The position numbers were made by a program, and so were the translations under genes. A DNA stretch of 64,000 nucleotides from Sclerodactyla briareus (Eukaryota; Echinodermata; Holothuroidea; Dendrochirotida; Sclerodactylidae): positions 62,001 through 126,000 of the forward strand of contig JAODTK010005611.1 in the NCBI GenBank assembly GCA_026419785.1, read 5' to 3'. How positions within the stretch are numbered: position 1 is the stretch's first letter; each line of letters starts with the position of its first letter. Positions 1 to 64,000 of the stretch are shown one piece after another. The notes under the pieces are model-generated. The model was not told the origin of the DNA. It did not search any database and saw nothing but the letters and a program-made list of their open reading frames with translations.

Positions 1-3000
1 GCAAAAACCAAGACTTGCCCTGAAATGTAAATGTTGTTAGTAAACGTGTGTTTTTGTTGTTTTTATCCCTGTGTAAAATGTGATGGTCCAGGTATTGCGG
101 AAATCGAGTTTCCACGAAAACCAACTAAAAGCGATGGTCAAGCAAACTCATACACACACAACGGGCGCGCAATAGGGTAACAATTACTGCTGGACCGACG
201 ATGACCCCACGATAGAATACCACTCAGTGGATACTCCTTATCAATCACAATCGTCACTCTAGTAACTGTTGCGATGGTGACCAGCAACAGCAAGTACTGG
301 TATAGAAAAAAATACAAATTGACTATACAATATCTCATTCGCCCTCGGGACCAGCGAGATGGAGGAAAACAAATTATCGAGATGAGTTGACCAGAACGGT
401 TCGTTTTCAAAGAGCGTCGCACATTGGGCCTTGTGGGAGGGGGGGGGGGGGAGTTAAATTGACCACGTTACACCATACTTGTCGTAAGATGTTATTAACT
501 TTATTATTAGGGTATGGACCAGTGGCGTATATGGGGTTCCTCAGCTTGGGGGCAGAGGGTATTACTTCCCGATTGACGTTTTCCCCTAAAACATGAAAGT
601 TTTTGGTAACAACGTTATCTGCATTGATCCCGACGGGCGTAACCTGTTTACCTTGCTTGTTTCCGGCGGAGTTTTCCAGGAGGCACTTTTCGCCCTGTCC
701 CACCGGGACAGATACGGCTTAAAACCGTTCTACAATTCTAACGACAACATGAACTACACGTGTAGTAATGTGCTGTTAGGCATTACAAACTATTGGGATA
801 TACACGGAACGTTAATTTCATAAGATGAAAATCTCACAGCTACAGAAACCTATTTACCATACAGTATAGGTCCTGATACTAATACGTTCATTCAGATTAA
901 TTATCTCGAATTCAAATAATGGAATGCGAATTACAAAGTTGATAACTCGCACGGCACTAAGATGTTTTCGTACACAACTACCAAGCAGGATGTATTCTAT
1001 TCATTAATGAAGCCGCATATCTTCCCATTGCATGCATATTCGTATCGGGTCTAATATGACCAGCAGTGATGCCAGGAGGTTATAACGTTTATTAAAATGA
1101 TAGCAGGTGGTGGTTGTAAACTGATTTTGTATTTTGGGAAAATAGAAATAGAACATGGAACATAATCCAGATGTTCCTGAGCAGTTTCGTCATTATTTTT
1201 TCGTCACTGATGTCAATAATGTGATTATTTCGATCTTAGCACCGAAATGCCGACTCTCATTCCTATTTGGGAGCTCGTTCATGACGTTTTTTTCGGTTCG
1301 TTCCTAATTTGAAACAAAACTGACGATTGGCCATGTATCCGCAATAATACAGTATTGCATGATGAACGGCAGTTTCCTCAGTACACGACAAGCGTTCAGC
1401 TAATCCACAGCGAGCATTGTTTGGTATTGTTAGTACAATGTAATCATTTTTCTCGCGCGTCCGATTGAAAAGGGGCCTTTTTTTAGAGTTTAATTTTAGA
1501 CAAATAAATATGTATAAATGTTTTGTCCCGGAGTGAACTACGCGCGTTTAACAAGCAATTCAAATGCTAAATAGCAGTATTCTCCCGTAGGTTTGAATAA
1601 AATTTTATCATTACTTTGATTTTTTTTAACCGGATGGTGAAAGATGTGCCTAATCAGTGGAATATTCGCTCTAGTCGAGACCGTGACTTTGTCAGGACTG
1701 GACTAGTAATATAAAATTGCGAGTTGATTGTTTACAATTTCCATCGGGGTACCATGTTCCCTCAAAAAAAGTATGTCTCCCCCGTGAATATTCGACGTTA
1801 ACTCTCTTGTCTCGCCTGAAATTGTTCTAGGAGGAACATGGTCGTCACTTTGAATTGAATTGAATCCACTTTTTTAACCGTTCTTGTCAAAAGACAAAAA
1901 GTAATGAGGCATAGTTCAAATTTGCAACATTGTATAACTGTGTCTGCGAAAGCAAGTATCAATAGTAATAAGGTTGGGGAGTTTGCGATGAAGCTACCAA
2001 AAGCTTGTGGAACGCAAACCCCCGAACGAAACACAAGCGAAAACGTACAATAACAATAACACAACGTTAACCTGCATCATCTTCCCCGCTAACATGCTAA
2101 CATGTACAGTTATAGAAATACGGTATGAAGTATACTTTTTATTTTTTTATTTCGCTTAAAACGGATCAAATAAGGATCGTTTTTCAAGTTATTCGGAAGA
2201 GTATTCCAAGGAGAAGGGGCCGGTATAGCTACTACGTTGGAATCTCAATCTACAATAGGGAATATAAAGTAGCGGAATGTGTCTAATATTGATACGAGAA
2301 ATATTTCTCCTAAACAGTTTGGCGATTGAATTGGGTACCAGAATTGTGATATACATGAAACATGAATACGGCAATACAATATTTGGACAATGCTCAGGAA
2401 GTTCAAGACATGGAGCTCTTTGAGAACTGGATCTGATGGTACTAAATAATGTACATTGGCAATATAGCGAACAAGCCGTTTCTGAATATTGAACCTGTTG
2501 ATTCAGCTGCGCGCGTGCCCCCAAACAGGGATACCGTAAGTTATTGCAGGCAAATAAGACAATTGTATTTTTCATAAGAATATGACGAGAAAGAACAGCT
2601 TTCAATCTATAGATCTACCGGCCGAACTAGGGACTCTCACAAACATATGGTTGTCGGGTGGATCAGTTCATTAAATACAATCTATATCCAGCCTAAAGAA
2701 AATTGTACACTTTGTCGTGTGTATGGGTCTGTCTGCTGCCCGTATGTATGTTTGTGTGTCGCGATATCTCCTAAACCGTGAGTGCCTCCATACTGAAATT
2801 TTGTGTGTGCAGCCGAAGACCATACTAATTTGCAAGATTAGCCGGAATTGTTTTTAATAGTGTTCTCATGATCGGCGCATTGGTGATGCAGTCTGGTGTT
2901 AATTACACGCTGAAATTGGTTACACTAACTCATCATAATTGGGGCGTAATATATGCTAATTAGATGCATAATACCTGTAGTTCTTTAAACCATGGATTGC

Positions 3001-3111
3001 AAGGTCTCGAACAGTTGATTCGAGGTCCCTGACTGCATTTAATTGAACTACTAGGCATCATGTGAATTCCTGAGGTTTATCAAATACATGAAACTTGCTA
3101 GATGTGGTCAT
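1..3111 (-). mobile_element. R1 block, left copy: degenerate non-LTR LINE and flanking repeat
   Basis: This block recurs in the same orientation at about 57,240-60,400, with many small indels between the copies. Part of it is the C-terminal end of a LINE reverse-transcriptase ORF on the minus strand: the 2,605-2,189 reading gives LSRHILMK and later SNSIAKLF-like text. Its sister copy preserves clearer pieces such as YNCLISPAMTYC and IQKRIVRHIANVHYLVPSDP, typical of the CR1/L2-type region after the RT palm. The segment from 1 to about 1,790 contains a poly-G run near 429-452 in both copies and no recognisable protein. Seen: the duplication and the minus-strand reading. Inferred: a CR1/L2-like clade. 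All frames are broken, so the copy is inactive. Confidence 0.7.
2189..2605 (-). pseudogene. LINE reverse-transcriptase C-terminal fragment (R1 left)
   Basis: The minus-strand reading begins AVLSRHILMKNTIVLFACNN and continues with YPCLG. It parallels the right-hand copy, whose less damaged frames read LSRHILMKIYNCLISPAMTY followed by CIPVWG. In CR1/Rex-like LINEs this stretch lies just after the RT palm, where members commonly have an L..LY..LV.P.L.YC...WG pattern. Frame changes occur roughly every 20-60 codons, so only pieces are readable. It is a remnant inside the R1 repeat and not a host gene. Confidence 0.6.
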
Positions 3112-3923
3112 ATTGAAACCTTATCCACCATTTACTGATCAACTGACTCCACCAGCCCGACAACCGAAGTTATTCAAGGTCATTGCACGCACCAGAAAAT
3201 TCAGAGAGCGACTCACAATTTGTTAAACTGCATTATTCTCTCACTAGTTTATCATACACCTTGACAAAAAGTACATGAAACGGATAGGAAAAGGTTTCTC
3301 TTTCAGAATATGTTAATAGTTTACTGTTAAAACAGCGACTTGTGGTTCAAAATGAGTCGTATTTAGGACGGACAGTCAGGCTGAAATTCTTGTTCTGAAT
3401 TGTAAGTTTAATTAAGTCTCCATACCTACAGTGTTGCCGCACTGTGTAGGCCATATGGGGGTTCACCACACAATTACATAATTACTTTTTCCGCTCAACG
3501 CTGAAATGACGGAGGTGAACGCTGCGCAACTGGTACGAGTTTTTAGACAACCGAGCTGAGATGTTTATCTTTTCACTGCCGCGTGAACTTAAGAGATGGA
3601 TGAATGGTTCTCGAGTTAGGAAGGAGTGAATAGAATAAAACATGGAAATTCGTTGATGTTACACAGTAATTTAGCTCAAAATGCCTTTTAGAAGTTAAAA
3701 ATGAGGAGGATAACTTGGAGTAAACAGGAATGTTTATGTATAAACAGGAAAGACCAAATTCACTCTTTCCCAATGCTGTGTGAACCTAGTTTGTAGCTAT
3801 CTGTTAAGTATCCGAAACATCTTGAGAAAGGTAAAAAGAGGGTTATTTTAGCCTCTTTGGGTGAATTTCCAGGTCGGGGGAAAAAGTGCACTTCCGGAGC
3901 CCGAGATTCAAGAAGGTTTCAAT
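3112..3923. mobile_element. 812-bp insertion with 11-bp terminal inverted repeats
   Basis: The segment begins ATTGAAACCTT and ends AAGGTTTCAAT, a perfect 11-bp inverted repeat. The otherwise homologous right-hand block (junction near 60,400) lacks it: there the sequence runs from GATGTGGT almost directly into CATTACGCAAC. The flanks allow a short duplicated CAT at the target, but the noise makes the target-site duplication uncertain. No transposase-like frame is present, so it looks like a non-autonomous DNA transposon. I do not recognise the superfamily. Confidence 0.6.
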
Positions 3924-4850
3924 ACGCATTACGCAACAAAGCGATACACTTTTGTCTCCTCGTTTTATAGTTTAGCTCCACTTATTATTTTATTACCTGT
4001 TTCCTGATCCGGAAAATGGCGTGGATACCTAATAATATAAACATAAATAGATAAACAAATAATAAATGCTAACTTATACATTCAGGAGCGTTATTTTGCA
4101 AGACACAGTCGCACGAATTTCCCTTGCGCCCTATACGCCCTCAGCGCCCTGACGCTGTCTCATTATGGCGGCAGCCACCGGTGAATAGAAAGTGTCATAA
4201 TTTGGAGATCCGTCACGGAAATGTTCGCAAGGCAGAAGTAATATCTATGGAACGCCGAATGCGCCAAGAATTATGCTGGCTTTACTCGTTCTGATACGTG
4301 AATCTTAAGCGGAATAACGACCTAGAAGTCATTATTCCACCTATGTTCCAAGCCACATAATGGGACAATTACTCGCTTTATCGCCAATAAAATCGGTGGA
4401 ACGGGAAATGATCGCCATTTGCGCCAAAATTCAAGGCAAGTCATGGGTTACACCCGTCAGTCTCAGTGCCGTAATAATGAGTTCCTGAGTTATTATTGCG
4501 CCGTCTCATGACGTAATAACGATTCTTTTTCAGTATTCGTTCGCTTCAGAGGGGGCATAATTAATGATTCAGTGCTCGTAATCCCGCCTATCCCCGTTCA
4601 TCATAATGACTTAGCTGGTCTTATTCCTCCTCTCTCAATTCATAATAATGACTTAATTACTCATTATCCGCCCGTCTCGATCCATAATAATGACTCGATT
4701 ACTCATTATGTTGCGGGAACGTAGACAGCATAATTTAGTTCTAGGTCGTTATTCCACTTGAAGATGACGTGTCAGAACGATTAGACGGCATAATGTTGGC
4801 GCATCCGCGGCTTATTCCGTTGAAATAATCAAATAATGATATATAGAAAT
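3924..4850 (+). repeat. R2: foldback arm made of about 42-bp units
   Basis: The same sequence recurs at 60,405-61,320 (direct) and 62,820-63,455 (inverted). From about 4,560 to 4,740 it is a tandem array with a period of 42 bp; the CATAATAATGAC motif starts at 4,641 and 4,683. Individual units contain ATAATGA, a 9-base spacer and TCATTAT, a 7-bp inverted repeat able to form a hairpin. Upstream, the units become more diverged but keep the ATAAT/ATTAT pairs. No coding capacity is seen. At this locus only one arm is present. Confidence 0.7.
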
Positions 4851-5972
4851 TGATGGCGCTGTTCCTGAATGGCTGCACATTTTCTGGCAAAGATACGAGG
4901 AGTAGGGAGGATTTGTTTCGATCAATATAAAATTGACCAGTATGAATGATGTGTATACTATCGTGTTATTTACGATGTGCACGTGCGGCTATGCTAAAGG
5001 CATGATCTGAACTTGACATTCTGCCTCTGTGCGCTCGGGTATACTGACAGGGTTCAAACTTATCTACATCTACACCTACATCAGAACGAAGCTGTGCTCT
5101 AATTATTGACAGCTATTCCAGGCGATTCTATGCAGTATAAATTTCTGGAGGTTCTGAAGGTGACTACATCAGATGCAGATATGGAGACAGGGGCGTCCAT
5201 CCGTTTTGAAGAGTGGGGGCACATCAAATGCAAATTACCATCTAAACCGCAGCGCCATCATCGGTTGGCGCGAAGCGTACGCCGAACAGTCAGTTTTCGA
5301 CCCTCCAGATCGACGGAGGGGAAACGGCCTCGCCAGGCCAATAGCACTCATCTACATGTGGATGTGAGTAAAGACAAAAAAAAGTGTCATTGTGCATACT
5401 AAGATGATTTACCTTATATCACGCATGGTATTTTTCATTACCTTTCCTACTCTGGCTTTGTTTGCATGGGATCCAGGGTTCTACCGAACGGTTCATGGTG
5501 GGATCGAAGGGAAAAGCCATAGGCGTACGGGACCATTCCAATTTGGCGGCAGAAAATGTGTACCGTACTTTTTCAAGCCAGTCATTGGAAACTACCGAAG
5601 CGCGCGGAACGCGCGAATTTTTTTCGTTTTCCGGGCATTCATCGGGAAGTTGACAAAAAAGTCACTTAGCCCTTTGCCCGCTTTACAAAGTTCAAACGAA
5701 ATTTTCGCCCGAATTTTTTCATCTCAGAAAAATAGGGGGGGGCAGTCTGCCCCCAAGGCTCCTGAAATTATTCGAGTGAACAAAATGATTGAAGCATTAC
5801 ATCGCATGATCGCATATTTAGCCTACAACGCCTGGACGAAAAACGCCATTGCGCGAAACACTCGGTATGAAAAATGGGTTAATTCTTCGACTTCGGCCCT
5901 AGTCGGGTCCAGATCTCCACCCGGCGTCAGCACCAGGAATTAGTGGACACAAGACAATTTCCAACGAAATTT
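4850..5972 (-). mobile_element. R3 element, copy 1 (inverted relative to the copies at 8.06 and 61.5 kb)
   Basis: This is the reverse complement of about 61,665-62,820. One end is recognisable as GGGGCGTCCATCCGTTTT near 5,190, the counterpart of the ...ATGAACGCCCCTGT end of the right copy. The plus-strand reading at 5,425-5,940 contains GIEGKSHRRTGPFQFGGRK, which is also readable on the minus strand of the 8.1-8.6 kb copy (GKSHRRTGSFKFGRRQ). Two diverged copies share a reading only because the DNA is homologous; no known domain is visible. The 5' part (4,980-5,190) is shared with 62,470-62,660. Confidence 0.65.
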
Positions 5973-6720
5973 GGCCAATTTTGCTTGTAAACACGATAAC
6001 TCCATCCACCTGTTTTTGATGAACCTCATACTTGGTATGTGAGTTCCCCATGATGAGAAAACAGTCATCAGCCATATTGTCTTGTGGTCAGGTCAAAGGT
6101 CATCTGAGGTCAAAAGAGGTCAAATTCTGAGAACCTTGTAAACACAATAAGTCCAGAATAGTTTGACAGGTCAAGTTGAAATGTGGTGTGTAGCTTTCTG
6201 ATGGGGAGTACAGGCACCCTATTGTTTTTGGTTCAGGTCATTTGTCAAAGTCTGAAAATGCGTGTAGAAATTAGTTCAGAATGATTGGTCTGATCAGGAA
6301 CTCTATTGGTTGATCGAAATAGCATCATTTTCTTTGGAAATTGGAAAATTGTCACCTTCAGCTACTCAAATCCATGAAACAGATACTTTTCCATTTTTTT
6401 CGTAGATTGGTAAACAAATCATCTAATTTTCGGTTACTTCATGTATGTGTACGTTCGTGTGCTTGTGTGCGAGCGAGCGTGCATGACGCCTGGCTGTGAA
6501 CACAATGAATCGACGTCACCTGGCTGGGTGTTGAAGCTCATACTTTTTTCGGGGTTCCCCATAATGAGTAAATGAACTCTATTGTTTTTCTGTCCGGTCA
6601 AAGATCATCTGAGGTCACCAGATTATCAAATCGGAAAGGCCTGGTGAACCGTCCTACACGCTTTGTTTGATCAAGCTAAAATTGTTATACAGCTTCCTTA
6701 CGAGAGATGTGTTCTCCACA
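5972..6720. repeat. R4 GGTCA-rich dispersed satellite
   Basis: The block includes AGGTCAAAGGTCATCTGAGG and units built on TTGTAAACACGATAA, CATACTTGGTATGTGAGTTC and CCCATGATGAG. It repeats itself within about 550 bp (5,985 and about 6,500). The same family occurs at 8,930-9,080, 30,220-30,420, 33,230-33,470, 39,130-40,150 and 63,470-64,000. A GT-rich microsatellite (6,440-6,480) is a regular part of the unit. No open frame of interest is seen. Confidence 0.75.
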
Positions 6721-7808
6721 GAGGGCTTTAGCCCCCCCCCCCCCCAATTGCCGCCCAACGTTTGTAGCCCCCATTCTGAAAATAATTACTGCCCCTGTAA
6801 ATAGGGAACCACTGAGGAGATGCTCGACCATCCTAGCCTGCTAGCGTTGCACGTGCACAAACTACGTGCAGTGGTAACCCTGCTTGTGTTTAGGGCCGAT
6901 ATATATTGTAGGAGTAGCCAAGGTCCCAACAAATATTTGTCAACCGGGTTATATACTGCGGCGAGTATTAGGATCGTAGATCAGTGTGATTTTCGAGAAA
7001 ATGATAAAGCACGAATATGTAGCCGGTGGTAGTACTGTGGAGACACCACTCAATTTGACTGGGTGGGAATGTTCAATGTTATATATCCCTTGAACTACAT
7101 TTCAATTTGTTTGGTATTTGTTGTTTTCGGCGTTTCATGTCTTTTCTCCGTTTTTCGTTACACACTGCTTTTTGACATCACTCCTATTAATTTTCTCACC
7201 GGAAATTGATAGAATGAAATAAAATATGTGCCCCTCTCAAACACATACACAAATTTGAGGCTCATACCGTCACCTCATGCTCGCGCCTAATTCTGTGGAT
7301 TTTTTTTTACTGTATTTCCACAATGCTGGCATCGCGAAGATGGGCCAACGGAAATGCTTGAAATTCACCTCTTGTGAGTAGTGCCTGATCTGCTTCCATC
7401 AAGCAATTGTGAAATGAAGAAGAAAGCTTTGAATCATCCCGAGTGAGCACAATGTTGGCCTCTTTATCACTTAAAAGTGATGTTTACCACAGAAAATGGG
7501 GTACCCCCCTTACACCCCTCCCCCGCGATCGCTACGCGATCACATGGTTTCCCCTACGGCGCCGCTCTCTGCCTTCAAAATCCGTGGACAACACTGGGAA
7601 AAATTCCACAATTGACTTTCTGCCAGGAAGCAGAACGCCTATAATGATAACTCGCTGTGCCCTATTCTGAAGCATTTCCCAAAACTTTGTCGGGAATTTT
7701 TCATCTCTCCACTTTGGGCAGGAGACGCTGAATGGGCAGGTTATCAAAGACTCCCCGAAAGTATAGCACTATAGCGTATACGTATCTTACATAGAACTTT
7801 TTTCTCAG
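6720..7808. other. No gene recognised; poly-C run and low-information DNA
   Basis: A C run lies near 6,731-6,746, followed by unassigned sequence. Open frames here are short and have no recognisable motif or splice border that I would defend. The last 60 bp before 7,808 (TATCTTACATAGA...TTTTTTCTCAG) resemble the intron end of the exon-like unit that follows and have a diverged counterpart before 9,168. Confidence 0.5.
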
Positions 7809-8049
7809 CCATGTTGAAACTTCCAAATCAGAATATGAATCTTTGAAATATGTCGCCATTTTAACAGTCCTGATAATTGATTCCACCACCTTGCGAAAGG
7901 TTCTGCTTTTAGGAACTGGTCTACCACAATTATTACGTTGTAACATAAGTTGTATTGCTTCAATAGTTTCGGAAGATATGGACTGAACTGAACATGCATC
8001 ACCTTCCAACTTGATCAACACAGTACTGGAGTCCCGAGGTGACACAATG
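7809..8049 (+). CDS. Exon-like unit, copy 1, unassigned protein
   Basis: A pyrimidine tract and CAG precede the segment, and ATG/GTAAGT follows it, so both borders fit intron boundaries. One frame is open apart from a single TGA. It reads HVETSKSEYESLKYVAILTV, then LIIDSTTLRKVLLLGTGLPQ, and ends NTVLESRGDTM. A diverged second copy lies at 9,168-9,403. The minus strand is also open here (SPRDSSTVLIKLEG), but only the plus strand has splice borders in both copies. I do not recognise the protein family. It could be an exon of a host gene whose other exons lie elsewhere, or part of a repeat. The in-frame stop sits in a short ACTGA duplication and may be a sequencing error. Confidence 0.45.
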
Positions 8050-8061
8050 GTAAGTTGAAAC

Positions 8062-8800
8062 CATGGGCGTCAACAGGTGGGCGACGGGGGGGGGGGGAAC
8101 ATGTCCCTCCTACTTTCGAGTGGGGGGAATTCATAAATCGTTTTTGCCCCCCACTTTTGTTCCGGACAGTAATACCAAATAAGGGATACGGACCGATTTT
8201 GTAATCACTCTAAACTGTCTTCTGAGTTTTTCGAATGTGAATTCGAGTAGCCAAAGGGCAACATTTTCAGTATTTCGCGCGCAATGGCGTTTTTTTCCCG
8301 GGGTTTTTAATATGCGATGTAATGTTTTCGAATCATTTTGTTCAAATAATTTCAAGAGCTTTGGAAGGCAGGCTGAGGCTCTCCCCCCTCCCACTCCCAC
8401 GGAAAAACTGCCTGAATTTTCTGCAGACTTCTTCGATAAAATGCCCCGAAACAGCCAAAACAAAAGCGCTGGTACTTTCCAATGACTGACTGACTGACTA
8501 AAATTCGGGCACAATTGTCTCCTCCCAAATTTGAATGATCCCGTACGCCTATGGCTTTTCCCTCGATCCCCCCAGGAACAGTTGTTCGGTAGACCCTTGG
8601 ATCCCATGCAAACAATGCCAGAGTAGAAACGGTAATAATAAAATACCATGTGTGGATATTCGGTAAATCATCTTATATGGCACAATGGGCAACTTTTCAA
8701 TTCCTTGGTACGCTTCGCGCCTTGGCGCTCCGGATGGTCATTTGCATTCGTCGACGACCCCCCCCCCCCCCACACTTTTCAAAACGGATCGACTGCGGCC
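8062..8800 (+). mobile_element. R3 element, copy 2
   Basis: It starts CATGGGCGTCAACAGGTGGG and ends in a C run followed by TTTTCAAAACGGATCGACTG. The copy at 61,488-62,470 has the same order and ends. It sits only 12 bp after the splice donor of the exon-like unit, so it appears to be inserted in an intron. Internally it has a poly-G run (8,087-8,098), a poly-C run (8,758-8,772) and a stretch whose minus strand reads like copy 1 on its plus strand. The short inverted GGGCGT at both ends suggests a DNA-transposon or MITE origin. No transposase is visible. Confidence 0.6.
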
Positions 8801-8929
8801 CCTTGTTGAAATATCCACTTCCTTTTCCATCATGTGCTATTGTTTTTATATTGTGATTATGTTTATTTTATATAGTCTTGTGGGAGTAAATCCGGTGTTC
8901 GCCTTGCGTGCATTATGGTTTCACGACCG

Positions 8930-9080
8930 TTTGCAAGATGCTAAAAAAAGCGGATATGTTTTGTGGATTCGGTTTGTCAAAATACATGTCAGTGCATGTA
9001 TGTGTGCGTGTTGTTGTGTTTGTGTGGTTGCGACGTAGACGCATGTGCTTGTAAACACGAGTCGACCCCACCCCACCTGC
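8930..9080. repeat. R4 fragment with GT-rich microsatellite
   Basis: TGTATGTGTGCGTGTTGTTG followed by GCTTGTAAACACGAGTCGAC and CCACCTG matches the start of the R4 unit seen near 6,440 and 63,510. It is truncated on both sides and lies between R3 copy 2 and the second exon-like unit. Confidence 0.55.
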
Positions 9081-9167
9081 TTAGTGTGTGCGCCGTCCTA
9101 AAAAAAGGCACTACTAGCATACCTTACATAGATTCCAGCAAAATTAGTCAATTACTAACTTTTTCAG

Positions 9168-9403
9168 GCCATGTTGACGAGACTTCCCCAAATCCAGATC
9201 ATCAATCTTTGAAAATATTTCACCATTTTATCCCTGATAATTGATTCCACCACCTTGCAAAAGAATCTGCTTTTTAGGAACGGTCCCCACAGTTGTTTTA
9301 ATGTTTGACAAATTTGTAAATTGCTTCAATATTCTCGAAGGAATGAAGCGGAACACCTTCCAATTTGATTGACACAGTACTGGAGTCCCGAGGTGACACA
9401 ATG
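9168..9403 (+). pseudogene. Exon-like unit, copy 2 (decayed)
   Basis: The acceptor TTTTTCAG matches copy 1, and the segment begins HVDETSPNPDHQSLK in the homologous frame. It then loses the frame but keeps nucleotide similarity (TAATTGATTCCACCACCTTG; TACTGGAGTCCCGAGGTGAC) to its end at ATG. The donor GTAAGT of copy 1 is TTAAGT here, so the site is broken. The spacing between the two acceptors is 1,359 bp. The copy looks dead, or shifted by sequence errors. Confidence 0.45.
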
Positions 9404-9633
9404 TTAAGTTGAAACTATCAACCTCCTTTGTCCTCATCCCTAACTTGTTTATATTGCCTACACAATATATGTTCGTATTGCATCTCAGGCTTGTGTAATT
9501 AAATACACTGAAACTAATCAGAACCGCTCAACTTAGTAAACAAATAACCTAGGTAGACATGATACAGCTCGAACTATCAATCTATCCTTTCCGTTTTGCG
9601 TGCTGCACACAGCGAATCAGCCTCACTGGTATT
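9404..9633. other. Intergenic spacer, nothing recognised
   Basis: About 230 bp between the decayed exon copy and the stop codon of the UGT gene on the other strand. If the UGT gene is transcribed, its 3' untranslated region and polyadenylation signal should lie here. No clear minus-strand AATAAA is placed with confidence. Confidence 0.4.
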
Positions 9634-9852
9634 TCAGCCCCATAACGTTATGAAGATAGCCAACAAGGAGACAAGATCAGGAACACCAAACATCGATCAT
9701 TAGAACGGTATGAACGACATGTCGCTCCCGGGGGTGCGCTGTGGTCCGCACCATACTTTAAGACGTGTTCGACAATGGCCTGCCCTTCTCCTTCGGCGTC
9801 TGGGGACGGTCTCGAAACATGGCAGACATACGTTCTACGTTACTTACGGTAC
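9634..9852 (-). CDS. UDP-glucuronosyltransferase, last coding exon
   Basis: On the minus strand the acceptor is a pyrimidine-rich stretch ending CCCAACAG, followed by TACCGTAAG. With single-base frame corrections the exon reads YRK / NVERMSAMFRDRPQTP, then IVEHVLKYGADH and DMSFI. A hydrophobic stretch (VSLLAIFITLWG) and TGA follow. This is the C-terminal part of a UGT: the region after the UDP-sugar-binding signature and the membrane-anchor helix that holds the enzyme in the ER with a lumenal catalytic part. The exon starts at the same position (after ...LTDKK) as the last shared exon of vertebrate UGT1/UGT2 genes. Frameshifts occur near YRK/N, near PKE and before DMSF; they may be assembly errors or decay. 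Confidence 0.8.
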
Positions 9853-10710
9853 CTGTTGGGAATCGTATAATGGAAGAGGAGGCAGCATGAATAACGAGTA
9901 ATGTAATGAAAGTGATAAGCAGAGAAAACGACGGAAGTTCCATAAAACTGGAATAGGCCTATACGTGGTTGACGCAGATGATTTGAAATGATAAAATAAA
10001 TGAATTATGTTGTTGTTTCTGTGTTGTTTTGTTAATGGTGAAGACCGATAAAGGGACGTCAGGGAGGCAACCACTTTTGTATCCGGCGAAATGCTACGCT
10101 GCGCTGACAACATCACAACGTATGTCAGGTAATTTCAATTTGGAATTAGTTCCAACTTCTCGGCGAATTTGTTATAGGTTTCATTAGTGACTGACTAGAG
10201 GGCCGCAGAGTGACAGGCTGTGTCAGGGTTCTTATACGGTGGCACTTTTAAAAGCGGTTCATTACAGAAATGCAACTGTTTCTCTTTTCGGGAAATAAGG
10301 TTAGATCTTAATCGAGACCTCCTCTTCGGTCACTGCAACAACCAAAAGTCAGAGTTAGGCTTTATGAAACATCCACAACCTAAATCTGCAATACGATGCG
10401 CCTAATTTCACACCTAATTAGTAGGCTAATCATAATCTATTTGTGCCGATATCGAAACTAGTTGGAATCAACTCGTTTTGATCGTAATTCTAGGACTGGT
10501 TTCACATGGTCCACATACTATATGTATGGTCCTAACTGGGACGTATGGCTAGGCGATGCAACCAGTTGGTACGTCAATTTAAGATGACATCTCATCCTCT
10601 TAACGGCCCTCATACGTCCGGTCTTCTACCATCGGGGGTGATATTCCTATAGTGCTCTCATAGCGACCCACATGTACGATAGCGGACTGTACTATAAATA
10701 ATAAACCTAC
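9853..10710 (-). other. UGT intron (penultimate to last exon)
   Basis: It is bounded by the donor GTAGGT at 10,710-10,705 and the acceptor AG at 9,854-9,853, read on the minus strand. No other coding sequence is recognised. A minus-strand ATG at 9,943 followed by a hydrophobic stretch mimics a signal peptide but is intron sequence (see rejected items). Confidence 0.65.
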
Positions 10711-10934
10711 TTCTTGTCTGTCAAAACCTCGTTGATCAATGACATAGAGATTCACTTGTGACTTCCGATATATGGACCCTCACTCTCCGATTTCCTTTTC
10801 GACCACATTCTGGGCGATGTCTGGCTGATCGAAATTCATTGGCATCACAATCAAAGGGACCCCATTAGGTAAATGGCTTCGTAGAGCCCGTTGTTCCCTC
10901 CATGGTAATATGAACAACCTCGTCTTGTCATGCC
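10711..10934 (-). CDS. UDP-glucuronosyltransferase, UDP-sugar-binding exon
   Basis: The acceptor TTTTTTTTCAG precedes GGCATGAC on the minus strand and the donor GTAGGT follows ACAAGAA. With small frame corrections it reads HDKTRLFI / HGGNNGLYEAIY / GVPLIVMPMNFDQPDIAQNV and VHISEVTSESL / LINEVLTDKK. HGG-N-G-EA, GVP and P..DQ are the UGT signature motif that binds the UDP part of the donor sugar. The first codon completes the split Gly of ...DLLG, as in animal UGTs. The exon is 224 bp against 220 bp for the equivalent UGT1 exon, so its size is conserved apart from noise. At least three single-base shifts break the frame. Confidence 0.85.
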
Positions 10935-12739
10935 CTGAAAAAAAAATGGTTTTATCTATTGGTCAGAGCGAGTCATTGCATGAATGATACAGACAAGTAA
11001 ATTAATGATACAGGTGAATTGAAATCAGTACCAGAATTGAAAGCAGTAAACCCTGTGGGTCGTTTCGGCGTGAGGTATCCACGCGGGGAATGTGACTGCC
11101 ATGGGTTTTCCTGTATGTGCTCGCAGGGAACAGAGTCCAGGACGGAAAGATTAGAGGGCGTACTATCCAATGAGGACAATACAAGCCCTTACGAGGGCTA
11201 CTTCAGCAGGAGTCTTGTTACAAGATTCTGAGCCTCTTTTTTCAAACCTCATGGAAAAAGACAAGACCAAGACAACCGCACCCACATACATTGTCGGAAC
11301 TGCCGCACGCATATTTCCCTACGCCTCTTGTCTATATGCTGGCCATACCGAGTCTTGTAACTCCGTCCAGCCTTCAGTAACCTTTGTGTGAGTAGAATAT
11401 CGAAGTCCATGGGGTGTTGGAACAGTTTTGCCCACTAGAAGCCCGCATAGATGCGTACCCCCCGGGGTTTATTTAGGTGGAGGTAAGCTCAGAAGAATAC
11501 AGCTCGAAATATGTTGATCAGTGGGAATTTATCCTCGGTCTCTAGTTAGTATATATGTATGGTTTTGAAAGCTGCTAAGGGTCAAATCGGCTGCGATTGT
11601 CAGTCACAACGCTGAAAATCCATGGAACATCTAAACACATATCGTGATTGAAGCTTTACAATATGCAGCGCTTTGAACGAAGTGAAAACTCATAAGCTCT
11701 GAGTAAGTTACTATAAATAATAAATACGCAAGGGAACGAGGGAGTCCAGTATTCTTTGTGTATATATAGCCCATATCAAGTTGGGACGGCATCGTATAAC
11801 AAAGAGACTACTTCGCGGGTGTCCTTCAAAGGGGCAAGGCGTGGCAGTGGGTCTGCATGTTAAAGTGACATCATTCTTGTTTTTAGCCTCGCTAGCTAGT
11901 GGATAGGACGATAAATAATAATAGCTCCATTTACCTCTTCGTTCCAGGTTGGTCAGGCAGCAGCTAGCTGTCGCCTGACTCTGATTAGAGTTTACGATCA
12001 ACTAGCCTAAAAATCCAGTATCATGTACTCATATACATTCACATTCTATTTCATGCGCATGTATATTGCTTCAGGTAAAGCGTAATTATGTTTATTGAGG
12101 TTATAAATCAGACCCCGGGATAGAGCGCTACACTCTTATACCCTCCAAGTGTGACAGTGGCCACACTATGGAGGGCACCAGTACTTTATAAAAGGAATCA
12201 CTCCCGTCAATTGACAGTTGAGCAACGCAGCTATTAACATGACTATGATCACCGATACTTGAAAGCAACTATGTCATTGTCAACTCCCCGTGACAAAACA
12301 GACAACCATGTGCGTTGAGATTTTGCTAAATGAACGATGTTCAAAACAATATTGGCCATGGTGAACGCTGTCTTATATGCAGTCGTCGACTGGTCGGTGG
12401 CTGGCTTATGTCGGAACGATAAGGTATTGCACAAGAGTACAGATGTGGAGGGAAGTACGTCTGTAAACCACCATGGTAGCTCATAGCGTTGTTGGTGAGT
12501 TCCCGCCTGAAATATCTGACGACATAACCGATTCGCAATCGCACGAATTCCTCCATTATTTTAAATCCGGTAGATGGGGGTATTGAGCACTATCCTTTCA
12601 AATGACGACCCATTCAAAAACAGCTTACGAGAGCAAAACTTATTCCAAGCAAGAAAATAGCAAATACTATACATTTTCACTACTTTTTGCTAAAATAATA
12701 AAAACCCATATTCGAAACGTAGTATATCATCTTAGCTAC
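10935..12739 (-). other. UGT intron
   Basis: It runs from the donor GTAGCT (12,739-12,734) to the acceptor at 10,936-10,935 on the minus strand. No second gene is recognised inside. Short open frames at 11,019-11,391, 11,711-12,001 and 12,249-12,556 match nothing I know. A plus-strand TATA-like site at 12,187 is listed separately. Confidence 0.65.
12187..12194 (+). promoter_or_regulatory. TATAAAAG, possible core promoter
   Basis: A consensus TATAAAAG lies about 45 bp before the first ATG (12,239), with a possible initiation region near 12,210-12,225. The ATG opens only a 6-codon frame. The site is antisense to the UGT gene and within its intron. One TATA match in 64 kb is weak evidence. Confidence 0.2.
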
Positions 12740-12955
12740 CTAATAGGTCATTCTGAGGTATCCAATCCAACGTCATGACGTTCTTCGGTGGGTCTTCCAG
12801 GGCTCCTCGTTTTCCATTGCCATCCATAACCTTCTGTGGTACCTTGGCGAAGGCATCCCGGAAAGCTTCTATCAGGTTTTGTGGCAGGTGTGTGGTGACG
12901 TGACCAATGGTGAAGATTATCACACCATTCTCACCAGAAGACTGCATGAAATCTT
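12740..12955 (-). CDS. UDP-glucuronosyltransferase, central exon
   Basis: The minus-strand frame reads EDFMQSSGENGVIIFTIG, then LPQNLIEAFRDAFAKVPQKV, PPKNVMTLDWIPQNDLLG, and splits in the last Gly codon before the donor GTAGCT. SSGENGV.IF..G and W.PQNDLLG are hallmarks of the start of the UGT C-terminal domain. The 216-bp length is close to the sum of vertebrate UGT1 exons 2 and 3 (132+88 bp), implying that the boundary between them is absent here. The large first exon (signal peptide and aglycone-binding domain) should lie upstream on the minus strand, above 12,956. I did not find it in the window. The frame is intact across this exon; KVMDGNG, where I..W.W is usual, may reflect a local indel pair. 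Confidence 0.9.
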
Positions 12956-13859
12956 CTAGTTGCACGAGGAAAACAACAAATTGCACTCAATTTATGATGT
13001 AAGTTATTACCGCATTATAATAAATTTACCTTGCAGGCTCATAGGGAAGTGTTAACTTTAAATGTAAAACAATCAGATAATCAGTCACACAGAGAATAAT
13101 TGGATTACACACTCTCAATCCTCTGAGCATGCCAGTGCCAAGCACAATATCCACACTGAGTGTCTGACGGGCAGTCAAAGTTTATTGTGTGTTTATTCAC
13201 AGTCTCACACACACAAACTTGAGAATTAATTAATTTATGGGGAGTGGGATCAATTTGATCAGCTAAATTAAAGGCTCATAATAATATACATACACACAAT
13301 GTAAGCAGTGGTTGAAAGAGTGGAGTTTTAGTATTGAAGAGGATTATGACTGGGCCACATAGGTGTTCTGATGAATTAAGCAGGACATTCCTGATGTGCT
13401 GTTCTGTTTGCCAAAATAGTTTTTTTTTTTTCTTTTTTGTTTTTTTTTAAATGGGTCAAACTTGAGAACTATACTGGTTCAATTATGAAATCAACAAACT
13501 TGGCATTTCCCCCCTCGACCTGTGCTGTTGTCAGATTTATTGAGCTGTGGGAGGAATGAGGAACAAGGCCAAGTATGTTGGCTATTATGATATGGATTTG
13601 ATGAAAACAAAAATTCCACTGTGAGGGCGTGATTCTCTGGATTCAAGTTCAACCTCTTTACCCAGATAAGCTTGGGAATTGGAGTAACACCAAAGTTGAT
13701 AAGATAATTGTACATCATATAATTGCAAAAATCCAAACATCAAACTCTTTGACCTCCAAAAAAAAAAAAAAAAAAAGGCATCATATTGTCACTTCCAGTC
13801 AATTCTACAAACTTTAAACTCTGTTAACCTTAACATGACAACTTGGAATACGCTAATGC
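12956..13859. other. UGT upstream region, no gene recognised
   Basis: AT-rich sequence with T runs near 13,424-13,449 and an A run at 13,759-13,776. It contains CA-rich patches (13,200-13,215). Open frames such as 13,491-13,736 minus show no known motif. If the UGT first exon is present it should be on the minus strand here or further up, but I do not see its signature. Confidence 0.45.
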
Positions 13860-14040
13860 CAAAGGAAAGCTGAAACACTTGAAAGTTTACCAACTTTCAG
13901 TGTTTCATATCCATGTACCAACTTTCATTGTTCCACACTATCAGTGTTTCAGCCATTCTGTTTAATCAGCTTTCATTGTTCCAGCTTACGGTTTCAGCTT
14001 TCAGTGTTCCAGCTTTCAGCGTCGAGCGTTATCTGTTTGG
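13860..14040 (+). repeat. Short-unit degenerate minisatellite
   Basis: It is built of variants of CAGCTTTCAGTGTTCC and CAACTTTCAGTGTTTC, about 15-30 bp apart. At least seven recognisable TTCAGTGTT/TTCATTGTT cores lie between 13,895 and 14,020. Open frames through it are a by-product of the repeat. Confidence 0.6.
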
Positions 14041-14626
14041 AGTGTTCTGTTGTGAGAGATTTTAGCGTTCTCGTTCTGAAAATGATTTCATCTGCATTTG
14101 TTTTTCCTCATTTAGTCGAGGATTCTTTTTAGCGTTTACATTTCGTTTTACATCAGTGTGATGTATTGTGATGCGTTTGACCTTGTTTCCTTATCGGTTT
14201 GACCAATTTTTTTTCTTTGAGAATTGACATTTTATTGGGCATAGTTGACAGTTCTTTTTTGAGGCGAGGATTCCGTGCCTTCTCTACAAACATATATAGC
14301 AACTCTACAACATTCAAGGCATCATGCAGAACTAACACAGAGAGGGGGTATTAACCACCAAGTAGGGTGTTTACTTTAAAATTCAACCGTTGCTCTTGGG
14401 GGGCAATTTTCATTTGTATTGAATTTGTTTGACATTCTGGGACAGCATTAGGATGACAATAGAACACAGGTAAATTATCATCATGAGAGGTCAGCACCGA
14501 GTTCCGAGGAGAATCCATAGTAGCAATGCTAGCTTGCCTTGCAGACAAATGCTACTAACGACAGACAAGAGTAATTTGGTATGATAGACCTATGTCAGCC
14601 TTTATAACCTCTCCCCTATTAATCTG
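14041..14626. other. No gene recognised
   Basis: Unassigned sequence before the inverted-repeat structure. A minus-strand frame at 14,338-14,153 (ALNVVELLYMFVEKARN) is faintly reminiscent of hAT-type transposase text but has too little to call. Confidence 0.35.
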
Positions 14627-17345
14627 CCAAGAGCATTAGCTCAAAAGGACCTAACGATGACATGTCTGGTGACAGCTGATATTTTTTATATCGGGGCCAG
14701 GTAAAAGGTGTAGATTAACTACTAAAACTCGGAAACACCCGGAAAAAGCGCCAGTTGTGGAAAATTCGAAAATACAAGATGGCGTACCAACTGGGCCCCA
14801 GTTTCACTGTTGTTTTGCACCAAATTTGGCCTCGATTATAACAGGAAGTGACGAAGGTGTCTAATTATGTGTTTTGAGGCACGAGAATTCAAATGCAACA
14901 GTTTTTAGGAATCAAATGATTCTATATGGCAAAAACCAAGAGGCGATATCAAAAATATTGAAATTCAAAAATGGCCGCCATTCCCATTTTCTGCCATGAA
15001 TATGCTCCAGATTAGCATGAAATTTAAGTTGTGTAAGTGAGTTAAGTTGTTGAATCACCATGTTTTCATGTACAACAGTCAGTGAAGAGGTGTTTTAGTT
15101 TTGGGATGGTTTTCATGTTGACTGGACAAGATGGCGTCCAAAATCCCCACCTTTCTTGGTTCTGACCTCATTTGCCCATAAAAAAAATATCTTAGAAAAA
15201 CGAAGAATCCTGTTGACAGAGATTTTCCCGCCAAATTTTTTCCAACTATCATCTAATTAGGATATGTGGCCGGAGAGTCCAGGAGTAATTCTCCTCTTGG
15301 GGTTTAAAATCCAACAAAAATAATAAAAGATACATTCGAACGAAAATTAGATCAAGTTATGTAGTTGCTTGCCGTGTAAAGTTGATCCAAAACCGAACCT
15401 AGTAATGATAAATGAAGAAAGCAGCCTCCCTGATATTCCAAATAGAACATTTCCGCTGAAAGATAATCTACTCTCATGCCTGCAAACTGTGATTAATTGG
15501 AAGGAGGATCTATATACATATGTAATCGATGGATTGCACGAGACAGCAGAAGAGCGATTCCACTATTCTGGGACGTGTGATGTACAGCAGGTGCCAACGG
15601 ATTTCTGTTCAGGATCCTAGCAAAGTCTTTGTCAGATATTGAGAGGAATGTAACTCATCTATTGTAGTCGAGTACAGTATCATCTTCCCTTTCCCAGATG
15701 ATGGAACACAGGTAGTCCCTTTTTCCAGTCAGTTAGGATTATGACACCAGTGTTACACACAACAGCAGTAGAGACCATGCAACAACTCGGCGGCAGCCTG
15801 GCCACCAGCTCAGAGCATTTCTGGGTGTATGCCCAGGGACACTGGAGCTTCCGCCCTTCAATGGCTCAAAGGCCGGCACGAGTTCCCTTCAGTAGAAAAC
15901 TAGTATGTCATAACCTCCAAGCAGTTTGGGCAAGTGGGTTGGACAAACAACATCCTTCATTTTCCGAGCTTGAGCGTCGAACATATCCTCAAAATACAAT
16001 AAATTTGATGAGGGTACATACTCTACATGTAGGGTGTTATTGCTAACTTGTTATAGTCAACTTTTTCTACAAGGGCGGCACCACATGCCTACCACACCAC
16101 TACAGTATAAAATATATAAGATATTCAGTTCTCATGAGATAATGCAAATTTATCTGTTCATCTTTAGGGTACTTTTGAGCTAATGCTCCTTGGCCTTTTA
16201 AAATCATTCCTTCTATTTACTACTTAAATGCATTTTGATGCGATGAAGACTCCCCCCCCCCCCCCCCCGATTGCTTAATTGCCATTTTGCGGCGATGCGA
16301 ATCTCCCATAAAACGTTGTATTGAACATGTACTCTGAAAACTGTTGTTCCGATTAGCTCTTTCATTTAGTTCAATGAATTTAAACTCTCCCCAAACTAGA
16401 TATGAGTTGATGAATTGGAGTGATAAGATTATTCTACGTGATGTCCCTTTCCGCCTTTTGGGCAATCCTTTGCAGTAGACTGTGAGCAACATCTGTCCAT
16501 TTCGTAAAGTGTAGGTGAAATTATGGTTCCATGTTCACCATGGAAAATGTTTCATCGCCATATATACAAAGTTTATAGGAAGGATATATGAGATGTTGAA
16601 ATCAATTTCGGAAAATTGTACATTGTCTCTGCAAATACATTGGGAAAAGACCAACATGTAAAATGTTATGCAAAATTTATTTCACAATGGACCAAGGTAC
16701 AATTGGGCAGTGCAGGATTCTAAAACAATATTCCTTGATATCAATTTTTACAATACAGCCAACTATATGACAGGTCTTGATAGATGGGTGCTTCTCACTC
16801 AAGTACAGACAATAGAAGGGTCTGGTTGATCTGGCAAACAAAGCTCACTGGAGTCTGTAGTATGCGTGGTTAATGCTCTATAGAGTAGACACTTTTGCTT
16901 ACTCACATAGTAATTAAAAATATTGATATAATTCCTCATTGCTCAAAACATATATTTAGACAGTTGTTCTACTTTCAATGACAAACTGTCAAGAAAACCT
17001 ATATATGCACATTAAAATGGTGGCCATTTTAAATCAGTGTTTGGGCGCCATCTTGGTTTATTTATATTATATATATTTATACTAAATAACTGTTTAATTG
17101 AATTCCGCGTGCCTCAAACATATCAATAGACACCATTCATTTCTTGTGATAATTTGGAGACACAGTCGTGCCAAACAGGAAAATGGCGGCCGTTTTGGAC
17201 GCCATCTTGGATTTCAAAGTTTCCACAACTGGGATTCCCGGGGAGTTTCATTCAGTATGTTAATCTGAACATTTTTCTGGACCTATGTTGAAAAAAATCA
17301 GCTCGTTACCAGACATGTCATCTTTTATTATGCTCTTGGCCTAAA
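14627..17345. mobile_element. 2.7-kb inverted-repeat structure of the GCCATCTTGG repeat family
   Basis: The left arm (about 14,627-15,060) and the right arm (about 16,930-17,345, reversed) align over more than 400 bp. Shared blocks include GATGACATGTCTGG, GATTAAC.TACT, CCAGTTGTGGAAA, CAAGATGGCG, GGTGTCTA and TTTGAGGCACG. The arms are imperfect. Between them lie an ORF remnant (15,369-16,046), a 16-19 base C run (16,252-16,270) and AT-rich spacer. The arms share the GGC..CCATCTTGGATTT motif with the tandem array at 36.8-37.3 kb. It may be a transposon with long terminal inverted repeats, or two opposed repeat copies around a gene fragment. Confidence 0.55.
15369..16046 (+). pseudogene. Unassigned conserved-looking protein fragment
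   Basis: Two frames joined by about two shifts make one plausible coding stretch. The first (15,369-15,617) includes LPDIPNRTFPLKDNLLSCLQ, DLYTYVIDGLHETAEERF and YSGTCDVQQVPTDF. The second (about 15,660-16,046) includes IIFPFPDDGTQVVPF, TAVETMQQLGGSLATSSEHF, ARVPFSRKLVCHNLQAVWAS and GLDKQHPSFSELERRTYP. Composition is protein-like, with little low complexity and a balance of acidic, basic and hydrophobic residues. The frame changes only at 15,620-15,660. I cannot name the family. Its position between inverted repeats suggests cargo of a mobile element, but a host gene fragment is equally possible. Confidence 0.5.
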
Positions 17346-17377
17346 GCTGTAGCTGGGGAATACTGTGACCTCACTGG

Positions 17378-17890
17378 ATGCCAAACGCCATATGGTGCCC
17401 CCAATTAGGTACCATCCTGGATGAGTCACTCCCACTCTCTCTCTTTGTGACACCACCCTTTCTCCCTTCCAGATGCCCCAAAATTGTAGTTATGTCAAAT
17501 TTTGCAGCCTACTTTCCATCTCCCTCCTCTACCCGAGTGGATACTGTGTTTTCTCTAGTTTTAGGACAGGGATGGTGAGGCCCCAAATTGCCCCTCTACT
17601 ATACTACAGCCAAAAGCATTCATTGCGTATTCTGCGTGCTCATTAGGAAAGCGATTTCCCCCTGTTGTGCTCCAGAAATCATGGAGCCCCAATGGGTACA
17701 ACTTGTTGAGTCACTCCCACTGTCTCTCTTGGGTGGACACCACCCTTCTCCCTTCCAGATGCCCCAAAATTGTAGTTATGTCAAATTTTGCAGCCTACTT
17801 TCCATCTCCCTCCTCTACCAGTCTACCTGAGTGGATATTTTGTTCCTCCATAGATTTAGGATATGGATGATGAGGCCTCAAATTGTTGTT
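17378..17890 (+). repeat. Tandem duplication, period about 286 bp
   Basis: AGATGCCCCAAAATTGTAGT occurs at 17,471 and 17,757, and similarity extends across TGAGTCACTCCCACT and CCATCTCCCTCCTCTACC to TGAGGCC. Two units are present. The parallel open frames in both units come from the duplication and not from a gene. Confidence 0.75.
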
Positions 17891-17975
17891 TGAATGCCAG
17901 TGATAGGTTGGCCCAATGGCCGCTGGAAGATGTTGGTCAAAATTCTAAGTAAATAGACCATACTGTACCTGACAT

Positions 17976-18310
17976 CTATGGGATATTTATAACGAATTTA
18001 AACAAATCTGATGTAAATGAGGAAACAAATTTATGAGTCTCATACATTTGGATCACACTGCCGTATTTGTTTTTGCGACTGACATGAAATGAACGGTGCG
18101 AGCGGGGCCCCAGCAAATATGATCTTGGGAAATGCCATGAAACGAGTTGGTGCCGGAAAATATCACGAAATAAGAAATACAAGGGATTTATGGCCGGTAG
18201 GCCGAAAAAGTCGAATATGTTGGGCCAAATTGCGTGAGAAGATGCACTTACTGGTCATCATTGGGGAATTTATAACGAATTAAAACCAATCTGATGTAAT
18301 GAGGACATTG
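17976..18310 (+). repeat. Short direct repeats about 280 bp apart
   Basis: TTTATAACGAATTTAAACAA followed by TCTGATGTAAATGAGG near 17,985 recurs as TTTATAACGAATTAAAACCA followed by TCTGATGTAATGAGG near 18,267. This may be a partial tandem duplication or two ends of an element. The sequence between them is not recognised. Confidence 0.45.
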
Positions 18311-20339
18311 GAAGGAGGTCATAAGGAGACTGCTAATTTGTGAGAATGCGAAAAAAAATCAAAAATCGGCGCAACCCGCCCATCCTGTAATTCCTAACCC
18401 CGCCATTCTCTCAGCCCCATCATTTAAAACATCCAATAAATAGGGGGTTTTTGACCGTTGTGAAGTTTAAAAAAATCACAACAGTAATATAACTGTGGCG
18501 CTGACGGAGCAGGCGAGACGGATCTATGTCATGTCAATTTAACACTACCATGAAGAAAGCGAAAGAATAGAGAAGATAGATGGGGTCGAACCTCAACTAG
18601 CTGGCCCCCCCCCCACACACACACAGACGAGGTTGCCCATGGCTGATTTCAATAGAATTAGAAAGCTATTGGGAATGACATAAGTAGGCAACTGCGATAT
18701 AAATGAGAGAATCTTGATGAAGCACGGGGGCACGACGGGTGGGCTTGACATTCCGGCTACTGGACGTGGCTTTGATGATCAAGGTGCAGCGTACCCCCGC
18801 TAACTATCGCACAAAATCCTGTTGAGCCAGTCCGAGATATCTTTGTGGGAGGCAGTAGGGACTGCAATGACAAATTTTTATTTACGTGGATGATTCATTT
18901 TGTGCAAATACAGCTGGCCTTTTTTTCATATATATCATGTAGCTTAGCCTATTCTTGGGTTTGTTGGGCGTTAGATAAGTCTGTTTGGTTGTTCGCACTT
19001 TGGAGCGCCATCCTAATCATTTTAGCCTTTCCAAAGCGGCTTTCTAATTGCATAATTTATTGGTTATTTTCCCGCGTGCGGTCCGTCCTTTACCTGGTGC
19101 GCGTTGTTTTGATAGGGTATCAGAGGGTAATGCCTACTTTGCACCATTGTGTGTGAGCTGCAACCCCAAACCATGATCAAATCCGTGTATAGGGAAGGAC
19201 TGGCAGCGGAAAATTGAAACTAATGGAATCAGATTGTACTTTGCATTGATTGAGGTTGGTATTGGTTTATCAACTTTTAAAAGGGTATTGGAAATAGTTC
19301 ATTCAAAGGGATGTATGACGGTATGGCTACCAAGTATAAAAGAGCCTAGGGAAAAATCCCATTCGTCCCTACCCTCCACCGTCCTCTGACCGCTCATATC
19401 ATGTTGCTAATCCCATTCTTTTCAGTTCTCTGAGGATAAGCCCCTTGGGATAATCAATCTCTTTCTTACTGAATGACATCTGGTAGGGTAGAGATTTGAT
19501 TCATACTATTAAACAGTGGAAATTAAAGAAATTTGCAACTCGCCCACCCCCCCCCCCCCCCTCCTTATCTTGTCGGCGCCCATGCCGATATTGCAGATTA
19601 CTGCCTATGGGCACGTTTTAATGTCATTGCAAGTAACGAATTAGCCGTGGTGATTGTCACGGATAGACATATCTGAATATACAAAAGGACGATACTGATT
19701 TGGCAAGTCAATGTAATTGTATTTCCAATAAATGCCACCCTGCGAAATGTATACCCCCTGCTCATAGCCCACCTCCAATCATAGATTTCCCACAAAAAAA
19801 AAATGAAAAATGTAAAAATAGACAAAATCTGATTTAAATATAGAAAAATCTGAAGACAAAGTCTCATACATTTGAGAAATATAATATACGGCTATGGAAG
19901 AAATTGCCAGTGTGTCCATACACTCCATTCCTTTCTACAGAAGAAGAACGAACGGGAGAAATGTGGACTCATTTGATCCTGACAACAGGGTTAGACATTC
20001 AAAGTCACCAGAAGTCAAATGGACATCGAATCTATAAATGTGCTTTCTTCAACAAGGTCCACAAAGGCCACTTCTTCTAGATATAACCGTCGGCGGTTTA
20101 CCCCCTGCACATGTCCTAGTTTGGATTGTGTACAGGGGGAATAGACACCAAAAACTTTGGACTTAATAACATATGGCTGATCACCAGATGGGACAATCGG
20201 AATACTTGCCAATAACAAGTCTAATAGAATCAACCTGACAACCTGACTATCCAACAACCACACCTCAGACTTGCAAAGAAACACCGACGCAAGTTTTGCG
20301 TCTTGTTATGTTTTTTTATCCTTCACCCTCTCGGACGGT
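18311..20339. other. No gene recognised
   Basis: It contains C runs at 18,606-18,614 and 19,548-19,561, the latter inside a CCCACC-rich patch. The 103-codon plus frame at 18,845 is hydrophobic but has no start context, no splice support and no homologous copy, so I do not call it. Frames at 19,598-20,284 minus are likewise unsupported. Confidence 0.4.
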
Positions 20340-22700
20340 TTTCGCATGTCCTCTGCGTTATCCCGCTCTGCGATACAACCTGGGGGTATGGAAATCACTC
20401 TATCCGCCGATGGAATCAGTACTAAATGAACAAAACTCTACCAGATGAACGAACTACTGATCGTTGGACCGTTCTCGTTCTGCCATAGCGGGTCTCCTAC
20501 AGACCGTTCATCAAATCTGTCGATGGGGTGAGGAAGACAGAAAACAAGACATTCACAACCCTCGGTGCGAAGTTCATTCTGATGGAAATCCGAGTCGCAA
20601 ACTCTGGGTGATTCTTGGTTTAACCTACGGCCAAGCTGCCTGAGGCATATAGCACAGTGCAGACTTCATCATTAATCCCCGAGACACCGAGGTAAGCCTC
20701 CTAGTCTCCCACAAGGATTTTCGATCGATTATTATCATATCATCTTTCGCCTGTCAACCGTTCAGAACATTTCTCATCAAAACTTTCTCACAGTAATGTA
20801 GTCCGATAGCCGCTGTTTTAGAGAGCGCTTCCCGTTTGCTTGTACCCGCCGAACGTCGCCGTATAAAGCTCTTCAAACCGGAGATGATTTCACGAGTGAG
20901 ATGTCAGTCGTAATCATGAAGGAGAAAAGCTTGGCGTGGAAAGGATCTTCGTCCTGGTATTCGAAGGTGTCCCGTAGTAGAATCGTACCGAATTCCCCTC
21001 TCGCTGTCACTCCCCCCTAGAGATTCCGGCTGCAAATAGGTCTGCCCCGATCAGAAAGATGATGATCTTCGAAGAGTGAACAATCGCTATTGAGGTTACT
21101 ATTACGACCACGGAGAACCATAAGACCGCACATCGCCATTTTTATAGTTCACATGTGCAAAGCATGTATAGTGAAAGTTATGTTGCTACCACACGGGTTC
21201 CCCCCCCCCCCCCCCCCATACCATACAACTTGGACACCCCTAACATCTATAATGGCTGGATTACAACGACAGTTACGACATGAAGCTTGTGCGGGGTAGG
21301 TTGGACTGTGGACCCATGCCAAATGCATGCTCATTCTGACCGGAGAGATATGGAATCCAAGATTTTGTGCGGGTGATAGACATTTAGTAAGCGACGCCAT
21401 TCACAAGCGGGTACCGCTAATGATTTTAAGGCTATATTGCGATTCAATTGGAGTTTGAAGTCGTGAGTACGTGTCATGAGAGCAGCTCTAATCTACGCAT
21501 CGTACAATTTGGAAGCTTGACAGCTCTGGGGCTCTTCAACAACTGGAGTTTTTTTTCAACTAGAATTTTTCTTCTTGGTTTTACGACGTCAGTCAACAGG
21601 CTAGAGGGTTTTCGACCATGACATCATCAATTCACTTCTCCATGCCGATTCTATACTTTTTGGGCTAGTAATTCATTATGAAAGACTGAGAAGGCTATGG
21701 TCGTAACCAAATTTTCAGTTCGGCCATGACGTCACTGGAACTTGTCACTGCATAGACTCTCAGCCTCTGCGATGATGTATTCATTGGTCTTGAATCATAT
21801 TCAAGACCAGTTACCCTAATAGTCACGAATAGTTAACTTTGCTCCATCGACCACTCCTCAGGGGAAATATCTAGCATACCTATCTATGAGATGGAACTAG
21901 GAAGACTTCCTCACGATTCGAAGACTTCCGGACTTAGTTATAGCCCGTAAGGATATTGCCCCCTTACGTATCCACGCTGATTGTCTCAAGGAATCTAATA
22001 TTAGTGACAATTATCTTATTATCTCCAAATTTGACTACCGCCCCTTTAATACCAGAAATGTCGAAGAAACAAATGCCAGGAGGGCCAACTAGGTTCATTA
22101 CAGTGAATTGAACGGTATCGATTTCCATCAGCTCAACGATATTTCAACCCTCTGTACGAAGTTCATCTGGATGGGAATCCGCCGTCCAGTCTCGGGGAAT
22201 TCTTGTTTTACCCTACGGCCATCTGCCTGATGTAATTGATTGTCAGCGGATCAAATATCCCTTTGGGACAACCGATTGACTGTCCCTCCAGGCACTATGA
22301 TTAAACCTTCGAAGACTGAACATCTGCTTATTTGAGGTCATCTTGTTAATGAACAAACTAACCGAGGAAGCTGTATCGTGTGTCACAGAATGATAGATAC
22401 ACTAATCTAATAGAACTTCTTATTCGTATTGATTTGTGTGTAGAACCATTGTTTGACACGTATCTATAACGCTATTGAATATTGGGGACCCAATCTTTCC
22501 GTCCAGAGTTAACCGGCAACAAGGCGGAGTAACCCATTGCCAGTCGAAATAATATACTGCTGTTCAAAACATTCTTTCCCCGTTCCCAGATCAGTTCTAT
22601 GGTTTAGGATCTCGCGGATGGTCAAAAAACCCCCTCTGTAGGGAACTTAATTGTCCATATTCAATAATACACCCCCTACGTCGCATATTTTGGGAGGTCA
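20340..22700 (+). mobile_element. Degenerate LINE-associated region, endonuclease side (tentative)
   Basis: Two diverged direct copies of one stretch occur at about 20,560-20,650 and 22,150-22,240 (CGAAGTTCAT..GATGG.AATCCG and TTACCCTACGGCCA). The reading KFIWMGIRRPVSGNSC in the second is faintly like the core of a LINE endonuclease, and SKFDYRPFNTRN is readable near 22,035. Frames break every few dozen bases. The segment directly precedes a clear RT remnant on the same strand, so it is probably the 5' half of the same element. A C run of about 18 bases sits at 21,200-21,218. Confidence 0.35.
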
Positions 22701-24240
22701 TTGGAGGAAAATCTCTATCTCTGCGTCGCAACCCCAACACTAATACCTACCCTCTTAATAATTCGGAGACTCCTTGATTTCATTATTGCCTTCCCTCGTC
22801 TTGCCTGTTTCCGTAGCAATAATCAAATATCACGACTCGAACCTTAGTATCGATCACTTTATTACTCATTCCAACTCTTCAACTATCAGCTCAAACCTAA
22901 TTCAACCTGACTCTTGTTACAATCGTCGAGGACCAACTTAACTTTCTTTTACCACCATATGGACCATTTTAGTATTTCAACCTAAAGACAGCCTTGACAA
23001 GCTATAATAATGAACAAACTTTCCGTCCGGTATCTCTTTTGTATCATTGACAATTTTAAAGCTTTCTGCCCTATTTCTTACCCGAAAACTAATGCTTAGA
23101 AATTAAACTCCAAAATACATAGCCTAATTAAAGCCAAAAGAAATCTAGAAATCAGACACAAAATTAATACCATTCATACTCAAAAATCTCGGGCTCGGGA
23201 CAGTGCTCGTAATGGAATTAATCAGGCACAAAGTCAAGAGGTACTATAATAATAATTGTATTCCTTACCTCAAACGCCCAGCTCCGTAAAATTGACGGTA
23301 CATAATACCGCAAGTTTCAATCCAGACGATCGAATTTACTGAACATTTCGAAAAAAATTCAACCCCCATCCAATACAAACTTTGATGCAAATATTAAGAG
23401 GTTCGTTGACGACCAAGTCAGAAGAAATCCTAATTTTACTGATCTTTCAGCACAAGCTGGATTCTACTTCTCCCTATCTTATTGATATTAAACATCTGAA
23501 GACAGCTTTGTAAAATCCCCCGAATACCTCTTTCGCCATGCATTGATGAAGTTTCTTATACCCATTTAAAAAACACTGCCTCCGAAAGCTCTTGGCCTAC
23601 GCTCCTTACTTTGTGTAACCTCCTGGCTGGTGTGGGGTACTTCCCCAAGCATTGAAAAATCGCCAAGGCAGATGTTATCCTTAAACGGGTAAAAACGCCC
23701 CCGAGACCACCACTATCGGCCTATTAGTCTCCTTTCCTGTGTTATAAGTAATTGTTCAAGATCGAAGGATCAGTCTTAAACTGAGAACATATTGTTGAAA
23801 AAATTAATTTCCTTAACCCTAACCAGTACGGTTTTCGGCAAAGTATGGGTATTCACCCCCCCCCCCATTGCTCGGGTTGCCGGGTAGCATTCTAGGTCAC
23901 TTTTCCTCGTTCCTACGTGATAGGAAATGTCCATTAATTACAATAAAAGCTCCCTCTCGCTATTCTTAAAGCTTACTGGGTTCTCCAAACAAGCCCCATG
24001 GTTCTGTCCTTGCCCTCTATTTTATATCATCTTGTTAATGACCTCCCGTGACAACAATATTTAACCATTTCTCAATTTGCCGATGACATGGCTATTTGGT
24101 ACACCTCCAGCAAGAACAAGCATAATGAATTCGAACTTCAGCGCGCCATCCATGACAATGAGCATTGGTGCAGTCTCTGGCGGATTAAAATAAATGCTTC
24201 AGTGAATCCAAGTTAATTCACAAAATTCCTCGGCTTATCA
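22700..24240 (+). mobile_element. Degenerate non-LTR LINE, reverse-transcriptase region
   Basis: Readable pieces appear in the order expected for a jockey/CR1-type RT. IKAKRNLEIRHKINTIHTQK lies near 23,125 (linker between endonuclease and RT). NLLAGVGYFPKH..IAKADVI lies near 23,620 (fingers). NPNQYGFRQSMGI lies near 23,820 (RT motif with FR). A decayed SVLAPLLYLIYINDL-type motif follows near 24,010. QFADDMAIWYTSSKNKHNEF lies near 24,076, where FADD is the catalytic YxDD-equivalent box. All are separated by frameshifts and stops. A C run at 23,858-23,867 interrupts one motif. The copy is dead. Confidence 0.7.
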
Positions 24241-24962
24241 TTTAGTTATTTATTTATTTATCACAACTTTTTATTGTTAGTAGGTACGTATTACACAACA
24301 CGGTGGGACCTCGGAATCCTCGGGTTCTGGGAGGTCCAGTGACCATCTACAGATGTGGTCGCTTGTTTGTAAGTTGCCTGATGTTCTAGCTTGCAGGTAT
24401 CTTTCTGTAGGTGCCCTCCTAAGTTCGGGGTCCCAGCCCCCGCACCCCAACTACCACTGGGATGACTTCGACTCGGATATCCTAGAGTCTCCAGCCTCAG
24501 GTCCTGGTATTTGTCGATCTTGTCTTCTCTCTGCATGCTTCTGATGTTATGATCTGTCGGTATTGCGACTCTATGATCTCGGCCCTCGTTTCTTTGCTTT
24601 TGTTCAAGGATCACGAGATCTGGCCTCCTTGCAGTAATCGGTCTGTCCGTCCGCAGCTCAAAGTCGAACAGTATCTTGACTTGCCTGATCTCTGTCACTT
24701 GTCTCAGGGTGATGCAGCCACGGCTGCTCTGGGACCTACAACTTTATTGTGTCGGAATAAGTATTCTCATTGGACCATCTTTTGGCATCTTGTCACCAGG
24801 AGGTTCCCAGTTCCGTCTTCTGCACCACACATTCTGCACTTGCTGTCTATTATTGTTTATTATAATTTTCTTCCCATACTTCTCTTGGCTTATTTCCCGT
24901 TGTTTGACCTTTGACTGGGGCATGGTCATCACTGGAGGAAGCGGCTTACCTTCTCCCAGCGA
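24241..24962 (-). mobile_element. 3' end of a second LINE (minus strand) with ATAA tail
   Basis: The minus-strand frame 24,698-24,294 reads QVKILFDFELRTDRPITARR then PDLVILEQKQRN, AIPTDHNI and KIDKYQDLRLE. This is the domain found after RT in many invertebrate non-LTR elements, where ILWDF..QTD..I.ARRPDLV..DK is typical. It is followed towards lower coordinates by an (ATAA)n tail at 24,241-24,260, as expected for a LINE 3' end. Upstream text (QQVQNVWCRRRNWEPPGDK) lies one frame away. Its tail abuts the end of the plus-strand LINE, so the two elements meet tail to tail. Confidence 0.7.
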
Positions 24963-24965
24963 GGT

Positions 24966-25424
24966 AACGATATCCCAGCAAACACGAAACGTTTTCGAAA
25001 CCGGTTTCTTCTATGTTTTTTGAAAATATTTTACGTTGAGTAACATGAATGCTACGGAAACGTTTCCATACCATTTCAAAAATGTTTTGGAAAACATATT
25101 TTAGAAACATTTCATTTCATTTCAAATTTAGGAGTTACAGCCAAACCTAGGAAACGAAACGATAATATGATATACTTTGGCAACACTAACATAACTCAAA
25201 ACCCTTTTGGCGCAAATATTCTGCCACCAAAACCCTCTTAGAATCACTTTCCAGAAATGTTTGGAAATGTTTTCAAACGTTTCTTCAAAACGCTTTGTGA
25301 AACGTTCTGGAAAATTCTCCTAACCTTTGTGTTACTCACAAAAATGTTTTCGAAACAATTATCGAAACATGTTGAAAATCTTTTTTGAAACGTTTTGTTT
25401 TTGTAGGGATATCAATGTATATAT
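24966..25424. mobile_element. MITE-like element rich in GAAACGTTTTC motifs
   Basis: It begins GATATCCCAGCAAACACGAA and ends AACGTTTTGTTTTTGTAGGG followed by ATATC, so its ends are inverted (GATATCCC plus CAAA-A-A-ACG). The interior consists of dispersed GAAACGTTT, GGAAATGTTTTC and AAACATTTC motifs on both strands, a self-complementary composition. No frame is seen. The shared GATATC may include the target site. Confidence 0.55.
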
Positions 25425-26999
25425 TTTAGTTTTTTACAGGTAAAAGAAGGCTGTATGACTAGTTAATGGTGGACGCGTGACGGCACGGGATTTCGGCACG
25501 GCATACACTTTTCGTTATTGTTACTGAAAACAGGAGGTTAAATTTCAACAGGGGCGGTTAGACTGGTAGGCGCGGGAAGGTATTATTCCACTACACAGTC
25601 ACACATGACACATCTGTAGCACTGCAATAATTTTCGGGGAATGTCGGGTTAGGCTACAGTAAAATATATATTAATTTTTTTCAGTAGATTATGTTTAGTT
25701 ATATATCGTAGTGTAATTTCTTTGGAATTTCATATTATAGACAGCTGCATGAAATATATTTAGATTAAATATAGTGTTTTTACAACTTGTTGTTGCGACT
25801 ATGATAATTGACACGTAGGCTATATGTAAGCAATATACTGTCTATAATCCCTACCCGCAATCTCACGTCCTATTGGCTACTGTTGAGCCGGGTTATTGGT
25901 TGATGAGGCCTTACAATAGGTGCATTTATCATGTACCAGAAATAAATGCACCAGAAATTTCAGAGTGAATCAATACTGCCGATGTAGCAATCAGTCAATA
26001 CCCATAACGCAATCAACACCAAGTGAGTCCCAGTGATACTCATGGGGGATTATAATGCTTGTAAGCTACATATGACAACACAAAATTTAGAGGTTTCCGT
26101 TTTTATTCGTTCATTGAAAAATAAAATAGGGCGTAATGACACATTGAGAATCCTGCATAGGCCTACTACATCTCGTTCATTGATAAAAAAATAAATGAAT
26201 AAAAACACGTGATATAAGTAATGACATTGAGCCATCTTTCTTGTTTCCTAAGCCTGTTCATTGATCAACGCTATGTCAGCTCTGCTCCTTTAAATCCGAA
26301 CACGAACGCACAACTGTATCAGGCGTCACAACCAGTAAGTAAAGTCATATCACGCACAGGAATCGTCCAATAATCACGCTGTGTTCAACCGTTGATCCAT
26401 TTAATCACCGTTCACCAGTGTAATTCCTGGCATCTATCGATTCACGCAGTTCATTCACACAACCTTAAACAGGTGGCTCAACCACTGCAAAACCCATTTA
26501 TTCACTTAACCTTGTCAGGCAGTCTCAACCGTAAACCAATCATTCACATAACCACTGTTATTCCTGAACCCATTAATTCACTCGCTCATCGTCTCGGTCT
26601 TAATTGAATTATGAAAAAAAAAAAAAACCACAAGCCATCATGCTTGCAGGGCTTGCAGTTTATATATGCTTATTTACTAAATTTCACAAAGTCTCCTTTC
26701 AATCTGCTAACCCGAGGACGTTTTAACAATAGTTTTACCAAGGAACTTTTCCAAGGAACGTGGTTCCCGGGCACGTTTTAACCAAAGCGGGGACGTTTTG
26801 ACTGACATTTCCACTATACACAATCCAAGATATAATGTGTGTCACAACCAAATTGGGCCAAGCTTTGGTGTTTTCAGCAATACGAAAAATAATAATATGT
26901 AACTAAATTGGGACAATCGTTGAGTATATCCTACATACCTATGGTACAAACCAGTATATGAGGACACAGCTTAATACAAATAGGATTCAATGCTTACAA
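25425..26999. other. No gene recognised
   Basis: AT-rich sequence. From 26,390 to 26,600 there are several loose CATTCAC / ATTCACT motifs, and a 12-14 base A run lies near 26,616. Nothing with coding or structural support is seen. Confidence 0.4.
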
Positions 27000-27535
27000 G
27001 GAGAATAAATATGAAGATGAAAAACAAAACTAGATAAAACAATGATCAAGATTTCAGGAATAAGTAATTGGGACATACATGTATGAAATCGAAGTATATT
27101 AGCCGGGCGGCGCCGGGATTTGCCTTTATTTACTCAAAATGGCAATTACTCCCATTGACAAGTCCTAAATACCTGAACTCCTGGTTTGAGAAGTTGCGAA
27201 TGGTGATAGGGATTACTTTTCCAACATATCAGTCATTTCATCCAAGGTCATCAGAGGTGAATTATGGTCCCAGACTAGTTTGGGGCCATAACACGCAAAC
27301 TAAATGTCTGCCAAGACTGCGATCCATTCGTTTACCCTCGTTTCATGTGCCATTTGACCTTAATTTGACATCTGGTGACCTCCACCGGCTTTTGAGAAAA
27401 TCCAGTTCCGAGGTCATTTCTGAATGTCGACTTCGTGCGACTTCAGTGTGCATAGTCAGCGGAGGATTTTGGTAAAGGATAAGGGCTGTTACGGTGTTCG
27501 TAGCGATTCGTCATGGTGTTTTTTCTACAATCACA

Positions 27536-27702
27536 GGCGTCAATCCATCTTCAGAAGTGAGGAGGGGGCTGACCAAAGTGGGGGGGGGGCAGGACCTCGC
27601 TGTGGCCAAGAAAATTTTCTGTGTGAAAAATGAAAATCATTGGGGGAATTCTCAAAATGTGGGGACACGTCCCCCACATCCCAGGATTGACACCCATGTC
27701 TA
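27536..27702. repeat. Small element with inverted GGCGTCAAT ends and G/C runs
   Basis: It starts GGCGTCAATCC and ends GGATTGACACCC, an imperfect inverted repeat. A G run (27,580-27,589) and CGTCCCCCAC lie inside. The ends resemble the R3 element's GGGCGTCAACAGG start, so it may be a short relative. Confidence 0.4.
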
Positions 27703-27719
27703 CAATCAGTGGGTTAAAT

Positions 27720-28920
27720 AACATTTGATGCTAAAAGGTCAAGGGTCAATTGAAAAAATGCCTATTTTGGGACTGAAGTACAATATAAAGAAGGTCTTCC
27801 CCGTCAATTTTGTGATATGTGGTGGCCCTCTGTGTGCTATATAGACGAACCAACTCCTACTCCAATCGGACACTCGATTCCCAAGTTACAAGGGATTAAA
27901 GGTTGGTTTGGATACTACTCTGAAAATACCATTAGCTGTGTACATTGGAATACGAAGCTTTGTTGGTCTGGCGTGCATCTCATCGAGGGTGACATTTTTC
28001 ATGAGAAAACCGCATTATGTTGCCATAGGTCATTCAGGCACTTATGGACAAAAATCTACCAAATAAGAGAAATTCATGCAACAACTTTCAGTGATTGTCA
28101 GATATGGTTGATATTTTGAGACACGGTGCGGGTGATCATTTTGCGTAGCAACCACCATATCATCGAAGGTCATTCAATGTCAGATATGGATAGAAAAACT
28201 GCCAAATATGACAATTTCTGCAACAGCTTGCAGTGACCATGTCGAATATGGTTGATAGTCTAATACACGGTGCATGGCATCGAGTCTAGCAATTTTAATG
28301 GGAATCACTATGAGCTGCGTTTTAGTCGACTGTTAGTGTTAGATATTTCCGCGTAATTCGCCTTCAATCAAGGGACCTGATTGGCTATCGAGTCAGGTGA
28401 CGCCATTACGTCATCTAACAGGGCTAACAGTCCCAAGAGACTGATAGTTAGGCTACGCACACTGCAAGCACTGATTTTGTATACGAAATTACTTCCTTGA
28501 CAACACGGCTGGTTGCTGATCACGTGATCATTTGCGTTCGAGTCGCCGTGCAAAATTATCTGTCACTACAGTCGACAAAAACGCACCCTATATCATCAAA
28601 GGTCAGTCAAGGTCACATATGGACAGGACGTACGCTGCCGTATGATTCAATTAACATCTTGCAGTGACCGTCAACGATATAACATATTTTGGCACATGCC
28701 GGTAAATTGCCATATCATCAAAGGTCATTCAAGGTCACAAATTGGCAAAATCTGCAAATTAATCCAATTTTCTTCACCAAGTAACACAGTTGACTACAGT
28801 GACTTTATGACATGCTCCTAACTCCTGTTATTGACACTTTAGTGGAAGGACAAGCAGCTAAAAGGTCATTACTTGAGGTCATATGATTCGATTGAATTTG
28901 CTGGTTGTTGATGTTTCGGA
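27720..28920. repeat. GGTCA-type tandem satellite, unit about 135 bp
   Basis: Units contain CATATCATCGAAGGTCATTC, AAGGTCA(C)ATATGGA(C/T)A, GCAAC(A)(A/G)CTT.CAGTGA and a variant of GACACGGTGC. At least four units are visible (about 27,965; 28,150; 28,600; 28,710). The array is interrupted by the MITE at 28,317-28,584. Confidence 0.6.
28317..28584. mobile_element. 268-bp MITE with about 27-bp terminal inverted repeats
   Basis: The left end GCGTTTTAGTCGACTGTTAG then TGTTAGAT is the inverse of the right end ATCTGTCACTACAGTCGACA then AAAACGC, with a few mismatches. The element sits inside the GGTCA satellite, whose phase resumes after it. It includes CACGTGATCA and TGACGCCATTACGTCA, themselves palindromic. 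No coding capacity. The target-site duplication is not clear. Confidence 0.65.
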
Positions 28921-29093
28921 GTTAGCCTGCTGACCCCGATTTATTGATATTTGCAGGATAGAAAGAAGAGAGAATTGTAAGAATTTCAAGCCCAAACTTC
29001 TTAATGAATAAAATTTTTCACGATGAAAACTAAAAGGGCAACCTCCTCAACACGAACAAAACTATTATATACGCAGAGAAAAACATTGTGCTT

Positions 29094-29910
29094 GGTCTTG
29101 TTTTATTTCTTTCAACAATTTCCGTACTTTTTTAGAAATTAACCTCGCCGCAATTAGTGGAAACGAGTTACCTACAATCGAGAAGATCCCCCTCTTTCCC
29201 TGACGACTGAGTAGTGGGAGAGGGGGAGGGCGGGGGACACAATGCAGCGCGAGAAAAAATATCTGCTGTTTAGAAATGATATGAGTGGTATACTTCCACC
29301 CTTCACTTCGAATTTCATCATTGGGATAATATTAACCACCGGAAAAACAAGGTAGCCTACCAACTGAGACAGATCCGTTGGTTCACCCCAAAGAATCTGT
29401 TGCAGCCGGAATCAGTCTCAGGGCAGTGTGCTCGCAGCTAGCCCCATACCATCCGTTTCGGCAGGCTGTGTGGATGAAAAAAAAAATGAAAGTCTCAGTG
29501 GGTCTTGTTTTATTTCTTTCAACAATTTCCGTACTTTTTTAGAAATTAACCTCGCCGCAATTAGTGGAAACGGGTTACCTACAATCGAGAATATCCCCCT
29601 TTTTCCCTGACGGACTGAGTAGTGGGAGAGGGGGAGGGCGGGGGACACAATGCAGCGCGAGAAAAAATATCTGCTGTTTAGAAATGATATGAGTGGTATA
29701 CTTCCACCCGTCACTTCGAATTTTCATCATTGGGATAATATTAACCACCGGAAAAACAAGGTAGCCTACCAACTGAGACAGATCCGTTGGTTCACCCCAA
29801 AGAATCTGTTGCAGTCGGGATCAGTCTCAGGGCAGTGTTGCTCGCAGCTAGCCCCATACCATCCGTTTCGGCAGGCTGTGTGGATGAAAAAAAAAAATGA
29901 AAGTCTCAGT
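29094..29910 (+). repeat. Two-unit tandem duplication, period 407 bp, nearly identical
   Basis: GGTCTTGTTTTATTTC occurs at 29,094 and 29,501, and the whole intervening unit (including GGGAGAGGGGGAGGGCGGGG and GACAGATCCGTTGGTTCACC) repeats with only a handful of differences. The near-identity contrasts with the older repeats in the window and implies a recent event or an assembly duplication. Minus-strand frames such as PLISFLNSRYFFSRCIVSPA are shared by the two units and are not otherwise supported. Confidence 0.85.
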
Positions 29911-30219
29911 GTTCCCGACACACTCCCTAAAATTTACAGGCGAGTTCTATAGCCTCACCTATGTCGCGATGAGTGGTTAGTTTTGTTCAGGATTTATTTC
30001 AAACATCTTGATATGTGAGGTGGAAGATAAGGCTTTGCTAGTTAACAAATATCTAGAAGCATCAAAGTTGGCTATGCTATTTTTGGTTCAAAGTATCTAT
30101 AATCCCACAGATATTATCAGTCTGCAATCAGCTTTCTATGCTGAGATACTGTGACGCCACTATCAAGTGACCCCATGACCCCATAGACCCAACTGCCAAG
30201 TGGTAAAATACCCAGGCTC

Positions 30220-30420
30220 ACATGACACAGAGCCACTACTGACACTGCAGAGTGGATGTATAGTTCCTACTTGGCGTGTGTCCCCATAATGACCACATGA
30301 TCCATTACCTTGGAGTCAGGTCAAAGATAATCTGAGGTTAACAGACTAAGTGAAAGGGTGATGTGAAGGTCATGAATGAAGACAGTCAAGGACTCCCTAA
30401 GCCTTTGACTTTCTTTTTTA
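30220..30420. repeat. R4 GGTCA-type fragment
   Basis: It contains CATGACACAGAGCCAC, TCCCCATAATGA and GTCAGGTCAAAGATAATCTG followed by AGGTTA, in the R4 unit order. Truncated. Confidence 0.6.
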
Positions 30421-32430
30421 ACACATATACTTATTTACTGTTCACAAAAAACAATAGCATAACAAGAAACACAACACGCATCGATAAACTTAAACATCAT
30501 GGCTTAAGGAATTAATGATAACCAATATCCCCAATCCTGGGGTCTGTATCTGATTTTTACTAACATCACTGGCATATTTTTCCACTATCCAATTAATCCT
30601 TCAGTTTTAACAACAGTGAACTTAGTGTAGGAATCACACCTTTAAGCCTACATTTATAGACATGATACTTAAATATGACAGTGATGAAATTGCGCGCTCT
30701 GATATTCATAATGCACCTATGGAACAAATAAAATCTCTTGATGGAAAATACGGCAAACCTACTACCGGTTTCTGTAAAACCAAGCGATAAGTTGGAAAGT
30801 CCTCAACAACCGGACACTTGCAAAATGAATGAAAAACAGTTTCTCTTTTCTGATGGCAAAAAATGTACATAAGTCGTTATCCTTTACCCCCATTTTTCTG
30901 CAAATAATATTTGTACCAAAACATTGTTAATGATTTTATATTGAAACCATTGAGTTTCACACACGTGAAAAAACGAAAGGGTGCTTGATTATAACAAATC
31001 CATTCGTTTTCATCAATATCTCTCTCTAAGACTGCACCCCAATAATCTCTACAACTCATTAGAAGAACTTTTCCTATCAAGATGTCATAGAAACACGGCA
31101 TCCTTTATTTGAATTCAACAATAACGCATAAATTGGTGGGATTAATGGTCATAGGCGCCGCCCTGAACCTGAAATATGAATATTATGAGACAGTACTGCT
31201 CTTCGTAAACCCAGATAAGAAAAGAAATTTACCTCGAATTTACTAATATGACAGATTGAGACACATAACTCAATGAACGACCAGGACCGTCATAAAATCA
31301 TTAACAAAGTAAAACCCTTGTTTTTTGAGAGTGGGAATATTTATCGGTTGTCCACTTTTGGAAAATAGCATTGTTCCAAAAATTTTGACTTAAGAAGTCA
31401 AACTCATTATCACATTACATATTATGGCTAAGTTAATCCAAGCAAGAATACATCAGCCAAAAACGGAAATAGTATTAATCTATGAAACATCCTCTGTCTG
31501 ATTGCACTTTCTAAAAATAATTACCTAATGCCAATACATGGAAAAAATAACAATCTCCATGAAGTTAGAGGTATAAAGCTACGGAACCAATAAACCTTAA
31601 TTGCGTCAATAAAACAACCAACATCCACCATTCTAATGCTCCAATTATATAAGAATTAACAGTTGATTCCGCTTTACCGTATCCGGTTTATTATCCCAAA
31701 TAACAATTGGAATATTCCTTTGTAAATCGGTACAAAAACGGTACCCCTGGATTGGGAAGCTGAGGTTACATAATACGTAATTTTGGATAATAGTAATGAT
31801 TTTTACAATATTTAACCTTCCCAGAGCAGAACATTTGCCGTTTTGACCAAGTGTTAATAATCGCTGTTATAGCAGAAGTGCCTTACTGTAGTTAAGGATG
31901 ACCATCAACTCCAAAATCAATATTAATATTATTCCAAGGATTACAAAATCATTCTAACCAATTAAATTCAAAATCAGGTAAAATTGGTGACTAATTTCTC
32001 TACTGCCAATCAAAACAGCATTTGTCGTCTCTTATTTAGCCCAGAGAGGAAATGAAAGTATCAAGCGTTTCCAAAGAAATCCTCAAAAGACGCTCTGAGC
32101 CATCCAAATCAGAAAACAGTATCATCTGATACTGATTATTTTTAACTGACCACCATCAATAGCCACACCAACAAATTAAATGATTACTACGAATTAGGCA
32201 AGCAAGCACTTCAGCACAAAGAAGAAATAGATACGGTGACAATGGATCCCCTTGTCGGCACCCCCGTTGAATTTCAACTTGACTTTCTGGTTTGTAATTT
32301 CATCATGTCTTAAAACAGCAGTTATCCTCCCATATATTCATCGAAATTTTCAGCATAAATGCTGAGAAAACCTTGTAGGAAATTTGAAACCATTCGGTCC
32401 TCCAAGCTCTAAATATAATAATGGAAGAAA
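30421..32430 (-). mobile_element. L1-like LINE remnant (RT and C-terminal zinc-finger region)
   Basis: On the minus strand, in order: [17 protein letters not shown] near 32,270 (RT motif G.PLSPYLF), then SDLDGSERLLRISLETLDTF near 32,130 (just after the catalytic aspartates in L1-type RTs), then about 1 kb of thumb sequence. Next is DYWGAVLERDIDENEWICYN with QAPFRFFTCVKLNGFNIKSL at 31,050-30,950 and SEKRNCFSFILQVSGC at about 30,850. The last part corresponds to the L1 C-terminal region that normally has CTFC.....E...HLFW..C. Stops and shifts are frequent, so it is inactive. The 3' end is near 30,420, next to the R4 fragment. Confidence 0.75.
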
Positions 32431-33229
32431 TGTTTTCAAAGAATTCCCAAATTTGGCAAAAAATCAGGTTTTTTCCTCCTAAAATTCACATTGTGGGCTG
32501 ATTTTTCGGCTGATTGCATGGAACTAAGTTGTAATTTGTTGCCTTTTGGAAATTTGGTTACAATCATTCAGGCATGGAATAAGCAAAACGTTCTTTGAGA
32601 ATAGTGGGAAAATGGTGAGAATGAAAAAAAAAAAAAAAATCCCATTAAAAATTTTTGATAGTTTCGCGAATTTGAGGGAAATTGTATTTAGTTGGGACTA
32701 TCAGGCGTGAACAATTTTATCAGGTTTGGCCTCTCCAAAGTGATATTTACGAAAACTATCAAATCGGACAAGACACGCAAACACACTCACACACACAGCA
32801 CTGTAGAGAAACTTTCACGAGGCATCTCTTTGCTGGATACCCGGGGCAACCCATGGGTACCCCACCAAAGGGTACGCTCAGGCGAAGTTCTTAACCACCA
32901 CTATGATTACCATATCAGTCGTTGCTATGACAACCAGAAACAGTAAAAATACAGTGAAATGGCAAACTGATATATATCTCCTCCGCCCCTTTGGAACCGA
33001 TGGAGATATTTACTTAGCAACGAAGGCAGATGACATCCACCAACAGCCTTCCAGTGTTGATTGCCTGTTGGGGTATCGTTGACTGTTAGAGTAAAGCTAA
33101 GGGTCAAGGCAATATGAGGCATCGTGAGCCACGTGAATAATACAAAATGCATCCACTACTAGTACAGGCAATTTATATTGTTGAGATTCTGTCATATTGT
33201 TTCTTGGGCAGTGCCTGGGTTCGGCCTCC
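32431..33229. other. No gene recognised
   Basis: It includes an A run (32,624-32,639), a CA-rich patch (32,780-32,800) and unassigned frames. The upstream half of the L1-like element (endonuclease, RT fingers) is not readable here. Confidence 0.4.
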
Positions 33230-33900
33230 TTATTTCTTGACGGAGTCAGAGAAATCTATGTAGTCATGACAGTGTGTGTTTGTGCGTGTGTGCTTGTGTG
33301 TGTGTGGTGTGGTGGTGCACGTTGTGTGTTGGTGTGACGCTAGCTGGTAACACTATACTCAACTCCAGCTGGATGGACCATGCTCTTACTTGTTATGTGG
33401 GTTCCACATGATTAGCACATGAATTTGATCTTGATCCTCTGTTAACACGATAAGTGGAAGAATGCTGGTCCGATCAGGCTGAAATTGGGAACGCAGGCTG
33501 TTGATGCTTTTATGAATTCACACAATGGACTGGAAATGATCTCCTCCGACAAGTTCCGATTGATTTTCTCTAAAGTTCTATGTAATTGGTCCTTTGGTAG
33601 AGGGTCATTGGGGGAGTTCAGGAATTGTGGGCCCATTATAAGAAATACCGCAAAATCCTACAAATTTTGGTGCACGTTGCTGATGTTCGGTCATAATGAT
33701 TATATAACAGCCACCTTCAGGGTGCCCAGGGACCCCATATGTAGCAATGGTTTTTGTTACACTGCTGAAACATTTTTGGGCCATATGAAGATCAAAGTCA
33801 AGAGTCGTTACAGGGGTACAATGGACCAATGTTTGGAACCGCCTGATTGGCCTCATGAACTTGAAAATTAATCGCCCTGATTTTACATTTGTCTTGGAAC
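33230..33900. repeat. R4 satellite with GT microsatellite, and adjoining frame
   Basis: A GT-rich tract (33,270-33,330) is followed by the R4 succession (CTCTTACTTGTTATGTGGGT, TCCACATGATTAGCACATGA, TTAACACGATAAGTGGAAGA). The 128-codon frame at 33,485-33,871 begins inside this repeat. It has no recognisable motif and I do not call it a gene. Confidence 0.55.
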
Positions 33901-34774
33901 ATTTATGCAGTTTGAGCTACAACACCATTAGTGTTCTAGTTTATATTTTACAAATCAAAATAAATTTCACACATAGAGAGAATATCACTTTAGCAGTTCA
34001 TTCGATTTTAGAATAAGTGAAGTCAGCAAGTGGCACTATGATTTGTCACGCAGCGTAGCACAAGGGATCTTTTGGGTCGCAAATGTTAGTTCTAGAAGAG
34101 CATTTAGAAATGAAATCCCGTATATAATATACAGTGGTAACAATATCAATTTACTGGAGTGATATTGATATTTTAAAGACCTGAAACAAATCATCACCTA
34201 CCTTTTCTTGTCTGGAACATCTTATGATAGTTGTTTTCTTGAACTTCGTATGATGTTAATGCTGGATTGCATCATCTGGCGGTCCGATATTTGGTTGACC
34301 ACCGAGTGGACTATTTGTGTAATGTTTGAACATATTTCAATGGATAGAACATAAATACTACAAAGTAGTAGCCTGTAATTCACGCAAATTTTGCTGCATT
34401 AGTTCGCATTTTCTCGACTGGAAGCAGACGTCTGAGCTGTAATGACGCTAGCTCAGGACAGACATATTCGAAGGCAATGGCATCACTAATCCCCGCATAT
34501 CATGTTTGAATGCAAAGGTGTGTAGGAGAAATCCACAATGATTACCAAAGGACAATTCACTATTATAGTACTTTGCGCTTTCGCAAATACTTTTAGATCA
34601 AATTATGATCGAATTATATGACCACCTTTGAACCAAATTTCATCACAATGGAGACGTATGCGTTTTTCTGGCTATGTTTCACAACCGACCAAAGTCTCTA
34701 ATAAACGTGAAAAGGTACAGGGTTCTGCACCTAATTTCAACTTGATTTCAGAATATGCGTTCCTCGAACACGAT
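33901..34774. other. No gene recognised
   Basis: Unassigned AT-rich sequence; no open frame, repeat or splice pair that I can support. Confidence 0.4.
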
Positions 34775-34833
34775 ATATATATAGATGATATAGATATATA
34801 TATATTATATATATATATCTAGAGATATATTAT

Positions 34834-34864
<31 letters not shown>

Positions 34865-34890
34865 TATATATTATATATATAATCTATATT
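34775..34890. repeat. TA microsatellite
   Basis: About 115 bp of TATATA runs broken by TAGATGATAT, TATCTAGAGATA and AAAATATA. It is AT-only over most of its length, liable to form cruciforms and to be mis-sized in assembly. Confidence 0.9.
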
Positions 34891-36480
34891 CAATACCGGA
34901 AAGGTCATGTACCGGAAGTCGTGAGAAGCTCATGGCTCCATTATCTTTGTTCAAGACTCCGATGAATCATCTGCGTCCAGATACGTCGAACGTTTAAGCG
35001 CGCGCACAACTATCACCTACAGACCAGACCCCGAATGAATGTGCCATGAGAGCTACACCATGGTGCATTTATAAAAACAACTGGAGGGAACGGAGGGTGT
35101 GTAATACGCCGTATAAGCCCAGGGCGATTATCATGAAACAGTGGCTATACATTGACTAATGGCTCCACCGAGATTGGAGCCGCGGAACAGGAAAGGTTCA
35201 CTGTGGTGATCTGAATATATGAAAGCGTTATAGATGACGATCCCACACGATGACGGTTCCATGGTCCCACCTGAGAGAAAACGGGCGGGCAAATAGGAAA
35301 ATTGAGTTAAAAAAAACGGCAATGGAAGAGGGGGAGGGAGGGGCAAAAAACAAGAAGGATATATAATAATAATAATTAAAAAACAAATAATAATAGGTGT
35401 GTACTCGAATCCTCAAGGTTCCCAACTTATACCGCATTGTAGTTATCATTGTTAATCCGTTTGTCAAGCGTTTCCGTACCAGCCTGGCGAACATTTACAG
35501 CCGTAGTTATCCCTAAAGCAAATCAGATTCCTCACCACCCCGGGATTCCCCACGGGAGATCGCTAACTACACCGCAGACATCGAGCAACTCATTGCTATC
35601 GAATAGTACATGAAACTCGGGAACGGACGTGAGAAAAAGTGAGCTGGGCAAACAACTTGAAAAGGAAAGAATATTACAACATTAGGACAGGCGAAATTAT
35701 GCACGTTCTTTTTGGGATACTAAAAGTTAAGCTGACTACTTATTAACAGGTTTTCAGCGAACCATAAACTATGTTGGTGCTTTGACACAATGCTCGCTGA
35801 CCATGTAACTTCGACCGGGAATACGTGACCACTTACAGGTCGTGGTCAAAGATCACTAAACAGCTAAGTCGCATTGTGTGAAACATAGGTAAAGAAAACG
35901 GCATGAAATGGTTCACGTCAAATAAGTTGGGGGGTCCATGATAAATTGTCAGTATTATCATTAATTGAGTAGTGGTACTATGGAGTGTCATTGTCGTCTG
36001 GTAGCACAGGTGAGCAAGCGCGGCGTCCATTGCACCACTCAGTGTCTGGTGTAATTCAGTATCGTCAACTAGGATATGTAATGCAATTTTTCTCCCGATA
36101 TATCGTCGAACGATATGTGCTGTCCGTGCATTATGTACACGATATTCCCTGTTTTAAATAGCAATGTCCAACGGAAACTGGATGAGTTTTTATTTAAGAG
36201 TTTAGGATTGAAGGGTTTTTGAAAACGATATTTTCCTCTAGCGATTTACATAGCATTATGTTGCCATCTTGAATGTTAGTTTAGAATTTAGAGTGTATGA
36301 GTTTTCCTAAAGCACTCTTGTGCATTGTAGCTATATACAATGACAGCCGTGGTTGAGAATAGTGTTCCGATGATGTCCCACAACAATACTTTCCTAATTA
36401 AGTAGACCCTGAATATTTTTGTTGTAACAACTTTTGTGGCGCTTGGTGGCATCACGCAATTATTCAGCTGCAGAATCCTA
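34891..36480. other. No gene recognised
   Basis: It contains a purine-rich stretch (35,310-35,350) and an AATAATAATAATT microsatellite (35,362-35,395). A plus-strand reading near 35,560 (EIANYTADIEQLIAIE) hints at coding but is too short to support. Confidence 0.4.
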
Positions 36481-36829
36481 TGAATTCTTTCCTCTTAGAA
36501 GTAGTGAACACGAACAACAAGAGTTTGTTCACTTTCCATCCCGCCAGCTACAATGCCACTGCTGGATTTGTTAAAGCAGAACAAACTGGATTGTTCATTT
36601 TTGCTAATGTAGCTCTGAAATGTTGTTCTTTCAGAAAGATCATCAACATAGTTGGAATAATCGTCATCTAACTCTTTGCCAAAAGTTGCCTGGCTCTGGA
36701 TCTGACTCCCGGGGAAATTTGCAGGTTCACTATGTTCGAAATTATGCTTTCGTTGGAATTTTTTGGAGATTTGCAGATATATAATTTTTTGGGACTGTAT
36801 AGTGTAAAGCAATCAGAAATCCAATGTTT

Positions 36830-37330
36830 ACCATTTGCCAGGCGTCTATATGGCGACCATCTTGGATTTCCAAATGGCCGCTTTAAAATTGGTGCTTCTC
36901 AATATCTCGACATCTAGGGGACTCGAGTCCTGAGTTTAATGGCTAATATTATGTAATTCTGTTGGAATTGTGGGACCTCTGTAAATCTAACACATTTTTT
37001 GAAAAAGTGTCTAGTGTACAAATCCGAAAAAACTCAATGTTGACCATTGCCGGACGCATATGTGGCGGCCAGCTTTGATTTTGCCAAAATGGTCCCGTGA
37101 TTATGAATGTTTCTAATATCTCGGAAGTCTAAAAGGTTGACCTAGACTCATGATTTTAACGGCTGAAGAACCTACGATTTTTAGTGCAAGCAATCTAGTG
37201 GTAACAAGGCTAATTGGTATTTAAGGCGGTCATCTAGGATTTTCAAAATGGGTTGTTTTTTGTCAGTTCCCTCAATTTCTAGGTACTAGTCCTAGTGTTC
37301 CAAACGCTAATCAGCTTCGTGCTATCAACT
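36830..37330 (+). repeat. Degenerate tandem repeat with GGCGACCATCTTGGATTT core
   Basis: Three units spaced about 185-200 bp apart each carry a GGCG.CCA.CTTGGATTT-like core and then AAAATGG. Examples are near 36,850 (GGCGACCATCTTGGATTTCC), 37,064 (GGCGGCCAGCTTTGATTTTG) and 37,225 (GGCGGTCATCTAGGATTTTC). Between cores are TAATATCTCG.A.TCTA and CTAGACTCATGATTTTAACG-type segments. The same core marks the arms of the 14.6-17.35 kb inverted structure. Confidence 0.65.
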
Positions 37331-37689
37331 CACTTCCGACATTTTAATCTTGCCCAGAGTGGAACAATGTAGCTTCGCCTTGAGCCGACCATGCGAGGTT
37401 CTGCAGTAGATTTTGTATCGATGTCGGGATCCTGTTCGGTATATCAGACGGGGTATGTAAGGTCCTACCACCCCCCCCCCTCCCCCACGTCCCCGGCGCT
37501 CTCCGGTGGTCGGGGTTACGGTTAGATTCGTTGCGATTGGTTTGGTTTTTGCTGTGTTGGGGTTTTACTCTGTAGTTACAGCCTCTTTTGTGTATTGTAC
37601 GGCGTATATCTTGTACTCTGTGTATAGCTACTTGTGTTCTTGCAGCTGTTTAGCTGTGTTTCTTAGTAGGTGATGCACACAGTCTATCA
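37331..37689. other. Spacer with C run
   Basis: A C-rich run (37,471-37,486) lies between the GCCATCTTGG array and the following pseudogene. Nothing else is recognised. Confidence 0.4.
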
Positions 37690-39130
37690 TTCACCACCCC
37701 AGTACCATGTAGATTGCTGCAACTGTGACAAAGACCAGGCCACAGCCAGTTCATGAACCGAGAACTTCACTACCAATGACTGAGAGTCTCTTTATTCATT
37801 CAGCTGACACAGCCGGGATGGGTTATCGACTCTGCTATATCCAGGATGAAGGACGGAGGACAGTCCCAGCAGATGCCTGGCTGGCAAATGCTACAATTCC
37901 CTGCTGTCCTGCGAGCCAGTCCTGACTCAAGTTGGAGATTACCACTACTCCCAGAGGTGACACCTAAATGGCCAACTCTACTAGGTGATCATGCAAGCAA
38001 GTCAGCTGGGGTACTTGGCAGTTGGTGACGATCATCCGACGGTCATTTCATTTGACATGGCTCTCTTTATGAGAAGGTGGTGCAGCTGTTAGATGCCAGG
38101 CGGACTTGGAAAGCACAGCTGTTCCCAGACTAGGCGAGCTACATGTCGTCATGGCTGCTCTGTGCGAGCTTCGTGCCCCATTGAAAACTCTGGCACAGAT
38201 GATTGGCCTGGATGGAGCCAATGTGTAAGGGTTCTGCCACAAGCAGATCCTGGAATGCAACCACTACAGGCGCGCTCTCCGTGCCCAATCTACTGCAATG
38301 TACAATATGAGATTCACACAACTGGAAGACGCCTGCCTGGGAGCAACAGGGGGAGTGGAAGCGGCCGCCGGAGGGGACAAATGCACAAAGGCCAGATCCG
38401 TGAAAGAAGCCAACACCATGCTCTTTCAAGCCCTGGCGACTGCTGAAGTATTGAAGGCCTTCACGGACTGGGAAGACTGATAATCAAGAATGCCCCGTCC
38501 CAATCATGGTGAACTACATACACTGAGTGGAGACGATCCTGTTCGGAATGCCCTCTCCTCGAAGCTGAAAGCACCTGAGCGAGATGATCTTTGCTATGAA
38601 CCCATCAAGTAACAACGACACTGCCTCCCGATACACATCGCAAACATATGTATGCCTGAAACCAACCACTCTAACACCTGGAAGGAACTAGAAGCTGGAA
38701 AACACCTCCGTCACCAAGAACTAGATCCCGTTCATATCTGTTGGAGGCGGACGAGTCATTGAACATCTGACAAGCAACTGAAGGTTCGTGCTGGACTCAT
38801 TGGTATCTCCAACAACGCCAACGCCAGACTAGGTTTGTCTGACTGCACCCAGAAATGTTATGCTTGCCAAAAGAGTTTGGGAGTCAGTTCGACGCGGAAG
38901 TTGGCAAGGCCACAGAGCAACCATGACTTGGCCAAGTGCAGTAGAGAAGGAGCTTGCCGCACTCGACAAAATCAATGCTGTGATCCTGAGTCAGTAACCC
39001 CACCCGTTTGCCACTGAAGGTGATCAGCTGCACAATCTGATCACTCATGCCTACATTCCAGACAAGCACGTGCCTCAGATCCTGAATATTGATGCCACTG
39101 GGCAGAGGTTGTAAGAAGAGTACGTGTCAG
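37690..39130 (+). pseudogene. Truncated copy of a multi-copy aquatic-invertebrate protein family
   Basis: Pieces in consecutive order across the three plus frames: QASQLGYLAVGDDHPTVISF and VVQLLDARRTWKAQLFP (about 38,000-38,130), LGELHVVMAALCEL (about 38,140), ANVYGSATT-type text then ILECNHYRRALRAQSTAMYN (about 38,250-38,300), ANTMLFQALATAEVLKAFTD (about 38,410), VPIMVNYIHTVETILFG, KVRAGLIGISNNANARL (about 38,790), and HAYIPDKHVPQILNIDATGQ (about 39,050-39,110). I recognise this order from an uncharacterised family abundant in marine invertebrate genomes, probably spread by a mobile element. Its C-terminal half is missing: homology stops at LYEEYVS, where GGTCA satellite DNA starts. The N-terminus is also missing. 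At least six frameshifts or stops are present. Confidence 0.65.
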
Positions 39131-40150
39131 TCCCAGTGCCGAGGAGACAATGTCGAACGTGAATTTATCAAGTTTTCCCAAGCTGTTTCACCCTTCGATA
39201 ACTGGAGAGATATGTGATAGAGGTGTTCTAGTACTCAGTGCAATTGACTTGTTAGTTTGTTGCAACAGAGCGAGTCTGGTCGTCAGGAAGAATTGAACCA
39301 GAAAATCACAATGTCCTTAGGTCAATTGGTCACAAGCTCTGAGGAAATCAGCAGTAGGGGGTCACCAGATGTGGTATAACCAAGACGAAACAATTCTTCA
39401 TTACGCCGACTCCTTACACTGTTTTCGTTTGTAAGGTATAATATAGATTTGAAAATCATCTGTGTTTTTAGAGATGTTTTCATCACCACACACCTTTTAC
39501 AGAGGACATAACTAGAGATAGGTTGTGATAGAATGTTTTAGTACATTGGTGCGTTGACTTTTGGTTTGTCACAAGGAGACGAGCTTGGTTGCCAAAAACG
39601 ACACCCGAAAGTCGACAAGGTCATTAGGTCAAATGAGGCTAAAAGGTCAAAAGGAGTCAACGTAAGATCACCAGGACGAACGAAACTTTCTATAACGACA
39701 TCGCTCTGAAAAATGTCGTTACCAAGATATAGAAGGTTTGCCCTATATGGTGACCTTCAATGGACATTGACCTACACCAAAAAAAATAAAAAATAATAAG
39801 TTATCCTCGCCATATGTGCCACTCATATACGCAATATGACGTGCTGACAATGTTTTCGGACTTCACTCGTCGTGACTTCCAATGACCTCCTGACCTTGAA
39901 ATGGTACTCAGAAGAAGAGTTCATCCTCCTACTGATCAACCCAGTGCCAAGTCGAACTTGATACATGCTCCGTCTTCTTATACCGTGCTGACAAGTGGTG
40001 TCACACACACACCACACGCGCGCGCGCGCACACACATACACATACGCACGGTGCATGAGTGCAATAGATTCCTTTTGCCTTCAGCAAGGATTCAAACTTT
40101 CGTATCGGTTCCTTATACTTATACTGCTTTGGATCGTCAAAACTTTTGAT
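39131..40150. repeat. R4 GGTCA-type satellite with purine/pyrimidine alternating tract
   Basis: Two diverged R4-like units (about 39,190 and 39,500) share GATA.CTAGAGATA.GT.ATAGA.GTTTTAGTAC. They are followed by GGTCA-rich text (39,610-39,700) and ATGACCTCCTGACCTTGAAA. The tract CACACCACACGCGCGCGCGC at about 40,006-40,046 is a Z-DNA-prone sequence and part of the family's usual CA/GT end. Confidence 0.6.
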
Positions 40151-40377
40151 GCGTGACCACGGTGCACGGCGGTGCTAGAGTCTCTCCAAAGAATGTTGTA
40201 TTTATGAAAGAGAGGGTATTGTCGTATTGGTATTCGAGGGAACAGTTGGTGGGTCAACAATCCAGGGTGGTCAAAATGTTTAAAAGGGGCTGAGGAGTGG
40301 GTAGAACCTCACACAGGAGGAAAGAGCTTCCCTTGAAGAATCCAACCGAATCTATCAGAGCTGACCAATCAAAAGCT

Positions 40378-40443
40378 ATGGCTACCGACATCGTCCACAC
40401 CAAAGACTTCAACATGAGCATCGAACAACCACCAGCGTACACG
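40378..40443 (+). CDS. Candidate membrane-protein gene, first coding exon
   Basis: The frame MATDIVHTKDFNMSIEQPPA-YT ends exactly at a GTAAGC donor in phase 0. The likely start is the ATG at 40,378; a second in-frame ATG is at 40,414. QPPAY is a PPxY-type motif, a known docking site for WW domains, here in the predicted cytoplasmic tail. The next plausible exon begins 365 bp downstream. This exon lies outside recognisable repeats. Confidence 0.45.
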
Positions 40444-40808
40444 GTAAGCCTAATTACTTTGCTTCCATCCTTCCTAAGAATCAATGACTGTGTTCACGCA
40501 ATGATTTCACACATAGAGGCTTTCATTAACCTGACATTAAATAAATGACAAATGGCTGAACCCCATAACAGTCACGTTACCATTGTGCTGCGAATGCCTA
40601 CTGTTCTTTCCCATGCCCCCTTCCTCTCAAGTTTATTGGTCATGTAAATATGACTTGACGATGGCACGTTCCATTTATTGCATAATGGACTCGAACCCCC
40701 CGTCCAAATTCAGTGATTCGATCGAGTGCACTAATAGGCCACGTCACGGAATACTTCGGAATCCCGAATCCCGATATTACTATTATTTTTGTTTTCATTA
40801 TTCCACAG

Positions 40809-40981
40809 AGCAAGCACAAGAGCCGATGGTACATCGTCGCTATTACTGTGGTAGTTGTCACCATACTGACAGGGGTTCTTTGTTGCGTTGTATCTCCTAC
40901 TGTCGACGCCCAGTTTCAACCGTCATTAACTCCATAAGCAACGAGGTTACCGGCGATGCGGAACCGAAAATTGTTGAGAGG
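40809..40981 (+). CDS. Candidate type II membrane-protein gene, transmembrane exon
   Basis: The acceptor TTCATTATTCCACAG and the donor AGG/GTGAGT bound 173 bp; with one base restored it is 58 codons, phase 0 at both ends. The frame starts SKHKSRWYIVAITVVVVTIL then TGVLCCVVSPTVDAQFQ. After one shift it continues INSISNEVTGDAEPKIVER. A basic KHKSR segment before a 20-residue hydrophobic helix predicts a cytoplasmic N-terminus and a lumenal or extracellular C-terminus (type II). A short N-tail, a single helix and an extracellular linker with later small exons is the plan of BRICHOS-type proteins. I offer that only as a possibility, because the BRICHOS cysteines are not seen. Confidence 0.55.
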
Positions 40982-41034
40982 GTGAGTAAACGAAAAGTGG
41001 CAAATATAATATAGGGTGTATATTTTTGTGGTCA

Positions 41035-41330
41035 CGTTGCATCATTACGTGTGTAATCTCAAAATCAAACGAGACTTACCTGTAAGTGAAGTTGATTGGA
41101 TATTATAACTGACCATCAATGCAACGTTGAGGGATTACATGAATGCATTCAACCGGTCTGACTGACTTCAGTTTTTGAAGATATGGCAGCGACAACAAAC
41201 CAGCATAGCAGAAAGGCGGGTATTACTTAATTAACAGAGGAGGGCCGGTAATCCCTCCCGTTGCATTGATGGTCACCTTACAGGTAAGTCTCGTTTAATT
41301 TTGAGATCATACTTCCCATCATGCAACAGC
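41035..41330. mobile_element. MITE with about 80-bp inverted repeats carrying splice consensus
   Basis: The left arm (GTTGCATCATTA...AATCTCAAAATCAAACGAGA...CTTACCTGTAAG...GACCATCAATGCAACG...GAGGGATTAC) is the inverse of the right arm (GGTAATCCCTC..CGTTGCATTGATGGTCA..CTTACAGGTAAG..CTCGTTTAATTTTGAGATCA..CATCATGCAAC). It lies in the intron just after the transmembrane exon. Each arm contains CAGGTAAGT reading outward, the full 5' splice consensus, preceded by TTACAG. A solo end (GTTGCATGATGGGAAGTTCA) occurs at 46,302-46,322. No coding capacity. Confidence 0.7.
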
Positions 41331-41849
41331 TCGCGATTCCATGAGATTTCAAAGATGGCGCTGACCATGTTAAAAACATACACATGAAAATGGTTGAATG
41401 AGTTCCTCTTGTATTTTATTTCGACCATTTGACTTCTCAACAGATACAACTTGGCACTGATCATGCCGAAAAGAAAGTACTTTTACCATCACCTATTAAC
41501 AACATGAAGAGGATACACATTTTTTAATTATACACATAATATCAATTAATCCACATACTTAATTTCCCGAGCGATCCTGTACTTTCCCTAATAAGAACTT
41601 AGAACACTTGTAGCAAATGCTGATTGAAGACTTTATGAACTGTCTTTTATGGAAACTGGGTTGCGATTTCTTCCCCCGAACTCCAGCCCCAGTCCCCAAG
41701 ATTAGTAATCTATTGGAACTACTACTGCCCGCGCTGAACAGCAGCTGCTCGAGTGCGTTAGCTTTATATTAACTATATCTATCCGGCAGCCTGCATTACT
41801 TCCTTAGTCATCTTGCTAATGTACTCTTAGACACTCTTCGATGGGGTTT

Positions 41850-44800
41850 AACATAAATGATAAATGATGCGCTCTGCTTCCCGCAGCTTGCTGGTAACAT
41901 CTAAATACCTTTTCAAAACATAAATACCTCAAACGTCATCGTGAGGAAAATCTTCCAACATAACTTGCAGTTGCTTTCTGCCATGTTTAGACTGTTTCGA
42001 TTCTCTTTTTAACTGGGAAAATGTATGAACGTTCTGTTTGCTGTAAAAATCGCAAGCGAAGCGCATGGATAGTCTGCATCTTCTTTGTGCTGAACCCAGT
42101 GTTATAAGCATAAGTAATTTGAAGGTGAGGTCCCTCAAGGATAACTAATGGACAGGATGTGTTTACGTAGGTGACCAAGTACGACGGATACGTCCCAAAT
42201 ATTGGCATAGCGAGTTTGTGGTGATCGAAAGCGCACAGAACCCCCGTTCTAAAACGAGATACCAACCAGAGCTTTGATCCTATTGTCAGCCTCTCATTGT
42301 ACGAAACTAGGGCTGAAATAGTACTCCTTTGCCGTGTCCTAAGCATGATACCCTACACCGAACCGGCATCGAACAGGGCCGTTAGGAATTCTATACTTTT
42401 CTACAAAGGGGAAAACGAGCAAAATCCTTCGGATTCACAAAATGCGGCCCAGCGTCCTGGTAAGAGGTATACTGTTTCCTGATGCTTGTCACCATGAGGA
42501 GAGTATAATTATTCTGTTGTTTGCATGACACGAAAATCCTTCCTGTGCGAGGGAATTCCGGATAAGAGGCAAGCCCCAAGCCTGAGGCTCTTGGTCATTG
42601 GATGAACCTCGTTGCTTCACGGAAGTGTGAGTAGGGTCTTGAACTGTGGCAGGATCCTTGGCATATCCATGGTCTGGTCTAGAGGTTCGGAGGACCAGAC
42701 TTGTGTCGGCATTTCGGAATCTAGATCCCCCTTGCTAGATCCTGGCGATTTTCTGGAGTAAAGAAATGCGGTGACCAGTTTAGAGAAAGCATCACCCTTT
42801 CAGCCTGTAACCTCTTGGTTCCAAGAAGCAAAAGAAGCAAGGTTTCAAGTTGTTTGTTTTAGAACTTGTAGGCACAAACAGGAGGGGCAGGTCAATGTCT
42901 GGTAATCCACCATCCCCACATATGGTGTAATTTGGGGAAAAATGTGGTGATTCAACATCCACTCTGTATTTTGTTAAATTTCCGTGATAACTTATCAGCT
43001 GTTGTATTGCTTTTACCAGGAGAAAACTGCAGGAGAGCCAACCTCTCCTCTCTCCATACACCTATTCCATAAACAACCCAACCACAGTCAAACAAAGTTT
43101 TGTCACCTTGTTGCACTCAGAAGAGTTGTCCCACCCATACATTTATATATAACGATCGCCTGTGGGTGGAGTTTAATCATCTTCTCCCGTGTTCTATTTC
43201 GGAAACTTTGGACCTACTTCCTTGAGGCCCATACATATGGCCGTAACCCACCCGTCCACAATCTTGATGTGAATAAACTTTCAACTGGAAGACATCCCCA
43301 GCCGATTTAGCAATCGACTTGCTCCACAACATTCCCTCCAGCCTGTTTGTGAAGCATCAGTATACACATACCAGCAATTCACTGTTCTTTAATCATGATC
43401 GGCATGTATGAGAAGGGTAGATTGATATTCACCACTCTATTCAGTGACTTCGACTTTGCCCTTTTTCAGGAACGTCAACCTCACTATCGGAACAAACTTA
43501 GTGTTGTTTCAGAGCCTCAATGTTGTCATTCTATACAACGATGAAGATTTCCCAATTGACACCCTACCAACATGAACGATCATACCAATAATCCGACTAG
43601 TTCCCGAATTTTTTACAACTTTTCCGAACTCGAAATTTACGCATTTCCTGTAAACCGAAATACTTTTTCCCTTTGGCGTCTGCATATTCTTTGAATCGAG
43701 AAGGAACCTAAGAAGCACAAACGTTTGGGTTGGCGTTTTAAACCACTTTTCTTGGTGCACACGGAATCAAGCTCGAAAGAGGTTCATGGCAATCTTGATA
43801 GTATTTATAAAACACCTTGATAAGAACCAAAAAATGATTCATCATGTGCCGCAATCAAGAATGACCCTGATAGCATAAACGCGCAAAAACTGGTTTGGGC
43901 AGCTTAGTAAAAATCCCGGGTGCTGATGCCAACCCATTTGGTAAACATGTATTTTGATATAAATTTCCTTCCACTGCGTCTCAAAAACTTCCTGCGTAAA
44001 GGCAGAGGAACCTGAGTAAAAGCATCCCTTAAACTTCTATAGACGCCATGTAGCAATTTCTGTCATTACCCACCGCACATGCTCTGTATGCTATCCATTT
44101 TGAAATGATGGTACTGTACATGGGAATTAAAATTTCTTCCAAATAAATAATTCGGTAAGTACCATCTTTTTTAGCTCTAAAAACATCGTTGTCTACAGCT
44201 TTCCAATTTCGTTATCGATCAAGTCTTGTTCTCACTTTCAAGAAGTGACTTTTTACTACACATAGTATTTGTTCACGAGGCACATCACAACTCTGTAATT
44301 CAATATTATGCCAGCAACTATCGTAAAATAAGGTACCACGTCCGCGTCCACGATAGGAGGACCACCTCTTCTGCAGGTCCCATGCTCAAACTGCGCGATG
44401 GAGATCCCTGCCTACTGACTTTCTGTGCGTCTGACAGCTCTGTCACAGTGTGCGAAACATCGTCCCCAAACAACTGCCCTGTTATGGGCACTGATTTTGC
44501 ACATAGCCACCGGAACTCGCGCTTCAACTCTGCCTAATTAGTTCTCCCGAACAAATCAGGCTTCTATTCTCCGCTGTAAGAAAGCCAATGCGTCCGTTAC
44601 CTTTGTCACTAGTAATGTTTTCTCCAGGGTTTGGGAGTTGACCACGTCATTCAGGAGATCCGTGAGGGCTATCATGCCCTTTATGTTGTAGAGTTGTAGC
44701 GTAGCTTCTGCAATTTAATATCATTAGCCTTGGTATGAAGTGGGCAGATTCGGGCCAGAAATTCGTGAACTTTAGTTGTTCCTCAAGGAAGTTGAACGTT

Positions 44801-45250
44801 CGACGACAATATGGACAGTTTTTATTTCATTTTGGCTTCAACAAGCCCTTCTGAGCACAATCTCTGCACTAAGTTCGCTAGGTTTTCCGGTACTGGAGCC
44901 CAACTAGTCCTCTTATCCAGCTCGGCCATTACCTATCAAGCATGATATCAGCTTTTATTACACTCGACTGGAAACCCAGGAGCCAGTCTCTGTGTCTCTC
45001 TGGAGTTTTTAGTATGTCACTTAATTGTTGATCCAGATTATCAGTCTGCTCCACATCAACCACATCTTGGGAAGGTGCCGCAGTCGATTGCAGCCCACCT
45101 TTCTTCAAGATTTTGAAGTTGCTCATTTCAGGCTCAGAATTGGTTGCCTTTAGTCTTCCAAGCCGAAGGGCCTGGCACCCTTCATCAACTATCAGCTATA
45201 ATTCTGTATCAGCCACTTCCGTTTCCTCTGTATAAGGAGGCCTCCACATT
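41850..45250 (-). mobile_element. DIRS-like tyrosine-recombinase retroelement, degenerate
   Basis: On the minus strand the order is gag-like, RT, then recombinase. Gag-like: NFKILKKGGLQSTAAPSQDV..DQQLSDILKTPERHRDWLLG (45,126-44,930) and GQLFGDDVSHTVTELSDAQK (about 44,480), with QLFGDDV typical of DIRS gag ends. RT/RNase H border: HQEKWFKTPTQTFVLLRFLL...TSRIIGMIVHVGRVSIG (43,760-43,560), matching P.KS...PTQ...LGF and IG.L.A..P in DIRS RTs. Recombinase: KSIEFLTALFDAGSVYGIML (about 42,370) and SPQTRYANIWDVSVVLGHLR (about 42,180), the RP..PRY..IWDV..VL.fL block of DIRS recombinases. Many shifts, so inactive. It lies antisense within an intron of the membrane-protein candidate. Terminal repeats were not identified. 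Confidence 0.75.
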
Positions 45251-46696
45251 TTCATAGGAGTCCATGATCGATCATATGTAAGGCCTTGCAACCCGTAAAT
45301 GTAATGTTGCAATTACCACATCTCTTTGAGCTCATAACTATATACAATGTTGGCCTGTAATGGCCAAGGCCCAGTGACTCGTTCTTTGATGAGGCCGAGG
45401 CCATAAATCACTGTTATAAATTGTTTAAAACCGGGGGGCCAATACCTGGGGGGACTATACTTTTTACCCGCAAAAAAGGCCGGAGCCAGAGAGGCGTGGG
45501 CTAACTAAGTCCCAATAAGGGAGAATAGCCGCCGGAGGCCATTCCGATGATCACTCTATTAATAACAGTCGCTGATGAGAAGTGTGTTTGCTAATAATCA
45601 GATATTATTAAATGATTCCATGTCGACTCAAATTGAGGATCAAGACCGGAAGCCCACTTACAACAAAAAAACGTGGAAGCCATGCTACGTGCATACCCGT
45701 GTAATGAATCAAAATAGCTAGGCTATCGATTTGCATACTGTCACCCTTGCTTTCAAGAATAGGCCTACGCCCTAAAACGGGCAGAAGCACAGCAGTTTGT
45801 TTCGTAAAACTTTTCACGCTGCACCAAACGCAATAAGAACAAAGTTACTTACGAACCCCAGAAGCCGGTTCAACAGCAAACCCTCTGTCTCCAACTCCGT
45901 GAAACTATCGTTTCAATAGCAAACCCGCAAGTACAAGTGCCAAAAATAGTAGAGAACAGAGCTGAAACAATTTGCGATTGGTGGATATAAAAAATAGCTG
46001 TCAGTACTTTAGAATTGCGATGGTAAGCTGTCAGTAAGCTGTAGAATTGCGAATTGGTATAGCTGTCATTAGCTGTAGACACGCCAATATAGACAAAAGG
46101 CGCGGATTTATCGTAGAAGATCCTTGAATATGAGTTGAATTTTGATGAAAGATGTTGAAGGCGAGACGCTGACCCGAAACCGCAACCACCAGCTTCACAC
46201 TCCCACACAGAGCAGAAGCCTGGAATGTGTTCTCTCTGTGGACCGAATTGAACACTGAAATCAGATCGGTTTGAATGCATCCTCCATGAACCACTAACTG
46301 TTGCATGATGGGAAGTTCATCATACTCTGATGCCATGTTTTGAAATCAAGGTCGGCACGATTATTGTATTCCGTCAATCCTGTGAGACAGGACTATAGAT
46401 TATGCCCTGCCCCTTTTGAAAGAAGAGTCTTTTAAAACGTATCCTCTCACAACACCCATTCACGTTCATTTTAAAACCTCGACAAACTGCACACAACGCG
46501 ACTACGTGACGACATGCAAACAACGGCGGCGACAAATCACGAAAATCGACCTTTAAACCCCTTACCACTTCGTCTTTTGACAGGTAACACGTCCACTCAA
46601 CAGAAACGCGGCAAGTTAGCCCCAAAGTGAACGGGGTTGTGAATGCCTCTCTATATTCACTAAACAGTTCATTGCTTTTTATTGTTCATCCAACAG
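45251..46696. other. Intron-like region, no gene recognised
   Basis: Repeated TAGCTGTCA / GAATTGCGA motifs lie at 46,010-46,065, and a fragment of the splice-consensus MITE end is at 46,302-46,322. Minus-strand frames at 45,870-46,336 are unsupported. It may include DIRS terminal sequence (45,350-45,560), but no matching repeat is visible. Confidence 0.4.
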
Positions 46697-46815
46697 GAGA
46701 TGAACGTTCACTACTCTGCAGATGGAGCAGAACATTTCGAGAGGATGACTTCCGACGAGACTGCCTCACGTGAAGAATGTCGGAGATGTATCACTGTTGA
46801 TTGACCCACAAAATG
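46697..46815 (+). CDS. Candidate membrane-protein gene, extracellular exon (tentative)
   Basis: The acceptor TTTATTGTTCATCCAACAG is followed by EMNVHYSADGAEHFERMTSD-ETAS. After a one-base shift it continues VKNVGDVSLLIDPQN and ends at a GTGAGC donor. The exon enters in phase 0, compatible with the transmembrane exon's donor. The composition is soluble and extracellular-like. It could belong to the gene starting at 40,378. The 5.7-kb intron between them contains the MITE and the DIRS element. Confidence 0.4.
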
Positions 46816-49142
46816 GTGAGCCTATACTCTCCCAAGCGAACAGTTTTTGTTCGGCTCTTCTAGGCGACAATTTGTCTGGAGTAGAGACAGTATTGCAACT
46901 TCTCCTCCTCCATTTTCGTATAGTGACCATCTCCTTCTTCCGAAAAAAAAAAAACCGAGACACTTGATCCAGAACAATGACAGGCCCACCGCGGCACTTG
47001 AAAGTGTTCTTCCTTCTCCCATCACAATGGCTCAAGGTTAAAAGAATCTTCTTTAAAAAATCAATCCCTTGCTTCATTCCATTGTGTTGTTGAGGCTATG
47101 AAGTTTGTTATCATTTTGCATCTTGAGGCCCTAATAATTGCATTTTTTTTTTTGCCTGTGGCGGGGAAGAGATGGGGGGAGGGGTATGGCTGCTTCCTCC
47201 CTATCTCCGATTTTGAGAAATTTCTTCGACTAAATTACCATACCTCCATCTCCGATGCCCCCTTTCCACCTGTGTCAGACTGATTAGGTCCATGTAAATA
47301 TGGACTTACAGTGGGAACTTTCTTTTATTGCATTAGGGCAGCATCAACACACCCAGACCGAATCTCAGCCGTCGACTTTGCCATAGGCACGATCGGCTAT
47401 GCAAAATTTAATAAAATAATAAACATGAAACTTTATACAGTAGAGGATAATTTCTTTCAATGTCAAGTGAAAACCTATTTCCGTTGTTCTGTTGACGAGG
47501 AGGCAGTATATATTAATGCATAATCTACTGCGTAGAATCTATAGGCGGTCTCTGGGTTTTCCCCCGTGACGTCTAGATTCCTCGCATTCCTCGAAGTAAA
47601 TGGAAGTCATTCAGCAGGCATCATGTTTAAAAATGTGGGGTGGCACTGCAGGGAACGGTACATTGTCCATCTGCATGCCTTCTGTCCATGGTTCAAACCC
47701 CGGTTGTCGTCACAGAAAATACCAATCCAACTTCACTCCCGCTACGAGGCCTTTCTCGTGCGGAAAGTGGCTGCACGAATGAGCACATCGCGTCCGTCGG
47801 ATAGGGCCGTTAAATGTGACAGGATTCTTATACCCGTGCCTCGTTACTCAAGCCACTTTTCGAAGAGAGTGGCGAGATTCGCCGGTGTCTTCCACACCCA
47901 AAACTGGAGCCTCTGCAATTTCGACTGAGGATTTCCTTCGTCTGCTGAAACACCTTCGTCGGGTGAAGGCATAACACGAGGCGTATAGTATTGAAAGGGA
48001 GTGTGGTTTTGGCATGTCTCTTTCCCCCTTTGATAGACTGCAAGTTTGAGGACTATCAGTTACGAGACTATCGCCCTTCACAGACGCTTGAGGGCGCTAC
48101 GAGATGTCCATGTCGAATCATCATCTCAACGCTAATACGACGACGGACAGCCCCTACCTGTGTGACTATTGCCTATGTGCTAGATATTTTCCCTCAATTT
48201 TGAGAAAAAAACACTATAGAGTATCGATACAGATCGATCTATTATGAATAAAAAAAAACTTATGATCGCCGATAAACGACACATATACTAACAATTCACG
48301 TGATTTAACAACGCAACCATATAGAAAATATGTGGTTAATGTACACCATTTCGAGGCTATTTCCATCAAGCGTATGAGGTATCAGTACGGTGTCCATTGC
48401 GGACTAAAAGGTCCAGGCGTGTAAGAAACAAAGCATGGTATGATCCCCATCGCCGCCCCATCCACACCAAAAGATGCGCTGGAAACTTCTGTTTTGGGTT
48501 ATTGTCTTAGTTGCCCCTCCCAATTCTAAAGAAAAATACCAGCAGACATATAATACTTGCCTTGCTGTAATATATGCTCATCAGCCCATATATACTAATA
48601 AAAGGGATGTGAAACGAATGTTCAAAGTAAATTAACTACACGTACTACCGTTTATCACATCGGCAACTCGTTTCTGCAGTGGTTAGTGGGAACAGTGGCC
48701 ATATTAAGTGTGCTCGGGGGCGCCCGCCGTGACTTCTCATGCTGCGAGTGTGCCGCACTTCATCCGATCATCCTTCAAGTTTGTTGAGTCATATACGAGA
48801 ATGCAGGGGTGTCCGCATTGCACCTGACGAACAATTGACCGCTGCTGTGACCTTTTGTCGTGTCGTCATGCATCGCCCCGTCGCTTCTTCGGCATTTTGA
48901 GTTTGTCCCCCCCCCCCTTCCTGTCCACGTAACTGGATCTATTGCAGTTAGATTTTCTGAATTCTGATATAGGGGTCCACCTGCAACCAGAATACAAAAG
49001 TCAAATATTCTCCCATCGTTTTCATACCAAAAGCGGTTGCAGACATTCTAAAGCAATAGATGTCCATCTGTTACGGACGACGCAGAAGGTTTCGTTTTTA
49101 GGCGGTTTTTAAGAGGTGTCATTGGTTTTGTGTCATTTTCAG
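46816..49142. other. Intron-like region with repeat fragments
   Basis: The segment 47,248-47,335 resembles 40,606-40,690 (CATGTAAATATG.ACTT followed by TTTATTGCAT), a short duplicated intronic stretch. A possible SINE at 47,620-47,900 is listed separately. A C run lies at 48,907-48,917. No further exon is supported. Confidence 0.4.
47620..47900 (+). mobile_element. Possible tRNA-derived SINE
   Basis: CATGGTTCAAACCCCGGTTG at about 47,685 fits the RNA polymerase III B box. A good A box is not obvious 30-60 bp upstream. Downstream text (GATAGGGCCGTTAAATGTGA, CCCGTGCC) resembles bodies of tRNA-type SINEs. No poly-A tail or target-site duplication is seen. Confidence 0.3.
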
Positions 49143-49280
49143 AACATCTTCGTGGCCAAATTCATCGACTTCGAGGTGTTTCTTCTTCGCTCGACTCGAA
49201 GAAATTGGTGAGATGAATATGGTCCATGGACAACATGAAGGCCATCTACTACGAGGAGATCCTACCCGGTGGTGACCCGG
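49143..49280 (+). CDS. Candidate exon, possibly of the same membrane-protein gene
   Basis: The acceptor GTGTCATTTTCAG and the donor CCG/GTAAGC bound 138 bp. The start reads NIFVAKFIDFEVFLL in one frame and the end reads MDNMKAIYYEEILPGGDP in another, so at least one indel separates them. Both segments look coding. Strand and direction fit the exons at 40.4-46.8 kb, but membership is inferred from proximity only. No named domain is recognised. Confidence 0.4.
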
Positions 49281-50794
49281 TAAGCAATAAGTTTTTGAAA
49301 GCCCCATCACGATAGCCGGACTAGCGCCCGGAGACATCTGCCCTCGTGACGTTTAGTTTATCCCTATCCCAATTTCTACACAGGTTGCCAACTGTGATTT
49401 TTTTTTCTACTCTAATGGATACCTAAACCTTGGATGGAATTCGTTCATGACGTCTGGATTTGATTTGTTGGTATAAACTCATCACACATTCCTTTAGACC
49501 TGGATTCCATAGAATGCAGATGCCGTCTGCGGCGAGAGCACCATAAATGCGGATTTATCCTAGTAGAAACATGCCTGAATGAGCTCAATTGGTTTAGCGG
49601 AGATAGAGACACATGCGTAGTTCAGCAGAAATCTCCAAACATACATCAATTTGGGTCCACTTGTAAACACTTGTTTGGTAATCTCCACACAAAAGGAGAA
49701 ACCAATTCCCAGCCAAGCAACATATTGTGTTTTAGGAAAATAAGACTTTATAAAATGGTTGAATATATATGGAACAAACACTCACCAATTTAAACTTTTC
49801 CCTTTTTTACCTGCACTCGTGCTCTGATGTATAAAGGGCCCTGACAAACCACTCATTGCAATTGTTTTTGTTGAGTGCTGTATCAGACTAGCAATACTCG
49901 TTCTCACCATTGGTGGGGAAGATAACACCACTATACATGCAGGCCCACAAATCCACAAGATCAATATCAATTGAGGCATATCAAACAACCGAGGAAACAT
50001 AAAACTTCGAATACCAACCAACCTGGCCTTGGTTCACACAGAGCCAGACAAAACAAGTTATTGTAGCCCTATTATTACTGGTTAAGCCTTGGAGCTATGT
50101 ACCCACCATAGCGTAGTCTTTCCTGAGATTGGGGCACTCTCACGACACTTTGGCCTAGTTCGCTGATATAATCCTTTCCAACTTCCCCACTTGTTCATTT
50201 CAGTAAGCATATCTGGTATAAATTACATCGGAAGTAATATAACTTGTGATGGAAGAATTGAAGTTAAAAAAGCCTTTATTCCTTTTGTTAGGTGTCCATC
50301 AGCAAACTCATGAATGAAAATGTCTACATTGAAAACTGTCACACGTGGGGCATAATTACTTCTATTCTTCGAACCAAAGTTCTCTTGCATGAAATCTGGA
50401 TGTTTTTTTCAGAAAGAAAACCATCGTAAAAAATTATTTTTTATTTAAATAATTGTGACTTTCTTCATTTTTCAGAAAAATGATGTCATAATGTTTGTAC
50501 CACAGGTTGTATTGTAGATGGCATAATAATGGATGGTTTATGGAAACACTCTTAGAATATATTCAACAAAATAAATTAGATGTGAGGGATACACCTAATC
50601 GTGGGGCTCAGCCAGAGATTTCTCATGGAGGGGGAAGGGGTGTTTGGATGGGGAATTCAAAGGGGAGGGGGGGTGTTCCTGATAATTCTACTGTGCTTGG
50701 CTGATTGTTATGAATGAGGATGGAATGAGTGCTTGTGCGGAATTTCAGGCACTATATGAGGTATTTTAATTTTGATTAATAAAATAGACTGCTT
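49281..50794. other. No gene recognised
   Basis: AT-rich sequence. A G-rich patch at 50,628-50,675 (GGGGGAAGGGGTGTTTGGAT, then AAAGGGGAGGGGGGG) could form a quadruplex. Frames at 49,560-50,021 minus are hydrophobic but unsupported. Any final exon of the upstream gene was not found. Confidence 0.4.
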
Positions 50795-50852
50795 TTCAAC
50801 GGTGAACCACCGTTGGATTCACGTTGATTCACGGTGAACCTCCGTTGAAAAT
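50795..50852. repeat. Near-palindrome on CAACGGTGAACC
   Basis: TTTTCAACGGTGAACCACCG and its approximate inverse CACGGTGAACCTCCGTTGAA followed by AA face each other around GATTCACGTTGATT. The CAACGGTGAA word is also the core of the minisatellite at 52.5-52.8 kb. Confidence 0.6.
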
Positions 50853-51055
50853 TCGCGCGTCGCTCCTTTCATACTGCAGCAAGGAAAACACCGATGATTC
50901 GCGACAGGGATCCGCTATACAAGGCTGTATGTCGATCCGGAAGGGGAGAGGCCACTGTGGGGTGATGCCTATAATGCTGGGCAGATATTTTTTGAATATA
51001 AACGCAGGCCTGTGCTATTCACGGTTATTTCATGTACTTGTGACTACAGATATAA

Positions 51056-51480
51056 GGGGGCGGAAGCTCAGCGGTAGAGCTCCAGACTGTAAACCATTGA
51101 TTGCGAGTTTCGGAGCCCATTGGGGAAGCCCGCAGGACTCTTCCGCAGTGAATGCTGTTGTACAAGCAGCTACGGAATGTTCCACGCCACCACGTGTTTT
51201 AAAGTGGGTACACTTTGAGGTGACTTTTGTGAAGAGTAGCGAGCGCGTATGTGGAAGCCCTATTGGGAAGTCACCCGGGGGCCACGATGAAGCGACGTAC
51301 TAGATGGTGCGTGGGGGAGAGGTGGTGGGGCGTGGGGGAGGGAGAGGTGCGGGCTATTAATAGGGTGTGTGACAAGTACTAAATGATCAGGGGTAAGATC
51401 TGTAAAGCGATTTGAGCATGTCTTCGATGTGGAAAAGCGTTATATAGACACGAGATATTATTATATTATAGTATTATTAA
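51056..51480 (+). mobile_element. tRNA-derived SINE
   Basis: The head GAAGCTCAGCGGTAGAGCTC contains an A box, and GCGAGTTTCGGAGCCC resembles a B box with one inserted T, about 35 bp downstream. A CTGTAAA anticodon-loop-like stretch lies between. The tail GATCTGTAAAGCGATTTGAG, then GTGGAAAAGCGTTATATAGA and ATATTATTATATT, matches the GTAAAGCGCTTTGAG..AAAGCGCTATATAA domain that I recall as shared by several animal SINE families. It ends in an AT-rich tail. It is a pol III retroposon and not a functional tRNA gene. Confidence 0.65.
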
Positions 51481-52019
51481 AAGGGATGGGTTATTTCACT
51501 GGCGTTTCTGATGTTCTGAAGCAACGTGAGACTAATCGAAACCGTAAACATTGGCTGTTCAGCCAGCCACTATCGAGCACGGACTCGGGAGGGGGAAGAA
51601 TAGTATACGAGCGGACAAGCAACGCGCCACTAAGGTTGCAGTTAGCCTTCCAGTTACAGGTGTTGCTGCTGTCCCAGCAGGCTGGTCACGTGGACCGAAC
51701 AGGGTGGAGGAAGAAACGAAACGGCAGGCAAGCAGTAAACATGGGAGTCCATGTGGGGTTTTGATACGAAATATTTTTCGTGACCATCTTAGTATGTCAA
51801 AGGCTGTTCTTCTTACGCTTAGCCATGGGCGTAGGAGCCCGATTATATCTAGGCGGGCTGTATTGATTTGCCGAAAAAGATACTGTTAATAATTGGTTCA
51901 TGTGCGGAAAACTCTCAGCGCACTGCCCGAATGTTGCTGAATATCGGCTGGGGGCCTGCAGCACCCCCCCCCCAGCCCACCCCCTCCCTCCCGCCTCATA
52001 CGCTCATGCGCTTAAGCCT
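51481..52019. other. No gene recognised
   Basis: Two overlapping plus frames (51,429-51,889) have no known motif. A C-rich tract (51,961-51,995) follows. It may be part of the element bearing the Harbinger-like fragment. Confidence 0.35.
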
Positions 52020-52365
52020 CGCATTAAGCCAAGGCTGGAGAGGGCAAGTCACTAACTTTGATGTGCCCATTGACTACAGAGTCCGACTGGCTGTTGTACT
52101 GTGGTGGCTAGCAACCCCAGGCGAATACAGAATCACTGCCAATGTTGTCATTGGCATCTCCACATTGTGCACTTTGCCACGGCAGGTGGGGCTCTCGATT
52201 CGTGCAAGGCCTATTCAAAGCCATAGAACATTACCCAGTGAGTCTGTCTGGAAGAAGTGGTTGCTGGATCCGGGAACACACTCAATACGCTGTACCACAT
52301 CAGTGCACTGTTCAGCGAGCAAAAGACATCCAGATATTCAGTTGAACGATAGTACAAAGAAATGA
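52020..52365 (+). pseudogene. PIF/Harbinger-like transposase fragment
   Basis: One frame reads VPIDYRVRLAVVLWWLATPG then EYRITANVVIGISTLCTLPR and QVGLSI. The next frame continues VQGLFKAIEHYPVSLSGRS. This matches the helix-turn-helix-like part of Harbinger transposases (R.a..LWwLAt...yr.ia..fgis.stvc.....). The catalytic DDE segment is not seen. At least one frameshift is present. It is a dead fragment. Confidence 0.5.
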
Positions 52366-52479
52366 GTCAAAACAAAGGCACCTACGAACGTACGTATGAC
52401 GCGCGATTAATTTGACCAGGCCCCAACTCGCACAGTGCGACCGCAACAAAAACATTAATCTGCGTGTCACACGGTGTTT

Positions 52480-52800
52480 TCACCGCAGACGACCTCAACC
52501 ACTGGCTTTAAACGGTGAAATCCCGGGTCACCGGTCGTTTACCCTGGACGCTGCGGAGGGTAAAAAAAAATCCGAAAGTTTAATCGGTAGTTTAACCCGT
52601 CTGTTTCACCGCGACACCTTTCACCTGGGCTTTCAACGGTGAAGGCCCGGGCACCCGGTAGGTACTACTGGACGCTTCGAGGGTAAAAAAATCCGAAAAT
52701 TAATCGGTGTTTCACCCATGTTTCACCGCGACGACCTCTCACACTGGGTCTTTCAACGGTGAAGTCCCGGTGTACCCGTTAAAATTATGGCAGTGTGAAA
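52480..52800 (+). repeat. Minisatellite, about 122-bp period, three units
   Basis: AACGGTGAA(A/G).CCCGGG lies near 52,511, 52,633 and 52,756. Each is preceded by TTTCACCGCGAC and GACCTC.(A)ACACTGG-type sequence and followed by TGGACGCT.CGAGGGTAAAAAA. The TTTCACCG and CGGTGAA words are mutual inverses, so each unit can fold. Confidence 0.7.
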
Positions 52801-53435
52801 GGGGTATAAGTGGAAAGAGGTATGTGGATACAAAAATGAACTGGCTGTCTAATAAGTGATGATTTGCAACACTTATATTCAATAAAGCCATGCATATATA
52901 TGTAGACGACGGTTGGAAAAAGTGAAGGTCTGAATTACTTAGGTGAGTATTAGGGGAAGGGGAATGCCACGGTGCTCCCACTGTGCCCAATGGCCAAGGG
53001 GGACGGAATTCCCCCCTGCCACCCACCTACACATGTTCGTAGTCTACGGTGTTTGCCCATATAAAAAATTTGTTTGGTCCATTTTGTCTGACCCATCAAT
53101 ACTAGCATACTATGAGTCAGAGTAGTAATTCAATGATGGGACCATTCAGTTGTATAAAATCAAGGGCAGTCTAGACAAACCAGACAATCTTCCCCCTGGG
53201 ATTAGTGGATGGTTCAATTGGTTGTTGAAACTACAGCAGATGTTGGGCATAGGTAATTTATGACAACTGGTAATGATGGACAATCTGCACATTGGAGGGA
53301 AAATGAGGAGGAAAGAACCTGATACATATGTATGTATGATATAGGCCATATATGGTAAAATAATCTTCACGATCCACATGGAGTGAGTCAGTATGATGTA
53401 CACCAGCTCTGCTATGAATAATTATTATTGACTTG
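52801..53435. other. No gene recognised
   Basis: Unassigned. Minus frames at 53,146-53,403 contain no known domain. Confidence 0.4.
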
Positions 53436-54300
53436 TCATCATGTAGGAGATCATGGGGACACGGGTGATGGGAGGGGGGGGGTGGATCATGGGACAAGGT
53501 GAGGGGAGGGGGGTGGTGACGGGATGGGGGGAAGTGAGAGTTGAGGGAAATGGGATTAATACATATGGTTTAAAGTGCTCTTTTCAATCCACACATGTCC
53601 ACAAATGTGATAATATAGACCACCATCCTGCATGAATAATACAAAACCTGGAGGTGTACATTATAAATCTATAAAATTGAGGTTAATTAACATTCTTGGG
53701 GTAAACCATGACAATCAGGGCAATCAGACCATGATCAGTCGCCATGACTTATTATTGAATTGTTATCTTGTAGGAGATAATGGGACTGAATGGGAGAGGG
53801 GAGGGGGTGGGGTGGGAGGGGCAATTGAGGGTGGATGGGAAATGGGTAATATGTAGGGGAGGGTGGAGGGGGTCAAGTGTTGAGGGGAAAGGTGATAATG
53901 GTCAAATCACTTTTATCGATCCACATAGCGTTATTGCATTGTTTTATCTTGTGGAGATAACGCGACTGAGTGGGAGAGGGAAGGGGGGGGGGGGGTTGAG
54001 GGTGGATGGGAAATGGGATCATATGTAGGGGTGGTTGGAGGGGGATCGAGTGTTTATGGGAATGTGTTACTGTCAAATCTAGTTTTATTGATCCACATAA
54101 TGTTCTCATATAATGCCACCAAGCTGGCATGTATACTTACAAAACTTCCAGGGAAGCTGTACCTACCTGTACATGAAATTGATAAAAAGTTTGGGAACAA
54201 CCGTCAACAGTTTAATCGGACCATGATCATGTGCACATCATGCCTTATTATATTTGTTTTCATGTAGGAGGGGGATGGAGAGGGGTTGTTGTCGGGTGGG
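53436..54300 (+). repeat. G-rich tandem array, variable unit (about 170-330 bp)
   Basis: Each unit starts TTATTATTGA.TTGTTAT..T followed by GTAGGAGAT.ATGGGAC, near 53,425, 53,750, 53,935 and 54,245. A G-rich block follows (GGGAGGGGGGGGTGG, GGGAGAGGGGAGGGGGTGGG, GGGAGAGGGAAGGGGGG). Four or more G runs within 40 bp occur in several blocks, so G-quadruplexes are possible on the plus strand. Confidence 0.7.
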
Positions 54301-54469
54301 AAAGGAAGAGTGGACCCTTATTGCCTTTGTTTATACAAAGATCATGGGACATGGGGTGGTGGAGGAGCATGTAAATGGGCAAGGGGGGAATTGAAGTTGA
54401 TGGCCAACGCAAACAATTTGTAATGCCTTGCATTGTTGCAGATTACATTATGATAAATAGTTTCATCTT

Positions 54470-55640
54470 TCATCCTCTAGTGACTTAAAAATAGGATCCA
54501 TCTACGCCACATCACAATATTATAAGCCAAATACACATTGACATGACACAAAGAAAAAGAGGGTTCCTACACCACATCCGATGCTACTGCCAGATATCAC
54601 ACGAAGCATGAACGATTTGTGAGTTGTGCCTGATTACAAAGTCATTGCATGGATTTTTGGCATTTCCTTGGTTTTTGAGCCCCCTAACAACCACAAATGC
54701 CTTGTAAAAACGAAGATATTCAGTGAGTCAAAGTACTCATTTTCCTATGTGATGGACCAATAGGGAATTGTGATGATTAAGCATCTTGAGACCTACGAAT
54801 TCAAGATTTTCTAACTTTTCGACCCCCAGTGACCTCAGATGACCTCCAGACTACAACATAAAAAATGGGTTTCATCTACTCCACATCACGATTGATATAC
54901 ATTCCTATCCACTTCGAAGCATGAACGGTTTTGTGAGATTGCCTGATTGCAAGGTATTGCATGGTTTTGGTATCTCCTTGGTTTCTGACCCCTAACACCA
55001 CAAATGACCTTGAAAACGAATGACGTTCAGTGGAGTCAAAGTAATTATCATTACCATGTGATGGACCAAATAAAAATGTCATGATTAGCATTCTCGAGAA
55101 ATTGCGAATTCAAGGTTTCTCGTTTTTACCCAGTGACCTCAGATGACTCCAAGCTAAAACGAAAGAAAAGGGGTCATCTCCACCACATCATGGTGCTACA
55201 TTGCAAACATACACATTGAAGGACATGAACGCTTTGTGAGATTGCCTGATTACAAAGTCAGTGCAGGATATTGGCATATCATAGGTTTCGGACCCCTAAC
55301 GACAAAATGACCTTGAAAATAATGTCATTCAGTGGAGTTCAAGTATTATCATTACTATGTGCTAGACGGAACAGAAAGCAAATGTGATGATAGCTTCTTG
55401 AGAATTGCGAGTCAAGATTCTAGTTTTGTAACCCTCGTGATATAAGATTGACCCTCAAAATGAACAGAAAAAATAGGGTATCTACGCCCACTGCGCAACC
55501 TAAAAAACGGATACCACATTCCTGACCGCTTACGGTTTCCAGTTTGCTCGATTAAGAGGCCAAACCCACAAATCTGTCACAGACACACACACACAGATAA
55601 ACACAAAACACACACACATACATAGCATGACGCATGATTC
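54470..55640. repeat. Tandem GGTCA-type satellite, unit about 310 bp
   Basis: Units at about 54,500, 54,870, 55,185 and 55,480 share TCTAC.CCACATCAC, GCATGAACG.TTTGTGAG, TTGCCTGATTACAAAGTCAT, GCAT.TCCTTGGTTTTTGA, CCTTG.AAA.CGAA and CAGTGACCTCAGATGACCTC. The array ends in a CA microsatellite (55,580-55,620) and GCATGACGCATGATTCC, like the end of the 39.1-40.15 kb satellite. Confidence 0.7.
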
Positions 55641-56228
55641 CTTTTTGCAAGGAATCAAGAATGCGATTTTCACATACAGCTTATGAAATCTCGTCTTTGT
55701 CTAGGATTTTACAGGTGCGGATGACACAACAATGTAGGGGGACTCAGCGAGTACACACATGAGAGATGTTTGAATGAGATGCCGTTGTTTGGTTTGTGGT
55801 AATAGCAAATTCTGTAGCGGAGACAAACTATCTGAATAAAAAGAAACCTGCACCGAGTAGGGTAAATCACCGTCTATTACCAATGTGACAATGTGCGGCA
55901 TCGCGGCAAATTGAATATAATAATTTTTAATGTCTTCTTCATGGAGCAATTCAGCGCCTTATTGAGTTGATAGGTCCACAAGGGTCCTAATATTAGCAGC
56001 TCAGGACAAATGAAGTGAAGTAGACGAATAGCCCATCACCGTGATGCGGTTTTAACACCGCATTGATACAAGTAGTCTCTGCCCACTCAGTCAGTGCTCG
56101 TGTCATTTGATGGGGATGATTTTTGTTGTCACAAAACTTGTCTCCATCTCTGCTAAATCGAAGACAGTTAAATTGCTTATGAGGAGATATCCAAAAGAAC
56201 AATTTGCCGGGTGCCGCATTGGTCCAGG
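55641..56228. other. No gene recognised
   Basis: Unassigned; short minus frames only. Confidence 0.4.
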
Positions 56229-56315
56229 ATGGGAGGAGTGCCTGCTCAGTGCCGGTTCATCATCGGATTCGTAACCTCACTAATAGCGATGTCGTGGCTG
56301 AGCTGTGCGGAGAAG
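56229..56315 (+). CDS. Possible signal-peptide exon
   Basis: ATG opens 29 codons, MGGVPAQCRFIIGFVTSLIA then MSWLSCAEK, ending exactly at GTAAGT in phase 0. The pattern (basic residue, hydrophobic core FIIGFVTSLIAM, then WLSCA before a charged residue) fits a cleaved signal peptide. A CCAG lies just upstream, so it could also be an internal exon; another frame across it is open as well (DGRSACSVPVHHRIRNLTNS). No downstream partner exon is identified. Confidence 0.35.
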
Positions 56316-57239
56316 GTAAGTCTGGGTACAGCGATGGCCGTATCGGAGCCTACACCGATGACCAGGGTACGGAGGGAGGAGGTAGTGTTACTATATCGAA
56401 ATCTACGAAGAAGAGAATACTACATCGAAATCACAATCCGGAAGGAGGAACTAAGAGTGACAAAATTCAAGACTAAAGGCAAGATTCCATTTGTGCGTGA
56501 ATGCGGAGGCGAATAATTTTGAAAATCGCAGTTTGCGGAATACGGAAAAACTTTTTCAAAAGATGTAGGGTGATCCGGTATGACTCAAAATAGTAATAAC
56601 TCACAAAAATGACATAAATTGGCTTTATTAGGAAGGATATTGCATATAATCCGTTCGCGGGATGCGGGGCATTAATGTCGCATTGGTACGCGATTGATTT
56701 GCTTACTCTGCGCTCGTTCTATTTTTGGAATGGATTGTATTGCAAGGCTTACATCTGCAACCCGAATACAGCTTTTCTGGCACTTTCCAAATTATGGTCC
56801 CGTGAAAACAGGTTATGGTTTTACGCACCCGCATCCCGCGTATATGGAAATTTGCTTTATACCGTATCTTGTAATGGTCGGATGGAATTGCCTTATCGCC
56901 GAACAAGCGCTTACTGCAAGGTCCATATAACAATAGAAACGGCTACAGTGCGGGTCCGAAGGTTCGCTTTCTCATTATCAAGCTTCGTGGTTTTGAGGAA
57001 GAGGACATTTTTTTTTTATTATCGTGAAAAATCTCTAAAAATTACTTGGAGGAATAATTGTCTCACTTGCACAAAAATTCTCACACATTCAAGAAGCAGA
57101 CAATCAGGCCGACAAGGACGTTCTACCCCCTAAATCATACATTTTAGTAAGTGTTGCCACAAAGAAGAAACCGTTTGCGAAAATTCGAAATCAATCGGGT
57201 ATTGTAACAAACAATATGTGAGAAACAAAAAATCAGCAA
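56316..57239. other. No gene recognised
   Basis: The plus frame 56,675-57,133 has 152 codons but no recognisable domain or splice context. I leave it as unassigned. Confidence 0.4.
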
Positions 57240-60200
57240 AAAACCAAGCCTTGCCCTGAAATGAAATGTTTTAGAAAAACGTGGGTTTTGTTTTTATCCC
57301 TGTGTAAAATGTAAATGTGTCAAGGTATTGCCGAAATCCGAAGTTTTACGAAAACCAACTAAAATAGGATGGTCAAGCAAACTCGTACACACACACGGGC
57401 GCGCACTAGCGGACAATTCACCGCTGGACCGACGTGACCCCACGAGAGAATACCACTCAGTGGATACTTCCTAATCCAATCCAATCGTACCACTCTATAA
57501 CTGTTGCGATGGTGACCAGCAACAGCAAGTACCGGGATAAAAAAAATAACAGAATTGATATAACAGTATACATTCGCCCTCGGGACCAGCGGATGGAGGA
57601 AAACAAATATCGAGATGAGTGACCAGGACGGTTCGTTTTCAAGGCGTAGCACATTGGGCCTCGGTGGAGGGGGGGGGGGGGAGGGGGGAGTTAAATTGAC
57701 CACCGTTACAAACCTACTTGTCGTAAGAGGGGATGACTTAATTATTAGGGTATGACCATGGCGTAATGGGTGACTCAGCTTGGGGCAGAGGCGTATACTT
57801 TCCCCGAATTACATTTTCCCTAATCCGTTTGAAAGTGTTTTTGGTAACAATGTTCTCTGCATTATCCGGCGGGCGGTACACTGTTTACCTTGCTTGTTTC
57901 CGGCGGAGTTTTCCAGGAGGCACTTTTCGCCCTGGGCCCACCGGGACAGATACGCTTAAACGTTCTACAAAAAAATTCTACGGAACAAACATGAACTACA
58001 CGTGTGTAATGTGCTGTTAGGCATTACCAAACTATTGGGATATACACGAACGTTAATTTATAAGATGAAAACTCACAGCTACAGGAAACCTATTATGCCA
58101 TGCCAAGTATAGTTACCTAATTACTATATTTCATTCAGATTAATTATCTAGTAATTCAAATAATTAAATTCCGAATTAAAGAGTGAAATCGCACGGCACT
58201 AAGAGGTTTTCGTACACCAACTACCAAGCAGATGTATTATTCATTAATGAAGGCGCATATCTTCCCATAGCATGCAAGATTCGTATAGGGTCTAATATGA
58301 CAGCAGTGCAGTGATGCCAGGAGGTTATAACGTTTATTAAAATGATAGCAGGGGGTGGTTGTTACCTGATTTGGGTTTTGGGAAACATAGGAAAAATAGA
58401 ACATGGAAACCTAATCCAGATGTTTCCTGAGCCGTTTCGTCATCATTTTGTGTGTCACTGATGGTCAATAATGTGATTATTTCGATCTTAGCACCGAAAT
58501 CCCCGACTCTCATACCTATTTGGGAGCTCGTTCATGACGTTGTCTTTTTTTTTTCTCGTTCGTTTCCGTAATGAAACCCAAATGCACGAAGATTGGCCTG
58601 TAGTCGATAGTACAGTTTTTGCATGATGAACGGCAGTTACTCAGTAACGACAAGCGATTCAGCTAATCAAAGCGGGCATTGTTTGGTATTGTTAGTAACA
58701 ATGTAATCATTTTTCTCGCGCGTCCGATTGAAAAGGGCCTTTTTAGGTTTTTATTTTGGACAAAATAAAAATCTCGAAATGTTTTGTCCCAGAGTACAGC
58801 GTAACTAAGCCGTTAACAAGCAATTAAATGCTAAAATAGCAGTATTCTCCAGTTAGGTTTTGAATAAGTAAATTGATCTATTACTTTGATTTGTGTCTTA
58901 ACCGGGATGGTGAAAGATGTGCCTAATCAGTGAGATTGAAATATTCGCCTCTAGTAGAGACCGTGACTGTGTCTCAGGACTGCATTTAATCTCAAAATGC
59001 GAGTGATTGTTTACAATCGAGCCGGGGTCCCAGGTTCCTAAAAAAAAGTATGTTTTGCCCCCTGAATCTTCGACCGTAACTCTTCTTGTCTCCATGAAGT
59101 TTGTTCTTGGAGAAACATACGTAGTACACTTTGAATTGAATTGAATCCACTTATTTCAACCGTTTTAGTGCAAAGACAAAACGTAATAAGGCATATAGGT
59201 CACATTGGCCACCTGGAATAATTGTGTCTGCGAAAGCAAGTATCAATTAGTAATGAGGTTGGGGAGTTGGGAGAAGTACCAAAAGCTTGTGAACGCAAAC
59301 CCCGGACGAAACACACGCGAAACGTACAAGAACAATAACACGCGTTAACCTGAGTTACATCCTCGCTATTGGCTAACAGTACAGTTAAAGAAATACGGTA
59401 TGAAGTATACCTTTTCATTTTTATTTCGCTTAAACGGATCAAATAAGGATCGTTGTATTTTCCAAGTTAAGGAGAGTATTCTAGAGAGCGGGCCGGATAG
59501 CTACCACTTGGAATCCCATCGACAATAGGAGGGAATTATAAAAGTCGGAATTGTGTCTGTATTGACACGAGAAAAATTTTATCCTAAACAGTGGAGATTG
59601 AATTGGGGATACAGAATGTGTGATAGAATGCAAAACAGGATAGGTCTGGCAGTACACTATTTGTACAATGCTCAGGAAGTTCGAGACATAATGGAGCTCT
59701 TTGAAAACTGGATCTGATGGTACTAAATAATGTACATTGGCAATATGACGAACAATCCGTTTCTGAATATGAAACAACCTGTTGGTTCAGCTGGTGCCCC
59801 CAAACAGGGATACAGTAAGTCATTGCAGGCGAAATGAGACAATTGTATATTTTCATAAGGATGTGACGAGAAAGAACAACTTCCAACGTATAGAATGCCG
59901 GCGAACTTAGCGACTCTACCACAAACATATGAGTTGTGTGGTGTGATCAGGTTAAATTTGCAATCTATAGCCAGCCCAAGAAAATTGTACACTTTGTCGT
60001 GTGTATGTGTCTGTCTGCTCAGTTGTTGTTTGTGTGTCGCGATTATCTCAAAACCGTGAGTGCCTCCATACTGAAATTTTGTGTGCACGGACGAAGACCA
60101 TACTAATTTGCATAGATTTGCATTATTCAAGAATTAGCCCGGAATTGTTTGTATAAGATGTCTCATGATCGGCGCATTGGTGATGCAGTCCGGTGTTGAT

Positions 60201-60404
60201 TACACCCTGAAATTGTGCACGAACTTATCATTTTGGGGCGTAATCTATGCTAATTCGATGCCTAATAACATGTAGTTACTTTAAAATGGATTGCCAATGG
60301 CTCGAACCGTTGATTCGAGGTCACTGAATGCCATTTAATTTGACCAATATGCAATTATGTGAATTCCTGAGGTTTATCAAATACATGAAACTTGCTAGAT
60401 GTGG
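57240..60404 (-). mobile_element. R1 block, right copy: degenerate LINE and flanking repeat
   Basis: It is collinear with 1-3,111 over its whole length (shared landmarks: the poly-G run at 57,668, GGTGACCAGCAACAGCAAGT, CGCGCGTCCGATTGAAAAG). The LINE part is clearer here. Minus-strand pieces are NFLGLAIDCKFNLITPHNSY (about 60,005) with VCGRVAKFAGILY, LSRHILMKIYNCLISPAMTY then CIPVWG (about 59,870-59,810), and IQKRIVRHIANVHYLVPSDP with VFKELH (about 59,770-59,700). These are the CR1/L2-type RT thumb and connection regions. It is joined directly to R2, with the 812-bp insertion of the left copy absent. Confidence 0.75.
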
Positions 60405-63400
60405 TACATTACGCAACAAAGCGATACACTTTTTGTCGCCTCGTTTTATAGTTTAGCTCCACTTATTATTTTATTACCTGTTTTCTAATCCGGAAAATGG
60501 CGTGGATACCCACATAATATAAACATAAATAAATAAACAAATAATAAATGCTGACTTATATATTCAGGGGCGTTATTTCGCAAGGCACAGTCACACGAAT
60601 TTCCCTTGCGCCTTATACGCCCTCAGCGCCCTGACGCTGTCTCATTATGGCGGCAACCATCGGTGGATAGAAAGTGTCATTATTTGGAGATCCGTCACGG
60701 AAATGTTCACGAGGCAGAAGTAATATTTATGGAACGCCGAATGCGCCAAAAATTATGCTGGCTTTACTCGTTCTGATACGTGAATCTTAAGCGTAATAAC
60801 GACCTAGAAGTCATTATTCCACCTATGTTCCAAGCCACATAATGAGAAAATTGCACGTGTTATCGCTAATAAAATCGGTGGACGGGAAATGATCGCCATT
60901 TGCGCCAAAATTCAAGTCAAGTCATGGTGTTACCTGTCAGTTTTCAGTGTCGTAATAATGAGCTCCTTAGTCATTATTGCGCCGTCTCATGCCGTAATAA
61001 CGGCTTCTTTTCTCATTATTCGTTTTCTTTCGGAGGGCATAATATGACTTAGTTGCTCGTAATCCCGCCTATCCCCGTTCATCATAATGACTCAGCTGGT
61101 CGATCCTTATCCTCCTCTCTCAATTCATTATAATGACTTAGTTTCTCGTTATTCTGCCTATTCCGATTTATAAAAAATGACTTCATTACTCATTATTCCG
61201 CCCGTCTCGATCCCCGAATAATGAACTCGATTACGCATTATGTTGGCCTGACGTAGACAGCATAATAAGTTCTAGGTCGTTACTCCGCTAACGCGTGTCA
61301 GAAGAAGTGAGAACTGCATAATGACTAGAAGTAAGTTCTTATTGCACGTAAAATTGGTGGCGCTTTTTTCAAAAATGAAGCGCTCTCCCGGGAATGAAAA
61401 GAGGAGGGTTTTCAATGCTCAATTTTTCGTTGGAAACCGGTATGGCTTCCTGGAGACCCAGATCCCTCAAGATTCTCTCCATGCATGGGCGTCAACAGGT
61501 GGGGGACCGGGGGGGAGATGGCCCCCCCCCCACTGTTTTGTGGAAAGGGGGTGATAGCTAGCGTTTGTCTCCCCCCCCCCTTCCCGGACCTAATAAGAAA
61601 TAATAGCACATCCCGATGTTGTATTACTCTACACTGATTCATTTGTTGTCTAACCAAACAATAATCGTTGGAACTTGTCTTGAGTCCACTAATTCCTGGT
61701 GCTGACCCCAGGTGGAGATCTGGACCCGACTAGGGCCGAAGTCGAAGGATTACTCATGTTTCATACCGAGTGTTTTCGCGCACGGGCGTATTTCGTCCAG
61801 ACGTTGTAGGCTACTAAAATATGCGATGTAATGCTTCAATCATTTTGTTCACTCGAATAATTTCAGAAGCCTTGGGGGCAGACTGCCCCCCCCCCTATTT
61901 CTCTGAGATGAAAAATTCGGGCGAAAATTCGTGGAAACTTTATGAAAGGAAAAGGCAAAGTGAATTTTTTGCAGACTTGCCCGAGAAAATGCCGTAAAAC
62001 TGCACAAAAAAATTCACGCACCGTAGTTTTCCAAATGACTGACTTTGAAAAAGTCCCGGTACAAATTTTCTGCTCCCAAATTGGAATGGTCCCGTACGCC
62101 TATGGCTTTTCCCTTCGATCCCACCAGGGACCGTTTCTGTGACCCCTGGATCCCACGCAAATAAAGCCGAGTAGGAAAGGTAATGAAAAATACCGCATGT
62201 GGATCATTAGGTAAATGCATCTTAGTATTCACACTGAACAACTTTTTGGTTTGTCTTTTACTCAAATCACACATGTGGATGGGTGCTATCGAGCCTGGCG
62301 AGTGCCGTTTCCGTCGATCTGGAGGGTATGAAAATCTGAATTTTTCGTCGTACGCTTCGCGCCAACCGATGGTGGCGCTCCGGTTAGACGTTATTATGTT
62401 GCATTCGATGTGTCCCCCCCCCCCCCATTTTCAAACACGGATGAACGCCCCTGTCTCCATATCTGAATTGATGTAGTCCCCTCCAAGAAACCTCAGAAAT
62501 GTATTACTGCATGAATCGCCTGGAATAGCGTCACAAAAGTTAGAGCACAGCTTCAGTTCTGATGAAGGTGTAGATGTAGATAAGTTTGAACCCTGTCAGT
62601 ATACCCGAGCGCACAGAGGCAGAATGTCAAGTTCATGAATCATGCATGTAGCATAGCCGCACTGTGCACTCCTAATAACACTATGTTATTCTATATTAAT
62701 CCATCATTCATACTGGTCATTTTATATAGATCGAAACAAATTCTCCCTACTCCTCGGACTTTGGCCAGAAAATGTGGCAGACTTCAGGAACAGCGCCATC
62801 AATTTCTATATATCATTATTTGATTTATTTCAACGGAATAAGACGCGAAATGCGCAGAAAATTATGCCGGTCTAACTCGTTCTGACCGTATTTGCAAAGC
62901 GAATAACGACCAAGAACTCATTATGCTGTCTACTTTCCAGGCCACATAATGAGTAATCGAGTCATTATTATGGATCGAGACGGGCGGACATAACGAGTAA
63001 GTCATTTTTATAAATCGGAATAGGCAGAATAACGAGAAAGTCATTATTATGAATTGAGAGAGGAGGAATTAGGACCAGCTAAGTCATTATGATGAACGGG
63101 GATAGGCGGGATAACGAACAACTAAGTCATTATTATGCCCTCTGAAAGAGACGAATAATGAGAAAAGAAGTCGTTATTACGGCATGAGACGGCGCAATAA
63201 TGACTGAGGAACTCATTATTACGGCACTGAAGACTGACGGGTAACACCGTGACTTGCCTGGAATTTTGGCGCAAATGGCGATCATTTTTCGTCCACCGAT
63301 TTTATTGGCGATAAAACGAGCAATTTTCTCATTATGTGGCTTGGAACATAGGTGGAATAATGACTTCTAGGTCGTTATTCCGCTCAAGATTCACGTATCA

Positions 63401-63455
63401 GAACGAGTAGAGCCAGCATAATTTTTGGAGCATTCGGCGTTCCATAAATATCCTT
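60405..63455. mobile_element. Foldback-like element with 42-bp-unit arms
   Basis: Left arm 60,405-61,320 and right arm 62,820-63,455 (inverted) consist of the R2 sequence, including the units CATAATAATGACT..TTACTCATTAT and CCGCC(T/C)(G/A)TCTCGATTC, period about 42 bp. Between the arms are an R3 copy (61,488-62,470) and its flanks. Long inverted repeats made of short tandem units are the defining feature of Drosophila FB and sea-urchin TU foldback elements. No transposase is seen in this copy. The outermost arm ends are CATTACGCAACAAAGCGATA-side at left and CCATAAATATCC-side at right; they are not equal in length, so one arm is truncated. Confidence 0.7.
61488..62470 (+). mobile_element. R3 element, copy 3, inside the foldback element
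   Basis: It starts CATGGGCGTCAACAGGTGGG and ends after a C run (62,414-62,428) with ATGAACGCCCCTGT. The order matches copy 2, with a poly-G/poly-C pair near the start (61,510-61,535; 61,571-61,580). The stretch 61,680-62,200 on the minus strand matches copy 1. The ends GGGCGT..../....ACGCCC are an imperfect inverted repeat. Confidence 0.6.
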
Positions 63456-64000
63456 TTTTTTATTCTTGATGAATTCAAAGATCTAGGCATCATGCCATTG
63501 TCGTCTGTTGTGTGCATGTGCGTGTGTATGTATGTATGTGACGTCCAGCTTGTAAACACGATAAAAACTGACCCACCTGATGGTTGATAGCTCATTCTTG
63601 GTATGTGTGTTCCCCATAATGAGTACATGAACCTTATTGTTTGGGGGTCAAGTCAACATAGGTCAAAGTCCAGAAGATTGGTTTTATCAGGTTGAAATTT
63701 GGTGGGCAGCTTTCTTATAGAGAGTACAGAAACCCTATCCTATTTGGTTCAGGTCGGAGTGAATTTTGGTCAAAATAGACAATTTGTGAAAACTAAATTT
63801 GGCCAACTTTGGCTTGTAAATCTCCATCCACCTGTTTGGATGAACCTCATACTTGGTATGTGAGTTCCCCATGTTGAGTACCTCACAATCTGGTTTTGTG
63901 GCCAGGTCAAAGGTCATCTGAGGTCAACAGAGGTCAACAGAGGTCAAATTCTGAGACACAATAAGTCAGAATAGTTTGACAGGTCAAGTTGAAATGTGGT
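63456..64000. repeat. R4 satellite, running off the window
   Basis: It contains two R4 units: CTTGGTATGTGTGTTCCCCA at 63,596 and CTTGGTATGTGAGTTCCCCA at 63,851. The second continues into AGGTCAAAGGTCATCTGAGG at 63,904, matching 5,985-6,190 to the last base. So the end of the window is still within the duplicated block, and the true extent of the duplication is unknown. Confidence 0.75.

Follow-up and report, generated by a model that had tools for sequence, protein, structure and literature searches.

Transposons with a foldback architecture and arms of short tandem units are known in Drosophila (FB) and in the sea urchin (TU), and transposons of the P superfamily make 8-bp target-site duplications. 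Three further systems with repetitive arms have been described. Tm1 of root-knot nematodes (Mutator/Foldback) has composite arms of variable length made of tandem units of ~14 bp, asymmetric end motifs, 9-bp target duplications and MITE-like forms, and most of its copies are without a transposase, a MULE transposase being carried by one element (PMC3169594). Galileo of Drosophila, a member of the P superfamily with a P-type THAP transposase, has long, internally repetitive arms (with ~210-bp units in one subfamily), 7-bp duplications, chimeric copies and recombination between copies (PMC3573991, PMC3688188). The tandem repeats of its arms were shown to hold additional transposase-binding sites, and in the same 2013 text such a role for the repeats of Foldback and Phantom is stated to be untested (PMC3688188). 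Tetris of Drosophila virilis has 220-bp tandem repeats in arms of up to 1.7 kb, 8-10 bp duplications, a variable non-coding middle and no known transposase (PMC4079207).

Here we describe an element, E1, that very probably belongs to an old family of foldback-type DNA transposons which appear to be non-autonomous and whose arms may also recombine with each other. The family has foldback architecture and looks like a new one, set apart from FB, TU, Tm1, Galileo and Tetris by their descriptions.

Results

Limits and parts of the element

The window analysed, a stretch of 64,000 nucleotides (C2854:62001-126000 in the 319-Mb assembly of the host's own genome; coordinates below are those of the window), carries E1 at 60,728-63,446, with a length of 2.72 kb. 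Its left arm (60,728-61,345, plus strand) opens with the terminus TATGGAACGCCG, delimited in an alignment of 21 arms and followed by palindromic units at a spacing of 42-44 bp, and its right arm (62,843-63,446, minus strand) faces it in the opposite direction. The arms, each ~0.6 kb long, align in inverted orientation (60,723-61,322 with 63,451-62,861) over 609 columns at 88.7% identity (E = 0 when the region was compared with the window by BLAST), which agrees with the lower end of the 0.6-0.9 kb originally given for them and leaves the 0.9-kb figure without a counterpart.

Between the arms lies a middle domain of ~0.5 kb in two parts, to which no strand was assigned: X (61,346-61,483), which adjoins the arms in the fetched copies and has at least 41 matches in the genome, with 40 of 60 candidates scored, and SPACER (62,462-62,842), with 24 such matches (23 of 23 candidates scored). 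The two parts are separated by an insert, R3, described below. The total length of the element varies from 1.6 to 3.6 kb across eight copies. On either side of E1 stands the same pentanucleotide, AATAT, at 60,722-60,726 and at 63,447-63,451 (both on the plus strand).

The original prediction had let the element span 60,405-63,455, and this had to be corrected at its left side, where 60,407-60,721 (plus strand) is host flank. Since the genome contains just three matches to 60,407-60,716 (three of three candidates scored), namely the locus itself, a duplicate at 3,927-4,240 and a weak third locus (L060) in which the similarity stops within ~20 bp of the element start, we placed the left limit at 60,728. 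The alternative that 60,407-60,721 is an outer domain of the element was ruled out by this copy number together with the diverged paralogue. The right side of that paralogue is unlike the right flank of E1, hence it does not provide a clean empty site, and none was found for the element as a whole.

Copies across the genome

The family counts at least 74 distinct arms at no fewer than 64 places in the 319-Mb genome, E1 and its paralogue E2 included. These numbers are lower bounds, obtained by pooling the 40 top-ranking rows from each of three queries (arm, terminus and inner arm), which gave at least 55, 40 and 41 matches with 40 of 209, 180 and 188 candidates scored, respectively. Of the 21 loci whose flanks were fetched at length, BLAST searches with arm, X, R3 and SPACER found 13 to have opposed arms, in pieces that measure at least ~150 bp (L023, L061-L065, L067, L068, L070-L072, L074 and L075), and coordinates alone place opposed arms at four more places (C1452, C2231, C2719 and C329). 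The original prediction had made the foldback reading depend on inverted pairs of the array being present elsewhere, and this is what these loci provide. As L074 and L075 have a flank in common and are probably one insertion that was duplicated, the 13 loci correspond to 12 independent places. Seven of the remaining eight loci carry arm sequence on one strand only, apart from short inverted-repeat pieces within the arm, and L078 retains a 49-bp remnant of a second arm; the limits of the fetched stretches may have trimmed some of these eight.

A further 34 arm loci (L009-L043, L023 excepted) were fetched with short flanks and stand outside the count of 21; one of them, L039, is also two-armed, and L041 repeats L061. 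The opposed arms of L039 (C2503:153980-155510) are only ~115 bp apart with no match to X or SPACER between them, which makes this locus a middle-less form. In L067, L071 and L076, extra R3-X-arm blocks follow in tandem past the second arm, a pattern suggestive of unequal exchange.

Terminus and target-site duplication

In the alignment of 21 arms, mean agreement is 0.39 outside the element, 0.92 in the 45 bases that start with TATGGAACGCCG and 0.87-0.89 thereafter, so that the copies have a sharp terminus in common. The 45-base terminus is better conserved (p 0.0006), but the rows were fetched by similarity to that very end. The base C occurs at position -6 before the end in 15 of 28 cases, an observation made post hoc and uncorrected for the number of positions inspected.

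Target-site duplications were assessed in 11 copies by matching the sequence that immediately precedes the left end to that which immediately follows the right end, the right flanks being permuted 5000 times. At a length k of 5, 26 of 55 positions agree (p 0.0008), and at k=6, 33 of 66, a value reached in 0 of 5000 permutations. Neither the 9-bp duplication of Tm1 (k=9, p 0.06, rising to 0.34 with a slack of ±1 base) nor, without slack, the 7-bp duplication of Galileo or the 8-bp duplication of the P superfamily (p 0.27 and 0.37) was recovered, and k=10 was not significant either. When ±1 base of slack was allowed, 45 of 55 positions agreed at k=5 (29.1 under the null) and all lengths from 4 to 8 became significant, which for 7 and 8 is as expected from a core of 5-6 bp. 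We thus read a target duplication of ~5 bp.

The cut points of this comparison were chosen manually, the ends being diverged. L063 and L023 have diverged right ends and were kept in the set of 11, C329 was dropped because its left end was not found in the fetched stretch, and the right cut point of E1 was shifted by one base after its sequence had been viewed. In a set of eight copies, agreement before this shift was 22/40 at k=5 and 23/48 at k=6, and after it 20/40 (p 0.008) and 27/48 (p 0.0015), with k=3 and 4 also below 0.05.

Palindromic units and nested inverted repeats

The inverted repeat proposed for the individual units (ATAATGA, nine bases, TCATTAT) was confirmed: searched as ATAATGA-N7..11-TCATTAT with at most one mismatch, it has 15 matches in the window, and all 15 fall within the arms of the two copies, E1 at 60.7-63.4 kb and E2 at 4.2-6.0 kb. 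At two mismatches the arms hold 23 of 27 matches, and at three 38 of 79. In a sample of 23 arms (three from the window and those of 20 of 35 fetched arm loci), we counted 135 palindromes with up to two mismatches, or about six per arm, whereas ten shuffles yielded 0.6 on average and never more than 2. The loop measures nine bases in 74 of the 135 and eight in another 40. Half-site variants are common (ATAACGA in 18 and TCGTTAT in 33 of the 135), as would be expected if CpG decay had produced TG/CA.

The spacing of the palindromes peaks at 42-44 bp, in keeping with the 42-bp tandem units first proposed, which are by now so worn that Tandem Repeats Finder detects a single array of 2.3 copies (period 43, 63,038-63,137, 78%). 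The number of units per arm varies: E2 is without a unit that both arms of E1 possess, and L040 and L042 contain repeated arm segments. The half-sites are conserved at 0.887 and the rest of the arm at 0.868, a difference that is not significant (p 0.25); selection on the palindromes was therefore rejected as a finding, and a role in binding draws no support from conservation. Single-strand folding of one arm stretch gave a modest signal (z -2.6, with 3 of 100 shuffles folding equally well), which we do not count in favour of the palindromes.

Hairpins had been proposed at two scales, within the unit and between the arms; both are present and a third, within the arm, is to be added, so that inverted repeats are nested at the scales of unit, arm and element. 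An inverted match of ~110 bp at 77-78% identity lies within the arm, and in E1, in E2 and in seven other loci the SPACER-side arm carries, at its inner end, a diverged version of the outer terminus in inverted orientation, the seven having been picked for a terminus-like match already found there. These two features, together with the closely spaced arms of L039 without X or SPACER, are what one would expect if each arm were a complete palindromic MITE of ~0.6 kb and two of them had landed in opposite orientation around other DNA. We consider such a composite origin improbable: in many copies X and SPACER keep constant positions between the arms, indicating that arm, middle and arm move together, and no arm proved to stand alone among those whose far side had been fetched. 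A single foldback-type element accordingly remains our preferred reading.

An insert in the middle domain

R3 occupies 61,484-62,453 of E1 (plus strand, an arbitrary orientation taken as in the solo copy), starting with CATGGGCGTC and ending with GAACGCCCCTG. It is bordered by an 8-bp duplication, TCTCCATG at 61,476-61,483 and TCTCCATA at 62,454-62,461 (both plus strand), with seven of the eight bases identical. Its termini, CATGGGCGTCAA and CAGGGGCGTTCA, form short and imperfect inverted repeats. A copy of R3 also stands alone at 8,062-8,803 (plus strand), between the flanks GTTGAAAC and GTTGAAAT. Elements of the hAT superfamily have CAGGG-like terminal inverted repeats and make 8-bp target duplications; the 8-bp duplication and short ends of R3 fit an element of this type, and we call it hAT-like on these sequence features. 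Two frames derived from R3 were scanned and gave no Pfam match.

Four of the six R3-free loci printed (L061, L062, L064 and L068) show X joined to SPACER as in an empty site, with the 8-bp sequence in single copy, most clearly so in L062; in the other two, L070 and L080, the joined junction is not clear. In eight further loci (L020, L027, L063, L067, L069, L071, L072 and L076), at least one border of R3 lies no more than 10 bp away from that junction, and in E2 R3 adjoins the SPACER side of this target. The proposal that the element had captured R3 as its middle is thus borne out by the target duplications and the empty sites. Because the site is empty in four copies and filled in eight others, R3 appears to have spread as cargo, and the simplest account is one insertion of R3 followed by amplification.

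A second copy within a segmental duplication

Positions 3-3,108 of the window match 57,239-60,405, and with the fetched neighbouring sequence this similarity extends to a segmental duplication of ~20 kb on the same contig (-7,927 to 11,870 versus 44,204 to 70,807), in blocks that are colinear, interrupted by gaps and 76-88% identical. E2 (4,246-5,967, plus strand) sits at the place paralogous to that of E1 and comprises an arm, SPACER and part of R3, without the far half. The sequence related to E1 that was originally noted at 3,924-5,972 as a single-arm version is therefore real, and what falls is its independence: it is a truncated paralogue of the same insertion, and an independent insertion of E2 was ruled out by the duplication. 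Reading from the shared flank, E1 runs arm-X-R3-SPACER-arm and E2 arm-SPACER-R3, so the middle is inverted in one relative to the other. E2 ends inside R3, where it joins sequence that begins ~330 bp past the element in the copy of E1.

The gap before E2 (3,109-3,926) holds another insert. It measures 810 bp (3,113-3,922), has the ends TTGAAACCTT and AAGGTTTCAA between TA dinucleotides and is missing from the duplicate locus; it looks like a MITE of the Tc1/mariner type. On the right flanks of both copies (63,548-64,000 and 5,983-6,620) lie diverged, GGTCA-rich repeats.

One could regard E1 as a non-mobile inverted duplication, produced on the spot by rearrangement of a sequence that, like E2, had a single arm, given that E2 is one-armed and that both copies lie within the segmental duplication. 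We find this scarcely credible, as opposed arms with the same middle recur elsewhere, with short target duplications and with flanks that differ except in L074/L075, and as E2 is cut inside R3, which is what a deletion predicts. We therefore continue to treat E1 and E2 as copies of a mobile element, split by duplication from one insertion.

The middles of E1 and E2 are 82.6% identical and their left flanks 81.6%. The flank immediately adjoining the element (60,407-60,722) is 94.3% identical between the copies versus 81.6% further out, which a single duplication does not account for; the excess may perhaps stem from gene conversion. Measured over 60,360-60,722, identity between the duplicates is 93-98%, and ~82% in the remainder.

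The opposite orientation of the two middles could also have arisen by exchange with another copy of the family, and not between the arms of one copy. We hold this to be possible, if somewhat doubtful. The trees are star-like, E1 and E2 do not form a supported pair, and in the SPACER tree E1 groups weakly with L071, all of which would suit such an exchange. Yet among 12 rows compared, E1 and E2 are mutually closest (84.4%, for E2 by a small margin, its next row being at 83.6%), and the divergence of their middles is similar to that of their flanks. We favour exchange between the arms of one copy: opposite middles in two copies of one insertion split by duplication are as such an exchange would leave them.

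Coding content and other features of the window

The window contains 127 stop-to-stop frames that reach 80 aa or more; ten of them were chosen and scanned, and none of the ten attained the Pfam cut-off. Three of the ten lie within E1 or E2; they gave no Pfam match and no transposase was seen, on which grounds E1 probably relies on a transposase supplied from outside. In L023 and L065, which have long middles, the frames reach only 90-130 aa, as judged by eye. Neither an Rfam match at gathering score nor a tRNA came up in the window, and a distant search of plasmids and a search for one exact pattern in viral contigs returned nothing. Two minus-strand frames without a Pfam match above cut-off (59,484-59,786 and 2,248-2,502) resemble, in their motif, the end of a non-LTR reverse transcriptase. 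At 29,094-29,911 lie two tandem copies of a 409-bp unit that are 97% alike.

Discussion

E1 and its relatives combine long inverted arms, a variable number of repetitive units in these arms, a variable middle and dispersed copies with target duplications, as foldback elements do. The likeness to FB and TU that was first proposed holds for the general architecture and not for the duplication, whose ~5 bp differ from the lengths in those elements; compared by description, the family also departs from FB and TU in the sequence and length of its unit. It resembles Tm1 in its variable arms with tandem units, in MITE-like forms and in copies that lack a transposase. It is unlike Tm1, with its asymmetric end motifs and the MULE transposase of one element, in its palindromic units of ~42 bp, in its ~5-bp duplication and in that no transposase was seen. 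Long repetitive arms, chimeric copies and recombination between copies are likewise common to the family and Galileo, which are distinguished by the ~42-bp units, by the P-type transposase of Galileo and again by the ~5-bp duplication. With Tetris it has tandem-repeat arms, a variable middle without coding capacity and the lack of a known transposase in common, and the two differ in the repeat, in the duplication and in the lengths of the arms. Among the titles and beginnings of abstracts searched by word, which can reveal a description but not a sequence, there was no foldback family with this unit. The family thus works like Tm1, Galileo and FB, but in view of its ~5-bp duplication we file it with the architectural group only.

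We infer a mechanism in which a transposase from another element would recognise the terminus, the palindromes would be used as repeated transposase-binding sites that pair the two arms, and the element would be cut out and inserted with a stagger of ~5 bp. By analogy with Galileo, the palindromes are likely to be dimer sites, and a period of 42 bp, about four helical turns, would set them on one face of the DNA. The arms would recombine with each other as well; within a single copy, this would have flipped the middle, and a later deletion would have removed the far half of E2. A bolder proposal, which we regard as less likely than not, is that the ~5-bp duplication marks a transposase group not yet described, and that the palindrome arrays, phased at four turns, delimited by inverted copies of the terminus and so part of inverted repeats nested at three scales, serve both to pair the arms and to flip the middle.

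In this family a fixed, palindromic and phased unit is available in numerous copies, and the site for R3 is empty in some copies and filled in others. One insertion with its middle in both orientations provides a natural pair, and the ideas of binding sites and of recombination between arms are testable on this material. The history of R3 suggests that a non-autonomous element can spread an element of another superfamily as its cargo.
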